Origin: Gammaproteobacteria bacterium
GTDB lineage: Bacteria > Pseudomonadota > Gammaproteobacteria > Steroidobacterales > GCA-2729495
Assembly (NCBI GenBank): GCA_021773815.1
Contig: JAJFJS010000009.1
Span: 1 to 48,500, forward strand
Direction of reading: 5' to 3'
DNA length: 48,500 bases
A model generated the notes under the pieces. That model was not told the DNA's origin. It was given only the letters and a program-made list of their open reading frames with translations, and made no database searches. The translations under genes were made by a program, and so were the position numbers. Each line of letters begins with the position of its first letter. Position 1 is the first letter of the stretch. This document shows, in pieces, positions 1-48,500 of this stretch.

Positions 1-85
1 TGCCGGCGATACCGTTAAGGCCAGTGCCCGCAATGCCACGCAACCCGGTGCCGGCGATGCCGTTAAGTCCAGTACCGGCAATGCC
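1..85 (-). repeat. Second GIAGTG array, cut by window edge
   Basis: Three full 24-bp units plus a partial one, of the same GIAGTGL(N/R) type as at 665-976. They are separated from the first array by about 580 bp of unique coding sequence. The array continues beyond position 1. Confidence 0.9.
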
Positions 86-1204
86 GTTGAGTCCGGAATC
101 GTTAAGGCCAGCAATATCGCGAATAGGGGCGCCAAAATTTGCAAAAATCTTATTTGAAGTTGATTCCGTTGAGAAACCTAAGTATTCAACGATCTGTCCG
201 CTAGAAATAGAATCCAGAAGCTCGTTAGATAGTGCATTGGATTGATCGATCTGGGTGGTGCCAGAGTGGACAATGCCTGTATCGCTCGGCTCTGAATCAA
301 GCTGCACCCTGGCATATATTGGCGATGTGCCAAGCGAGTACAAAAACGGTAATTGAATAATAAAGGTTGCCAGTTGGTGTCCTGCGTCGACGACGTCACC
401 TGCAATGGCAACGTAATCACCGACATTCAAGAGAGAGATGGCCCTTGCGCCAGCAGTCAGCGATAGGGTTCGGTCGCGAATGGTGATGACCGTTGTAATG
501 GTATCTAAACTGACTATTTGGCCATTTACCAATATGGTCTTGGTCGGATCGTTCTGACCAATTGAGGCTATTTGCCCGATTGCTGCCATCGGTACCGGAT
601 CAATAAGGAAGGCTCGAGCTGTTTCCAATTGGGAGACTGAGGCGAACTCGTTTCCCGTTATGCCTTTGAGGCCGGTACCGGCGATACCTTTTAGACTGGT
701 ACCTGCAATGCCGCGCAGCCCGGTGCCCGCGCTACCGTTAAGTCCGGTACCTGCAATACCTCGCAGCCCGGTTCCAGCAATGCCGTTAAGGCCGGTGCCC
801 GCAATGCCACGCAACCCGGTGCCGGCGATGCCGTTAAGTCCGGTACCCGCAATGCCACGCATCCCGGTTCCAGCGATTCCGTTAAGGCCGGTGCCCGCAA
901 TGCCACGCAGCCCGGTTCCAGCGATACCGTTAAGGCCGGTGCCCGCAATGCCGCGCAGCCCGGTTCCGGCGATACCGTTAAGTTCTGATCCAGAGAGAAT
1001 CTCCGAGGATGACAGAATTAACTCGCCATCCGACGTGATCCCGAGGAGCATAAGGCCTGGATCTTGATATCTTGAACTGCCGAACAGATCCTGGCCCTCT
1101 AAATTGGGATTCAGTGCGAGAGAGTTCGTGGCCAGTAGCATGGATGCTGAGATAGCAAACAATAATTTAGTCGTCGGCAACGCGAGCGAGCGATTTCGCA
1201 GCAT
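1..1204 (-). CDS. Secreted GIAGTG-repeat protein, 3' end beyond window
   Basis: The frame is open without a stop from an ATG at 1204 to the left edge, giving at least 401 residues; the C-terminus is missing. A Shine-Dalgarno-like TGGAGA lies 6 nt upstream. Residues 1-30 look like a Sec signal peptide (basic start, hydrophobic core, SLA cleavage site). Residues 77-180 are 13 tandem copies of an 8-residue unit, mostly alternating GIAGTGLR and GIAGTGLN. Residues 181-373 form a non-repetitive, beta-rich-looking domain containing ILVNGQIVSL and NVGDYVAIAGDVVDAG. A second array of the same unit starts at residue 374 and continues off the window. The gene follows the DUF6502-like gene by 65 nt on the same strand and shares its lower GC and AT-richer codons. 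I do not recognise a named family; export and a structural or surface role are inferred from the signal peptide and repeats. Confidence 0.85.
   Translation of the reverse strand, partial: MLRNRSLALPTTKLLFAISASMLLATNSLALNPNLEGQDLFGSSRYQDPGLMLLGITSDGELILSSSEILSGSELNGIAGTGLRGIAGTGLNGIAGTGLRGIAGTGLNGIAGTGMRGIAGTGLNGIAGTGLRGIAGTGLNGIAGTGLRGIAGTGLNGSAGTGLRGIAGTSLKGIAGTGLKGITGNEFASVSQLETARAFLIDPVPMAAIGQIASIGQNDPTKTILVNGQIVSLDTITTVITIRDRTLSLTAGARAISLLNVGDYVAIAGDVVDAGHQLATFIIQLPFLYSLGTSPIYARVQLDSEPSDTGIVHSGTTQIDQSNALSNELLDSISSGQIVEYLGFSTESTSNKIFANFGAPIRDIAGLNDSGLNGIAGTGLNGIAGTGLRGIAGTGLNGIAG
665..976 (-). repeat. Coding tandem repeat, 13 x 24 bp
   Basis: Thirteen 24-bp units encode GIAGTGL(R/N). R-type and N-type units alternate, giving a 48-bp higher-order period. 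The last units drift (GSAGTGLR, GIAGTSLK, GIAGTGLK). Unit length is a multiple of three, so gain or loss of units keeps the frame. The opposite strand is also stop-free here, but only as a by-product (VPAMPLSP-type translation). Confidence 0.95.
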
Positions 1205-1220
1205 CGATATTCTCCAGAAG

Positions 1221-1255
1221 TTTTTTTGGGCTGAATGAAGCCCATTGCAAAAAAA
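1221..1255 (-). other. Intercistronic hairpin
   Basis: Between the DUF6502-like stop and the repeat-protein start there is a stem GGGCT/AGCCC with a 6-nt loop, flanked on the two sides by T7 and A7 runs that can extend the pairing. On the coding strand it is followed by A rather than T, so it is not a standard intrinsic terminator. It could stabilise or attenuate the bicistronic message. Confidence 0.4.
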
Positions 1256-1269
1256 GCTAGTATTTTTGG

Positions 1270-2097
1270 TTAATCTTTTAAGGTACTTTTTTCTTCATCT
1301 AGGTAGTGATAGATGCCTAATCCGGTATGGACAATCTTTTTCTCATTCGGATCTGGCTTATCGAGTTGGGAAAACCAGTTATCCACTTCTTCTAGAAGCA
1401 GCTGCGCGCGGGCTTTGATAAACGTACGCAATCTCGGCAGATCTTTCTCTAGTATTCCGTTATCGGCGAATACGTGCCGTTCGAAATTTCTTTTTTCTAA
1501 ATCTTGTTCAAGAATATTGTTGTCAATTGTTGAAACAAAATTTGCTACTCCTGTCCCTAGCAGTTCAAAGCCTTCAGGTGCATCGACCTTCGAAAGATAA
1601 GTTCGTGTAAGCGCTTTGTACCAACCACGTTCTGTCTCCTGAACTGCGCCAATTCGAAGCAACTCATCGAGCATGGCTCGCGGTGCCATGTCACCGCTAA
1701 ACTTTTGAACGAGTGACATAAAATCCAGACCTGGATTTCCTTCGAATCGCAACTCAAGGGGTAGCCCATACGGTCCCGTGAATAATGAGTCGGTGTGCCA
1801 CCCTGTAAGTACGCGCGTTACGCGATGCACCTCACTTGGGGATTCCTCCTTCGTGTTTTTTTCGCCGAATAATCGAGCGACTTCTTTTCTTGTTAGCCCC
1901 GTCAATATAGCGATGCGGGCCTGGGACATTTTTCTGTGGGGTACTTTGAAGTCGCTTGCAGCGACGTCGATGTATACCTCTTTTGCTATCTCGGCAAACT
2001 CGCCGTAGGCGACCCCGTTTCTAATTAGGATTCTTACAAGGGGCCGCATGAGGCGCCGATACGCGGCGAGCAGCCCCTGCTTCAAATCTGATTCCAT
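1270..2097 (-). CDS. DUF6502-like protein
   Basis: 275 residues. From memory the N-terminal pattern (LKQGLLAAYRRLMRPLVRI, then NGVAYGEFAEIAK) and the helix-turn-helix-like stretch ILTGLTRKEVARLF at about residues 64-77 match the proteobacterial DUF6502 family. The following VTRVLTGWHTD and YGLPLELRFEG are also typical. The second half, about residues 150-275, is helical and charged. The helix-turn-helix resemblance suggests DNA binding, but no function is established. It is the first gene of a two-gene unit with the GIAGTG-repeat protein, so it may regulate or serve that exported product. The start ATG at 2097 has no clear ribosome-binding site; a sigma70-like promoter lies just upstream. Codons are clearly AT-richer than in the rest of the window. 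Confidence 0.75.
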   Translation of the reverse strand: MESDLKQGLLAAYRRLMRPLVRILIRNGVAYGEFAEIAKEVYIDVAASDFKVPHRKMSQARIAILTGLTRKEVARLFGEKNTKEESPSEVHRVTRVLTGWHTDSLFTGPYGLPLELRFEGNPGLDFMSLVQKFSGDMAPRAMLDELLRIGAVQETERGWYKALTRTYLSKVDAPEGFELLGTGVANFVSTIDNNILEQDLEKRNFERHVFADNGILEKDLPRLRTFIKARAQLLLEEVDNWFSQLDKPDPNEKKIVHTGLGIYHYLDEEKSTLKD

Positions 2098-2408
2098 GGT
2101 TGTACATAATTAGCATAGATAGGGACGATATTCCCAAAGGTAAATGGGGTCAAGCGATTTACATAAGAAAATCGGTGGGTTAAGAGCTGATCCTGCGTGA
2201 GTTTTTAAATATTTGAGAATTCAATAGGTTATATCTGGTCCGTATATTCCGAAATCTCTTTGTGAACGACGCCATTTTCCATAGTCTGGCAGTTTTTTGC
2301 GCAAGAAGATCCCGAATCGCGCTGTAGATGATTCCGGATTGAGTTAAATGGGGCGGGTTAAATTGCCCGAATTCGGTCGGATTATCGGGTGCGAACGGAG
2401 TGATCCGC
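2098..2408. other. 311-bp intergenic region, lower GC
   Basis: Lies upstream of the DUF6502 gene and downstream of bolA. Apart from the minus-strand promoter at 2125-2153 I see no gene or intrinsic terminator. It is AT-richer than its right-hand neighbours and marks the compositional boundary of the accessory pair. Confidence 0.5.
2125..2153 (-). promoter_or_regulatory. Sigma70-like promoter for the DUF6502 unit
   Basis: On the minus strand TTGACC (2148-2153) is followed after 17 nt by TATCGT (2125-2130). Transcription would begin near 2118, about 20 nt before the ATG at 2097. Spacing is ideal; the -10 matches 4 of 6. Confidence 0.5.
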
Positions 2409-2681
2409 CTATTGACCTGTTGGCGGTGATGCGTCGATGCGCAGGGCGTGGATGTCCGTTTCCATCAGGTCGCCGATAGCGTTATAGATCAGGCGATGAC
2501 GCTGTACCGGATTCAGGTTGATAAAGCGGTCGGAGACGATCTTGATCAAAAAGTGTCCCTTTCCTGATTTCGCTCCGACATGTCCGATGTGTTCGTGACT
2601 TTCATCGGTAATCGTCAATTTCGACGGATGCAGTGCCGATTCCAGCCGGCTGCGGATTTCTTCAATGCGCTTTTTGTTCAT
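2409..2681 (-). CDS. bolA: BolA family protein
   Basis: 90 residues, the usual size for a BolA domain. The core contains GHFLIKIVSDRF and the conserved RHR-containing segment NPVQRHRLIYNAIGDL. BolA proteins pair with monothiol glutaredoxins and take part in iron-sulfur and iron handling; E. coli BolA also acts as a transcription regulator. The invariant C-terminal His is present in the ALRIDA context only in part, so the exact subtype (BolA or IbaG) is open. The ATG at 2681 overlaps the stop of the upstream YciI-like gene in an ATGA arrangement, which indicates translational coupling. Confidence 0.9.
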   Translation of the reverse strand: MNKKRIEEIRSRLESALHPSKLTITDESHEHIGHVGAKSGKGHFLIKIVSDRFINLNPVQRHRLIYNAIGDLMETDIHALRIDASPPTGQ

Positions 2682-2977
2682 GGCAGGACCAGTTTAAAGG
2701 GTTTAACGGTCACGTTCTGGTAGACCCCGGCATCGGCATAAGGGTCTGTGTTGGCCCAGTCTCGGGCTTCATCGAGGGCGTCAAACTCCGCGATGACGAT
2801 GCTGCCGGTAAATCCTGCAGGCCCCGGGTCATCGGCTTCGATGGCGGGGCAGGGTCCGGCAACGATCAGTCGCCCCTGGTCACGCAGTAGATTGAGTCGT
2901 GCGAGATGACTCTTTCGGGCGCCGGCGCGAAGCGATGCGCTATTGGCTACGTCTTCGCTGATGATCGCAAACAACAT
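2678..2977 (-). CDS. yciI: YciI family protein
   Basis: 99 residues starting MLFAIISEDV at 2977. The compact ferredoxin-like alpha/beta fold of the YciI/YCII family is suggested by the alternating pattern and by the ending NTDPYADAGVYQNVTVKPF, which contains the family's DPY signature. The candidate active-site pair of this family is a His and an Asp; H24 and D78 are visible. Function is not established; family members resemble muconolactone isomerases. The frame could extend upstream to 3316, but that part has no similarity and overlaps yciO, so the ATG giving family length was chosen. It is followed by bolA with a 4-nt overlap, a pairing common in gammaproteobacteria. Confidence 0.88.
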   Translation of the reverse strand: MLFAIISEDVANSASLRAGARKSHLARLNLLRDQGRLIVAGPCPAIEADDPGPAGFTGSIVIAEFDALDEARDWANTDPYADAGVYQNVTVKPFKLVLP

Positions 2978-3127
2978 CGTGTGTCCAGCCTTGCATCTTT
3001 GTTCGACAGTGGGTGATACCTGCAGAATGATAGTCAATTTTGGGGACTGGCGAAGTTTGTTTTTTCTTCTCAACCGGCATCTGCCGCCATGCAGGACGGG
3101 CGTCGCGCGAGTCGCTACAATCTGCCG

Positions 3128-3748
3128 ATGGCGCAGTATTTTGATTTGCATCCGCAGAATCCTCAGGCCCGGCTGGTCAAGCAGGCGGTATATCGATTGC
3201 GTGAGGGGGCCTTGGCAGTCTATCCGACCGATTCGTGCTATGCGTTCGGTTGCACACTCGGTAATATGCGTGCCGCTCGGGATATTGCTCGAATTCGCAA
3301 AACTGACAAAGACCACAACTTTACGTTGGTTTGCCGCGATCTGTCCGAGATCTCGTCCTACGCGCGGGTCGAGAATTCGATTTACCGATTATTGAAAGCA
3401 AATACGCCTGGCCCCTATACGTTCATTCTCCCGGCGACTCGTGATGTGCCGCGAAAGGTGCAGAATCCGAAACACAAGACGATTGGTATCCGGGTCCCGG
3501 ATCATCCGGTGACTCGGGCCATTCTCGAGGAACTGGGCGAGCCGATTATGAGTTCGACATTATTGCTGCCCGGTTCGGAACTGCCATTAAATGATCCGGA
3601 TGAAATCTCTGCTCGGCTCGATAAGGAGGTGGATGTCATCATCACCAGCGGAAGTTGCGGAATCGAACCGACTACCGTAGTCGACCTGACCGGACCACTG
3701 CCCGTCGTGCTTCGGGCGGGGAAAGGTGATTCGACAGATTTCGGATAG
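3128..3748 (+). CDS. yciO: YciO, Sua5/YrdC/YciO family protein
   Basis: 206 residues beginning MAQYFDLHPQNPQ. The YrdC-like fold is shown by ALAVYPTDSCYAFGC (about residues 28-42), RIRKTDKDHNFTLVC (about 55-69), the KHKTIGIRVPDHP segment and the final TTVVDLTG. The relatives TsaC/Sua5 make threonylcarbamoyl-adenylate for tRNA t6A; YciO is a paralogue with weak or different activity, so the biochemical role is uncertain. An upstream in-frame ATG at 3089 would add 13 residues not seen in the family, and it was rejected. It is divergent from yciI-bolA and heads the run to rluB. Confidence 0.88.
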   Translation: MAQYFDLHPQNPQARLVKQAVYRLREGALAVYPTDSCYAFGCTLGNMRAARDIARIRKTDKDHNFTLVCRDLSEISSYARVENSIYRLLKANTPGPYTFILPATRDVPRKVQNPKHKTIGIRVPDHPVTRAILEELGEPIMSSTLLLPGSELPLNDPDEISARLDKEVDVIITSGSCGIEPTTVVDLTGPLPVVLRAGKGDSTDFG

Positions 3749-3784
3749 TTACCGCAACGAGCGTTCGCTGCCTATAATGAGCCG

Positions 3785-4438
3785 ATGTTTGGTGCGCGTC
3801 TTGCAGAAGTGATCCAGTTTATTGCCGTGGCTGCAATCCCGATGCTGTTTGCCATTACCGTCCATGAGGTAGCACACGGCTGGGTGGCGCGGTTATTCGG
3901 CGACCGAACGGCCGAATTGCTCGGCCGCCTGACTCTGAACCCCGTAAAGCATATTGACCCGGTCGGGACCGTCATCGTGCCGATCGCGATGATGGTCCTT
4001 GGTGGGTTCATTTTTGGTTGGGCCAAGCCCGTGCCGGTGAATGCCGGTAATCTGAGGAATCCAAAACGGGACATGGTGCCGGTCGCCATTGCGGGTCCGG
4101 GCGCAAATCTGCTGATGGCGCTTGGCTGGGCGCTAATCTATAAGCTGGCCGCTACGACGTCTGCGGCACTCGGTGATGTTGCCCAGTTCTTTCTTCAAAT
4201 GGCAAGAATAGGCGTATTTTTCAATGTTTTATTGATGATATTTAATCTACTTCCGATTCCGCCGCTGGACGGCGGACGCGTGTTGCGCGGACTCGTGCCC
4301 GAGTCGTTCGGGCGGCAACTAGATGCGCTCGAGCGGTACGGCCTTATAATAGTCGTTGGGTTGCTTGTTTTTGGGTTGTTGAGTCCTGTTATTCGTTTCG
4401 CGTTGCGCCTGACGGCGTTTCTTGGGGTACCCACTTGA
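3785..4438 (+). CDS. Site-2 protease family (M50) zinc metalloprotease
   Basis: 217 residues, a multi-span inner-membrane protein. The zinc motif HEVAH is at residues 27-31 in the first membrane helix, and the third metal ligand is D162 in NLLPIPPLDGG. This is the short M50B/SREBP S2P-like type without PDZ domains, unlike RseP. A cytoplasmic or intramembrane substrate is expected, but none is known. It lies between yciO and scpA, a position typical of gammaproteobacteria. The last codon overlaps the TTG start of scpA by 4 nt. Confidence 0.9.
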   Translation: MFGARLAEVIQFIAVAAIPMLFAITVHEVAHGWVARLFGDRTAELLGRLTLNPVKHIDPVGTVIVPIAMMVLGGFIFGWAKPVPVNAGNLRNPKRDMVPVAIAGPGANLLMALGWALIYKLAATTSAALGDVAQFFLQMARIGVFFNVLLMIFNLLPIPPLDGGRVLRGLVPESFGRQLDALERYGLIIVVGLLVFGLLSPVIRFALRLTAFLGVPT

Positions 4439-5436
4439 CCGAAACCGATCAGAATCAGAGGTTGGCGTCGCATCTGAATGTGGTCAGTCCGGCGCCGAAG
4501 GCCCCGGTTCTGTCGGCTGAATCCGCGGGTGGTAATCCATCCCAGGCCGAAATGCCATTTGCGGTGGTCGATGGCGAACCGGTCACCCAGCTGCCACAAG
4601 ATCTGTATATACCGCCGTACGCATTGAAGGTCTTCCTCGAGGCATTCGAAGGGCCGCTAGACCTGCTGTTGTACCTTATCCGGCGCCAGAACCTGGATAT
4701 TCTCGATATCCCGATCGCCGAAATCACACAGCAATATGTCGATTACATCGACATGATGCAGGACATGCAGCTTGAACTGGCGGGTGAATACCTGTTGATG
4801 GCGGCGATGCTTGCCGAGATCAAGTCACGGATGTTGCTGCCGAGAAGTGACGAGCACGAGGACGATGAGGATGATCCGCGTGCGGAGCTTGTGCGTCGCC
4901 TGCAGGAATACGAGCGATTCAAGAGAGCAGCCGAAGACCTGAACGAACTGCCGCGCATGGAGCGCGAATATGTCCAGGCAAGCGCCGAGGTTACCGATAG
5001 AAAGAAAACCGTCAAGCCGCCGGACCTGAAGATGCAGGAGCTTCTCATTGCGTTCAAGGATGTATTGTCGCGCGCCGAGATGTTTGCACACCATCATATT
5101 CAAAGGGAGCCGCTTTCCGTACGCCAGAGGATGTCAGAGGTGTTGTCTGTTCTGGGCAGTCAGTCTTTCACGGATTTCAAGTCGTTGTTCGATCCCAAGG
5201 AGGGTCGGATGGGCGTCGTGGTGACCTTTATCGCGCTGCTCGAATTGTTGCGTGAACGCGTTATCGAGCTTGTTCAGGCGGAACCATTTTCCCCGATACA
5301 TGTGCGGGCCGCAGCCGCTTCGGCCGCGGAGACGGCGGCCGAAGCAGAGACCGATGCTGGATCGGATGCTGATTTGGCAGCGGATGATGTTGACGCGGAT
5401 TTGGCCGATGGTGAGGTCACGGCTGATCGCTTCTGA
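4435..5436 (+). CDS. scpA: Segregation and condensation protein A
   Basis: 333 residues. ScpA is the kleisin of the SMC-ScpAB complex that condenses and segregates chromosomes. The kleisin N-terminal signature is FEGPLDLLLYLIRRQNLDIL (about residues 64-83), followed by IPIAEITQQYVDYI and YLLMAAMLAEIKSRMLLP. The C-terminal winged-helix part includes FIALLELLRERVIELVQAEP. The start is TTG at 4435, overlapping the protease stop (TTGA). The first 50 residues are poorly conserved, and an internal ATG at 4552 is a possible alternative. The tail from about residue 290 is Ala/Asp/Glu-rich low complexity. The gene is followed by scpB after 26 nt. Confidence 0.95.
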   Translation: MTETDQNQRLASHLNVVSPAPKAPVLSAESAGGNPSQAEMPFAVVDGEPVTQLPQDLYIPPYALKVFLEAFEGPLDLLLYLIRRQNLDILDIPIAEITQQYVDYIDMMQDMQLELAGEYLLMAAMLAEIKSRMLLPRSDEHEDDEDDPRAELVRRLQEYERFKRAAEDLNELPRMEREYVQASAEVTDRKKTVKPPDLKMQELLIAFKDVLSRAEMFAHHHIQREPLSVRQRMSEVLSVLGSQSFTDFKSLFDPKEGRMGVVVTFIALLELLRERVIELVQAEPFSPIHVRAAAASAAETAAEAETDAGSDADLAADDVDADLADGEVTADRF

Positions 5437-5462
5437 TTTTGTTTGTTTAGGGACGGTGGACT

Positions 5463-6281
5463 ATGGATAACAAGCAGCTCAGGTTTTTCATCGAGGCCGC
5501 ATTGCTGGCGGCCGGACGGCCCATGACGGTGGACGGGTTGCAGGCATTGTTCGGTGATAAAGATGCACCGACGCGCCAGGATATCAGGGCCGCGATCATG
5601 GATTTACATGCCGACTATGCGGATCGAGGGATCGAACTCGCTGAAGTCGCGAGCGGCTTCCGAGTCCAGATCAAGTCTTCGATGACCCATCGGCTGGACA
5701 AGCTCTGGGAAGAACGACCGCCGCGATATTCCAGGGCATTGCTCGAGACATTGGCGATCATTGTCTATCGTCAGCCCGTCACGCGTGGTGAGATCGAGGA
5801 GATCCGCGGGGTTGCCGTGAGTACCAATATTACGCGCACGTTGCTGGAACGGAGCTGGATTCGCGTTGTGGGCCACCGGGACGTGCCCGGCAAACCCGCG
5901 ATGTTCGGGACGACGAAGGAGTTTCTGGATTACTTCGGGCTCAAGAAACTCGACGACTTGCCCCCGTTGTCTGAGCTCAAGGACTTCGAGAGCCTGAATA
6001 TTCAGCTCGATCTTCCCGATGGCGATGAGGGCGATTTCGCGCCCGGGACGGACAGGCAGGGTGAGATCGCGGTAACCGTGCAGGCCTTTGGTCGCGATAA
6101 TGAGGACAACGGTTCGGTAGAAGAAACCGATGATTCCGCGGCGCCGATCGCGGACAACGTTGCCTCTCTCGATGCGGCTCGGGCGGCAGCCTCAGGCCAG
6201 CAGGCCGAGGACGACGATCTGGTGGCGAGCGATCATGACGCTGTCGACTCGGCGAACGTCGTACCGCTGAAAAAACCCTAG
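5463..6281 (+). CDS. scpB: Segregation and condensation protein B
   Basis: 272 residues. ScpB dimers bind the ScpA kleisin with two winged-helix domains. These are seen at about residues 1-75 (FIEAALLAAGRPMTVDGLQ) and 90-165 (ALLETLAIIVYRQPVTRGEI, then GKPAMFGTTKEFLDYFGL). After residue 180 there is a long acidic, low-complexity extension of about 90 residues, longer than in E. coli-type minimal homologues. It starts 26 nt after scpA and is followed 20 nt later by rluB. An MksB/SMC partner is not in this window. Confidence 0.95.
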   Translation: MDNKQLRFFIEAALLAAGRPMTVDGLQALFGDKDAPTRQDIRAAIMDLHADYADRGIELAEVASGFRVQIKSSMTHRLDKLWEERPPRYSRALLETLAIIVYRQPVTRGEIEEIRGVAVSTNITRTLLERSWIRVVGHRDVPGKPAMFGTTKEFLDYFGLKKLDDLPPLSELKDFESLNIQLDLPDGDEGDFAPGTDRQGEIAVTVQAFGRDNEDNGSVEETDDSAAPIADNVASLDAARAAASGQQAEDDDLVASDHDAVDSANVVPLKKP

Positions 6282-6301
6282 CCGCCTTCGGCGGATGTCT
6301 A

Positions 6302-7048
6302 ATGTCTGAGCGACTGCAAAAATGGCTCGCGGGCCAGGGTTTGGGGTCGCGTCGCCAGTTGGAAACGGTGATCTCCGCGGGGCGCGTGACGGTCGACGGG
6401 CAGGTCGCCGAAATCGGTTGCAAGGTCGATGGAGACGAACGCATCGAAGTTGACGGACGCCTGATCCGTTTACCGAAGAATCAGGCTTTCCGTGCCAAGG
6501 CACTGATCTACCACAAGCCGAGCGGCGAAATCTGCACGCGTTCGGACCCGCAGGGGCGTCCGACGGTTTTCGACCATCTGCCGCGTCTCGCGCAGGGCCG
6601 ATGGATCGGCATCGGCCGGCTCGACTACCAGACATCCGGCCTGTTATTGATGACGAACGACGGTGAATTGGCGAATCGAATGATGCATCCGTCCGCGGCG
6701 CTGCCGCGCGAGTATTCGGTTCGCGTCATCGGTGAGGCCGATGCCGCAGTCCTGCGCAAATTGCGCCGCGGTGTCGAGCTCGAGGACGGCTTGGCTAAGT
6801 TCGATCAAATCGAATTTGCCGGTGGTGAGGCGCTCAATCATTGGTATACGGTCGTCGTCTCCGAGGGCCGCAATCGACTCGTGCGACGTTTGTGGGAAGC
6901 CGTCGGATTTCGCGTTAGTCGACTGATCCGGATACGTTTCGGCCCGATTCGCCTGGAACGTTCCCTGCACATCGGCAAGAACCGTTTTCTGACTCCGGCA
7001 GAACTGGCCACGCTTTACGAGGCGGTCGGCCTGGAAGTGCCTGCCTAG
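6302..7048 (+). CDS. rluB: 23S rRNA pseudouridine(2605) synthase
   Basis: 248 residues. An S4 RNA-binding domain is at the N-terminus (ERLQKWLAGQGLGSRRQLE) and an RsuA/RluB-type catalytic domain follows, with the catalytic Asp D108 in GRLDYQTSGLLLMTNDGEL. The later motif EGRNRLVRRLWEAVGF is the family's R-rich signature. It modifies U2605 (E. coli numbering) in 23S rRNA. The usual lysine- or arginine-rich C-terminal tail of E. coli RluB is absent. The TAG stop (7046-7048) is formed by the first three bases of the inverted-repeat element at 7046-7301, so that element abuts or has replaced the original 3' end. Confidence 0.93.
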   Translation: MSERLQKWLAGQGLGSRRQLETVISAGRVTVDGQVAEIGCKVDGDERIEVDGRLIRLPKNQAFRAKALIYHKPSGEICTRSDPQGRPTVFDHLPRLAQGRWIGIGRLDYQTSGLLLMTNDGELANRMMHPSAALPREYSVRVIGEADAAVLRKLRRGVELEDGLAKFDQIEFAGGEALNHWYTVVVSEGRNRLVRRLWEAVGFRVSRLIRIRFGPIRLERSLHIGKNRFLTPAELATLYEAVGLEVPA

Positions 7049-7301
7049 TGTCCTGTGCGACTCATTCGCGTCATTTCAGAGTCCACAGAATGGTCCGATA
7101 CAAGGCGCATTCCGCGGGTAATATCTGGATATTGGCAAGGGATGCAACGCCGTAGCGGGGCATTCTGTGGACTCCCGGAGGGCGCGCCGCACAACATCTG
7201 TGACCGCGTTGCCTCCCCTTGGCAATGGAATACGGAACGCGCCTTGTCACAGATCTTGTGCGGCGCGCTGAAAGGACGCGAATGAGTCGCACAGGACACT
7301 A
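7046..7301. mobile_element. MITE-like nested inverted-repeat element
   Basis: A 256-bp element fills the rluB-glycosylase gap. The outer inverted repeats are 34 bp, 7046-7079 and 7268-7301, with 33 matches; the first 27 bp, including the terminal TA, are perfect. Exactly where the left arm ends, a second inverted repeat starts (7079-7092 with 7161-7174, 14 of 14). After a 7-nt spacer a third follows (7182-7204 with 7246-7268, 22 of 23), ending where the right outer arm begins. A single strand can therefore fold as a three-way junction. Terminal TA dinucleotides are what IS630/Tc1-mariner-type insertion would leave. It carries no transposase. Mobility is inferred; no second copy was seen in the window. 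Confidence 0.7.
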
Positions 7302-7306
7302 ATTCA

Positions 7307-7999
7307 ATGTCGGCCGATCGTGCCATCGATGCGCGGCGACTGGAGGCATCGTGTCGTGATTTGATCGGTCGGTATGACGTTGCCGACTGGTGGCCGGCGC
7401 AAACGCAATTTGAGGTGCTGGTCGGGGCCGTGTTGGTGCAGAACACGCGCTGGATGAACGTCTCGACCGCCATTCTGGAACTGCGCCGGACAGGCTTTCT
7501 TGCAGCACGGCGGCTGTGTGAAATCGACCCGGCGTTGTTGCAGGAGTTGATTCGGCCGGCCGGCTGTCAGCGCGTCAAGGCGCGCCGGCTCGTTAGCCTC
7601 GCGACATGGATCCATGACGCCGGTGGCCTGCATGCGTTGGATCGTTTGCCGACACCGGAACTGCGTTCGGGACTGCTCGGCGTGCATGGCATCGGCTACG
7701 AAACGGCGGATGCCATCCTCGGATTCGGTTTTCAGCGACGGGTGTTCATCGCCGATCGATATGCGCGGACGTGGTTGATGCGAATGGGTCTGGTGTCGGA
7801 CGCGGAACCTCAAGGCTACGAGTCCTGTCGCCGGACGGTCGAATCCGCGCTGCTCGGCAGTCCGCTGTGCATGAACGATCTGCACGCCGCGATCGTGTTG
7901 CATGGGCAGGCCCATTGCGGCCGTCAGCCCCGATGCCTGGATTGTCCATTAACGACCTGGTGCGGGCAAAACGGATTCGGATTGCCGCCTCCGGCCTGA
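7307..7999 (+). CDS. HhH-GPD DNA glycosylase, MagIII / endonuclease III-like
   Basis: 230 residues. The fold of endonuclease III is clear: VLVQNTRWMNV (about residues 43-53), hairpin GVHGIGYETADAIL (125-138), catalytic Asp D150 in IADRYARTW, and an iron-sulfur cluster of C204, C210, C213 and C219. The lysine that makes endonuclease III a lyase is replaced by E132, as I recall for Helicobacter MagIII 3-methyladenine glycosylase. A monofunctional alkyl-base glycosylase is therefore more likely than a bifunctional endonuclease III. The ATG lies 5 nt after the inverted-repeat element, so its ribosome-binding site (AGGA at 7293-7296) is inside that element. Confidence 0.85.
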   Translation: MSADRAIDARRLEASCRDLIGRYDVADWWPAQTQFEVLVGAVLVQNTRWMNVSTAILELRRTGFLAARRLCEIDPALLQELIRPAGCQRVKARRLVSLATWIHDAGGLHALDRLPTPELRSGLLGVHGIGYETADAILGFGFQRRVFIADRYARTWLMRMGLVSDAEPQGYESCRRTVESALLGSPLCMNDLHAAIVLHGQAHCGRQPRCLDCPLTTWCGQNGFGLPPPA

Positions 8000-8014
8000 T
8001 CGTCTGGCGTGTGC

Positions 8015-8767
8015 CTACTGCGCGTCGAAACTCTGACCGGTAACGCCGCGGCTGTCCCGTCCCATCAGGTACAGGTAGGGCGCCACAATGTCTTCGGGTG
8101 CGGCGATGGATAGCGGGTCTTCCCCGGGATACGCGGCACGACGCATGGCGGTGCGTGTGCGCCCCGGGTTGATGCAGTTGACCCGAATCGGCGTCGCGGA
8201 CAGTTCGTCGGCCAGTACCTGGGAGAGTCCTTCGGTGCCGAATTTTGACACGGCGTAGGCGCCCCAGTACGCGCGGCCTTGTCGGCCGACACCGCTCGAC
8301 GTGAAGATAATCGAGGCATCGGCCGATGCCTGCAGCAGCGGCAGGAGCGTCTGTGTCATCACGAATGCCGCTGTCAGGTTGACATGCAACACCTCAGTCC
8401 ATGTGCCGACGTCGTAGTGCGCGATCGGAGATCGCACGCCGAGTATTCCCGCATTGTGCACGATGCCGTCGAGGCGCCCGAATTCCTTTTCGATGCTGTC
8501 GGCCAGTTCGAAGTAGGCGGGGCCGTTCGCGGTCGCGAGATCCATGGTCGCGATGGATGGCCGCGGGCCGCCGGCCGTGACGATCTCATCGTACAGCGAT
8601 TCGAGTGGCTCGATCTTGCGGCCGAGCAGACCGACTCGCGCGCCGTGCGCCGCAAACGCGCGTGCCACGGCGCGCCCGATGCCGGCTCCGGCCCCGGTGA
8701 CGAGAACGAACCGTCCTTCGAGGTGTGTGCCCTCGGGCGAATACGTGCGGGGATCGATATCAGTCAT
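8015..8767 (-). CDS. yciK: YciK-like short-chain dehydrogenase
   Basis: 250 residues. The Rossmann motif TGAGAGIG is at about residues 24-31, the NAG motif follows in IVHNAGILG, and the catalytic Ser and YxxxK are in FTSSGVGRQGRAYWGAYAVSK, quoted here across its two conserved parts (TSSG and YAVSK). The C-terminal NPGRTRT motif is typical. The substrate of YciK is not established. It is the last gene of the minus-strand run, 2 nt after the rmuC stop. In Pseudomonas the yciK homologue directly follows mupP; here rmuC is between them. Confidence 0.88.
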   Translation of the reverse strand: MTDIDPRTYSPEGTHLEGRFVLVTGAGAGIGRAVARAFAAHGARVGLLGRKIEPLESLYDEIVTAGGPRPSIATMDLATANGPAYFELADSIEKEFGRLDGIVHNAGILGVRSPIAHYDVGTWTEVLHVNLTAAFVMTQTLLPLLQASADASIIFTSSGVGRQGRAYWGAYAVSKFGTEGLSQVLADELSATPIRVNCINPGRTRTAMRRAAYPGEDPLSIAAPEDIVAPYLYLMGRDSRGVTGQSFDAQ

Positions 8768-8769
8768 GT

Positions 8770-10161
8770 TCAGTGGGCCGACGGCGTGTCCTCGTCGTTT
8801 GCATCGCTGACGTCAATCGATGTGATTTCAGGCGGTTCCAGCTCTGTGTCGAGGGATTCGTCTTCGTCCACGGCCGAATTCATCTCGCGAGGTATCGTTT
8901 CGATCGGCGCCGGCTCTTCGAGAGGTTTCTTTTCGTGTACGCCGAGTTCGATAAATTTCCGTGCACCGGGCAGTACGAGCCGTTCCAGCGAGCCGACCGC
9001 CTTGTTGTACGCATTGACGCCACTCTGCAGCTGTTTGCCGAGTCTGGCCAGGTGACCGGTAAATGTGCCGAGGCGGCCATGCAGGTCCTGCGCCAGGCGC
9101 CTGATCTGCTCGGCGTTTTCTGCGAGCGCGAGTTGCCGCCAGCCATAGGCAATCGCCTTGAGCAGTGCGACCAGGCTTGTCGGCGTAGCGAGAATAACTT
9201 TTTCCCGCAGCGCATCCTCGAGCAGATTCGGGTTCTCGCTCAGGGCCGCGGTCAGGAACTGATCGCCGGGTATGAACAGGATGACAAACTCCGGGCTCGA
9301 TTCGAATTGCGCCCAATAGGCCTTGCTGGCGAGTTCGCGGATGCGTTCGGCGACGTTGCGGGCATGACGTGCCAGCGCCGCCTTGCGGTCTGCATCATTG
9401 TCGGCCTCCACCGCCTGCAGGTAGGCATCGAGCGGCGTCTTGACGTCAATGACGATCTGTCCGCGATCGGGCAGCTTGACGACCATGTCCGGGCGAATGG
9501 AGCGCTCGCCGTCAGTGACGTGAGCCTGTTCCACGAAATCACAATGCTCGACCATACCGGCCAGCTCGGCAATTCGCCGTAACGTCAGTTCGCCCCACTG
9601 GCCGCGAACCTCGGGCCGGCGCAAGGCGGTGACAAGGTTGCGTGTCTCCGACTGCAGGGCGACCTGCCCGGCGGCCATCGTCTCGAGTTGTGCACGAATA
9701 TTGCCGAATGTTTCGTGTCGATGTTTTTCGATTTCGCCGATCTGAAGACGGGTCTGTTCCAGCGTTTCCTGAATCGGTTTGACCAGCGCTTCGATCGCCT
9801 GCTCGCGCTTGCCCAGATCCGATTGCGCCCGTTCCTGGTGCTTGCCAAGGTGTTCCTTGGCTAAACGCAAGAAGCTGTCGCTGTTTTGCGCGAGCGACTT
9901 GAAGGCCAGTTCGGAAAACGATGCCGCCATGCGTTCCTCGGCATGACTGATAGCGGCGAGACGCTCCTGTTCGATGTCCGCCCGCGCCTGGAGCGCCGCC
10001 TGGAGTTTCTCGATCTCGGCTAATTGGCGGAAATAGGTCCGGCGACTCCATATATAGTGCGCGATGAACCCGATCAGCAGGCCGATGCCGAACACGCCGG
10101 CGATCCATACCAGCGCTTGCGGGTTGACCTGCGTGACGTCGAAGTTCAACAGTTCAGACAT
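8770..10161 (-). CDS. rmuC: DNA recombination protein RmuC
   Basis: 463 residues. One membrane helix at about residues 17-40 is followed by a long coiled coil (about 45-190) and the RmuC domain, whose nuclease-like core shows RPDMVVKLPDRGQIVIDVKT (about 234-253) and later LFIPGDQFLTAAL and ILATPTSLVALLKAIAYGW. The family limits DNA inversions in E. coli and has been linked to trimming DNA ends; details are unsettled. The C-terminal 60 residues are acidic. The start overlaps the end of the upstream phosphatase gene by 8 nt. Its position between mupP/gph and yciK is an insertion relative to the Pseudomonas order. Confidence 0.93.
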   Translation of the reverse strand: MSELLNFDVTQVNPQALVWIAGVFGIGLLIGFIAHYIWSRRTYFRQLAEIEKLQAALQARADIEQERLAAISHAEERMAASFSELAFKSLAQNSDSFLRLAKEHLGKHQERAQSDLGKREQAIEALVKPIQETLEQTRLQIGEIEKHRHETFGNIRAQLETMAAGQVALQSETRNLVTALRRPEVRGQWGELTLRRIAELAGMVEHCDFVEQAHVTDGERSIRPDMVVKLPDRGQIVIDVKTPLDAYLQAVEADNDADRKAALARHARNVAERIRELASKAYWAQFESSPEFVILFIPGDQFLTAALSENPNLLEDALREKVILATPTSLVALLKAIAYGWRQLALAENAEQIRRLAQDLHGRLGTFTGHLARLGKQLQSGVNAYNKAVGSLERLVLPGARKFIELGVHEKKPLEEPAPIETIPREMNSAVDEDESLDTELEPPEITSIDVSDANDEDTPSAH

Positions 10162-10825
10162 ATCGATTGACGATATCCAGTAGTTCGGTGGGTTCCATAA
10201 TCATAAAGTCGGCCTGCCATGCGGCCGGATCGTCTTGCGGCATGATAAACCCATATGCTGCCGCCACGGTGGTCATGCCGGCCGCGCGTCCGGCGGTGAT
10301 GTCACGGTCTGCATCACCGACATAGATCGCCTCGGCCGGATTGATGCCGATCAGCGCTGCGGCATGCAATAGCGGGCGCGGATTCGGCTTGCGTTCGGGC
10401 AACGTGTCGCCGCTGACGACGCACGCGCAGCGTGTCCGCAGTCCGAGCGCGTCGAGGAGCGGTTCGGTCAGGTATCCGGGCTTGTTCGTCACGACTCCCC
10501 AATGGATTCCCGCCTGCTCGAGGTGCGCGAGTACCGCGTCCATGCCGGCGAACGGTGTCGTGTCTGTCGCCAGGTGGTTCGCATACAGCACAAGATACCG
10601 GTCCCGCAGGCTCAGCCGGTGAGCCTCTTCGAGCGTCCCGAAGGCAATGTCGATCAGCCCGAGCGCCCCGTTGGAGACGTGGGCGCGAGCGAAATCGTAG
10701 TCAATCGGGCTGCATGATTCTTCGGTCAGCAGTCGGTTCAGTACCGCGACCATGTCCGGCGCTGTGTCGAGCAGTGTACCGTCCAGATCGAACAATACGG
10801 CGGCGAGACTCGATTTTGGCGCCAC
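10154..10825 (-). CDS. gph: HAD phosphatase: MupP or Gph type
   Basis: 223 residues from a GTG at 10825, 5 nt after ubiG. HAD motifs: VLFDLDGTLLDT with nucleophile D13 and acid D15, motif II VVTNKPGYL, motif III lysine in ERKPNPRPLL, and motif IV YVGDADRDITAGRAAG. Sequence alone fits phosphoglycolate phosphatase. The neighbourhood mtaD-ubiG-(this gene)-yciK, however, is that of Pseudomonas MupP, which dephosphorylates N-acetylmuramic acid 6-phosphate in peptidoglycan recycling. I consider MupP activity at least as likely. The frame stays open further upstream, but that part overlaps ubiG and has no family similarity. Confidence 0.85.
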   Translation of the reverse strand: MAPKSSLAAVLFDLDGTLLDTAPDMVAVLNRLLTEESCSPIDYDFARAHVSNGALGLIDIAFGTLEEAHRLSLRDRYLVLYANHLATDTTPFAGMDAVLAHLEQAGIHWGVVTNKPGYLTEPLLDALGLRTRCACVVSGDTLPERKPNPRPLLHAAALIGINPAEAIYVGDADRDITAGRAAGMTTVAAAYGFIMPQDDPAAWQADFMIMEPTELLDIVNRYV

Positions 10826-10830
10826 GTCGA

Positions 10831-11544
10831 TCAGGCCGTCGCGGGCCGCTGGAAATGCGCCAGATAATTCACATCGGCAGTGCCGCCGAGTCGGAATGTC
10901 TCGGCCAGCGGCGAGTAATGCAGCCCGGAGATGTCGCGGAGTTCCAGCCCGGCCCGCCGTGCCCAGGTGTCGAGTTCGGCCGGCTGAATGAATCGGTCGT
11001 AATCGTGGGTGCCCTTCGGCAGCATGCGCATGATGTATTCGGCACCGACGATCGCGAGTGCGAAGGCCTTGGGGCTGCGATTGATCGTAGAAAAGAAGAT
11101 GTCGCCGCCGGGTCGGACCAGGCGGGCACAGGACTGAATCAGTTCGCCGGGATCCGGCACATGTTCGAGTACCTCCAGGCACGTGACGATGTCAAACGAT
11201 GCCGGGTGTTCGTTGGCCAGGTTTGTCGCCGACGTTTCGACGTAGTCGATATTGTCGAGTCCCGATTCGAGCAGGTGCAGCCTGGCGATGTCGAGCACGG
11301 ACGGTGCCAGGTCGATACCGGTCACCGCGGCTGCCTTCGCTGCCATGCCCTCGCTGAGGATGCCGCCGCCGCAACCGATATCGAGGCAGGTCTTGCCCGT
11401 GAGGCCGGCCCGGCGCTCGATATAGCCGATCCGGACCGGGTTCATCCGGTGTAGCGGCCGGAATTCGCCGTCCGGGTCCCACCAGCGGCTGGCCAGCGCG
11501 TCGAATTTCGCGATTTCGAGTGGGTCGTGGTTCGGGGGAGTCAT
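10831..11544 (-). CDS. ubiG: Ubiquinone biosynthesis O-methyltransferase UbiG
   Basis: 237 residues. UbiG methylates both hydroxyl positions in ubiquinone synthesis, using S-adenosylmethionine at the membrane face. The N-terminus EIAKFDALASRWWDPDGEF and the following PLHRMNPVRIGYI are diagnostic. The SAM-binding motif is LDIGCGGGILSEGMA (about residues 54-68), and later CLEVLEHVPDP and FFSTINRSPKAF are seen. The start was set at 11544 to match E. coli; an ATG five codons upstream at 11559, overlapping the mtaD stop, is also possible. It is the second gene of the minus-strand run. Confidence 0.95.
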   Translation of the reverse strand: MTPPNHDPLEIAKFDALASRWWDPDGEFRPLHRMNPVRIGYIERRAGLTGKTCLDIGCGGGILSEGMAAKAAAVTGIDLAPSVLDIARLHLLESGLDNIDYVETSATNLANEHPASFDIVTCLEVLEHVPDPGELIQSCARLVRPGGDIFFSTINRSPKAFALAIVGAEYIMRMLPKGTHDYDRFIQPAELDTWARRAGLELRDISGLHYSPLAETFRLGGTADVNYLAHFQRPATA

Positions 11545-11551
11545 GGGTGAG

Positions 11552-12874
11552 TCATGCATTGGTTTCGGCCAGGCGCCGCTGCCAGGCGGCGGCGCGCTTG
11601 AAAATTCCTGTTGTGTCGCCATCGATGAAGCGGCGTGCTTCCAGGACCGCGTGTCCGCCGACCCAGACATCGGATACCTGATCGCGGCATGCCGAGTAGA
11701 CAAGTGAAGATATCGGATGATGAACGGGCTGCGTCGCCGGCTCATTGATATCGACGCAGACGAGGTCGGCAAGTTTGCCCGGCACGAGGCTGCCGATCTC
11801 ATCGCCGAGCCCGACGGCGCGCGCGCCGTTGATGGTGGCCATGGCCAGTGCTTCCTCAGCGGTCACGGCCGCGGCATTCCCGGCAATACCTTTGCCGAGC
11901 AGCGCAGCCATGCGCATTTCGCCAAACATATCCAGATCATTGTTGCTGCCGGCGCCGTCCGTGCCGAGGGCCACGTTGATACCGGCTGCCAGCAGTTCGG
12001 CCACCGGGCAAAACCCGCTGGCCAGTTTGAGATTCGATTCCGGGCAGTGCACCACACTGGCGCCGCATTCGGCCAGCAATGCGATGTCTTCGGGAGTCAC
12101 CTGGGTCATATGGACGGCGGTCAGCAGCGGGGTGGCGAGGCCCAGCGCTGCCAGTCGCTGCAGCGGCCGATGGCCGTGATTCTGTGCCGCGGTCCGGATC
12201 TCGTCCCGGGTTTCGTGCAGATGGATATGGATCGGGGTGTCTAGCTCGTCGGCGAGCACGCGCAGGCGTTCGAACGTTGCGTCGCTGATCGTATAGGGCG
12301 CATGCGGTGCAAATGTCGTGGAGACCAGCGGGTGCCCGAGATACTGATCATGGACGGCGATACCCTTGCTGAAATACTCGTCCGGATCGGCCGCCCAGGC
12401 GGTCGGCATGTCGATGACGATCATGCCGGCAACGGCGCGGATATGGCGTTCGATGGCGGTCCGCGCGACGACATCGGGGAAGAAATACATGTCCTGAAAG
12501 CAGGTGGTGCCGCCGCGGAGCATTTCGATGATCGCCAGGTTGGTACCGTCGCGGACGAAATCCGGGCTGGCCCAGCGCCCTTCGGCGGGCCAGATATGCT
12601 GGCTGAGCCAGTCTTCCAGCCGGATATCGTCAGCCATGCCGCGAAAGAGCGTCATCGCCGCATGGGTGTGCGCGTTGACGAGGCCGGGCAGCAGAATATG
12701 ATGCGGGCGGTCGACCGTGCGGATGGCCGAGAAACGGGCTTCGATATCGCCGGTTGGCGCCAGGGCCACGATCCGGCCGTCCCGCACGGCGACCGCGTGG
12801 TCCTCGAGCGTCACGCCACGAGGTTCGACCGGTACGATCCAGCGTGCCCGGATAACGAGGTCAACTTGTTCCAT
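11552..12874 (-). CDS. mtaD: TRZ/ATZ amidohydrolase, MTA/SAH deaminase
   Basis: 440 residues. An amidohydrolase with metal ligands in LVNAHTHAAMTLFRG (about residues 64-78), the HIHLHET segment, a His in AVHMTQV and Asp in LGTDGAGSNNDLDMF. The family deaminates 5-methylthioadenosine and S-adenosylhomocysteine. The start ATG at 12874 gives the normal N-terminus EQVDLVIRARWIVPVEP; a longer frame to 12958 carries unrelated residues. It is first in the run mtaD-ubiG-phosphatase-rmuC-yciK. In Pseudomonas, mtnA lies next to this gene; it is absent here, and gyrA comes next on the other strand. Confidence 0.9.
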   Translation of the reverse strand: MEQVDLVIRARWIVPVEPRGVTLEDHAVAVRDGRIVALAPTGDIEARFSAIRTVDRPHHILLPGLVNAHTHAAMTLFRGMADDIRLEDWLSQHIWPAEGRWASPDFVRDGTNLAIIEMLRGGTTCFQDMYFFPDVVARTAIERHIRAVAGMIVIDMPTAWAADPDEYFSKGIAVHDQYLGHPLVSTTFAPHAPYTISDATFERLRVLADELDTPIHIHLHETRDEIRTAAQNHGHRPLQRLAALGLATPLLTAVHMTQVTPEDIALLAECGASVVHCPESNLKLASGFCPVAELLAAGINVALGTDGAGSNNDLDMFGEMRMAALLGKGIAGNAAAVTAEEALAMATINGARAVGLGDEIGSLVPGKLADLVCVDINEPATQPVHHPISSLVYSACRDQVSDVWVGGHAVLEARRFIDGDTTGIFKRAAAWQRRLAETNA

Positions 12875-13028
12875 CGGCTGGTGGTTCTTCCGCGTGCTGG
12901 GATGTTTGCGCCGGAGCGTGCCGGATGCCCGAGGATAATGCCTGAACCGACCCCCCATGTGAAATGGTCCCGGCGGCCTGTGGGCGGCGGTTTTATGCCG
13001 TTTAACGGTACGGAATACGGCAGCCGTG

Positions 13029-13037
13029 TGGTAATAT
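13029..13037 (+). promoter_or_regulatory. Possible extended -10 upstream of gyrA
   Basis: TGG directly precedes TAATAT (13032-13037), an extended -10 arrangement about 150 nt before the gyrA start. No good -35 is seen. A second weak candidate (TTGGCC, 15-nt gap, TACACT) lies 30 nt downstream. Confidence 0.3.
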
Positions 13038-13187
13038 CGCGCTTTGATTTTGGCCCCGAAAGGCGCCCATTACACTGCCTAATAAATGTAACGAAACCAA
13101 CGGGATCTGACCGGACAGGAGCGAACTGACGCGATGCTGTCTGTCTTCCCGGGTCCACTCTGACACCAAACACTACCGAAGTTACCG

Positions 13188-15740
13188 ATGGTTGAAGCGG
13201 CTCACCAAGTATTGCCTGTAAATCTCGAAGACGAGATGCGCCAGTCCTATCTCGATTACGCGATGAGCGTGATCGTGGGCAGGGCATTGCCCGATGTTCG
13301 CGACGGGCTCAAGCCCGTGCATCGGCGCGTGTTGTATGCGATGCGCGAACTCGGCAATGACTACAACAAGGCGTACAAGAAATCGGCGCGCGTCGTCGGT
13401 GATGTGATCGGTAAGTACCATCCGCACGGCGATACCGCGGTCTATGACACGATCGTGCGCATGGCGCAGCCGTTCTCGATGCGCTACATGCTCGTCGACG
13501 GCCAGGGTAATTTCGGTTCGGTCGACGGCGATGCGCCGGCCGCGATGCGGTACACCGAGGTCCGGATGGCCCGGATCGCGAGTGAAATACTCGCCGATAT
13601 CGATAAGGAAACGGTCGATTTCGCCGACAATTACGACGGCTCGGAGTCCGAGCCCAAGGTCCTGCCGACGCGAATTCCCAACCTGCTGGTCAATGGATCG
13701 TCCGGTATCGCCGTCGGCATGGCGACGAATATCCCGCCGCATAACCTGCGCGAAGTCATCGACGCCGTTTTCGCGCTGATTGATGACCCGGATATCTCGA
13801 TCGCCGGTTTGATGGAGAAGCTGCCGGGGCCGGATTTTCCGACGGCCGGAATCATCAACGGCGCGCAGGGCATCTTTTCCGCATACCAGACCGGTCGCGG
13901 GCGAGTGTCGACTCGGTCGCGGACGCATATCGAGGAGGTCGACAGCCGCGGCAAGGAAGCCATCATCGTCACGGAGTTGCCCTACCAGGTCAACAAGGCG
14001 CGGCTGATCGAGAAGATCGCCGAGCTGGTGCGCGAGAAGCGGATCGAGGGCATTACGGAGCTCCGCGACGAATCTGATAAGGACGGTATGCGGATTGTCA
14101 TAGAGCTTCGTCGCGGCGAGGTCACTGATGTCGTGCTCAATAATCTGTTCAAGCAAACACAGATGGAGAGCGTGTTCGGCATTAATATGGTCGCCCTGCG
14201 GGATGGCCAGCCGCGGTTGCTGAATCTCAAGGAGGTGCTCGACGCATTCGTCAAGCATCGTCGCGAAGTTGTGACGCGCAGGACGATCTTTGAACTGCGC
14301 AAGGCCCGCGAACGCGCCCACGTCCTCGAAGGGCAGACCGTGGCGCTGGCCAATATCGATGCGGTGATTGCGCTGATCAAGGCGTCGCCTTCGCCGGCGG
14401 ACGCGAAAGCGGGTTTGGTTGCGCAGGTCTGGGAGCCCGGTGCGGTCACCGGCATGCTCGCGGCGGCCGGCGCCGTCAGCACGAGGCCGGACGAACTCGA
14501 CGGGAATTTCGGCAGCGCGGACGACGGGTATCGGCTGTCACCGACCCAGGCGCAGGCGATTCTCGATCTTCGGCTGCATCGTTTGACCGGCCTGGAGCAA
14601 GATAAAATTGTTCAGGAATACAGTAAATTATTGGAAAGTATTAAAGGGTTTACTGAGATATTGGCGGACCCGGATCGCCTGATCGACGTCATCCGGGACG
14701 AACTGACCGAGATGCGTGAGCAGTACGGCGACGAGCGGCGTACCGAGATCATGCAATCGCATGACGACCTGACGGTCGAGGACCTGATTCCCGAGGAAGA
14801 TCTCGTCGTGACGATTTCGCACGGCGGCTATGCCAAGGCCCAGGGGCTGGACAGCTACCGGGCGCAGCGTCGCGGCGGTCGCGGTCGCGCGGCGGCGACG
14901 GTCAAGGGCGAGGATCTGATCGACAAGCTTTTTGTCGCGAACAGCCATGACACGCTGCTGTGTTTTACCAGTCGCGGGAAGGTTTACTGGCTCAAGGTCT
15001 ACAAGCTGCCGCGGGCGAGCCGCGTCGCGCGCGGGCGGCCGATGGTGAATCTGCTGCCGCTTGATCCGGATGAGCGCGTCAATGCGGTGCTGCCGATCCG
15101 CAATTTCGATGCGGATCACTTCGTGTTCATGGCCACGAGTGCCGGCACTGTCAAGAAAACGAGCCTCGAGGCGTTTTCTCGCCCGCGGACCAACGGCATT
15201 ATTGCGGTCGATCTGCGCGACGATGACCGACTGGTCGACGTGGCTATCACGGACGGCGAATCGGACATCCTCCTGTTCGCCACCTCCGGTAAGGCGGCGC
15301 GTTTCCATGAGTCGGCGGTGCGCGCGATGGGCCGCACGGCGTCCGGTGTGCGGGGCATCCGCCTGGCCGATGGTCACGAGTTGATCGCACTACTGATTAT
15401 CGATGGTGGTACGAGTCCCGACAGCGTGCTGACGGCGACCGAACATGGTTACGGCAAACGCACGCCGCTGACCGACTACCCGGTGCACGGTCGGGGTGGT
15501 CAGGGCGTCATCGGTATTCAGACGACGGACCGAAACGGGCGGATGGTTGGTGCGATTCTCGTCAGCGAGGAAGACGAAGCCATGTTGATCAGTTCCGGTG
15601 GCACGCTGGTGCGCACCCCGGTCGGCGGCATCTCGGTGCAGAGTCGCAATACGCAGGGCGTAAGACTGATCCGGTTACAGGATGACGATCGCCTCGTAGG
15701 GCTGGACCGAATCCTGCCGATGCAGGACGACGAGGAATAA
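13188..15740 (+). CDS. gyrA: DNA gyrase subunit A
   Basis: 850 residues (E. coli has 875). The catalytic tyrosine is Y122 in AAMRYTEVR. The quinolone-resistance region reads [10 protein letters not shown], so residue 83 is Thr and residue 87 is Asp; Thr83 is a common natural state and not evidence of resistance. The GyrA box is QRRGGRGR at about residue 560. Six C-terminal blades of the DNA-wrapping domain follow. No intein or frameshift is seen. Codons around 14600-14656 are notably AT-rich compared with the rest. It heads the long plus-strand group that continues with serC. Confidence 0.98.
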
Positions 15741-15811
15741 CAAACACGGAGTGGCCGGCGCGGTGACGTCAATCGGTCCGCCGTGAGGCATTTATTACCA
15801 GGAAAATTACG

Positions 15812-16894
15812 ATGTCGCGAGTTTTCAATTTCAGTGCGGGGCCTGCGGTACTGCCGCTCGAGGTGCTCGAGCAGGCGCGGGCCGAGATTCCGGACTGGCA
15901 GGGTTCGGGTATGTCAGTCATGGAGGTGAGCCATCGCAGCAAGGCGTTCATTGCCGTGGCCGAGGAGGCCGAGGCCGATCTGCGCGAACTGATGGGTATC
16001 CCCGATGATTATGCGGTCATGTTTCTGCAGGGCGGTGCGACGATGCAATTCGCGTTGCTGCCGATGAATCTGTCGCAACCGGGTGAGACCGTTGATTACC
16101 TGGTGACCGGAAGCTGGTCGAAGAAAGCCTGCAAGGAGGCTCAGGTCGTGCGCAATGCTCGCGTCGTCGCGGATGGTGCGGAGTCTTCCTATACCGACGT
16201 ACCTGCTCGCGATAACTGGCAACTCGATCCCGACGCGGCCTATTTTCACTACACGCCGAACGAGACGATCGGTGGCGTGGAGATTCACGATGTGCCGGAC
16301 GTCGGCGATGTGCCGATCCTGGCCGATATGTCATCGACGATCCTGTCGCGGCCCGTGGACGTCAGCCGCTTCGGCGTTATCTATGCCGGGGCGCAGAAGA
16401 ATATTGGTCCGGCCGGTTTGACGGTCGTGATCATGCGGCGCGATCTGGTCGAGCGCACGGCCGATGACCTGCCCAGTATCATGCGTTACAAATCGCATGC
16501 GGATGGCGGTTCCATGCTCAATACACCGCCGACGTTCAGCTGGTACCTGGCAGGCCTCGTGTTCAAGTGGCTCAAGGCGCAGGGCGGTATTGCCGGAATT
16601 GGGGAACGAAACCGGCGCAAGGCGGAGAGCCTGTATGCCGCAATCGATGCATCGGATTTCTTTGCCAACCCGGTCGCCAGGGATTATCGATCGTGGGTCA
16701 ACGTGCCGTTCACGCTGGCCAAACCGGATCTGGATGGAGCGTTTTTGGCGCAGGCCGAGGCGGCGGGGCTGATGAATCTCAAGGGACATCGATCGGTCGG
16801 CGGCATGCGGGCGAGTATCTATAACGCGATGTCGGAGGAAGGCGTACGCGCACTGATCGACTTCATGGCCGAGTTTGAAAGAACTCATGCCTGA
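15812..16894 (+). CDS. serC: Phosphoserine aminotransferase
   Basis: 360 residues, the normal size. SerC converts 3-phosphohydroxypyruvate to phosphoserine, and also acts in pyridoxal phosphate synthesis in some bacteria. It starts with the typical FNFSAGPAVLP, carries GMSVMEVSHR and FLQGGATMQF, and the PLP-binding lysine is K196 in YAGAQKNIGPAG. An AGGA-containing ribosome-binding site precedes the ATG. It lies 71 nt after gyrA and 40 nt before serA, so both serine-pathway genes are together. Confidence 0.97.
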   Translation: MSRVFNFSAGPAVLPLEVLEQARAEIPDWQGSGMSVMEVSHRSKAFIAVAEEAEADLRELMGIPDDYAVMFLQGGATMQFALLPMNLSQPGETVDYLVTGSWSKKACKEAQVVRNARVVADGAESSYTDVPARDNWQLDPDAAYFHYTPNETIGGVEIHDVPDVGDVPILADMSSTILSRPVDVSRFGVIYAGAQKNIGPAGLTVVIMRRDLVERTADDLPSIMRYKSHADGGSMLNTPPTFSWYLAGLVFKWLKAQGGIAGIGERNRRKAESLYAAIDASDFFANPVARDYRSWVNVPFTLAKPDLDGAFLAQAEAAGLMNLKGHRSVGGMRASIYNAMSEEGVRALIDFMAEFERTHA

Positions 16895-16934
16895 CATCAA
16901 TTAACAGACATCAATGAACTGATACGGAACGACC

Positions 16935-18119
16935 ATGTACAAGGTACTCACGCTGAACAATATCTCGATCGAGGGGCTCAGACGGCTTCCGCGGGACCTC
17001 TACGAAGTGGCTTCGGAAATCCAGAACCCGGACGGCATCCTGGTGCGATCCGCCAAGATGCACGATATGGAGATTCCGGATTCGGTCAAGGCAGTCGGCC
17101 GTGCCGGCGCAGGCGTCAATAATATTCCGATCGACGCGCTGGCGGTGCGTGGCATCCCGGTATTTAACGCGCCGGGCGCAAACGCCAACGCGGTCAAGGA
17201 ACTGGTCGTCGCCGGCATGTTGCTCGCCGCGCGCAACCTCTGTCCGGCGTGGCGCTATGTCGCAGAACTCGACGGTGACGGCGCAGAACTGAACAAACAG
17301 GTTGAGGCCGGCAAGAAGCAGTTCGTCGGCTATGAATTGCCCGGCCGAACGCTGGGCGTCCTCGGTCTCGGCGCCATCGGTGTGCAGGTGGCCAACACTG
17401 CGCTGTCGCTGGGCATGCGCGTCATCGGATTCGATCCGCAGATGACGGTGCAGCGCGCCTGGGAGTTGTCATCGGGAGTCGAGCAGGCCTATAGCCTGGA
17501 CGACCTGGTAAGCCGCTGTGACATGCTGACGCTGCACGTGCCGCTGGTCGAGACCACGCGGAACCTGATTAATGCGGAACGTATCGGCATGATGCCGCCC
17601 GGCTCGGTGATCCTGAATTTCTCCCGTGACGGAATCGTCGATGATGCGGCTGCCCTTGCGGCGCTGGATGCGGGGCATCTCGGCAACTACGTGACGGATT
17701 TTCCGACCCGGAGCCTGATCGGTCACGATCGCGTTATCGCGCTGCCGCACCTCGGGGCGTCGACCGGCGAGGCTGAATCGAATTGTGCCGTCATGGTCGC
17801 GGACAGCCTGCGCAATTTTCTCGAGCACGGGATCATCAAGAATTCGGTAAACTTCCCCGAAGCAGATATTCCGCGCACGGACGCCGTTCGACTGACGATT
17901 GCGAATGAGAACGTGCCGAACATGGTCGGCCAGATTTCGACCGTGCTCGGCGATGCGGGGCTCAATATCGAAGACCTGTTGAACAAGTCGCGCGGCGATC
18001 TCGCCTATACGATCGTCGACCTGGACGACGAGGTGCCGGCGGCGACGATTGCGAAACTGGAGGGCATTGCGGGCGTGCTCTGCGTTCGCAATCTTGGTCG
18101 TCCAAACGCGGCCGACTAG
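16935..18119 (+). CDS. serA: D-3-phosphoglycerate dehydrogenase, short ACT type
   Basis: 394 residues. First enzyme of serine synthesis, oxidising 3-phosphoglycerate with NAD. The Rossmann motif GLGAIG is at residues 144-149, substrate Arg R231 in NFSRDGIVDD, and catalytic His H272 in LPHLGAST. The Glu that completes the classic Arg-Glu-His set (DVFPTEP in E. coli) aligns with R259 in DFPTRS; this subfamily is variable there, so activity is not excluded. Residues from about 318 form an ACT domain (NVPNMVGQISTVLGDAGLNI), likely for serine feedback. It sits between serC and pheA, an addition relative to the Pseudomonas order. Confidence 0.94.
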   Translation: MYKVLTLNNISIEGLRRLPRDLYEVASEIQNPDGILVRSAKMHDMEIPDSVKAVGRAGAGVNNIPIDALAVRGIPVFNAPGANANAVKELVVAGMLLAARNLCPAWRYVAELDGDGAELNKQVEAGKKQFVGYELPGRTLGVLGLGAIGVQVANTALSLGMRVIGFDPQMTVQRAWELSSGVEQAYSLDDLVSRCDMLTLHVPLVETTRNLINAERIGMMPPGSVILNFSRDGIVDDAAALAALDAGHLGNYVTDFPTRSLIGHDRVIALPHLGASTGEAESNCAVMVADSLRNFLEHGIIKNSVNFPEADIPRTDAVRLTIANENVPNMVGQISTVLGDAGLNIEDLLNKSRGDLAYTIVDLDDEVPAATIAKLEGIAGVLCVRNLGRPNAAD

Positions 18120-18149
18120 TGCGACCCGGCGGCCCAAGGATCGAAACAG

Positions 18150-19262
18150 ATGGCAGGTGACGGAAAATCGACGGCGGACCCGGTGGATCTGTCCAAATTG
18201 CGCGCCAAAATCGATGCAACTGACGAGCAGATTCAGCAGTTGATCAACGAGCGTGCGGGCTATGCGCAGCAGGTTGCGGTCACAAAAAACTCCGATGACG
18301 GTGCCGTCGGTTTCTTTCGTCCCGAGAGAGAGGCGCAGGTGTTGCGTTCGGTCGTCGAGCGTAACCACGGGCCGCTCAGCGACGAGGAAATGGTTCGCCT
18401 GTTTCGCGAGATCATGTCTGCATGCCTGGCTCAGGAAGAGCCGCTGAAGATCGGCTACCTCGGGCCTGAAGGGACGTTCACGCAGACTGCCGTCTACAAG
18501 CATTTCGGACATTCCGTTCGGGCATTGCCGCTGGCGACGATCGACGAAGTGTTCCACGAGGTCGAGGCAGGATCGGCCGATTTCGGCGTCGTGCCGATCG
18601 AGAACTCGACCGCCGGTTCAGTGAATCACACGCTGGACAATTTCCTGGTGTCACCGCTGAAGATTTGCGGCGAGCTTGAATTGCGTATCCGCCAGCATCT
18701 GCTCGGTAACATGGATGGCCTTAACAAGATTGTCCGCATCTGCGCGCATCCGCAGTCGCTGGCGCAGTGTCGTGCCTGGCTCAAGGAATATCTCGACGGC
18801 ATCGAGCAGGTCGAAGTGGCTAGCAATGCAGAAGGTGCTCGGCGCGCCCGTGACGAGGTCGGCACCGCGGCGATCGCCGGCGACGCTGCCGTCGAGGTCT
18901 ACGGTCTCAACAAGCTGATCGCCGACATTGAGGACCGTCCCGACAACACGACGCGATTCCTCGTTATCGGTCGGGAGCTGTTCTCGTCGAGCGGTGATGA
19001 TCGTACTACCTTGCTCTTGTCTACCGCCGATACCGCCGACGCCGGTGCGCTGCACAAGCTGCTCGCACCGCTGTCTGAATACGGCATCAATATGACCCGT
19101 ATCGAGTCGCGTCCGTCCCGCCGTCGCAAATGGCACTACGTCTTTTTCATCGACATCGACGGGCATGTCGACGATGAGAACGTGGCGAAGGCGTTGATCG
19201 ACCTCGAAAAGAATGCCCAGCTGTTTCGCGTCCTCGGATCCTATCCGAAGGCGATCCTCTGA
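18150..19262 (+). CDS. pheA: Chorismate mutase / prephenate dehydratase (P-protein)
   Basis: 370 residues, bifunctional enzyme of phenylalanine synthesis. The AroQ chorismate mutase is at about residues 12-95 (LRAKIDATDEQIQQLINER). Prephenate dehydratase covers about 97-275 (IGYLGPEGTFTQTAV, then FGVVPIENSTAGSVNHTLD and the TRF motif in NTTRFLVIG). The ACT domain at about 285-365 contains GALHKLL and ESRPSRR, the phenylalanine-binding motifs, so feedback inhibition is expected. No leader-peptide attenuator is visible in the 30-nt gap after serA, which suggests cotranscription. Confidence 0.97.
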   Translation: MAGDGKSTADPVDLSKLRAKIDATDEQIQQLINERAGYAQQVAVTKNSDDGAVGFFRPEREAQVLRSVVERNHGPLSDEEMVRLFREIMSACLAQEEPLKIGYLGPEGTFTQTAVYKHFGHSVRALPLATIDEVFHEVEAGSADFGVVPIENSTAGSVNHTLDNFLVSPLKICGELELRIRQHLLGNMDGLNKIVRICAHPQSLAQCRAWLKEYLDGIEQVEVASNAEGARRARDEVGTAAIAGDAAVEVYGLNKLIADIEDRPDNTTRFLVIGRELFSSSGDDRTTLLLSTADTADAGALHKLLAPLSEYGINMTRIESRPSRRRKWHYVFFIDIDGHVDDENVAKALIDLEKNAQLFRVLGSYPKAIL

Positions 19263-19279
19263 TCGACCGGATCCGGCCC

Positions 19280-20422
19280 ATGGCCCGGCAGGTAAACTTC
19301 GAAAAACTGATAGTCCCCGGTGTGCGCGGTCTGCAGCCGTATGTGCCCGGCAAGCCGATCGAGGAAGTCGAACGCGAATACGGCATCAGCGACTCGATCA
19401 AGCTCGCCTCCAATGAGAATCCGCTGGGTCCGTCGCCGCGGGCGCTGGCGGCCATTCGTGACGGTCTCGACACGCTCGGGCAGTACCCTGACGGCAACGG
19501 GCACTATTTAAAAGAGGCGCTGGCGGCGCACCATCATACGCGGCCGGACGCCATCACGCTGGGTAACGGGTCGAATGAAATCCTGGTGCTGCTGGCCGAG
19601 GCTTTCCTTGGGCCCGGTGTCGCTGCGGTCTATGATCAGTATTCGTTCGTCGTGTATCGGTTGGCGGTGCAGGCGACGGGCGCGGAGGCGCGGGTTGCGC
19701 CGTCCCGTTCGGCGCAGCATGCGCAGCCGCTGGGGCACGATCTGGATGCCATGCGCAGCCTCGTCGATGCCGACACGCGCATTGTATTTATAGCCAATCC
19801 GAACAATCCGACCGGGACGTGGTGTGACGAAGATGAGCTACGGGCATTCGTGTCCGGCGTGCCGGCGGACACCATCGTGGTCGTCGATGAGGCCTATGCC
19901 GAATACGTCAGCGGGGACGGTTATCCCCGCGTCGCGGCCTGGCTTGATGAGTTTCCGAACCTGGTCGTCACGCGAACCTTTTCCAAGATCTACGGGCTGG
20001 CGGGATTGCGTATCGGCTACGCGATCAGCCATCCGGCTGTTGCGGAAATATTGAATCGCGTCAGGCAGCCGTTTAACGTCAACAGCCTTGCGCAACGTGC
20101 CGCGCTGGCGGCGCTGCAGGATACGGCGCATATCGACGAGTCCCGGAGCGTTAACGCACAGGGTCTGGGTTTCCTGTCTGCCGGCCTGGCGGACTTAGGT
20201 TTCCGGGTGCTCCCGTCGGTCGGTAATTTCGTGCTGGTCGATATGGGTACAGCGGCCGCGCCCTTCTGCGAGGCGCTGTTGCGCGTCGGTATCATCGTTC
20301 GGCCGGTCGCAAACTACGGCTTGCCCAATCATTTGCGCATTTCGGTCGGGCTGCCGGCGCAGAATCGCCGATTGCTCGACGCGCTGCGGGCGATTTACGG
20401 CGCTGAAAATTCGGCAGGCTGA
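19280..20422 (+). CDS. hisC: Histidinol-phosphate / aromatic aminotransferase
   Basis: 380 residues. Class I/II fold: KLASNENPLGPSP near the N-terminus, NPNNPTGTW, DEAYAEY, and the PLP lysine K236 in FSKIYGLAGLRIGY. The name follows sequence similarity to HisC. Placement between pheA and aroA, as in the Pseudomonas hisC2 arrangement, suggests that the physiological substrate may be an aromatic keto acid (arogenate, phenylpyruvate or hydroxyphenylpyruvate). The ATG at 19280 lies 17 nt after pheA. Confidence 0.93.
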   Translation: MARQVNFEKLIVPGVRGLQPYVPGKPIEEVEREYGISDSIKLASNENPLGPSPRALAAIRDGLDTLGQYPDGNGHYLKEALAAHHHTRPDAITLGNGSNEILVLLAEAFLGPGVAAVYDQYSFVVYRLAVQATGAEARVAPSRSAQHAQPLGHDLDAMRSLVDADTRIVFIANPNNPTGTWCDEDELRAFVSGVPADTIVVVDEAYAEYVSGDGYPRVAAWLDEFPNLVVTRTFSKIYGLAGLRIGYAISHPAVAEILNRVRQPFNVNSLAQRAALAALQDTAHIDESRSVNAQGLGFLSAGLADLGFRVLPSVGNFVLVDMGTAAAPFCEALLRVGIIVRPVANYGLPNHLRISVGLPAQNRRLLDALRAIYGAENSAG

Positions 20423-20430
20423 GCGAATAT

Positions 20431-21771
20431 ATGGACGACGGGCAACGGGCAGATGGGACAACGACGTGCCAGTCGCTGCGCGTCGAGCCGACCGCGCGTG
20501 TGGACGGGCGTATCCGGGTGCCGGGTGATAAATCGATTTCACATCGGGTGCTGATGTGCGGCGCCATCGCCGAGGGCACGACCCGCGCGCGCGGCTTTCT
20601 GCCGGGTGCCGATTGCCTCGCAACGATGGCCGCGTTGCGCGCGATGGGCGTGGACATCGCGCAGCCGGATGCGACGACCGTGTATATCACCGGTGTCGGT
20701 CTGCACGGACTGGCCGCACCGTCGGCGCCGCTGGACATGGGCAACTCGGGAACCGCGATGCGCCTGTTTGCCGGATTGCTGTCGGGACAGGCGTTCGATT
20801 CGGAACTGGTCGGTGATGCGTCGCTGATGCAGCGACCGATGGAACGGGTGGCGACGCCGTTGCGGGCGATGGGTGCCGAAATTTCTACGCAGGCGGGTCG
20901 TCCACCGATGCGCATTCGCGGGGGGCGGACCCTGACCGGGATCGATTATGCGATGCCGATGGCAAGCGCGCAGGTCAAGTCGGCGCTCCTGCTGGCTGGT
21001 CTGTATGCGAACGGCCCGGTCTATATTACTGAACCGGCGGTAACGCGAGACCATACCGAACGCATGCTGGCGCAGTTTGGCTGCCCGACGTGCCGTCGCG
21101 ATGGGCGCGTTGGCCTCGTGCCGGGTGATCGATTGACGGCGACCCGCATCGACGTGCCCGGCGACCTCTCGTCGGCCGCGTTCTTCCTGCTGGCCGGCAG
21201 TATTGCCGGTGCCGGTGAGATCGTGTTGGAGAACGTCGGGCTGAACCCGACCCGCACCGGCATTCTCGAAATTTTCCGCCGCATGGGCGCCGATATTCAG
21301 GTCACGCCCGCCACGGATGCCGGCGCCGAACCGGTGGGTACGATCGTCATTCGTCCGGCGCGCCTGCGCGGTATCCGCGTGCCGCCGGAACTGGTGCCGC
21401 TGGCTATCGATGAATTTCCGCTGGTGTTCGTGGCCGCCGCTCTCGCTGACGGTCAGACAGTGATTGCCGGCGCCGGTGAGCTGCGCCACAAGGAGAGCGA
21501 CCGTATCGGCGTGATGGCGGCCGGATTGCGGGCGCTGGGCATCGATGTCGAGGAACACGAAGACGGCGCGACGATTAACGGCGGTCGGTTGTCCGGCGGC
21601 GAGATCGACAGTGCGGGCGATCATCGGGTGGCGATGGCGTTTGCGATCGCCGCGGCCGCCGCGACGGGACCGGTCCGGATTCACGATACGGCAAACGTCG
21701 CAACGTCGTTCCCGGATTTTGTCGCGCAGGCCCGATCCATCGGCCTGCGACTGGAGGCGATGAATGACTGA
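20431..21771 (+). CDS. aroA: EPSP synthase (AroA)
   Basis: 446 residues. Makes 5-enolpyruvylshikimate-3-phosphate, the sixth shikimate step. Conserved motifs: RVPGDKSISHR (about residues 29-39), GNSGTAMRLFAG (about 108-119), RPMERVATPLRAMG, and DEFPLVFVAAALADG with the catalytic Asp. The Gly equivalent to E. coli Gly96 is retained, so no glyphosate-tolerance signature is visible at that site. There is no tyrA before it: hisC ends only 8 nt upstream, whereas Pseudomonas and Xanthomonas usually have tyrA, free or fused, at this spot. It overlaps cmk by 8 nt. Confidence 0.97.
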   Translation: MDDGQRADGTTTCQSLRVEPTARVDGRIRVPGDKSISHRVLMCGAIAEGTTRARGFLPGADCLATMAALRAMGVDIAQPDATTVYITGVGLHGLAAPSAPLDMGNSGTAMRLFAGLLSGQAFDSELVGDASLMQRPMERVATPLRAMGAEISTQAGRPPMRIRGGRTLTGIDYAMPMASAQVKSALLLAGLYANGPVYITEPAVTRDHTERMLAQFGCPTCRRDGRVGLVPGDRLTATRIDVPGDLSSAAFFLLAGSIAGAGEIVLENVGLNPTRTGILEIFRRMGADIQVTPATDAGAEPVGTIVIRPARLRGIRVPPELVPLAIDEFPLVFVAAALADGQTVIAGAGELRHKESDRIGVMAAGLRALGIDVEEHEDGATINGGRLSGGEIDSAGDHRVAMAFAIAAAAATGPVRIHDTANVATSFPDFVAQARSIGLRLEAMND

Positions 21772-22465
21772 GCCGGATGGCGGCGCGGTCCCGGTCATCG
21801 CGATCGACGGTCCGGGCGGTGCGGGCAAGGGAACGATTTGTCGCCGCGTTGCCGCAAGGCTCGGTTGGATCTTGCTGGACAGCGGCGCGCTGTATCGGTT
21901 GGTCGGACTCGACGCGTTGCGCAAGGGTGTCGATCTCGGCGACGAGCAGGGCCTGGCGGCGCTGGCGCGCAGCCTGGACGCTGTCTTCGTGCCCGGGCCG
22001 GACGAGGTCCACGCGCAGCTGGGTGGCGTCGATGTCACCGAGGTTATTCGCGCGGAGCCCGTGGGCCGGGCGGCTTCCCGGGTCGCGGCGATTCCGGCCG
22101 TGCGCGTGGCACTGATCGACCGGCAGCGCGCGTTTCGGCGCCTGCCGGGCCTTGTGGCCGACGGCCGGGACATGGGTTCGGTGGTCTTTACCGATTCGGC
22201 GCTGAAGATCTATTTGACCGCGAGTGCCGAAGAACGCGCTCGGAGGCGCTATAAGCAGTTGAAAGACAAGGGTATTGATGTTAGCCTCTCGGCGCTTTCC
22301 AGGGATATGGTCGATCGGGATCGTCGCGATGCCGAGCGTTCGGTTGCGCCGCTAAAAGTTTGTGACGACGCGCGGGTTCTCGATACGACGGCCATGACGA
22401 TCGATACGGTTGTCGCTACGGTGCTCGAATGGTCGCGAGAAGTGTTTCCTCAGGCCGGGGCGTGA
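21764..22465 (+). CDS. cmk: Cytidylate kinase
   Basis: 233 residues. Phosphorylates CMP and dCMP. Walker A is DGPGGAGKGT (residues 15-24, K22), followed by LDSGALYRLVGLDAL, the CMP-binding GRDMGSVVF and the lid ASAEERARRRYKQLKDKG. Length is normal for the bacterial long type. Start overlaps the aroA end by 8 nt. The aroA-cmk-rpsA-ihfB order is widespread in proteobacteria. Confidence 0.96.
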   Translation: MTEPDGGAVPVIAIDGPGGAGKGTICRRVAARLGWILLDSGALYRLVGLDALRKGVDLGDEQGLAALARSLDAVFVPGPDEVHAQLGGVDVTEVIRAEPVGRAASRVAAIPAVRVALIDRQRAFRRLPGLVADGRDMGSVVFTDSALKIYLTASAEERARRRYKQLKDKGIDVSLSALSRDMVDRDRRDAERSVAPLKVCDDARVLDTTAMTIDTVVATVLEWSREVFPQAGA

Positions 22466-22587
22466 CGAGAGGCGGCAAGGAAAGTGAGGGCCCGTTGTTC
22501 ACGGATGAATGACGGAGTTGTTTAACAGTATTCCGACCCGGTGTTGGAATGTCATCAACCAGGTCCGCCGCGAGGCGGGTGTTTAAA
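22466..22587 (+). promoter_or_regulatory. rpsA leader with hairpin before the start codon
   Basis: 122 nt between cmk and rpsA. A stem CCGCC/GGCGG closed by a GCGA loop lies at about 22566-22579, within 10 nt of the ATG, and covers the only purine-rich candidate ribosome-binding sequence (GAGG). E. coli rpsA also lacks a good Shine-Dalgarno and is autoregulated through leader hairpins by S1. A similar control here is inferred. Confidence 0.35.
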
Positions 22588-24276
22588 ATGTCAGAAAATT
22601 TTGCTGAATTATTCGAAGAAAGTCTTGCCAGTCAAAGAATTAAACCCGGCACTATCCTGTCCGGTTATGTAATCGAGATATCTTCCGAGGTCGTCATTGT
22701 CAGTGCCGGCCTCAAGTCAGAGGCGGTCATTCCCGCCAGTCAATTTCGAAACGACAGCGGCGAAATCGAGGTTTCGGTCGGCGATGTTGTTGAGGTCGCG
22801 CTGGATGCCGTCGAAGACGGATTCGGCGAGACGCGCCTGTCGCGGGAGCGCGCGAAACGTGCTCGCACCTGGCAGGATCTGGAAGACGCTTTCGAACACA
22901 GCAAAATCGTCAAGGGCATCATCAACGGGCGCGTCAAGGGCGGTTTCACGGTCGAGATCGATTTCGTTCGCGCATTCCTGCCGGGGTCGCTCGTCGATAT
23001 GCGGCCCGTTCGGGATCCGTCGTATCTCGAGGGTAAGGAACTCGAATTCAAGGTCATCAAGCTCGATCAGCGACGCAACAATGTCGTGGTCTCGCGGCGC
23101 GCGGTCGTAGAGCAGGAATACAGTGCCGAGCGTGAGCAACTGCTGGAGTCCCTGCAGGAAGGCGCCTCGGTCAAGGGCATCGTCAAGAATCTCACCGACT
23201 ACGGCGCATTTGTCGACCTGGGCGGTATCGACGGGTTGCTGCATATCACGGATATGGCGTGGAAGCGCGTCAAGCATCCGTCGGAAGTCGTCGCCGTCGG
23301 TGATGAAGTCGAGGTCAAGATTCTGCGCTTCGACAAAGAGAAATCCCGCGTATCGTTGGGCATGAAGCAACTCGGGTCCGATCCCTGGGAAGCGATTGCG
23401 CGGCGCTATCCGCAGAACACGCGACTGGTCGGCAAGGTCACGAACATCGCCGACTACGGTTGTTTTGTCGAGATAGAAGAGGGTGTCGAAGGCCTCGTCC
23501 ACGTTTCCGAGATGGACTGGACGAACAAGAACGTCAACCCGTCCAAGGTTGTCACGGTCGGCGAGGAAGTCGAGGTGATGGTTCTCGATATAGATGAGGA
23601 TCGCCGTCGTATCTCGCTTGGTGTCAAGCAGTGCGTGTCAAATCCGTGGGCTGAATTTTCCGCGGCATTCAACCGGAATGACCGGGTCACCGGTACGATC
23701 AAGTCGATTACCGATTTTGGTGTATTCATCGGCTTGCCGGGCGGTATCGACGGTCTCGTACATTTTTCCGATATCTCGTGGGAAATGCCGGGCGAAGATG
23801 CCGTTCGCAATTATAAGAAGGGCGACGAGGTCGAGTCGGTGATTCTGGCGATCGACCCGGAGCGCGAACGCATATCGCTGGGGATCAAGCAGCTCGATCA
23901 GGACCCGCTGTCGACATTTCTTGCCGAGCATCCGAAAGGCAGCATCGTCAAGGGAACGGTCACGGAGGTTGACGCGCGGGGAGCGCAGATCGAGCTCGAG
24001 GGCGGTATTGAGGGTCAGTTGCGCGCGAGCGAACTGGCGAGGGATCGAGTCGAAGACGCTCGAACGGTGTTGAAGGTCGGTGAGGAGGTCGAGGCCAAGT
24101 TTACGGGTCTGGACCGCAAGACGCGCATGATTTCGCTGTCGATCAAGGCGAAAGAGGCACACGATGAGGCGGCCGCCGTCGAAAGTTATAAATCGGACTC
24201 GGGTTCTACCGGGGGCGTCGGTACGACGCTTGGGGACCTGCTCAAGGAGCAGATTTCGGGCGGCTCGGATTCCTAG
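22588..24276 (+). CDS. rpsA: 30S ribosomal protein S1
   Basis: 562 residues (E. coli 557). Starts [16 protein letters not shown]; an upstream in-frame ATG at 22549 adds 13 residues without family support. Six S1 OB-fold repeats are visible through recurring blocks such as [20 protein letters not shown] and [10 protein letters not shown]. The first two bind the ribosome and the others bind mRNA. The first 30 codons are AT-rich, as often seen at starts of highly expressed genes. It lies between cmk and ihfB. Confidence 0.97.
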
Positions 24277-24369
24277 GGCGATTGGGTAGCCTGCGGCGCA
24301 GACGGCTGGAGCGCTGCATTTTTTCCGACATCGCCCGGAGAGACAAGTCGAACAGGGGGGATAAGTACG

Positions 24370-24678
24370 TTGGCACTTACAAAATCCGAGCTCATAGAGG
24401 TCATTGCGCGCAAGCAGAAGCATTTGCCGGCGAAAGACGTCGAATTGGCCGTTAAGCATCTGCTCGAATTGATGAGCGGTTCATTGGCATCCGGCGAGCG
24501 AATCGAGATTCGTGGTTTCGGCAGCTTCTCGTTGCACTACCGGCCGCCCCGGATGGGGCGTAATCCCAAAACCGGGGAGGCCGTCGCGTTGTCCGGGAAG
24601 TACGTGCCGCACTTCAAGCCCGGCAAGGATCTGCGGGAGCGCGTTAACGACAACCGCAATATACCGATTAAAAACTAG
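24370..24678 (+). CDS. ihfB: Integration host factor beta subunit
   Basis: 102 residues from a TTG start at 24370, preceded by a GGGGGGAT ribosome-binding sequence 8-9 nt upstream. IHF beta with IHF alpha bends DNA sharply. The core [15 protein letters not shown] and the tip GRNPKTGE are diagnostic, and [17 protein letters not shown] ends the fold. The start residue sequence ALTKSELIE aligns with E. coli TKSELIE. The alpha subunit is at 39182. An intrinsic terminator candidate follows. Confidence 0.97.
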
Positions 24679-24689
24679 CAGGCCGTGAA

Positions 24690-24743
24690 AATACGCCGGT
24701 ACCGTTCGAGTCGACAGACGACCGGCGGTCACGGCGTTTTTTT
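24690..24743 (+). terminator. Intrinsic terminator candidate after ihfB
   Basis: The segment from about 24690 pairs ACGCCG with CGGCGT just before a run of eight T, with an inner CGCCGGT/ACCGGCG pairing competing. It would end the rpsA-ihfB transcript and separate it from lapA. Confidence 0.5.
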
Positions 24744-24815
24744 TGTCTGCAGAATTTGTTCTACAATGAACGGCCGGCATCCCGTGTTCGGCTACCAGTA
24801 ATCGGTGGATTGCAT

Positions 24816-25112
24816 ATGCTGCGCAACATACTGTTTTTCCTGCTCGTTCTGACGGGGCTGCTGCTCGCGACCGCGTTTGCGGCCCTGAACCCCGGGTTGA
24901 TCGAACTCGATCTCGCGTTCTTCGAGACCGAGGTCCGCAAATCTCTGGCATTGACCGCGGCATTTGCCGCCGGCTGGATTTTCGGCCTGATTTGTGCCGG
25001 CATCCTGTTGCTCAGGTTTATTGGTGAGCGACGTCAGTTGCGCCGGTCGCTTGCTCTTGCCGAGGCCGAGGTCCGGACGTTGCGCAATATGCCGATACAC
25101 GATGCCGACTGA
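24816..25112 (+). CDS. lapA: LapA family inner-membrane protein
   Basis: 98 residues from the ATG at 24816. Two membrane helices are visible at about residues 4-24 (ILFFLLVLTGLLLATAFAAL) and 43-66, followed by a charged C-terminus (RFIGERRQLRRSLALAEAEV). LapA (YciS) works with LapB in controlling lipopolysaccharide synthesis through LpxC turnover. Its end overlaps the lapB start by 11 nt, indicating coupling. Confidence 0.88.
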   Translation: MLRNILFFLLVLTGLLLATAFAALNPGLIELDLAFFETEVRKSLALTAAFAAGWIFGLICAGILLLRFIGERRQLRRSLALAEAEVRTLRNMPIHDAD

Positions 25113-26301
25113 GTCCGCCTTTCTTCTCGCGGGATTACTGTTTATCGCCGCTGCTCTCGGGTATGTGTTTGCGAAGTTCGGTGATACGGACGACGAGGAC
25201 GTGTCGGCCGAGAAGCTCAATGCAGACTATATGAAGGGGTTGAACTACGTTCTGAATGAAGAGTCCGATCGGGCGGTCGAGGTCTTCACGCGGATGGCCG
25301 AGCTCGACGATGAGGCGCTGGAGACGCACTTTGCCCTGGGCAGCCTGTTTCGCAAACGCGGTGAGGTCGATCGTGCCATTCGAGTCCATCAGAACCTGAT
25401 TGCCCGTCCTACCCTGAGCCGTGCCCAGAAGGCTCAGGCCGAAGCTGCACTCGCGGAGGACTTCCTGAGCGCGGGATTGTTCGACCGGGCCGAGAGCATG
25501 TTCCTGACCTTATGCGATTCGCCGCAGTTTCGGCTGCGGGCGCTGGAGCGCCTGCGTCGGATCTATGAGGTGACCCGCGACTGGGAACGGGCCGTCGAAA
25601 TCAGCAGGGAGTACGACAAGCTGAAGGCCAAAAATTCCGGTGCGGGCGAGCCGACGGCGCATGTTGCACATTATTACTGTGAAATGGCCGAAGAAGCCTG
25701 GCGGCAGAAAGATACTCGCAAGGCGCAGGCGATGCTCAAGCAGGCCGAGTCGGTAAAGCGGCCGACGGTCCGCACGACGCTGGTGCGGGCCGATTTCCTG
25801 GATGATGCCGGCGAGCCCGGGGCGGCGATTCCGTTGTACCGTCAGGTGATCGAGGCTGCGCCGGATCTGCTGGTTGAGGTCCTGCCGCGCCTGGCGGCGA
25901 GTCATCGGGCTGCGGGCACACCGGACGAACTGAACGGCTACCTGCATACGTTGATTGAGCGGGACGAAGGCAGCGCGGCGGCGATCGCGATGTCCGTCGT
26001 GCGTGACCAGACGATCGAGAATCCGGAGGCCCTGAATGCACTTCAGCGTTTTCTGGGCAACGACCCGACGCTCAGTCGGCTCGTCGACGTCGATCGCATC
26101 GAGCGGGCAGACGAAGCCGAACGACGGTCGATCATCCACGAGATACGCCACGCACTCCGGGATATTGTCACGGTGAGACCGGCCTATTTCTGTCGCGAAT
26201 GCGGATATGCCTGCCTGGTCATGCAATGGCAGTGCCCGGGCTGCCACGCATGGGAGTCGATTCGTCCCGTCGTCAAAATTAATCTCGTCAGCGGTACCTG
26301 A
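25102..26301 (+). CDS. lapB: LapB (YciM), LPS assembly regulator
   Basis: 399 residues starting PTESAFLLAGLLF after Met. An N-terminal membrane helix (about residues 5-24) anchors cytoplasmic TPR repeats (about 40-350, e.g. LETHFALGSLFRKRGEVDRA). A C-terminal rubredoxin-like metal site uses C364, C367, C378 and C381. LapB adapts FtsH to degrade LpxC and thereby limits lipid A synthesis. Length and domain order match E. coli LapB (389). The start inside the end of lapA was chosen to include the membrane anchor; longer upstream frames overlap lapA. Confidence 0.95.
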   Translation: MPTESAFLLAGLLFIAAALGYVFAKFGDTDDEDVSAEKLNADYMKGLNYVLNEESDRAVEVFTRMAELDDEALETHFALGSLFRKRGEVDRAIRVHQNLIARPTLSRAQKAQAEAALAEDFLSAGLFDRAESMFLTLCDSPQFRLRALERLRRIYEVTRDWERAVEISREYDKLKAKNSGAGEPTAHVAHYYCEMAEEAWRQKDTRKAQAMLKQAESVKRPTVRTTLVRADFLDDAGEPGAAIPLYRQVIEAAPDLLVEVLPRLAASHRAAGTPDELNGYLHTLIERDEGSAAAIAMSVVRDQTIENPEALNALQRFLGNDPTLSRLVDVDRIERADEAERRSIIHEIRHALRDIVTVRPAYFCRECGYACLVMQWQCPGCHAWESIRPVVKINLVSGT

Positions 26302-26419
26302 CGTCGTCCGTTTCGAGACGTACCGGCCCGATTTGTCGCTTACGCGGGCGTTGACCGATTTCTACCATCCATGACTCCCGGCGTTTCGCCGGGCCTTAAC
26401 GACTTGCAAGGAGACTGTC

Positions 26420-26698
26420 ATGGTGAAATCCCTCGTCCAACTGGGTCTACTCGTGTTTCTGGCCGGATGGGGCGTGCCGGCCGCGTGGGCCGGTCCCGTT
26501 GATCTGAACAGCGCGGATGCGGAAACGATTGCGCGTGAACTCAACGGTATCGGCTCGGCCCGGGCGCAGGCTATCGTGGAGTATCGGGAGCAATTCGGCG
26601 CCTTTACCTCCGCTGAAGACCTGTTGAATGTGTCGGGTATCGGCCCGCATATCCTGGAAATCAACAAGACCAATATCGTTCTGAGCCGGGCGGACTGA
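26420..26698 (+). CDS. Secreted ComEA-like helix-hairpin-helix protein
   Basis: 92 residues. A signal peptide (about residues 1-24, ending AAWA) precedes a ComEA-type double helix-hairpin-helix (VDLNSADAETIARELNGIG, then LLNVSGIGPHIL). Such periplasmic proteins bind double-stranded DNA; in competent bacteria ComEA pulls DNA through the outer membrane. An AAGGAGA ribosome-binding site lies 6-7 nt before the ATG. No other competence gene is nearby, so a role in uptake is only possible. The sequence just upstream carries a CCCGGC/GCCGGG hairpin. Confidence 0.85.
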   Translation: MVKSLVQLGLLVFLAGWGVPAAWAGPVDLNSADAETIARELNGIGSARAQAIVEYREQFGAFTSAEDLLNVSGIGPHILEINKTNIVLSRAD

Positions 26699-26729
26699 CG
26701 TCGAACCCCGGCAATTCGCCGGGACTTGG

Positions 26730-26758
26730 GGCCATGGCGGGCGCTGCCCGCCATGGCC
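26730..26758. terminator. Perfect 13-bp stem-loop downstream of the HhH gene
   Basis: GGCCATGGCGGGC pairs perfectly with 26746-26758 across a GCT loop. No long T run follows (TTAGTGTG), so it is a poor intrinsic terminator but a very stable RNA or DNA hairpin, 32 nt after the gene. It may protect the 3' end or help Rho-dependent ending before galU. Confidence 0.45.
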
Positions 26759-26838
26759 TTAGTGTGATTCGTTTGGAGTAAATTGGCGGCGGATTGGCTA
26801 TCATTCGGCCCCGAAATTCCATCCTTCGGAGCCCCGTT

Positions 26839-27690
26839 ATGCCCAAGTCCGTACGGACAGCTGTTTTCCCGGTCGCCGGTCGCGGCACACGTTTCCTGCC
26901 GGCCACCAAATCCGTGCCGAAGGAAATGCTGCCGATCGGTGACAAGCCCCTGATCCAGCATGCCGTGGAAGAGGCGCTGGAGGCCGGCGTCACGCGCCTC
27001 GTGTTTATCACGCACAGCTCCAAGCGCGCGATCGAGGATCATTTCGATGTGGATGCGGACCTGGAACGGGCGCTCGAGGCGGCCGGCAAGACTGAAACAC
27101 TGGACAAACTTCGTTCGATCCTGCCGCGCGAGGCGTCCTGCGTGTTTATCCGCCAGGGTGAGCCGCTCGGGCTCGGGCACGCGGTATTGTGTGCGCGCCC
27201 GGCGGTCGGCGACGAGCCGTTTTTCGTGCACCTGCCCGACGACCTGATCCGCGGCGATACGGGCTGCCTGGCGCAGATGGCGGAGCGGTATCAAACGACC
27301 GGGACGAGTTCGATCGCGGTCGAGAATGTGCCACGGGACGAAACGGATCGTTACGGCATTGTCGCGGTCGACGATGCGGACCGGCTGAGCGCCATCGTCG
27401 AAAAGCCGGCCCCCGCGGAGGCGCCATCGACACTGGCGGTCGTCGGGCGGTACCTGCTGACGCCGCGGATCTTCGATCTGCTGGAAACAACCGGGCGCGG
27501 CGCCGGCGGAGAGATCCAGCTGACCGATGCGATCTCCGACCTGCTGGCGCACGAGCCGGTACACGCGTTCCGATTTCAGGGCACGCGCTATGACTGTGGC
27601 AACAAGCTCGGCTATATCAGGGCGACGATCGATGTTGCCCGCACCGACCCGGAAATTATTGCCGCATTGCAGGGCAAAGCCCTGCTCTGA
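26839..27690 (+). CDS. galU: UTP-glucose-1-phosphate uridylyltransferase
   Basis: 283 residues. Makes UDP-glucose for polysaccharides and lipopolysaccharide. The nucleotide-binding signature is FPVAGRGTRFLPATKSVPKE (residues 9-28), followed by DKPLIQHAVEEAL, the LGHAVLCARP segment, EKPAP and GRYLLTPRIF. ATG at 26839 with GGAG upstream gives the family length; an in-frame ATG at 26794 is less likely. It follows the LPS-control genes lapA and lapB, a plausible functional grouping. Confidence 0.95.
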   Translation: MPKSVRTAVFPVAGRGTRFLPATKSVPKEMLPIGDKPLIQHAVEEALEAGVTRLVFITHSSKRAIEDHFDVDADLERALEAAGKTETLDKLRSILPREASCVFIRQGEPLGLGHAVLCARPAVGDEPFFVHLPDDLIRGDTGCLAQMAERYQTTGTSSIAVENVPRDETDRYGIVAVDDADRLSAIVEKPAPAEAPSTLAVVGRYLLTPRIFDLLETTGRGAGGEIQLTDAISDLLAHEPVHAFRFQGTRYDCGNKLGYIRATIDVARTDPEIIAALQGKALL

Positions 27691-27807
27691 GTGCGACCGG
27701 GAACGGGCCGTCCAGCCTGTTCGCGCGGACCTGAATGTGACCTCCAATGACCAGATCGTACGGTCGGACTTGCCTATCTTGGGATTCAGGCAATTGGAGG
27801 ATCAACG

Positions 27808-28083
27808 ATGCATGGTAGACCAAAGCTCGGTAAACACAGGATGATCACGGTTGCAACGCGTGTTGAACCGGATGAGGTTCACAAGCTGCGGGAGTTGGCC
27901 GACGAATGTGGGCTGTCGCTGTGCGGTTACATGCGTGAACTTATTCGCCGCGAACTTGAGCGCGCCGCACGCACGGATCTGCAACCCAAAACAGGCCAAA
28001 ATGAAAGCCGGAACGAAAGCCGGAACGAAGGCAATCGTCTGCCGCGAAACGGCTCCTTGGCGGCCCGGAACCTCGTCGCGTAG
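27808..28083 (+). CDS. Small ribbon-helix-helix-like protein
   Basis: 91 residues, preceded by a strong GGAGG ribosome-binding site 7-8 nt before the ATG. Residues about 13-54 (ITVATRVEPDEVHKLRELAD, then GLSLCGYMRELIRREL) look like a ribbon-helix-helix fold of the Arc/CopG/MobC type: one short strand and two helices. The tail is polar and contains NESRNESRNE, encoded by a 12-bp direct repeat at about 28000-28031. A DNA-binding repressor or accessory protein is possible. No toxin partner is adjacent. Confidence 0.65.
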   Translation: MHGRPKLGKHRMITVATRVEPDEVHKLRELADECGLSLCGYMRELIRRELERAARTDLQPKTGQNESRNESRNEGNRLPRNGSLAARNLVA

Positions 28084-28200
28084 GCGAGACCGCCACCAGG
28101 ATTGATCGGCAGAGGGTGATACCGGTTGACGCGCCGGGACCGGTACCTGACCCGCAGCTACCAGATTGTCAGTTCCGCCACGGCTAAACTGGCCCATTAA

Positions 28201-28281
28201 CGATACGGTGACAGCAACTCCCCCCTTCTTTGCCGCCGTATCGAATTGCGAGCCCCGCCTTCATGGCGGGGCTTTTTTTTT
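28201..28281 (+). ncRNA. Candidate small RNA or 3'UTR stem-loop plus terminator
   Basis: An 8-bp perfect stem CGATACGG (28201-28208) / CCGTATCG (28236-28243) with a C-rich loop containing ACTCCCCCCTTC is followed 8 nt later by the intrinsic terminator at 28252-28281. C-rich loops that could pair with Shine-Dalgarno sequences are a hallmark of many regulatory RNAs. A promoter is not convincing (TAAACT at 28185-28190 without a good -35). It may instead be released from the mRNA of the upstream gene, which ends at 28083. Confidence 0.4.
28252..28281 (+). terminator. Strong intrinsic terminator
   Basis: Stem GCCCCGCC/GGCGGGGC, loop TTCAT, then nine T. It ends plus-strand transcription of galU and the small ribbon-helix-helix gene before the oppositely oriented tRNA-Asn. 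Confidence 0.9.
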
Positions 28282-28343
28282 GTGCCGCGAACTAACCATC
28301 GACGGGTGTCGATCAGGCGGATTGCTGCGCGGTATCGGCAAAG

Positions 28344-28369
28344 AAAAAAGGAGCCGACAGGCTCCTTTT
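28344..28369 (-). terminator. tRNA-Asn terminator, bidirectional
   Basis: Stem AGGAGCC/GGCTCCT with a 4-nt loop, followed by six T on the minus strand and four T on the plus strand. It starts 8 nt after the tRNA CCA end. Confidence 0.88.
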
Positions 28370-28376
28370 CTGGTGT

Positions 28377-28452
28377 TGGCTCCCCGGGGCGGACTCGAAC
28401 CACCGACCAATTGATTAACAGTCAATCGCTCTACCAACTGAGCTACCGGGGA
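28377..28452 (-). tRNA. tRNA-Asn(GTT)
   Basis: A 76-nt cloverleaf including an encoded CCA. The acceptor TCCCCGG pairs with CCGGGGA, the anticodon loop is CTGTTAA (anticodon GTT), and the T loop is TTCGAGT. It has its own promoter and terminator, and is divergent from nothing but downstream of the aminotransferase gene on the same strand. Confidence 0.97.
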
Positions 28453-28480
28453 ATAGGCTTGGCGTCTTAGACGCCGCGGG

Positions 28481-28509
28481 ATTCTCCAAGAACCCTCATA
28501 TCAAGTCAA
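28481..28509 (-). promoter_or_regulatory. tRNA-Asn promoter
   Basis: TTGACT (28504-28509, minus strand), 17-nt spacer, GAGAAT (28481-28486), then a GC-rich discriminator as expected for a stringently controlled stable-RNA promoter. The short leader holds a GGCGTC/GACGCC hairpin at 28461-28475. Confidence 0.65.
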
Positions 28510-28528
28510 GGAAACGGCGCCCGTCGGC

Positions 28529-29710
28529 TTATTTCAGCGCGCGATCGATTCGACGAATAGCCTCTTTCAATGTGTCCAGATCGGTGGCGAACGACAGACG
28601 GATGTAGCCGGGCGCGCCGAAGGCCGAGCCCGGTACGAGCGCGACATCCGCCTCGTTCAGCAATAATTCCGAAAGTGCGGTGTCATCGGCGACTCCCTTC
28701 GCCGCGATGGCCCCGCTGACGTTCGGGAACGCATAGAAGGTACCGGCGCCCGGAGCGCATTTGACGCCGGGGATCTCGTTCAGTGCGCCGATCACAACAT
28801 CGTGGCGCTGCTTGAACGCCGCCGTCATTTCTGCGATGCAACTCTGGTCGCCGGAAAGTGCCTCGACGCTCGCGGCCTGCGAAATCGAACAGGGATTCGA
28901 TGTGCTCTGGCCCTGGATCTTATTCATGGCCTTGATGATTGTCGGTGGGCCGCCGCAATAGCCGATGCGCCAGCCGGTCATCGCATAGCATTTGGAAACG
29001 CCGTTTATCGTGACGGTCCGGTCGTACAGCTCCGGGCAGGCCTCGGCGAGACTGGTGAACGGCTCATCCGCCCAGTAGATGTGCTCGTACATGTCGTCCG
29101 TAGCGATGACGATACCTGGATGATCGACCAGCACCGCGCCGAGCGCGGCCAGTTCGGCACGCGTATATGCCGCGCCGGTGGGGTTGGACGGGCTGTTGAA
29201 AAAGATCAACCGGGTGCGTTCCGTGATCGCCGCGGCCAGGGCGCGCGGAGTGATCTTGAAGTCGTCCTCGATGCTGGCGGACACGATGACGGGCTCGCCG
29301 TCGGCGAGCTTGACCATATCCGGATACGACACCCAGTAGGGGGCGGGAATGATCGCCTCGTCGCCGGGATTCAGCACGGCCGAGCAAACGTTGTAACAGG
29401 TCTGCTTGGCCCCGCTCGAGACGAGAATCTGGTTGGGGGCGTAGGTCAGCGAATTGTCACGCTGAAACTTTTCGATAATGGCAGCCTTGAGTTCGGGGGT
29501 GCCGTCGACCGCCGTGTATTTGGTCTGTCCGTTCTGAATCGCGCGGATTGCCGCGGCTTTTATATGGTCGGGCGTATCGAAATCGGGCTCGCCCGAGCCG
29601 AGGCCGATGACGTCACGGCCCTGGGCACGTAACTCGGCGGCCAGTGCCGTGACGGCCATTGTCGGCGACGGCTTGACTCGCTGGACGCGTTGCGAAACTG
29701 ATAAACTCAC
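28529..29710 (-). CDS. aspC: Aspartate-type (class Ib) aminotransferase
   Basis: 393 residues from a GTG at 29710 with AGAGG 8-9 nt upstream. Class I fold: VIGLGSGEPDFDTPDHI (about residues 34-50), YTAVDGTPELK, SPSNPTGA, and the PLP lysine K240 in SKCYAMTGWRIGY. This is the Ib subgroup found in Thermus, Rhizobium and Pseudomonas relatives rather than E. coli AspC. Substrate could be aspartate or an aromatic amino acid. Divergent from uvrB, as in Pseudomonas. Confidence 0.92.
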   Translation of the reverse strand: MSLSVSQRVQRVKPSPTMAVTALAAELRAQGRDVIGLGSGEPDFDTPDHIKAAAIRAIQNGQTKYTAVDGTPELKAAIIEKFQRDNSLTYAPNQILVSSGAKQTCYNVCSAVLNPGDEAIIPAPYWVSYPDMVKLADGEPVIVSASIEDDFKITPRALAAAITERTRLIFFNSPSNPTGAAYTRAELAALGAVLVDHPGIVIATDDMYEHIYWADEPFTSLAEACPELYDRTVTINGVSKCYAMTGWRIGYCGGPPTIIKAMNKIQGQSTSNPCSISQAASVEALSGDQSCIAEMTAAFKQRHDVVIGALNEIPGVKCAPGAGTFYAFPNVSGAIAAKGVADDTALSELLLNEADVALVPGSAFGAPGYIRLSFATDLDTLKEAIRRIDRALK

Positions 29711-29824
29711 TGGTTGATCCTCTCAATACACGCCATGGTTAGCGCCATGGCGCCGGCGCGGCCCGGAACGGGCAGCAAATACTAAGGGATTCGCGGCCCG
29801 CAACCAATATCTGGCGAGTAATTC

Positions 29825-31843
29825 ATGGACCGATTTCAACTCGTCGCGGATTTTGAGCCGGCCGGCGATCAGCCCGCCGCGATCGCCGGCCTCGTGGAAG
29901 GGCTCGAAAACGGTCTGGCGCGCCAGACTCTGCTCGGTGTCACCGGGTCCGGCAAGACGTTCACGATCGCCCATGTGATCCGGGCCGTGCAGCGGCCGAC
30001 GCTGATCCTGGCTCCGAACAAGACCCTGGCGGCTCAGCTGTACGGTGAAATGCGCGATTTCTTCCCGCACAATCGTGTCGAATATTTCGTGTCCTACTAT
30101 GATTACTATCAGCCCGAGGCCTACGTGCCTTCGTCCGATACCTTCATCGACAAGGATGCGGCGGTGAACGAGCATATCGAGCAGATGCGGTTGTCGGCGA
30201 CGAAAGCGCTGATGGAACGCAGCGATGCCATTATCGTCGCCACCGTATCGGCGATATACGGACTCGGAGATCCTGAAGCCTATTTCAGCATGGTGCTACA
30301 TGTGTCGCGTGGCGATCGCATCGATCAGCGTGAAATACTCCGCAAGCTGGCCGAACTGCAATACAAGCGCAACGAAGTCGAACTCGCAAACGGTACCTAC
30401 CGAGTGCGTGGCGGGATTATCGATATCCTGCCGGCGGAATCAGAACGTGAGGCCATGCGCATCGAATTGTTTGATGATGAGGTCGAAAAATTATCCTGGT
30501 TCGATCCGTTGACGGGAGTCGTTTCCCGGCAGGTGCCGCGGGTGACGATTTATCCAAAGTCGCACTACGTCACTCCCCGCGAGGTCATGCTCAAGGCGAT
30601 CGACGAGATCAGGGTCGACCTGAAAGACCGTCTGACCGTGCTGCGCGAGGCCGGTAAACTGGTCGAGGCCCAGCGTCTGGAGCAGCGCACCATGTTCGAT
30701 CTCGAAATGATCGCCGAGCTCGGATACTGCAACGGTATCGAGAACTACAGCCGCTATCTGTCCGGTCGTGGTCCGGGCGAGCCGCCGCCGTGTCTGTTTG
30801 ACTATGTGCCGGACAATGCCTTGCTGATTATCGACGAGGGTCATGTGACCATTCCGCAGCTCGGCGCGATGTACAAAGGCGATCGGTCGCGAAAGGAGAC
30901 GCTTGTCGAGTACGGGTTCCGTCTGCCGTCGGCGCTCGACAATCGACCGCTGCGCTTCGACGAGTTTGAAGCGATCGCCCCGCAGTGTATCTTCGTGTCC
31001 GCAACGCCGGGTCGTTATGAACAGGAGCATGCTGATGCCGTCGTCGAGCAGGTCGTGCGCCCGACGGGGCTTTTGGACCCCATTGTCGACGTGCGTCCGG
31101 CGGGCACGCAGGTTGACGACGTTCTGTCGGAAATCAGTATTCGTACCGCGCGCAACGAGCGTGTGTTGATTACGACGCTGACCAAGCGCATGGCCGAGGA
31201 CCTGACGGACTACCTGCAGGATCACGGGGTTCGTGTGCGGTATCTGCATTCGGATATCGACACGGTCGAGCGGGTTGAGATCATCAGAGATTTGCGTCTC
31301 GGCGAGTTCGACGTTTTGGTGGGGATTAACCTGCTGCGCGAGGGACTGGATTTGCCCGAGGTATCACTGGTCGCAATACTCGATGCCGACAAGGAGGGTT
31401 TTCTGCGGTCGGAGGGATCGTTGATACAGACGATGGGTCGTGCCGCGCGCAACGCCAACGGTACGGCAATCATGTATGCCGATCGCATCACCGGGTCGAT
31501 GGAAAGGGCGATCGCCGAGACCGAGCGGCGCCGCGAAAAGCAGATTGCCTCGAACAAGGAATTGGGCATCACGCCGCAGACGATTCTCAAGCAGGTACGC
31601 GACGTCATGGAGGGCGCCCGTAGTCAGGGGAAGGGCCGCGGCCGTGCGCGGCGGGTAGCGGAGCCGAGAACCGATTACGCTCATCTGACACCGGATTCTG
31701 CGCTCAAGAGCATCGCTGTACTCGAAAAACAGATGCATCGACACGCGCGAGACCTTGAGTTCGAAGAGGCGGCACAAGTGCGCGATGAGATTGAAGAACT
31801 GCGACGTGCCGGCTTCGGGCTTCCCGACGCTTTTTCGGCCTGA
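29825..31843 (+). CDS. uvrB: Excinuclease ABC subunit B
   Basis: 672 residues (E. coli 673). Nucleotide-excision repair helicase-like damage verifier. Walker A GVTGSGKT ends at T45 (K44); the damage-probing beta hairpin is seen in [14 protein letters not shown]; later motifs include [29 protein letters not shown] and [10 protein letters not shown]. The C-terminal UVR domain that contacts UvrC is [21 protein letters not shown] see no clear LexA box in the 114-nt gap to the divergent aminotransferase gene. Confidence 0.98.
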
Positions 31844-31925
31844 TTCGTGCGGTTGCCGCTCGCGACGCGGGATCCGATGGCGGGCGGGGGGGCAGGCGGG
31901 TCGCGGCTCGTGGCGACGCCCGGTC

Positions 31926-31954
31926 TTGCGATCGCCCGGTGGGTTGGGTATCGT
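31926..31954 (+). promoter_or_regulatory. tRNA-Val promoter
   Basis: TTGCGA, 17-nt spacer, TATCGT, then a GC-rich discriminator. Predicted start near 31961, about 30 nt before the tRNA. Confidence 0.6.
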
Positions 31955-31991
31955 ACCGGGCCCGCGGCGGAACCGCCCGGGCGTGGGCGAG

Positions 31992-32068
31992 AGGCGCGTA
32001 GCTCAGTTGGTTAGAGCGCCACGTTGACATCGTGGAGGTCGTTGGTTCGATTCCAATCGCGCCTACCA
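31992..32068 (+). tRNA. tRNA-Val(GAC)
   Basis: 77 nt with encoded CCA. The acceptor AGGCGCG pairs with CGCGCCT; the anticodon stem CCACG/CGTGG encloses TTGACAT, giving anticodon GAC; the T loop is TTCGATT. Flanked by its own promoter and terminator. Confidence 0.97.
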
Positions 32069-32080
32069 GTGACAAGATAG

Positions 32081-32105
32081 AGAGCCGGCCTTCGGGCCGG
32101 CTCTT
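32081..32105 (+). terminator. tRNA-Val terminator
   Basis: A 10-bp perfect stem AGAGCCGGCC/GGCCGGCTCT with a TTCG loop followed by T residues, 12 nt after the tRNA. Confidence 0.92.
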
Positions 32106-32108
32106 TTT

Positions 32109-32459
32109 CATGTTCCGCCCGGCGTTGCCCGGTATGCACAATCACTGACCGGTACAGACAAGACATCGCGCCCGCGCCGCGGGCATGATGCGCGATATGG
32201 GGCGTGGCCAGGGACGGCCCACCCAGCTTTTTTCTCTCCGTCCACGGATGCGACGGCACCGGCGGTCCATGCGATAGCGGCACGGCCGAAGCAGCCGCCC
32301 CGGCGTCCGACCGATAGCTGGCATCCGGCCCGCGGCAGACCCGCTTGAATCTTCCCGAAATTCATCCCGGCGGCTCGCGGGGGACGGCCCCGCTCTGGTA
32401 GAATCGGCGCCCGGCGTGCCCACAGGGCCGCCTTTTTTTCTGATTCCCGGGAAAGTCCC
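32109..32459 (+). promoter_or_regulatory. 351-bp thrS upstream region
   Basis: No gene seen. Near its end is an extended -10 (TGG then TAGAAT, 32399-32404). Directly after it, GGCGCCC (32406-32412) pairs with GGGCCGCC (32425-32432, one bulged C), followed by seven T (32433-32439), a terminator-like structure 20 nt before the thrS ATG. It could attenuate readthrough from upstream. E. coli thrS is controlled by a tRNA-like operator; no such fold is obvious here. Confidence 0.4.
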
Positions 32460-34391
32460 ATGCCCGTTATTACGCTGCCCGACGGCAGCCAGCGACAATT
32501 CGATCAGGCCGTGTCCGTTGCCGCCATTGCGGCAGACATCGGCGCGGGCCTTGCCAAGGCGGCGCTGGCGGGGCGTGTCGACGGCACATTGGCGGATGTC
32601 TCCCATATCGTCACGACCGATGCGTCGGTCGCTATTATCACCGGCGCCGATCCCGACGGGCTGGAGATTATCAGGCACTCGACGGCGCATTTGCTGGCCC
32701 AGGCCGTTCAGCAGGTGTTCCCGGGTGCGCAGGTGACGATCGGCCCGGTCATCGAAAATGGTTTCTTCTACGATTTCGCCTTCGAACGTGCGTTCACGCC
32801 GGAGGATCTCGAGACTATCGAGGCGCGGATGGTTGAACTCGCAGCCGCTGACTTGCCCGTGACGCGCGAACTGATGGCGCGCGACGAGGCCATCGAGTAC
32901 TTCAAGGGTATCGGTGAGCACTACAAGGCCGAGATCATCGGGGACATCCCGTCCACGGAGCCCATCAGTCTGTATCGACAGGGCGACTGGGTAGACCTGT
33001 GCCGTGGTCCCCACGTGCCGAGCACGCGTTTCATCCAGGCTTTTAAATTAACGAGCGTCGCCGGCGCTTATTGGCGCGGAAACTCGGCCAACGCGATGCT
33101 GCAGCGGATTTATGGCACCGCATGGCCGGACAAGAAGGCTTTGAAGCAGTATCTCGTGCGCCTCGAAGAGGCCGAGCGCCGTGACCATCGCCGCATCGGC
33201 AAGGATCTGGATCTGTTCAGCCTGCAGGAGGAAGCGGGCGGTGGTCTCGTCTTCTGGCATCCGAAGGGCGCCCGGATCAGGCGCGCGGTCGAGGACTTCT
33301 GGCGGGATCAGCACGTCGCCGCGGGTTACGAGTTGTTGTATACGCCGCATATTGCGTTACAGACGCTGTGGGATACCTCGGGGCATACCGATTTCTACCG
33401 TGAGGGCATGTATCGGCCGATGGAGGAGGACAACCAGCTCTATCAGCTCAAGCCGATGAATTGTCCGTTTCATGTGCTGATATACAAGAATGCGCTGCGC
33501 TCGCATCGTGATCTGCCGATGCGGTGGGCCGAGCTGGGCACCGTGTATCGACACGAGATGTCCGGAGCGCTGCACGGCCTGATGCGGGTGCGGGGCTTCA
33601 CGCAGGATGACGCCCACATCTTTTGCCGCGAAGAACAAATTGCCGATGAGATCCTGGCGATCCTGAACCTGACGCTCGATACGCTGGCGGCCTTCGGTTT
33701 CGATGATTTCTCGATCGATCTGTCCACCCGGCCCGAGAAAGCGGTCGGCGACATCGGGATCTGGGACAAGGCTACTGCCGCGCTGCAACAGGCGCTGGAA
33801 GCCAAGGGTATCGACTATGCGATCGACGAAGGCGGCGGGGCTTTCTACGGACCGAAGATCGACGTCAAGATTCGCGACGCCATCGGCCGCGAATGGCAAT
33901 GTTCCACGATCCAGCTGGACTTCAATCTGCCCGAGCGCTTCGATATGGAATACGTTGCCGAGGACGGCGCCCGGCACCGACCGATCATGATCCACAGGGC
34001 GCTGCTGGGTTCACTGGAGCGATTTTTCGGTATTTTAATCGAGCATTACGAGGGCCGTTTTCCGGCCTGGCTGGCCCCGGTTCAGGCGGTAATCCTGAAT
34101 ATTACGGATCGCCAGGACGATTATGTGCTCAAGATTGAGGAAACCTTGAAAAATCAGGGATTTCGGGTAGAAACGGACTTGAGAAACGAAAAAATCGGCC
34201 GTAAAATCCGCGAGCACACTTTACAGAGGGTCCCGTTTCTACTGGTCGTAGGCGACCGGGAAGCGGAATCGAATACCGTGGCCGTGCGCACGCGAGGCGG
34301 AACAGACCTCGGCAGTCAGTCGATAGACGGATTTGCCGAACGTTTGCGGACCGAGATCGCGAGCCGCGGTCTTGTTAATTTGGAGGATTGA
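32460..34391 (+). CDS. thrS: Threonyl-tRNA synthetase
   Basis: 643 residues (E. coli 642). An N-terminal TGS domain (about residues 1-62), then the editing domain with its [11 protein letters not shown] zinc-like motif, then the class II catalytic core with MNCPFH (zinc ligand Cys) and motif 2 ([20 protein letters not shown]), and the C-terminal anticodon-binding domain. It starts the translation operon thrS-infC-rpmI-rplT-pheS-pheT-ihfA. The stop is 3 nt before the infC AUC start, and GGAGG near the end of thrS serves infC. Confidence 0.98.
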
Positions 34392-34394
34392 GGA

Positions 34395-34910
34395 ATCGCT
34401 AGAAAGCGGATTAGACGAAATCAGGAAATTGAGGCCACTCAGGTTCGAGTGATCGATTCCGAAGGCGAGCAGGCCGGCGTCATGGAGCGCGACAGTGCAA
34501 TTGAACTGGCGAAGCAGAATGGCCTGGACCTGGTCGAAGTGTCGCCGAATGCCGAACCACCGGTCTGTCGAATCATGGATTTCGGCAAGTATCTTTTTGA
34601 GCAAAAAAAGAAGACTCATGCCGGCAAGGTCAAGCAGCGACAGACGCAGCTGAAAGAGGTGAAATTTCGTCCGGGTACCGAGATTGGTGATTACCAGGTG
34701 AAGATGCGTAACCTGGTTCGTTTTCTCGAACAGGGAGACAAGACGAAAGTAACGCTGCGGTTTCGTGGCCGTGAGATGGCGCATCAGGAGCTGGGTATTC
34801 AGTTGCTCAAACGCGTCGAGGCGGACCTCGTGGAATTGGCAACGGTCGAACAGTTTCCGAAGATGGAAGGACGCCAGCTCATTATGGTGCTGGCGCCGAA
34901 AAAGCATTGA
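34395..34910 (+). CDS. infC: Translation initiation factor IF-3, AUC start
   Basis: 171 residues. The IF3 N-domain is [14 protein letters not shown] onward, and [20 protein letters not shown] is diagnostic; the C-domain holds [17 protein letters not shown]. No ATG, GTG or TTG exists in frame before 34449, and starting there would cut off conserved residues ([15 protein letters not shown], resembling Xanthomonas IF3). An ATC at 34395 is spaced 8 nt from a perfect GGAGG at 34382-34386. IF3 rejects non-AUG starts, and E. coli infC uses AUU for self-limitation; AUC here would act alike. It lies 3 nt after thrS. Confidence 0.88.
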
Positions 34911-35106
34911 ATTCAATCTCGGTGGTTTGCACCGCCGGGGTGAATAGAAAAGTGAGTTGGGACCGCGAGGTCGGGCGCCGGTAAACGGCACTGCGACCCC
35001 GGGTGGGTGATGGCGCCGGATCGGTGCCGGATCCCCGGTCCTCCAACCCGCCTGCTTCGGCCAGAGATAGGCTCTGGTTCGGGTCAGGCTAAAAATGGAG
35101 CATGTA
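34911..35106 (+). promoter_or_regulatory. infC-rpmI leader, possible L20 control region
   Basis: 196 nt, unusually long for this compact operon, with several GC-rich complementary segments (e.g. GGCGCCGG/ CCGGATC neighbourhood and a CGACCCCGGGT stretch). In E. coli and Bacillus this region binds L20 to repress rpmI-rplT. I infer the same role from position and fold potential; no covariation can be tested here. Confidence 0.4.
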
Positions 35107-35304
35107 ATGCCGAAGTTAAAGACTAATCGCGGCGCAGCGAAAAGATTTCGCGTGACCGGCAAGGGCAAGTTCAAGCGCGCCCAGTCGCACCGTCGCCATA
35201 TCCTGACCAAGAAGACCACTAAGCGGAAACGTCATCTCCGGGCGGACGCGCATATCGCCGAGTCCGACGTAAATGCCGTCAAAAAACTTCTGCCGTATGC
35301 CTGA
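35107..35304 (+). CDS. rpmI: 50S ribosomal protein L35
   Basis: 65 residues beginning [20 protein letters not shown] after Met, the family hallmark, and very basic throughout. GGAG lies 7-8 nt before the ATG at 35107; an in-frame ATG at 35095 would add four residues and is unlikely. Followed by rplT after 50 nt. Confidence 0.97.
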
Positions 35305-35354
35305 AGGCAGCCGGCGGTAGTTATTTCCAGATAATCGAATTCCAGGAGAGTTAG

Positions 35355-35717
35355 ATGGCCAGGGTAAAGAGAGGCGTTGTCGCAAGAGCACGCCACAAAA
35401 AAGTCCTGAACAAGGCAAAGGGTTATTACGGCGCGCGAAGCAAGGTCTACCGCGTTGCGAAACAGGCGGTCATCAAGGCCGGCCAGTATGCCTATCGAGA
35501 CCGCCGCGTTCGCAAGCGCGAGTTTCGTGCGCTCTGGATCACGCGTATTAACGCGGCCGCCCGGACGAACGGGTTGTCCTACAGCCGGTTCATGAACGGA
35601 TTGTCGAAAGCCGGGATTGAGGTCGACCGCAAGATGCTGGCCGATCTCGCCGTGCATGACGCGGCGGCGTTCACCGCGCTCGCCGAGCAGGCAAAAGCGG
35701 GACTCGCCAGCACCTGA
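35355..35717 (+). CDS. rplT: 50S ribosomal protein L20
   Basis: 120 residues, typical. Starts [20 protein letters not shown] and contains [17 protein letters not shown] and [20 protein letters not shown]20 is an early 23S rRNA assembly protein and, in E. coli, the repressor of its own operon. A GGAGAG ribosome-binding site lies just upstream. Followed by pheS. Confidence 0.97.
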
Positions 35718-36782
<1,065 letters not shown>

Positions 36783-36796
36783 GCGGGGCGCGCGGC

Positions 36797-39175
36797 ATGA
36801 AATTCAGTGAGGCATGGTTGCGCGAATGGGTCGATCCGGATCTCGATTCGGCGGCTCTGACACACCGTTTGACGATGCTAGGACTCGAGGTCGACGGCAC
36901 GGAATCGGTCGCCCCGGCGCTCGACGGCGTCGTCGTCGGCAAGGTTCTCGATGTAAGCCGGCATCCGAACGCAGACCGATTGTCCGTGTGTTCGGTCGAT
37001 GTCGGTGGCGATGAGCCGCTGTCGATCGTCTGCGGCGCCGCCAACGTGCAGGCAGGTGAGTCCTACCCGGCGGCGCTGAATGGGGCAGTCTTGCCCGGCG
37101 GGCTGCGGATCAAACGCAGCAAACTGCGCGGCGTGGTGTCCGAGGGCATGCTGTGTTCCGGCGTCGAACTCGGCATTGCCGATACCGCTGCCGGTATTCT
37201 GCCGCTGGGCGACGAAGCGCCGCCGGGCATGCCGATTACGGCGGCGCTGGATCTGGATGACCGGATGATCGACGTTGATCTGACGCCGAATCGCGCCGAC
37301 TGTTTCAGTATCCTCGGCATTGCCAGGGACCTGGCCGCGAGTGAGCGGGTCGGAATTCAGCTCCCGGATATAAGCCCGGTAACGCCGGTCGTGACGACAG
37401 CGTTTCCGGTCGATCTGACCGCGAGCGCCGGCTGCGCCCGTTTTTGCGGGCGCGTCATCGAAGGCATCGATCCACAGGCACATACGCCTCTGTGGATGCG
37501 GGAGCGCCTGCGGCGCAGCGGCCTGCGGTCAATTTCGCCGGTGGTGGATGTGACGAATTTCGTCATGCTCGAACTGGGTCAGCCGATGCACGGCTACGAT
37601 TTCGCCAAACTGGCGGAGCAGATCGTCACGCGGCGCGCGCGGAGCGGTGAGACACTGGTTCTGCTGGACGGTCAGACGGTTACCCTCGATCCGGAAGTGC
37701 TCGTGATCGCCGATGCGAGCGGCCCCATCGCGATGGCCGGCATCATGGGTGGTGACGGTACGGCCGTCGATGAGCGGACGACATCGGTGTTGCTCGAGTC
37801 GGCATGGTTCGAGCGCAATGCCATTGCCGGGCGTGCCCGACGTTTTGGCCTGCACACCGATGCGTCGGTGCGTTTTGAACGAGGGGTCGATCCCTGTCAT
37901 CAGGCGCGGGCGATCGAGCGGGCGACGGCGCTGCTGATGGCGATTGCCGGCGGTCAACCCGGACCGCTGCAGGAAGTCAGTCTTGACGATGAAATCCCGG
38001 TGCCCGTGGCCGTGGGACTGCGTCGCCAGCGGCTGGCCGCCGTGCTCGGCATCGAGATTGAGCCTGAGCGCGTACGGAATCTGCTCGAAGGACTCGATCT
38101 CATCGTCGAGGCAGCGCCGGACGGCTGGTTGGTAACGCCGCCGTCGGCGCGCTTTGATATCGAAATAGAGGCGGACCTGATCGAGGAGGTTGCGCGCCTG
38201 TACGGTTATGACCGGATTCCGGCGCTACCGGGGATCATGACCGCTACGCTTGGCCGCATGACGGAATCGGCGGTGCCGCTGGCGCGGTTGCGCGCCACCC
38301 TGGTAGCAAGGGAATACCAGGAAGCGATTACCTATAGTTTCGTTGACCGGAACGTGGACGCCGCGCTGTCGCCCGGAGCGGATGCGCTGGCCTTGAGCAA
38401 TCCCATTTCATCCGAGCTAGCCGTGATGCGGCGGTCCCTGTGGCCGGGACTGCTTGGCGCATTGCGGCGCAACCTGAGTCGCCAACACGGTCGGGTTCGA
38501 TTATTCGAGTCAGGTGTTAGGTTTATTCCAGAAAATAATGATTATAAAGAAGAAAATGTAATATCTGGAGTGGCTTACGGGGCTGCCGCACCGGAGCAAT
38601 GGGGCGTGCCGACGAGGAGCGCGGACCTGTTTGACATAAAGGCGGATCTGGAGGCTTTGTTTGCGCTGACGGGGGCGGGCGATGAATTCGCGTTCGTCGC
38701 CGACGAGCATCCCGCATTGCGGCCGGGACGGACGGCCCGCGTCCGGCGCGGGGGCAACGACATCGGCTGGCTCGGTGAATTGCACCCGGCCCGGGTCAGG
38801 GAACTCGATTTACCGGGTGCGCCCTTGCTGTTCGAGCTCGCCTGTGACCCAGTCGTAGCGGCGCGCCCGGCGACCTACGGGGCGATTTCCAGGTTCCCCG
38901 CGGTACGCCGGGATCTGGCTGTCGTCGTCGCCGACAACGTGCCGGTTGTCGCTATCGATCGCGCCGCACGCGACGCTGCCGGAGCGAAGTTGCAGGACGT
39001 TGTCATCTTCGACATTTATGCTGGCAAAAACATCGAGTCAGGTTCCAAGAGTGTCGCTTTAGGCTTGATTTTACAGGAGACTTCCCGGACACTTACGGAG
39101 GCCGACGTGGATGAAATCATGCATGCGGTGACGGATCGCCTAGGCCGCGAATTCAACGCCACAATCAGAGAATAA
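36797..39175 (+). CDS. pheT: Phenylalanyl-tRNA synthetase beta subunit
   Basis: 792 residues (E. coli 795). The tRNA-binding (EMAP-like) domain is at about residues 39-148, the B3/B4 editing domain follows, then B5 and the catalytic-like B6-B7 region (EVARLYGYDRIPALPG) and the C-terminal anticodon-binding domain (ISRFPAVRRDLAVVV). A 70-bp stretch at about 38503-38573 (FIPENNDYKEENVIS) is conspicuously AT-rich. It lies 14 nt after pheS and 6 nt before ihfA. Confidence 0.97.
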   Translation: MKFSEAWLREWVDPDLDSAALTHRLTMLGLEVDGTESVAPALDGVVVGKVLDVSRHPNADRLSVCSVDVGGDEPLSIVCGAANVQAGESYPAALNGAVLPGGLRIKRSKLRGVVSEGMLCSGVELGIADTAAGILPLGDEAPPGMPITAALDLDDRMIDVDLTPNRADCFSILGIARDLAASERVGIQLPDISPVTPVVTTAFPVDLTASAGCARFCGRVIEGIDPQAHTPLWMRERLRRSGLRSISPVVDVTNFVMLELGQPMHGYDFAKLAEQIVTRRARSGETLVLLDGQTVTLDPEVLVIADASGPIAMAGIMGGDGTAVDERTTSVLLESAWFERNAIAGRARRFGLHTDASVRFERGVDPCHQARAIERATALLMAIAGGQPGPLQEVSLDDEIPVPVAVGLRRQRLAAVLGIEIEPERVRNLLEGLDLIVEAAPDGWLVTPPSARFDIEIEADLIEEVARLYGYDRIPALPGIMTATLGRMTESAVPLARLRATLVAREYQEAITYSFVDRNVDAALSPGADALALSNPISSELAVMRRSLWPGLLGALRRNLSRQHGRVRLFESGVRFIPENNDYKEENVISGVAYGAAAPEQWGVPTRSADLFDIKADLEALFALTGAGDEFAFVADEHPALRPGRTARVRRGGNDIGWLGELHPARVRELDLPGAPLLFELACDPVVAARPATYGAISRFPAVRRDLAVVVADNVPVVAIDRAARDAAGAKLQDVVIFDIYAGKNIESGSKSVALGLILQETSRTLTEADVDEIMHAVTDRLGREFNATIRE

Positions 39176-39181
39176 ATAACA

Positions 39182-39481
39182 ATGGCCCTGACGAAAGCGG
39201 ATATGGCGGAATCCTTGTTCAACGAACTCGGCTTGAACAAGCGAGAAGCGAGAGAATTGGTCGATGTGCTGTTCGAAGATCTTCGCGCGGCGCTCGTAAG
39301 TGGGGAACAGGTCAAGTTGTCGGGTTTCGGCAATTTCGATTTGCGGGACAAAAATCAAAGGCCGGGTCGAAACCCGAAAACAGGCGAAGAAATCCCGATC
39401 ACTGCGCGACGCGTCGTGACGTTTCGCCCAGGCCAAAAACTAAAAACCCGAGTGGAATCCTATGCTGGAACCGGGGAATAA
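39182..39481 (+). CDS. ihfA: Integration host factor alpha subunit
   Basis: 99 residues, typical. Starts [19 protein letters not shown] after Met; the beta arm is [20 protein letters not shown] and [18 protein letters not shown]. Pairs with IhfB (24370). pheT-ihfA adjacency is standard in gammaproteobacteria. It overlaps the next gene by 20 nt. Confidence 0.97.
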
Positions 39482-39818
39482 CAACGACTTACCGCCCATT
39501 CCGGGGAAGCGGTACTTCACCATTGGCGAAGTCAGCGACCTGTGCGCGGTTAAGCCGCACGTCCTGCGGTACTGGGAACAGGAGTTTCCACAGCTCAAGC
39601 CGGTCAAGCGCCGGGGCAATCGCCGCTATTATCAGCGTCAGGACGTCATCATCATCCGCCAGATTCGCAGCCTGCTGTACGACGACGGATTTACGATCGG
39701 TGGTGCCCGTCAGAAGCTGACCGGCGAAGAGGCCAAAACCGACCTGTCGCACAGTCAGCAGGTCATCAAGCAGATGCGCAGGGAACTCGAAGAGGTCCTC
39801 AAACTGCTGCGACGCTAG
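39462..39818 (+). CDS. MerR-type transcriptional regulator
   Basis: 118 residues. Winged-helix MerR N-terminus: [20 protein letters not shown] (about residues 18-37), [20 protein letters not shown], and [20 protein letters not shown] short coiled coil closes the chain ([19 protein letters not shown]). It has no metal-binding cysteine loop, so the ligand is unknown. It overlaps ihfA by 20 nt, the usual arrangement ihfA-merR-tRNA-Pro of Pseudomonas and Xanthomonas. Confidence 0.93.
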
Positions 39819-40064
39819 TCCGGGTATCTCACCAGCTGGCGCCGGGAACGGAGCTTCAGTCTACGAAACTGACCCAGGCTCGCTTTTCTTTGCCGTCCGT
39901 TCAGTGACCTGCCGAACCGCCGTCGGCCGGCTGTTGAGATTTCCGGACTGGTCCAATCCGTCTGCATACTGGGTTATCATGCGCGCTGCCGGTTGCGCCT
40001 GATTCCAGATAGTCGGGGCATACCGGCGGTCGCACAAAGGCGACCGGAATCACCAGTTAATTAT

Positions 40065-40141
<77 letters not shown>

Positions 40142-40332
40142 ATTGATTCCTGTCCGGCCGCCAGCCATCGGCATCGGCATCGGCACCGTGCCGCATCCCG
40201 GGGCGAGCCGTAACCGGCCGGCGTTGTGGCGCGGCCGAATCGGTTTATCGGTTGCTGCAATCGGAGACGCCAACCTCGGCTCCGGTCCAGCCGTATCGAC
40301 CGGGTGCAGGGAATTGGCAGAGGGATTGACGG

Positions 40333-40632
40333 ATGGGATTTATCGGATTTTTGGTCGCCGCGGTTATTGTTTTGTTCCTCTTGTCGCGGGTGATCGGGTT
40401 TGTCGCGTTCAGAAACGCAGAGCCGCCGAAGAAGCAGGTTATCTCGGCGCTCCTGGCCTGGGGTGTCGTGACGTTTATCGGCGGCCTCGGAATGGCCGAA
40501 GATGGCGCCCCGAAGTTTTTCCAGGCCGCGCTCGCGTACGGGATTCCCGCCGTTATCCTCGCGCTGGTCGAGTCGGGAATCGCTGTGGCGAAGCAGGAAC
40601 GGGAAAAGTCGGGCGGGTCATCGAATCATTGA
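40333..40632 (+). CDS. Small inner-membrane protein, unknown
   Basis: 99 residues. AGAGGG precedes the ATG by 10 nt. Predicted membrane helices at about residues 4-26 ([20 protein letters not shown]), 37-53 and 65-85 ([20 protein letters not shown]), with a charged C-terminus. I do not recognise the family. It stands alone between tRNA-Pro and the lipoprotein pair. Confidence 0.7.
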
Positions 40633-40702
40633 TCGGGCGTCGTTTCGATCCCGTGTCGCCTTTGAGTCAGGCGAGCTGCTGGTCAGCCGAAAAAAATTAA
40701 TC

Positions 40703-40711
40703 TGTTATATT
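40703..40711 (+). promoter_or_regulatory. Extended -10 for the lipoprotein pair
   Basis: TGT followed by TATATT (40706-40711), an extended -10 element preceded by an A-rich tract. Predicted start near 40718, about 65 nt before the first lipoprotein gene. Confidence 0.5.
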
Positions 40712-40781
40712 CCGGCTACCGGTTGAGCCGATCGCGCATCACGAAAATCAGCCGTCACAACGTATTTGCAAAGGAAGATTC

Positions 40782-41081
40782 ATGGTCAAGATCGTCAAAA
40801 CACTGATTGCCACGGTGGCGTGCAGCCTGCTGCTGTCCGGTTGCCTGTATGTGAATACGACGGCGCCGCTCGATGTCAATCTCGATCAGACCAGGCTCGG
40901 TGAAAAGGTCGGCGAGGCCTCCCAGCACGCGGTACTGTGGTCGGTCGCCTGGGGCGATGCGGGAACCAAGGCTGCGGCCAGGAATGGTGGCATCACGACG
41001 ATCAATCATGCAGACCGGAAAACTCGTATCTATTTCTTCGGTGTGTACATGAGGTCCACGACAGTCGTCTATGGGGATTGA
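40782..41081 (+). CDS. TRL-like lipoprotein 1
   Basis: 99 residues, with AAAGGAAG before the ATG. A lipoprotein signal peptide ends in the lipobox LLSGC (Cys 21). The mature part matches my memory of the TRL-like family (Pfam TRL): YVNTTAPL near the start, GEASQHAVLWSVAWGDAGTK in the middle, NGGITTINHADRKTRI and a final TTVVYGD. Outer-membrane anchoring is likely; function is unknown. The adjacent gene is a divergent paralogue. Confidence 0.8.
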   Translation: MVKIVKTLIATVACSLLLSGCLYVNTTAPLDVNLDQTRLGEKVGEASQHAVLWSVAWGDAGTKAAARNGGITTINHADRKTRIYFFGVYMRSTTVVYGD

Positions 41082-41085
41082 GCGG

Positions 41086-41376
41086 ATGGCGCGCCTCATG
41101 GCTTTGGCTGCACTCTGCCTGGTGTTGTCCGGATGCATCTATTCGCACACGGTCGCCCCGCTGATGACGGATTTCGCCGGGACGCCGGCCGGAAACGGTG
41201 GCAGCAGCGGAGACATCAAGGCCGTTACCTTCTATGTCAGCGTCGAATGGGACAAGAACGGTATCGGCACGATCGCCAAAAAACACGGCATCGAGGAGAT
41301 CTACTACGCGGATATCGAGACGATCAGCGTACTCGGTTACTGGAAGCAGAAACGCGTGTACGTCTACGGTCGCTAG
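41086..41376 (+). CDS. TRL-like lipoprotein 2
   Basis: 96 residues. Signal peptide MARLMALAALCLVLSGC with the lipobox Cys at residue 17. The mature part keeps the paralogue pattern (IYSHTVAPL, a central WDKNG instead of WGDAG, KKHGIEEIYYADIET, ending YVYGR). It starts 4 nt after the first lipoprotein stop; an in-frame ATG at 41071 overlapping that stop is an alternative. Likely a tandem duplication of the preceding gene followed by divergence. Confidence 0.75.
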   Translation: MARLMALAALCLVLSGCIYSHTVAPLMTDFAGTPAGNGGSSGDIKAVTFYVSVEWDKNGIGTIAKKHGIEEIYYADIETISVLGYWKQKRVYVYGR

Positions 41377-41756
41377 TCGCCAGCTGAAAAGTTTATCTGA
41401 ACGGGTGCCGGCACATCAGTCGAAGATCAGTCAGGAATTCGCGATGGGTCGATGGGTTCAAATAGGTCGATGGCGCAGTTCGAATCGGCAGGTTTTATTT
41501 GGTCCGGGTCGGCCGGCTGCACGGTGATCCGCTGAAGCATCAGGAATCGAGCAATTCCAGGACGCCGATCAGGACGATAGCGGCCGCTATCAGCAGAAAC
41601 CAGATCGTGGTCATCGTGGCGTGGTCCTTTTCCAAGGGGGGGTAATGGCTCTATTTGACGATTCCGGCCGCCGGGCCGCAGTGATGCGGTTCACACTCCC
41701 CGATACCCTCGGCGGAGACGCCGCAGAAATGCCTGTCCGGCAGCCGGGGAACTGAC
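41377..41756. other. 380-bp region with one micro-ORF
   Basis: Between the lipoprotein pair and the AI-2E family gene. It holds the 24-codon minus-strand ORF at 41540-41614. I see no tRNA, terminator or other credible gene. Confidence 0.5.
41540..41614 (-). CDS. Putative 24-residue single-span membrane peptide
   Basis: ATG at 41614 with an AAAAGGA ribosome-binding sequence 10 nt upstream, stop TGA at 41540. The peptide is almost entirely one hydrophobic helix (TIWFLLIAAAIVLIGVLELL). Size and composition resemble known bacterial small membrane proteins. No family recognised. The combination of ribosome-binding site, composition and empty surroundings supports it; its length keeps confidence low. 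Confidence 0.4.
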   Translation of the reverse strand: MTTIWFLLIAAAIVLIGVLELLDS

Positions 41757-42800
41757 GTGTCGTCCGGCAAGATGCAAAACGCGTTCTTCATCGGCCTGCT
41801 GCTGCTGGTATCGATAGCTTTCATCGGCCTGCTGTCCGGCTTTTTTCAGCCGATTTTCTGGGCGGCTATCGTCGGCATATTCTTCCTGCCGGTCCAGCAT
41901 TACCTGGAGCGGAAAGTCGGTGGACGCAGGTCCGTCGCGGCGGTGCTGACCGTTATCCTGATTTTCTTCACGGTTCTAATGCCCGCGATGCTGATCGCTT
42001 CGGCCGTCGTCAATGAGGCTGCGATCATCTACGCGATGATTCAGAACGGACAGATCGATCCGGGTGCGGTATTGCGGTGGGTGCAGGAAGTGACGCCCGA
42101 ACTGACCGGCTGGCTCGAGTCAGTCGGCGTCAATATCGAAGAATTGCCGGCGAAAGTGTCCGCGGCGGCGATCAAGGGCAGTCAATTTATCGGTCAGCTG
42201 GCGCTGACCGCCGGGCAAAACGTCGCGACGTTTCTCGTGATGTTTTTCCTGATGCTGTACCTGTTGTTTTTTGTCCTGCGTGACGGCGATCAGATGCTGG
42301 ATGCGATCGTCCTCGCCCTGCCGCTCGGTGACGAGCGAGAGCGGGCCCTGTTCGCAAAATTTGCCGAGGTATCGCGGGCGACGATCAAGGGAACGTTGTT
42401 CGTCGGACTCGTGCAGGGGCTCATGGGCGGCTTCATGTTTGCGGTGCTCGGCATTACCGGCGCCGCATTCTGGGGCGTCGTCATGGTCATCCTGTCGATT
42501 CTGCCGCTCGTGGGCGCCAGCATCGTCTGGATCCCGGCCGCAATCTATCTCGTCGTCAATGGTGCGTGGATCAAGGCGCTGGTTCTCGTCGGGTTCGGGG
42601 CACTGGTTATCGGTCTCGTCGATAACGTGCTGCGTCCCCTGCTGATCGGCCGTGATACCAAAATGCCCGATTATCTGATCCTGCTGTCGACGCTTGGCGG
42701 CTTGTCGGTCTTCGGTATATCGGGGTTCGTGATCGGGCCGATTATCGCGGCGCTCTTCCTGTCGGTCTGGGTCATGTTCCGGGAAGAGCATCTGGCCTGA
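41757..42800 (+). CDS. AI-2E family transporter
   Basis: 347 residues from a GTG. About eight membrane segments, including FIGLLLLVSIAFIGLLSGFF, AAVLTVILIFFTVLMPAMLI and the central VMFFLMLYLLFFVLRDGDQM. The family signature near the end, VDNVLRPLLIG and ISGFVIGPIIAALFLSVW, is clear. Members include TqsA/YdiK/PerM and the sodium-proton antiporters of this family; transport of AI-2 itself is not implied. It is convergent with the cyclase-like gene. Confidence 0.92.
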   Translation: MSSGKMQNAFFIGLLLLVSIAFIGLLSGFFQPIFWAAIVGIFFLPVQHYLERKVGGRRSVAAVLTVILIFFTVLMPAMLIASAVVNEAAIIYAMIQNGQIDPGAVLRWVQEVTPELTGWLESVGVNIEELPAKVSAAAIKGSQFIGQLALTAGQNVATFLVMFFLMLYLLFFVLRDGDQMLDAIVLALPLGDERERALFAKFAEVSRATIKGTLFVGLVQGLMGGFMFAVLGITGAAFWGVVMVILSILPLVGASIVWIPAAIYLVVNGAWIKALVLVGFGALVIGLVDNVLRPLLIGRDTKMPDYLILLSTLGGLSVFGISGFVIGPIIAALFLSVWVMFREEHLA

Positions 42801-42879
42801 GTCATTCGCGGTCTGTATTCGTGCCGATACTTTCCGCCGCGGCCCCTGCATCACCGTATCGGTCAGCGCGCCAGGTCGG

Positions 42880-44127
42880 TTAATGGGCCGGTCGGCCGGT
42901 CTCGATATCCTGAACAGTCGGTGTCATCAATTCGTCGCCCCGCAGGCTCCGGTCTTCGATGCCGAGCAGGATCGGCGTGCCGCCGATCCGATAAATATTG
43001 ATTTTCGCGTTGAAGACGTTGCGGGTCAGCCCATGTTTGTCATGCAGGGCGAGCTTGCGAATCGAAAAGGTGCCGTCGGGCAGAGCGCGTCCGGTCAGGT
43101 AGCACTTGATCGATTCGATCGCATCGCCGGCGAGTTCGAGCCCATTGAGCTGCGAAAGATTCTGTTGCGCAATTTCTATAAAGGCGATCGAGTCGATCCC
43201 GACGGGTTGCGGCTTGCCGAATTCGTCGGGGACGGTCACCGACTGGAATTCGCCGACCAGGATCTGGCCGGGCAGAGCGCGTTCGATCATGCGCGCCAGT
43301 TCGATGGTGACGTCACCGACAATATCGCTGTGCATCGTCGGATTGAGGCCTTCGGCCTGGTAAAACTCGTAGCAACTGCCGATGTGAAATCCGGCGCGTA
43401 ACTCCGGCACGGTCCGCCCGTTGGCCTTGCTGCGAGCAATCGCATTGTCGGCAAGTGCCAGGTGCATGAAGTGGTAGAGCTGGGTATTGGCCCGCGGACC
43501 GAGGTCCCGATTCCAGATATAGAAGCCGTCGCCGGTGCTCGATCGCGTGAAATTGATGTTCATGCGCTTCGTCAGCATCTTGCTGTGGGCCGAATTCAGC
43601 GAATGGGAAAGGCTGTTGAGCTGTGTCATCTGTTCGAATGGACTCAGCAGGCTGAAACCGACAATGTCAAACAGCGCTACGGCGCGGTCCGGAACGAAGC
43701 TGACGCTGTAGCGTTGCACGAGCCGGTCGACAATCTGCGACTCCGCATCGGAACCGTTCAGGGGCTGGCGAAGTTTCAGCCGGCGCGGCTCACAGCCGAA
43801 CAGGCGCGCCGCCGTGGCGAGTTGATGCGGGCCGAAGCGCCGCGATCCGGTCAGCATGCGCATGACGAATTCGTGCGTATCGCGGGTCGGCGCCGGGACA
43901 TCCGGCTCGCCGATCGCGTAATCGGCAATCGCATAATGATGTACGACCAGCAGTTCAATGCCGTCGCCGGTCGGATGCCAGCCGAGAATAAAATTTTTGC
44001 CGAGCGACCACATCGCATGCAGGTGTCGATCGAGTTCGATGAGGTTGCTGCGCTGACGGAGATCGAGATGCTCATCGAGGCCGACGAAGGCAGATGCGGA
44101 GATGCTCTCGAGAGATTCCGGGATCAT
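42880..44127 (-). CDS. Class III nucleotide cyclase-like protein, catalytic Asn missing
   Basis: 415 residues. The region from about residue 145 to 300 looks like a cyclase homology domain: FDIVGFS (metal Asp D154), STGDGFYIW (second metal Asp D200), RAGFHIG, and GDVTIELARMIERALPGQIL near 271-290. In active cyclases the last motif is GxxVNxAxR; here the Asn is replaced by Ile while the Arg remains, so activity may be reduced or lost. The N-terminal 140 residues are unrecognised and include a TGDGIELLV stretch at 53-61. No membrane helix is seen, so it appears cytoplasmic. Confidence 0.7.
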   Translation of the reverse strand: MIPESLESISASAFVGLDEHLDLRQRSNLIELDRHLHAMWSLGKNFILGWHPTGDGIELLVVHHYAIADYAIGEPDVPAPTRDTHEFVMRMLTGSRRFGPHQLATAARLFGCEPRRLKLRQPLNGSDAESQIVDRLVQRYSVSFVPDRAVALFDIVGFSLLSPFEQMTQLNSLSHSLNSAHSKMLTKRMNINFTRSSTGDGFYIWNRDLGPRANTQLYHFMHLALADNAIARSKANGRTVPELRAGFHIGSCYEFYQAEGLNPTMHSDIVGDVTIELARMIERALPGQILVGEFQSVTVPDEFGKPQPVGIDSIAFIEIAQQNLSQLNGLELAGDAIESIKCYLTGRALPDGTFSIRKLALHDKHGLTRNVFNAKINIYRIGGTPILLGIEDRSLRGDELMTPTVQDIETGRPAH

Positions 44128-44217
44128 AGTGTCTGATTCATTGACTGCTCGTCCATAAGGCGCCGCACGACCCGCGGGCTCGTCCGCTCGTTCCGTTCCG
44201 TGGTGCCGGGCCGGATT

Positions 44218-44258
44218 CCGGTGACCGTGTCGCGCTCGGACTGCATAATAGTCACCGG
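44218..44258 (+). promoter_or_regulatory. Promoter inside an 8-bp inverted repeat
   Basis: GTGACC (44221-44226), 17-nt spacer, CATAAT (44244-44249) is a sigma70-like promoter for the FAD-dependent dehydrogenase. Perfect arms CCGGTGAC (44218-44225) and GTCACCGG (44251-44258) flank it, from the -35 to the predicted start, as an operator would. Confidence 0.45.
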
Positions 44259-44286
44259 AGTCACGTCAAGACAACAGGTGTGCGGC

Positions 44287-45732
44287 ATGCAGACGGATCT
44301 CGGTCCCTCAATACTGGAACGGTTCGCCGAGATCGTCGGCCCGGCGGGCATCGTGACCGATGCGACGGCGCTCGCGCCCGCTTTGACCGAGTGGCGGGGC
44401 CTGTATCACGGCCGGTCGCCAGCGCTGCTGGCGCCGGCGACGACGGCCGAAGCCGCGGCGCTGATGGCAATCTGTCATGCCGAACGCATCGGCGTCGTTC
44501 CTCAAGGCGGCAATACCGGACTGGTCGGCGGCGCGGTTCCGGCATCCCGTCCCGGACGACCGGAGATCCTGCTGTCCGCCCGCCGATTGACGACAATCCG
44601 GGAACTGGATCCGGATAACGATACGATCACGGTCGAGTCCGGTTGCGTGCTCGCCGACATCCAGGCCGCCGCCGCCGAGGCGAACCGCTTGTTTCCGCTG
44701 AGTCTCGCGGCCGAGGGCAGTTGTCAGATCGGCGGCAATATTTCGACGAATGCGGGCGGCACGAACGTCCTGCATTACGGCAATACCCGCGACCTGATCA
44801 TGGGTCTCGAGGTTGTACTGCCGGACGGTCGGATCTATGCAGGATTGCGCGGACTGCGCAAGGACAATGCCGGCTACGACCTCAAGCAGTTGTTCATCGG
44901 CGCCGAAGGGACACTCGGATTCATTACGGCCGCAACCTGCAAGCTGTTCGCGCAGCCTCGCAGCATAGCGACGGCCTGGGTGTCCGTACCCGATCCCGCC
45001 GCGGCGATTCGCCTCTATGCCGCTGCCCGCGAGTGGCTCGGTGAGCAATTGACGGCGCTGGAACTCATCAACCGGGAGGCGCTCGACCTCGTGCTCGAAC
45101 ATATCGACGGGACCCGGGATCCGCTCGGGGCGACCGCCGGCTGGGCCGTGCTGCTCGAACTGAGTTGTGCGGAAGCGGGTTCGGCGGCGGATGACCGGCT
45201 CGGTGCATTCCTCGGCAACGCGCTCGACGAGGGGCAGGTTACCGACGGAATGCTGGCGCAGAGCCATGCCCAGCGTGCCGATCTGTGGCGCGTTCGGCAC
45301 AGTATTTCCGAGGCGCAACGCTGCGCCGGCGCCGGCATAAAGCACGACATCTCGGTCCCGGTCTCCCGCATCGGGCATTTCCTGCAGTTAGCCACCGACT
45401 ATGCGGCGGAGCGGGTTCCGGGCGTCCGGGTGGTCGCGTTCGGCCACATGGGCGACGGCAATCTGCATTTCAACCTGAGTCAGCCCGCCGACATGCCGCC
45501 CGACGCGTTCGTCGCACTCTGGGAAGAGATCAGTCGGCACATACACGGACTGGCCGCTGATCTCGGCGGCAGTTTCAGCGCCGAGCACGGCGTAGGGCGG
45601 CTGAAAACGGGCGAGCTCGAAAGACTGCGCGGGGGTGTCGAACTGGACCTGATGCGCCAGATCAAACAGGCGCTGGATCCGCGCGGCATCATGAATCCCG
45701 GCGCGCTGCTCACGGCAGGGCACGATCGGTGA
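44287..45732 (+). CDS. FAD-binding D-2-hydroxyacid dehydrogenase (D-2-HGDH/GlcD type)
   Basis: 481 residues. The PCMH FAD domain shows VVPQGGNTGLVGGAVP (about residues 74-89), SLAAEGSCQIGGNISTNAGG and YDLKQLFIGAEGTLGFIT; the C-terminal oxidase domain has GIKHDISVPVSR, the metal-site motif FGHMGDGNLHFN and SAEHGVG with its His. Family members oxidise D-2-hydroxyglutarate, D-lactate or glycolate and pass electrons to an acceptor. Substrate cannot be told; D-2-hydroxyglutarate would fit the nearby serA, since PGDH makes it as a side product. The start at 44287 excludes an unconserved upstream frame. Confidence 0.88.
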   Translation: MQTDLGPSILERFAEIVGPAGIVTDATALAPALTEWRGLYHGRSPALLAPATTAEAAALMAICHAERIGVVPQGGNTGLVGGAVPASRPGRPEILLSARRLTTIRELDPDNDTITVESGCVLADIQAAAAEANRLFPLSLAAEGSCQIGGNISTNAGGTNVLHYGNTRDLIMGLEVVLPDGRIYAGLRGLRKDNAGYDLKQLFIGAEGTLGFITAATCKLFAQPRSIATAWVSVPDPAAAIRLYAAAREWLGEQLTALELINREALDLVLEHIDGTRDPLGATAGWAVLLELSCAEAGSAADDRLGAFLGNALDEGQVTDGMLAQSHAQRADLWRVRHSISEAQRCAGAGIKHDISVPVSRIGHFLQLATDYAAERVPGVRVVAFGHMGDGNLHFNLSQPADMPPDAFVALWEEISRHIHGLAADLGGSFSAEHGVGRLKTGELERLRGGVELDLMRQIKQALDPRGIMNPGALLTAGHDR

Positions 45733-45856
45733 CGCCAGATATCCGCCGCCGGGCGCCGTGACATGAATGCAACGGTCACGGTTACGCATGTGCGTCCAAA
45801 GCCAGATCTTTCGTTATTTCAAGTGCTTGAGACGGTTATGTAAAAACGGATTGCGT

Positions 45857-45865
45857 TGCTATACT
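45857..45865 (+). promoter_or_regulatory. Extended -10 for the kinase-like gene
   Basis: TGC then TATACT (45860-45865), an extended -10. The -35 is poor. Predicted start near 45872, about 43 nt before the GTG start. Confidence 0.5.
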
Positions 45866-45914
45866 GCCGATCTCGCATCCGTAAAAAAAACTATAACGAA
45901 AAGGATGTTCGGCG

Positions 45915-47072
45915 GTGAGTCGCACGGCGCAGTTATCCATTTCTCCCTCCATGACGTCGGTACGCGCCGGCGGCGACGCAGGCTTCGAAGCGTTTCGATC
46001 GGTCCTGTCAGACTATATCTGCGAGCGCACGAGTCTGCCTGCGGTCCGCAGGAAACTGCTCGAATGCGTGGCCACCAGTCATGATCGTGCGGTATCGATG
46101 CTGCATTACCTGCGCGCCGCGAATTCGTCGGGCCTGGTCAGCGATCCGGCGATGCGCGTCCTGGCCGGCGACATACGTGCCGCCATGGATGCCGCGGACG
46201 GGCTGCCCTCGGCCGGCGCGGTTAAAGGCAGCCGGCCGCTGCTGGCCGGGCGGTTCGAAATCTGCCGACGCATCGGCATCGGCGGCATCGGTGAGGTGTT
46301 TTTGGCGCGCGACCTCTGGTACAGCGGCGCGGGCGATCCGCGGGTCGCGATCAAGATGATCCAGCCGCGCTACGCCCGGTGCAGCGATGCGATTCGGTCG
46401 CTGCAACGAGAAGCCGTCAATGCCCAGTGCCTCGTACATCCCGGTATCCGGCGGGTCTTCGAGCTCGATCGGGACCCGATCGGTCGGCGGTTTTTCCTCG
46501 TCATGGCCTGGCTCAACGGCGAGACGCTGGCTACCCGGCTCGACCGGACGAAGGGACAGCCAATGGCGCTCGAATCTTTTCGCACCATGTTGCAACAGAT
46601 CGGTGCGGCGCTGGCGTTTGCCCACCGGCACGGCATCGTGCACGGCGACGTCAAGCCGGGCAACGTCTTCGTGACGACGGCCGGCGGCATCAAGCTACTG
46701 GATTTCGGCCATGCTGATGGCGCCCTGTCGGCGAATCACTCGCAGCCATTTGCGCTGACGCGCGGGTATTCCTCGCTCGAGGTTCATCGCGGCGCGCAGC
46801 CCGAGGTCCGCGACGACATTTATTCTCTGGCCGTCATGGCCTACCGGATGCTCGTCGGGCGCCGGCCGTTCGGCCGCAATACCGCCGTCGACGTCGATGC
46901 GCTGCAACTGCGGCCCGGGCGACCGGCCGCGTTACGACCCGGACAGTGGCAGGCATTGCAGGCGGGTCTGGCCCTGCATCGCGAACAGCGACCCGAAACC
47001 GTCGGGGCGTTCATCGAGGGCCTGTTGTCGGTGCCGGCCGAGCCGCCCGAAAGCCTGATCGTCGCCGCCTGA
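45915..47072 (+). CDS. Ser/Thr protein kinase-like protein, HGD type
   Basis: 385 residues from a GTG with AAGGA 9 nt upstream. The first 110 residues form an unrecognised helical domain. The Hanks-type kinase domain follows: glycine loop RIGIGGIGEVFLA (about 119-131), Lys K147 in VAIKMI, Glu E166, catalytic loop HGDVKPGN (243-250, D245) and DFG (263-265). The usual HRD Arg is Gly, so it is a non-RD kinase; Lys, Asp, Asn and DFG are kept, so it could be active. No membrane helix or sensor domain follows. No phosphatase is adjacent. Confidence 0.85.
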   Translation: MSRTAQLSISPSMTSVRAGGDAGFEAFRSVLSDYICERTSLPAVRRKLLECVATSHDRAVSMLHYLRAANSSGLVSDPAMRVLAGDIRAAMDAADGLPSAGAVKGSRPLLAGRFEICRRIGIGGIGEVFLARDLWYSGAGDPRVAIKMIQPRYARCSDAIRSLQREAVNAQCLVHPGIRRVFELDRDPIGRRFFLVMAWLNGETLATRLDRTKGQPMALESFRTMLQQIGAALAFAHRHGIVHGDVKPGNVFVTTAGGIKLLDFGHADGALSANHSQPFALTRGYSSLEVHRGAQPEVRDDIYSLAVMAYRMLVGRRPFGRNTAVDVDALQLRPGRPAALRPGQWQALQAGLALHREQRPETVGAFIEGLLSVPAEPPESLIVAA

Positions 47073-47104
47073 CGACCCCCGAACGCCGCGTGGCGGCCCG
47101 ACAG

Positions 47105-47133
47105 TTGACGTATGCGCAACGGTCCGCAATAGT
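47105..47133 (+). promoter_or_regulatory. ilvD promoter candidate
   Basis: TTGACG (47105-47110), 17-nt spacer, AATAGT (47128-47133). About 47 nt before the ilvD start. The -10 matches 4 of 6. Confidence 0.45.
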
Positions 47134-47179
47134 GCGACCCGCCGCCGGGCGGCAAATGCCATACGCAACGAGGGAAAGC

Positions 47180-48500
47180 ATGTCCACGAAGGGATCAGAC
47201 AATAACGGCAAGCGCCGCTACTCCAGCGTCGTCGTCGACGGCGTCGAGGCGGCGCCGAGCCGCGCGATGCTGCGCGCCGTCGGTTTTACCGATGAAGACT
47301 TCGGCAAGAGCCAGATTGGCATTGCCTCGACATGGAGCATGGTCACGCCCTGCAATATGCATATCGACCGGCTGGCCGACGAGGCGGCGGCCGGAGCGGA
47401 TGCAGCGGGTGGCAAGGCCGTCCAGTTCAACACCATCACGATTTCCGACGGTATCTCGATGGGTACGCCGGGCATGCGCTATTCGCTGGTCTCGCGCGAG
47501 GTTATCGCCGATTCGATCGAAACAGTCGTTGCCGGCGAAGGCTTTGATGGTTTCGTCGCCATCGGTGGTTGCGACAAGAATATGCCCGGTTGCGTCATGG
47601 CCATGGCGCGGCTCGACCGTCCGTCCGTATTCGTCTACGGCGGCACGATTCAGCCCGGCGCCGAGCGACGCGATATCGTTTCCGTATTCGAGGCGGTCGG
47701 CGGCGTCGCGGGTGGCAAGGTCACCGAGCAGGAACTGCTAGAGGTTGAACGCACTGCGATTCCGGGCCCGGGATCCTGTGGCGGCATGTATACGGCCAAT
47801 ACGATGGCGTCGGCGATCGAGGCGCTCGGCTTGAGCCTGCCCGACAGTTCGGCGCAGGATGCGATATCCGCACAAAAGCTCGACGATTGCCGACGCGCCG
47901 GTGCCGCCGTCCTCGACCTGCTCGAGCGCGACATCAAGCCGTCGGATATCCTGACCCGGGAGGCATTCGAGAACGCGATCACGGTCGTGATCGCGCTGGC
48001 CGGGTCGACGAACGCCGTGCTGCACCTGCTGGCAATGGCCTACGAGGCCGGCGTCGAACTCAGTCTCGATGATTTCACGCGGATCGGCGCGCGGGTGCCC
48101 GTGCTGGCGGATGTGCGGCCGAGCGGCCGTTACTCGATGTCGGAGTTGATCGCAATCGGCGGCATCCAGCCGCTGATGAAGCGCCTCCTGGTCAGGGGCT
48201 TGCTGCACGGAGACTGCCTGACCGTCACGGGCCGGACGCTGGCCGAAAATCTGGCCGACGTGGCGGATTATCCGGCCGATCAGGTCATCGTTCGTGACTT
48301 TGATAATCCTATTAAGAAAGACAGCCATCTTGTTATTTTATATGGAAATATTGCGCCAGAAGGTGCCGTCGCGAAAATCACCGGCAAGGAAGGCCTGCGC
48401 TTCACCGGCTCCGCGCGGGTGTTCGCTTCGGAGGAGACCGCGCTGCAGGCGATCCTTGATGGGGTCGTGGTGGCCGGTGACGTGCTCGTGCTGCGCTACG
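47180..48500 (+). CDS. ilvD: Dihydroxy-acid dehydratase, 3' end beyond window
   Basis: At least 440 residues, open to the right edge (full enzymes have about 560-620). IlvD makes the 2-keto acids of valine and isoleucine synthesis with an iron-sulfur cluster. Cluster cysteines lie in VTPCNMH (C58), [10 protein letters not shown] and [30 protein letters not shown] is also diagnostic. AGGGA precedes the ATG by 6 nt. A local AT-rich codon stretch runs at about 48298-48352. Confidence 0.95.

Follow-up and report, generated by a model that had tools for sequence, protein, structure and literature searches.

A TA-flanked element with IS630-type ends, probably one of a large MITE family with a covarying folded interior

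Introduction

REP and REPIN sequences are presumed to be moved in trans by Y1 transposases of the RAYT group. Among MITEs related to IS630 elements, RUP is paired with IS630-Spn1 in PMC2229807. The same review lists Correia/NEMIS, ERIC and YPAL repeats at about 100 to 200 bp, for one genus or related genera in each case (PMC2229807). For Pseudomonas fluorescens, PMC2718517 gives the intergenic repeat R6 a length of 177 bp with 34-bp inverted repeats; IS elements, too, are flanked there by R0 and R2 repeats.

We analysed a stretch of 48,500 nucleotides (hereafter the window) from contig JAJFJS010000009.1 of a Gammaproteobacteria assembly, GCA_021773815.1. It holds a 256-bp element, at positions 7046-7301, which is compared below with these systems. 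A description of the family to which it belongs was found in none of the matches listed for open-licence PMC text.

Results

Layout and fold of the element

The initial annotation had described a 34-bp outer repeat around two hairpins bordering it exactly, and alignment and folding both confirmed this. The 34-nt outer arms are identical at 33 of 34 positions and enclose two long hairpins, 7079-7174 and 7182-7268, which lie 7 nt apart and whose outer borders coincide with the end of the outer repeat. The left terminal inverted repeat, TAGTGTCCTGTGCGACTCATTCGCGTCATTTCA, covers 7046-7078 on the plus strand, and the right one covers 7269-7301 on the minus strand. TA is present at both element ends, as had been claimed, which supports TA as the target. 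The single-strand DNA fold of the element reached −103.3 kcal/mol, against −43.8 +/− 3.6 for 200 dinucleotide shuffles (z −16.7), none of which was as stable; folded as RNA, the element gave a z of −15.5.

A single hairpin of about 97 nt underlies both arms, which are inverted relative to each other and have diverged. Arm 1 (7079-7174, plus strand) scored 89.4 bits with the covariance model R1 described below, and arm 2 (7182-7268, minus strand), the inverted diverged copy, scored 64.2 bits on the minus strand; both arms are themselves among the 48 rows from which the model was built. The conserved core, placed with alignment A1, reads CAAGGCGC on the 5′ side of arm 1 (7101-7108, plus strand) and GCAACG on its 3′ side (7144-7149, plus strand). 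In arm 2, the sequence and alignment A1 place GCAACG at 7207-7212 and CAAGGCGC at 7239-7246, both on the minus strand. Between the arms, the linker CCCGGAGGG (7174-7182, plus strand) is a possible micro-hairpin, and CCGNAGG or CCTNCGG occupies the same place in 45 of the 62 two-arm elements introduced below. Because this linker can form a micro-hairpin, the junction is as aptly called four-way as three-way: the three nested repeats and the fold of the initial annotation are real, and its label is one of two that fit.

No open reading frame of at least 80 aa lies wholly within the element in the ORF list of the window; a minus-strand frame, 7045-7473, spans it and reaches into the neighbouring gene. 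The element adjoins a gene on both sides, as first noted. Upstream, an rluB-like (pseudouridine synthase) frame, 6302-7048 on the plus strand, stops on TAG, the first three bases of the element; downstream, a glycosylase-like frame (7307-7999, plus strand), whose orthologue lies beside rluB in 6 relatives, starts 5 bp past it. Both gene names, taken from the initial annotation and from general knowledge, are presumptive. With the right end of the element (AGGACACTA, window positions 7292-7309) comes an AGGA that precedes the ATG of the glycosylase gene by 10 nt and may serve as a ribosome-binding site.

Copies of the element and sites without it

The element is mobile, because further copies lie in its own genome and 6 relatives keep the rluB-glycosylase pair without it. 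The genome of origin contains another full copy, 81% identical, as well as a copy without arm 2, cut at the base of that arm, and a fragment. Among 60 related genomes a DNA match was found in 2, the own genome and G056, of the same order. In a family search of 40 genomes, own included, the glycosylase gave a match in 7, and in the other 6 rluB adjoins it with no space for the element. In a comparison with P. aeruginosa, made at the level of genes and not base-exact, the gene pair was again present without the element; sites lacking it in relatives were all seen as gene pairs, at gene-level resolution. The initial annotation had proposed mobility and named, as an argument against it, a single copy conserved in all relatives; this was not what the relatives showed. 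The end-pair pattern occurs in 7 of the 296 genomes of the order, own included (a reversed-pattern control gave 0), and BLAST with the G056 element detected relatives in 28 of these 296 genomes. In G436, arms of equal score were found at eight places. Taken together, the element is short, holds no coding gene, has terminal inverted repeats and dispersed copies, and its sites are found without it at gene level, as is the case for MITEs.

In view of the strong fold and of the covariation reported below, one might think of an immobile feature of the rluB operon, either a structured RNA or a regulatory element. However, the gene pair occurs without the element in the 6 relatives, copies lie at unrelated loci and no Rfam match reached its gathering score, so that we give this reading next to no credence; the dispersed copies already refute it. 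The Rfam search of positions 6900-7450 returned two chance-level matches of 14 bits, for gathering scores of 50 and 90, and nine further loci gave no match.

A conserved, covarying arm

A scan for end pairs returned 110 stretches in the genome_contigs set, 80 of which were taken as loci. With the window copy added, two arms of at least 70 nt were present in the folds of 62 of these 81 elements. Of the others, 18 were put aside from the folds by hand and 1 more failed the fold filter; as some of those set aside do have arm cores (by the model in L089 and L151, by eye in L146), 62 of 81 is a conservative figure. The 62 two-arm elements come from records of Gamma- and Alphaproteobacteria, Burkholderiaceae, Acidobacteria and Bdellovibrionales.

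Arm 1 and reverse-complemented arm 2 align as one motif (alignment A1, 48 rows). A variable stem of about 20 bp comes first, then the core, then another variable stem, and last a terminal hairpin close to AATGGC. The core, C-AA-G-GC-G / C-AA-CGCNG, surrounds a G-C pair present in 48 of 48 rows, and beside this invariant pair three unpaired columns, two of A and one of T, are kept in at least 90% of the 48 arms. Standard pairs fill 88.1% of the cells of A1, against 55.4% after shuffling; cells changed on both sides number 547 against 168, and the covariation score is 0.842 against 0.233. For each of these three measures, none of 500 shuffles was as high. When partners were slid by 1 to 3 columns, pairing fell to 36-44% and the covariation score to 0.14-0.18. 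Of the 33 pairs, 32 had changes on both sides; 70 of 500 shuffles did as well, so that this count does not discriminate alone. A1 was built from the 57 arms that remained once those over 80% alike and those not 88-104 nt long had been discarded, with arm 2 of the window element added; 10 arms were then left out (arm 2 of L083, both arms of L112, L117, L144 and L149, one of L155), which gave 48 rows. This selection favours a clean consensus. The rows also come only from elements with a two-arm fold, a choice that favours pairing; these elements had been detected by their ends alone.

The stems vary freely and stay paired. As the A's left unpaired next to the invariant pair do not change while the two sides of the stems drift in step, it is apparently the folded form that is retained. 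We infer selection on this form. Long palindromes can be corrected by template switching, and paired stems could partly reflect such repair instead of selection. Carried to its end, this gives an ordinary IS630 MITE with a functionless interior, its hairpins held perfect by quasipalindrome correction and by copy number. The own-genome copy cut at the base of arm 2 and the solo end palindromes of 35-47 bp described below are what hairpin slippage would produce in such an element. Correction should, however, erase unpaired core bases, yet the A, A and T columns persist, and a core common to elements with IS630-like and with IS5-like ends is not expected of filler. We therefore regard a functionless interior as unlikely.

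Spread and pairing of the arms

The arm covariance model matched 125 of the 369 genomes of the window's class, in 99 of 272 genera (E ≤ 0.001), no more than 11 candidates being scored in each genome. Deeper scoring gave 67 matches each in G591 and G510, 39 in G311, 30 in G132 and 5 in the window's genome. Arm hits were present in 68 of 83 loci, and 60 of these 68 have their arms in plus-then-minus order; some of the loci overlap one another. The two arms were 7-8 nt apart in 58 of the 60 pairs; minus-then-plus pairs were never seen. The remaining 8 loci have a single arm or another layout, and L237 additionally holds two same-strand arms.

Several arrangements were recorded besides. In the planctomycete Pla86, 165-bp single-arm hairpins with IS630-type ends (L151 3406-3676, L202 2529-2693, L205 2105-2269) may be a simpler form; the L151 stretch scored 35.7 bits with the arm model, and L202 failed to reach the E 0.01 threshold. 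G436 has two family elements with unlike ends side by side, sharing a common TA (L276 132-660; L279 298-826). One 33.4-bit arm hit (L101 4598-4691) lies away from the end-pair match that defined its locus. Finally, solo palindromes of 35-47 bp with the same ends and no arms were seen at L064 2566-2612, L062 2005-2044, L068 2434-2468 and L199 1396-1431; these are perhaps arm-less derivatives.

Ends of several types, and their transposase partners

Terminal repeats of at least 31 nt were found in 35 of 40 arm pairs. The five pairs without one are L222, L242, L250, L045 and L049, the partner positions being guessed in four of them, and the 69-nt repeat of L248 is probably a contig-end effect. The end types, about 31-35 bp long, are unlike: TAGTGTCCTG, TAGTGTGCTG, TAGTGTGGTG, TAGTGTACTG, TAGTACTCNNTCAAGG, TAGTGGTCCAACCA, TAGTACANCNACCA, TAGGGAACCGC and others. 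Elements of the single genome G436 have at least two types, TACTAAGACAAACG and TAGGGCCTGTTAACAC, and also a third, TATTAACCCGG. Ends of type TATTAAYCCGGYAACYAAATAT bound two elements, L272 1127-1376 and L259 about 1828-2077, each adjoining a truncated IS630 frame. The one G591 element with readable ends has TAGGGCCTGTTGCCG, matched at 30 of 30 positions; in that reading an end pair was obtained in 5 of 14 loci, that of L309 being doubtful. Ends 5 bp longer (TAGTGTAGTGTCCTG) were present on one or both sides of L083, L084, L085, L095, L096, L113, L114, L120, L128 and L160.

We compared 8 element ends with 10 hand-picked IS ends, transposase family names being those of the record annotation or of a PF13358 match. 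One class of IS630 ends is TAGTGTCCTGAGTCATTAATTCG and one of IS5-family ends TAGGGNCTGTTGACGTTT. IS630 elements with both ends beginning TAGTGTCCTG were found in 4 of 5 plasmid loci, in L199 and in L256; the ends of the plasmid IS630 elements read TAGTGTCCTGAGTC. The end of the window element agrees with the best picked IS630 end at 20 of 26 positions, the first 10 being identical, and same-end elements in G132 reach 23 of 26. IS630-type elements with like ends, for which the initial annotation had suggested a search, thus exist, and the window element shares its ends with autonomous IS630 elements. The end of the IS630 element L263 matches those of the elements L247, of the TAGTACANCNACCA type, at 24 of 26 positions and L238 at 22 of 26. 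Sister elements share theirs with autonomous members of the IS5 family: L318, with both IS ends of the TAGGGCCTGTTAACAC type, agrees with a G436 element at 25 of 26 positions, and both ends of L322 are of class TAGGGNCTGTTGACGTTT, as on plasmid elements of P. aeruginosa (L321) and Azotobacter (L320), the end class common to these and L322 being TAGGGNCTGTTGACG. One arm each of L320 and L321 reaches the model threshold; in L326, another of these plasmid elements, and in the G436 elements both arms are matched, some weakly.

A partner IS630 transposase (PF13358) was not found in the genome of the window element, which is 98.95% complete. In three sets of element-carrying genomes PF13358 was detected in 1 of 8 (a fragment), 8 of 20 and 11 of 40. 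Where the ends of a resident IS630 and those of an element could both be read in one genome, many IS630 loci having given no ends, they mostly disagreed: they differed in G436, G510 and G591, and in G311 agreed mainly in the first 10 bases. Among the IS loci searched, the arm model placed no arm inside a transposase frame. Three arm hits lie beside and outside truncated IS630 frames (L272, L259, L261), and two of these, L272 and L259, are separate elements of 244-250 bp with their own ends. That same-end partners are seldom met within one genome counts against the main reading given below; we infer movement in trans from shared ends alone. An internally deleted IS630 MITE, with ends TAGTGTCCTGAGTCATTAATTC and no arms, was met in Mycobacterium simulans (L082 4841-5092; L141 1426-1677) and contrasts with the window family.

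The sharing of ends bears also on the idea that the element is the palindromic end, or a relic, of a virus or rolling-circle replicon. Its topology, A-B-B′-C-C′-A′, recalls parvovirus terminal repeats, and the initial annotation judged it closer to viral or rolling-circle ends than to a plain MITE. The first half of this judgement was not supported: the ends are TA-flanked transposon ends common to IS630 and IS5 elements, copies are many and dispersed over genomes, and the interior has none of the larger frames. The end-pair pattern had no match in viral contigs, the window copy had no BLAST match in phages or in plasmids, and L223 had none in phages; on these grounds a viral or plasmid origin was rejected, and a viral or rolling-circle end is extremely improbable. 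The second half stands, a strongly covarying fold in the interior setting the element apart from a plain MITE.

Target site and stop codons

A C precedes the TA at 110 of 124 flanks. Frames that reach the element were counted if open for 100 codons or more, rather than by gene annotation. Among 57 ends with such an incoming frame, TAG was in frame as a stop at 39, and the two other frames accounted for 10 and 8 (p = 7×10−8 versus one third). This value treats ends as independent and overstates the significance, since Reinekea, Aquisalimonas and other organisms each contributed several elements. Both ends are in-frame TAG stops in 8 of the 62 elements. We explain the excess of TAG stops by a CTAG target together with the survival of insertions that leave genes whole. 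The window copy lies at CTAA, with flanks GCC-TA and TA-ATTC as read from the sequence; its site without the element would read GCC-TAA, still a stop. We also considered whether element ends supply start codons: candidates lay at 0-9 nt from 14 of 117 ends, at 10-19 nt from 9 and at 20-59 nt from 21, and no claim is made.

The position of elements exactly at the stops of open frames, often at one end and in those 8 cases at both, would suit an interior that acts mainly as an RNA device, its arms capping mRNA 3′ ends in read-through transcripts, blocking exonucleases or insulating convergent genes, as REP elements do. The high stability of the RNA fold and the conserved loop columns would agree with such a role. 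Nevertheless, no clear strand bias relative to the incoming frame was observed (16 versus 11), and the scan of positions 6900-7450 found no terminator- or promoter-like site. Moreover, inverted arms make the two strands equivalent, which fits DNA equally: as each strand has one sense copy and strand bias is not clear, the data fit single-stranded DNA and RNA alike. A mainly RNA-level function is a possible, if somewhat doubtful, account.

Discussion

The element at 7046-7301 is very probably a MITE with IS630-type ends, belonging to a large family whose folded interior does not depend on a particular transposase. Its insertion would have been at a TA in the rluB-glycosylase gap, its own TAG now terminating rluB. 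The plan of the family would be end repeat, arm, micro-linker, inverted arm, end repeat, the ends being the putative sites recognised by a transposase acting in trans. The interior would be independent of any single transposase, because the ends of some subfamilies match IS630 elements and those of others the IS5 family; since the ends belong to two families, the core is presumably not a site for one transposase. It may be kept as a single-strand fold, either in the single-stranded DNA of replication or transposition, or in read-through transcripts. The arm lost at its base in the own-genome copy and the solo end palindromes suggest that hairpins form during replication.

A bolder proposal, to which we give slightly less than even confidence, is that of a transposase-independent mobile module: an ancient folded DNA or RNA core that some factor shared by many bacteria would recognise, and which would repeatedly gain unrelated transposon ends, outlive any transposase and land on stop codons at little cost to the host. 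MITEs are usually defined by their transposase, whereas here the interior is conserved and structured, and the ends are exchangeable. With the arm present in about a third of the sampled genomes of the class, the benefit of a folded core to a mobile element becomes testable, the benefits at issue being replication, synapsis, host tolerance and mRNA protection. The family also adds a large covarying structure without an Rfam match in the stretches tested.

How does this family compare with known repeats? REP and REPIN sequences also consist of palindromes in inverted pairs in intergenic DNA, but they are without long terminal repeats with TA, and neither their palindrome size of 20-40 bp nor their ends fit. 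P. fluorescens R0, R2 and R6 resemble the window family in having inverted repeats (34 bp in R6), a likeness drawn by description only from PMC2718517. Correia/NEMIS, ERIC and YPAL are, like it, structured intergenic repeats with a target duplication, mostly TA-flanked. In contrast with them, and again comparing by description only, the window family measures about 265 bp, has a two-arm junction and extends over several phyla. IS630-related MITEs such as RUP, with IS630-Spn1, share with it the TA target, ends common with IS630 elements and the lack of a protein. Unlike these, the window family has a conserved, covarying pair of arms, IS5-type ends as well, and a wide spread. We thus read the window element as one copy of a widespread, unlabelled MITE superfamily, with a folded core that is independent of its transposase.
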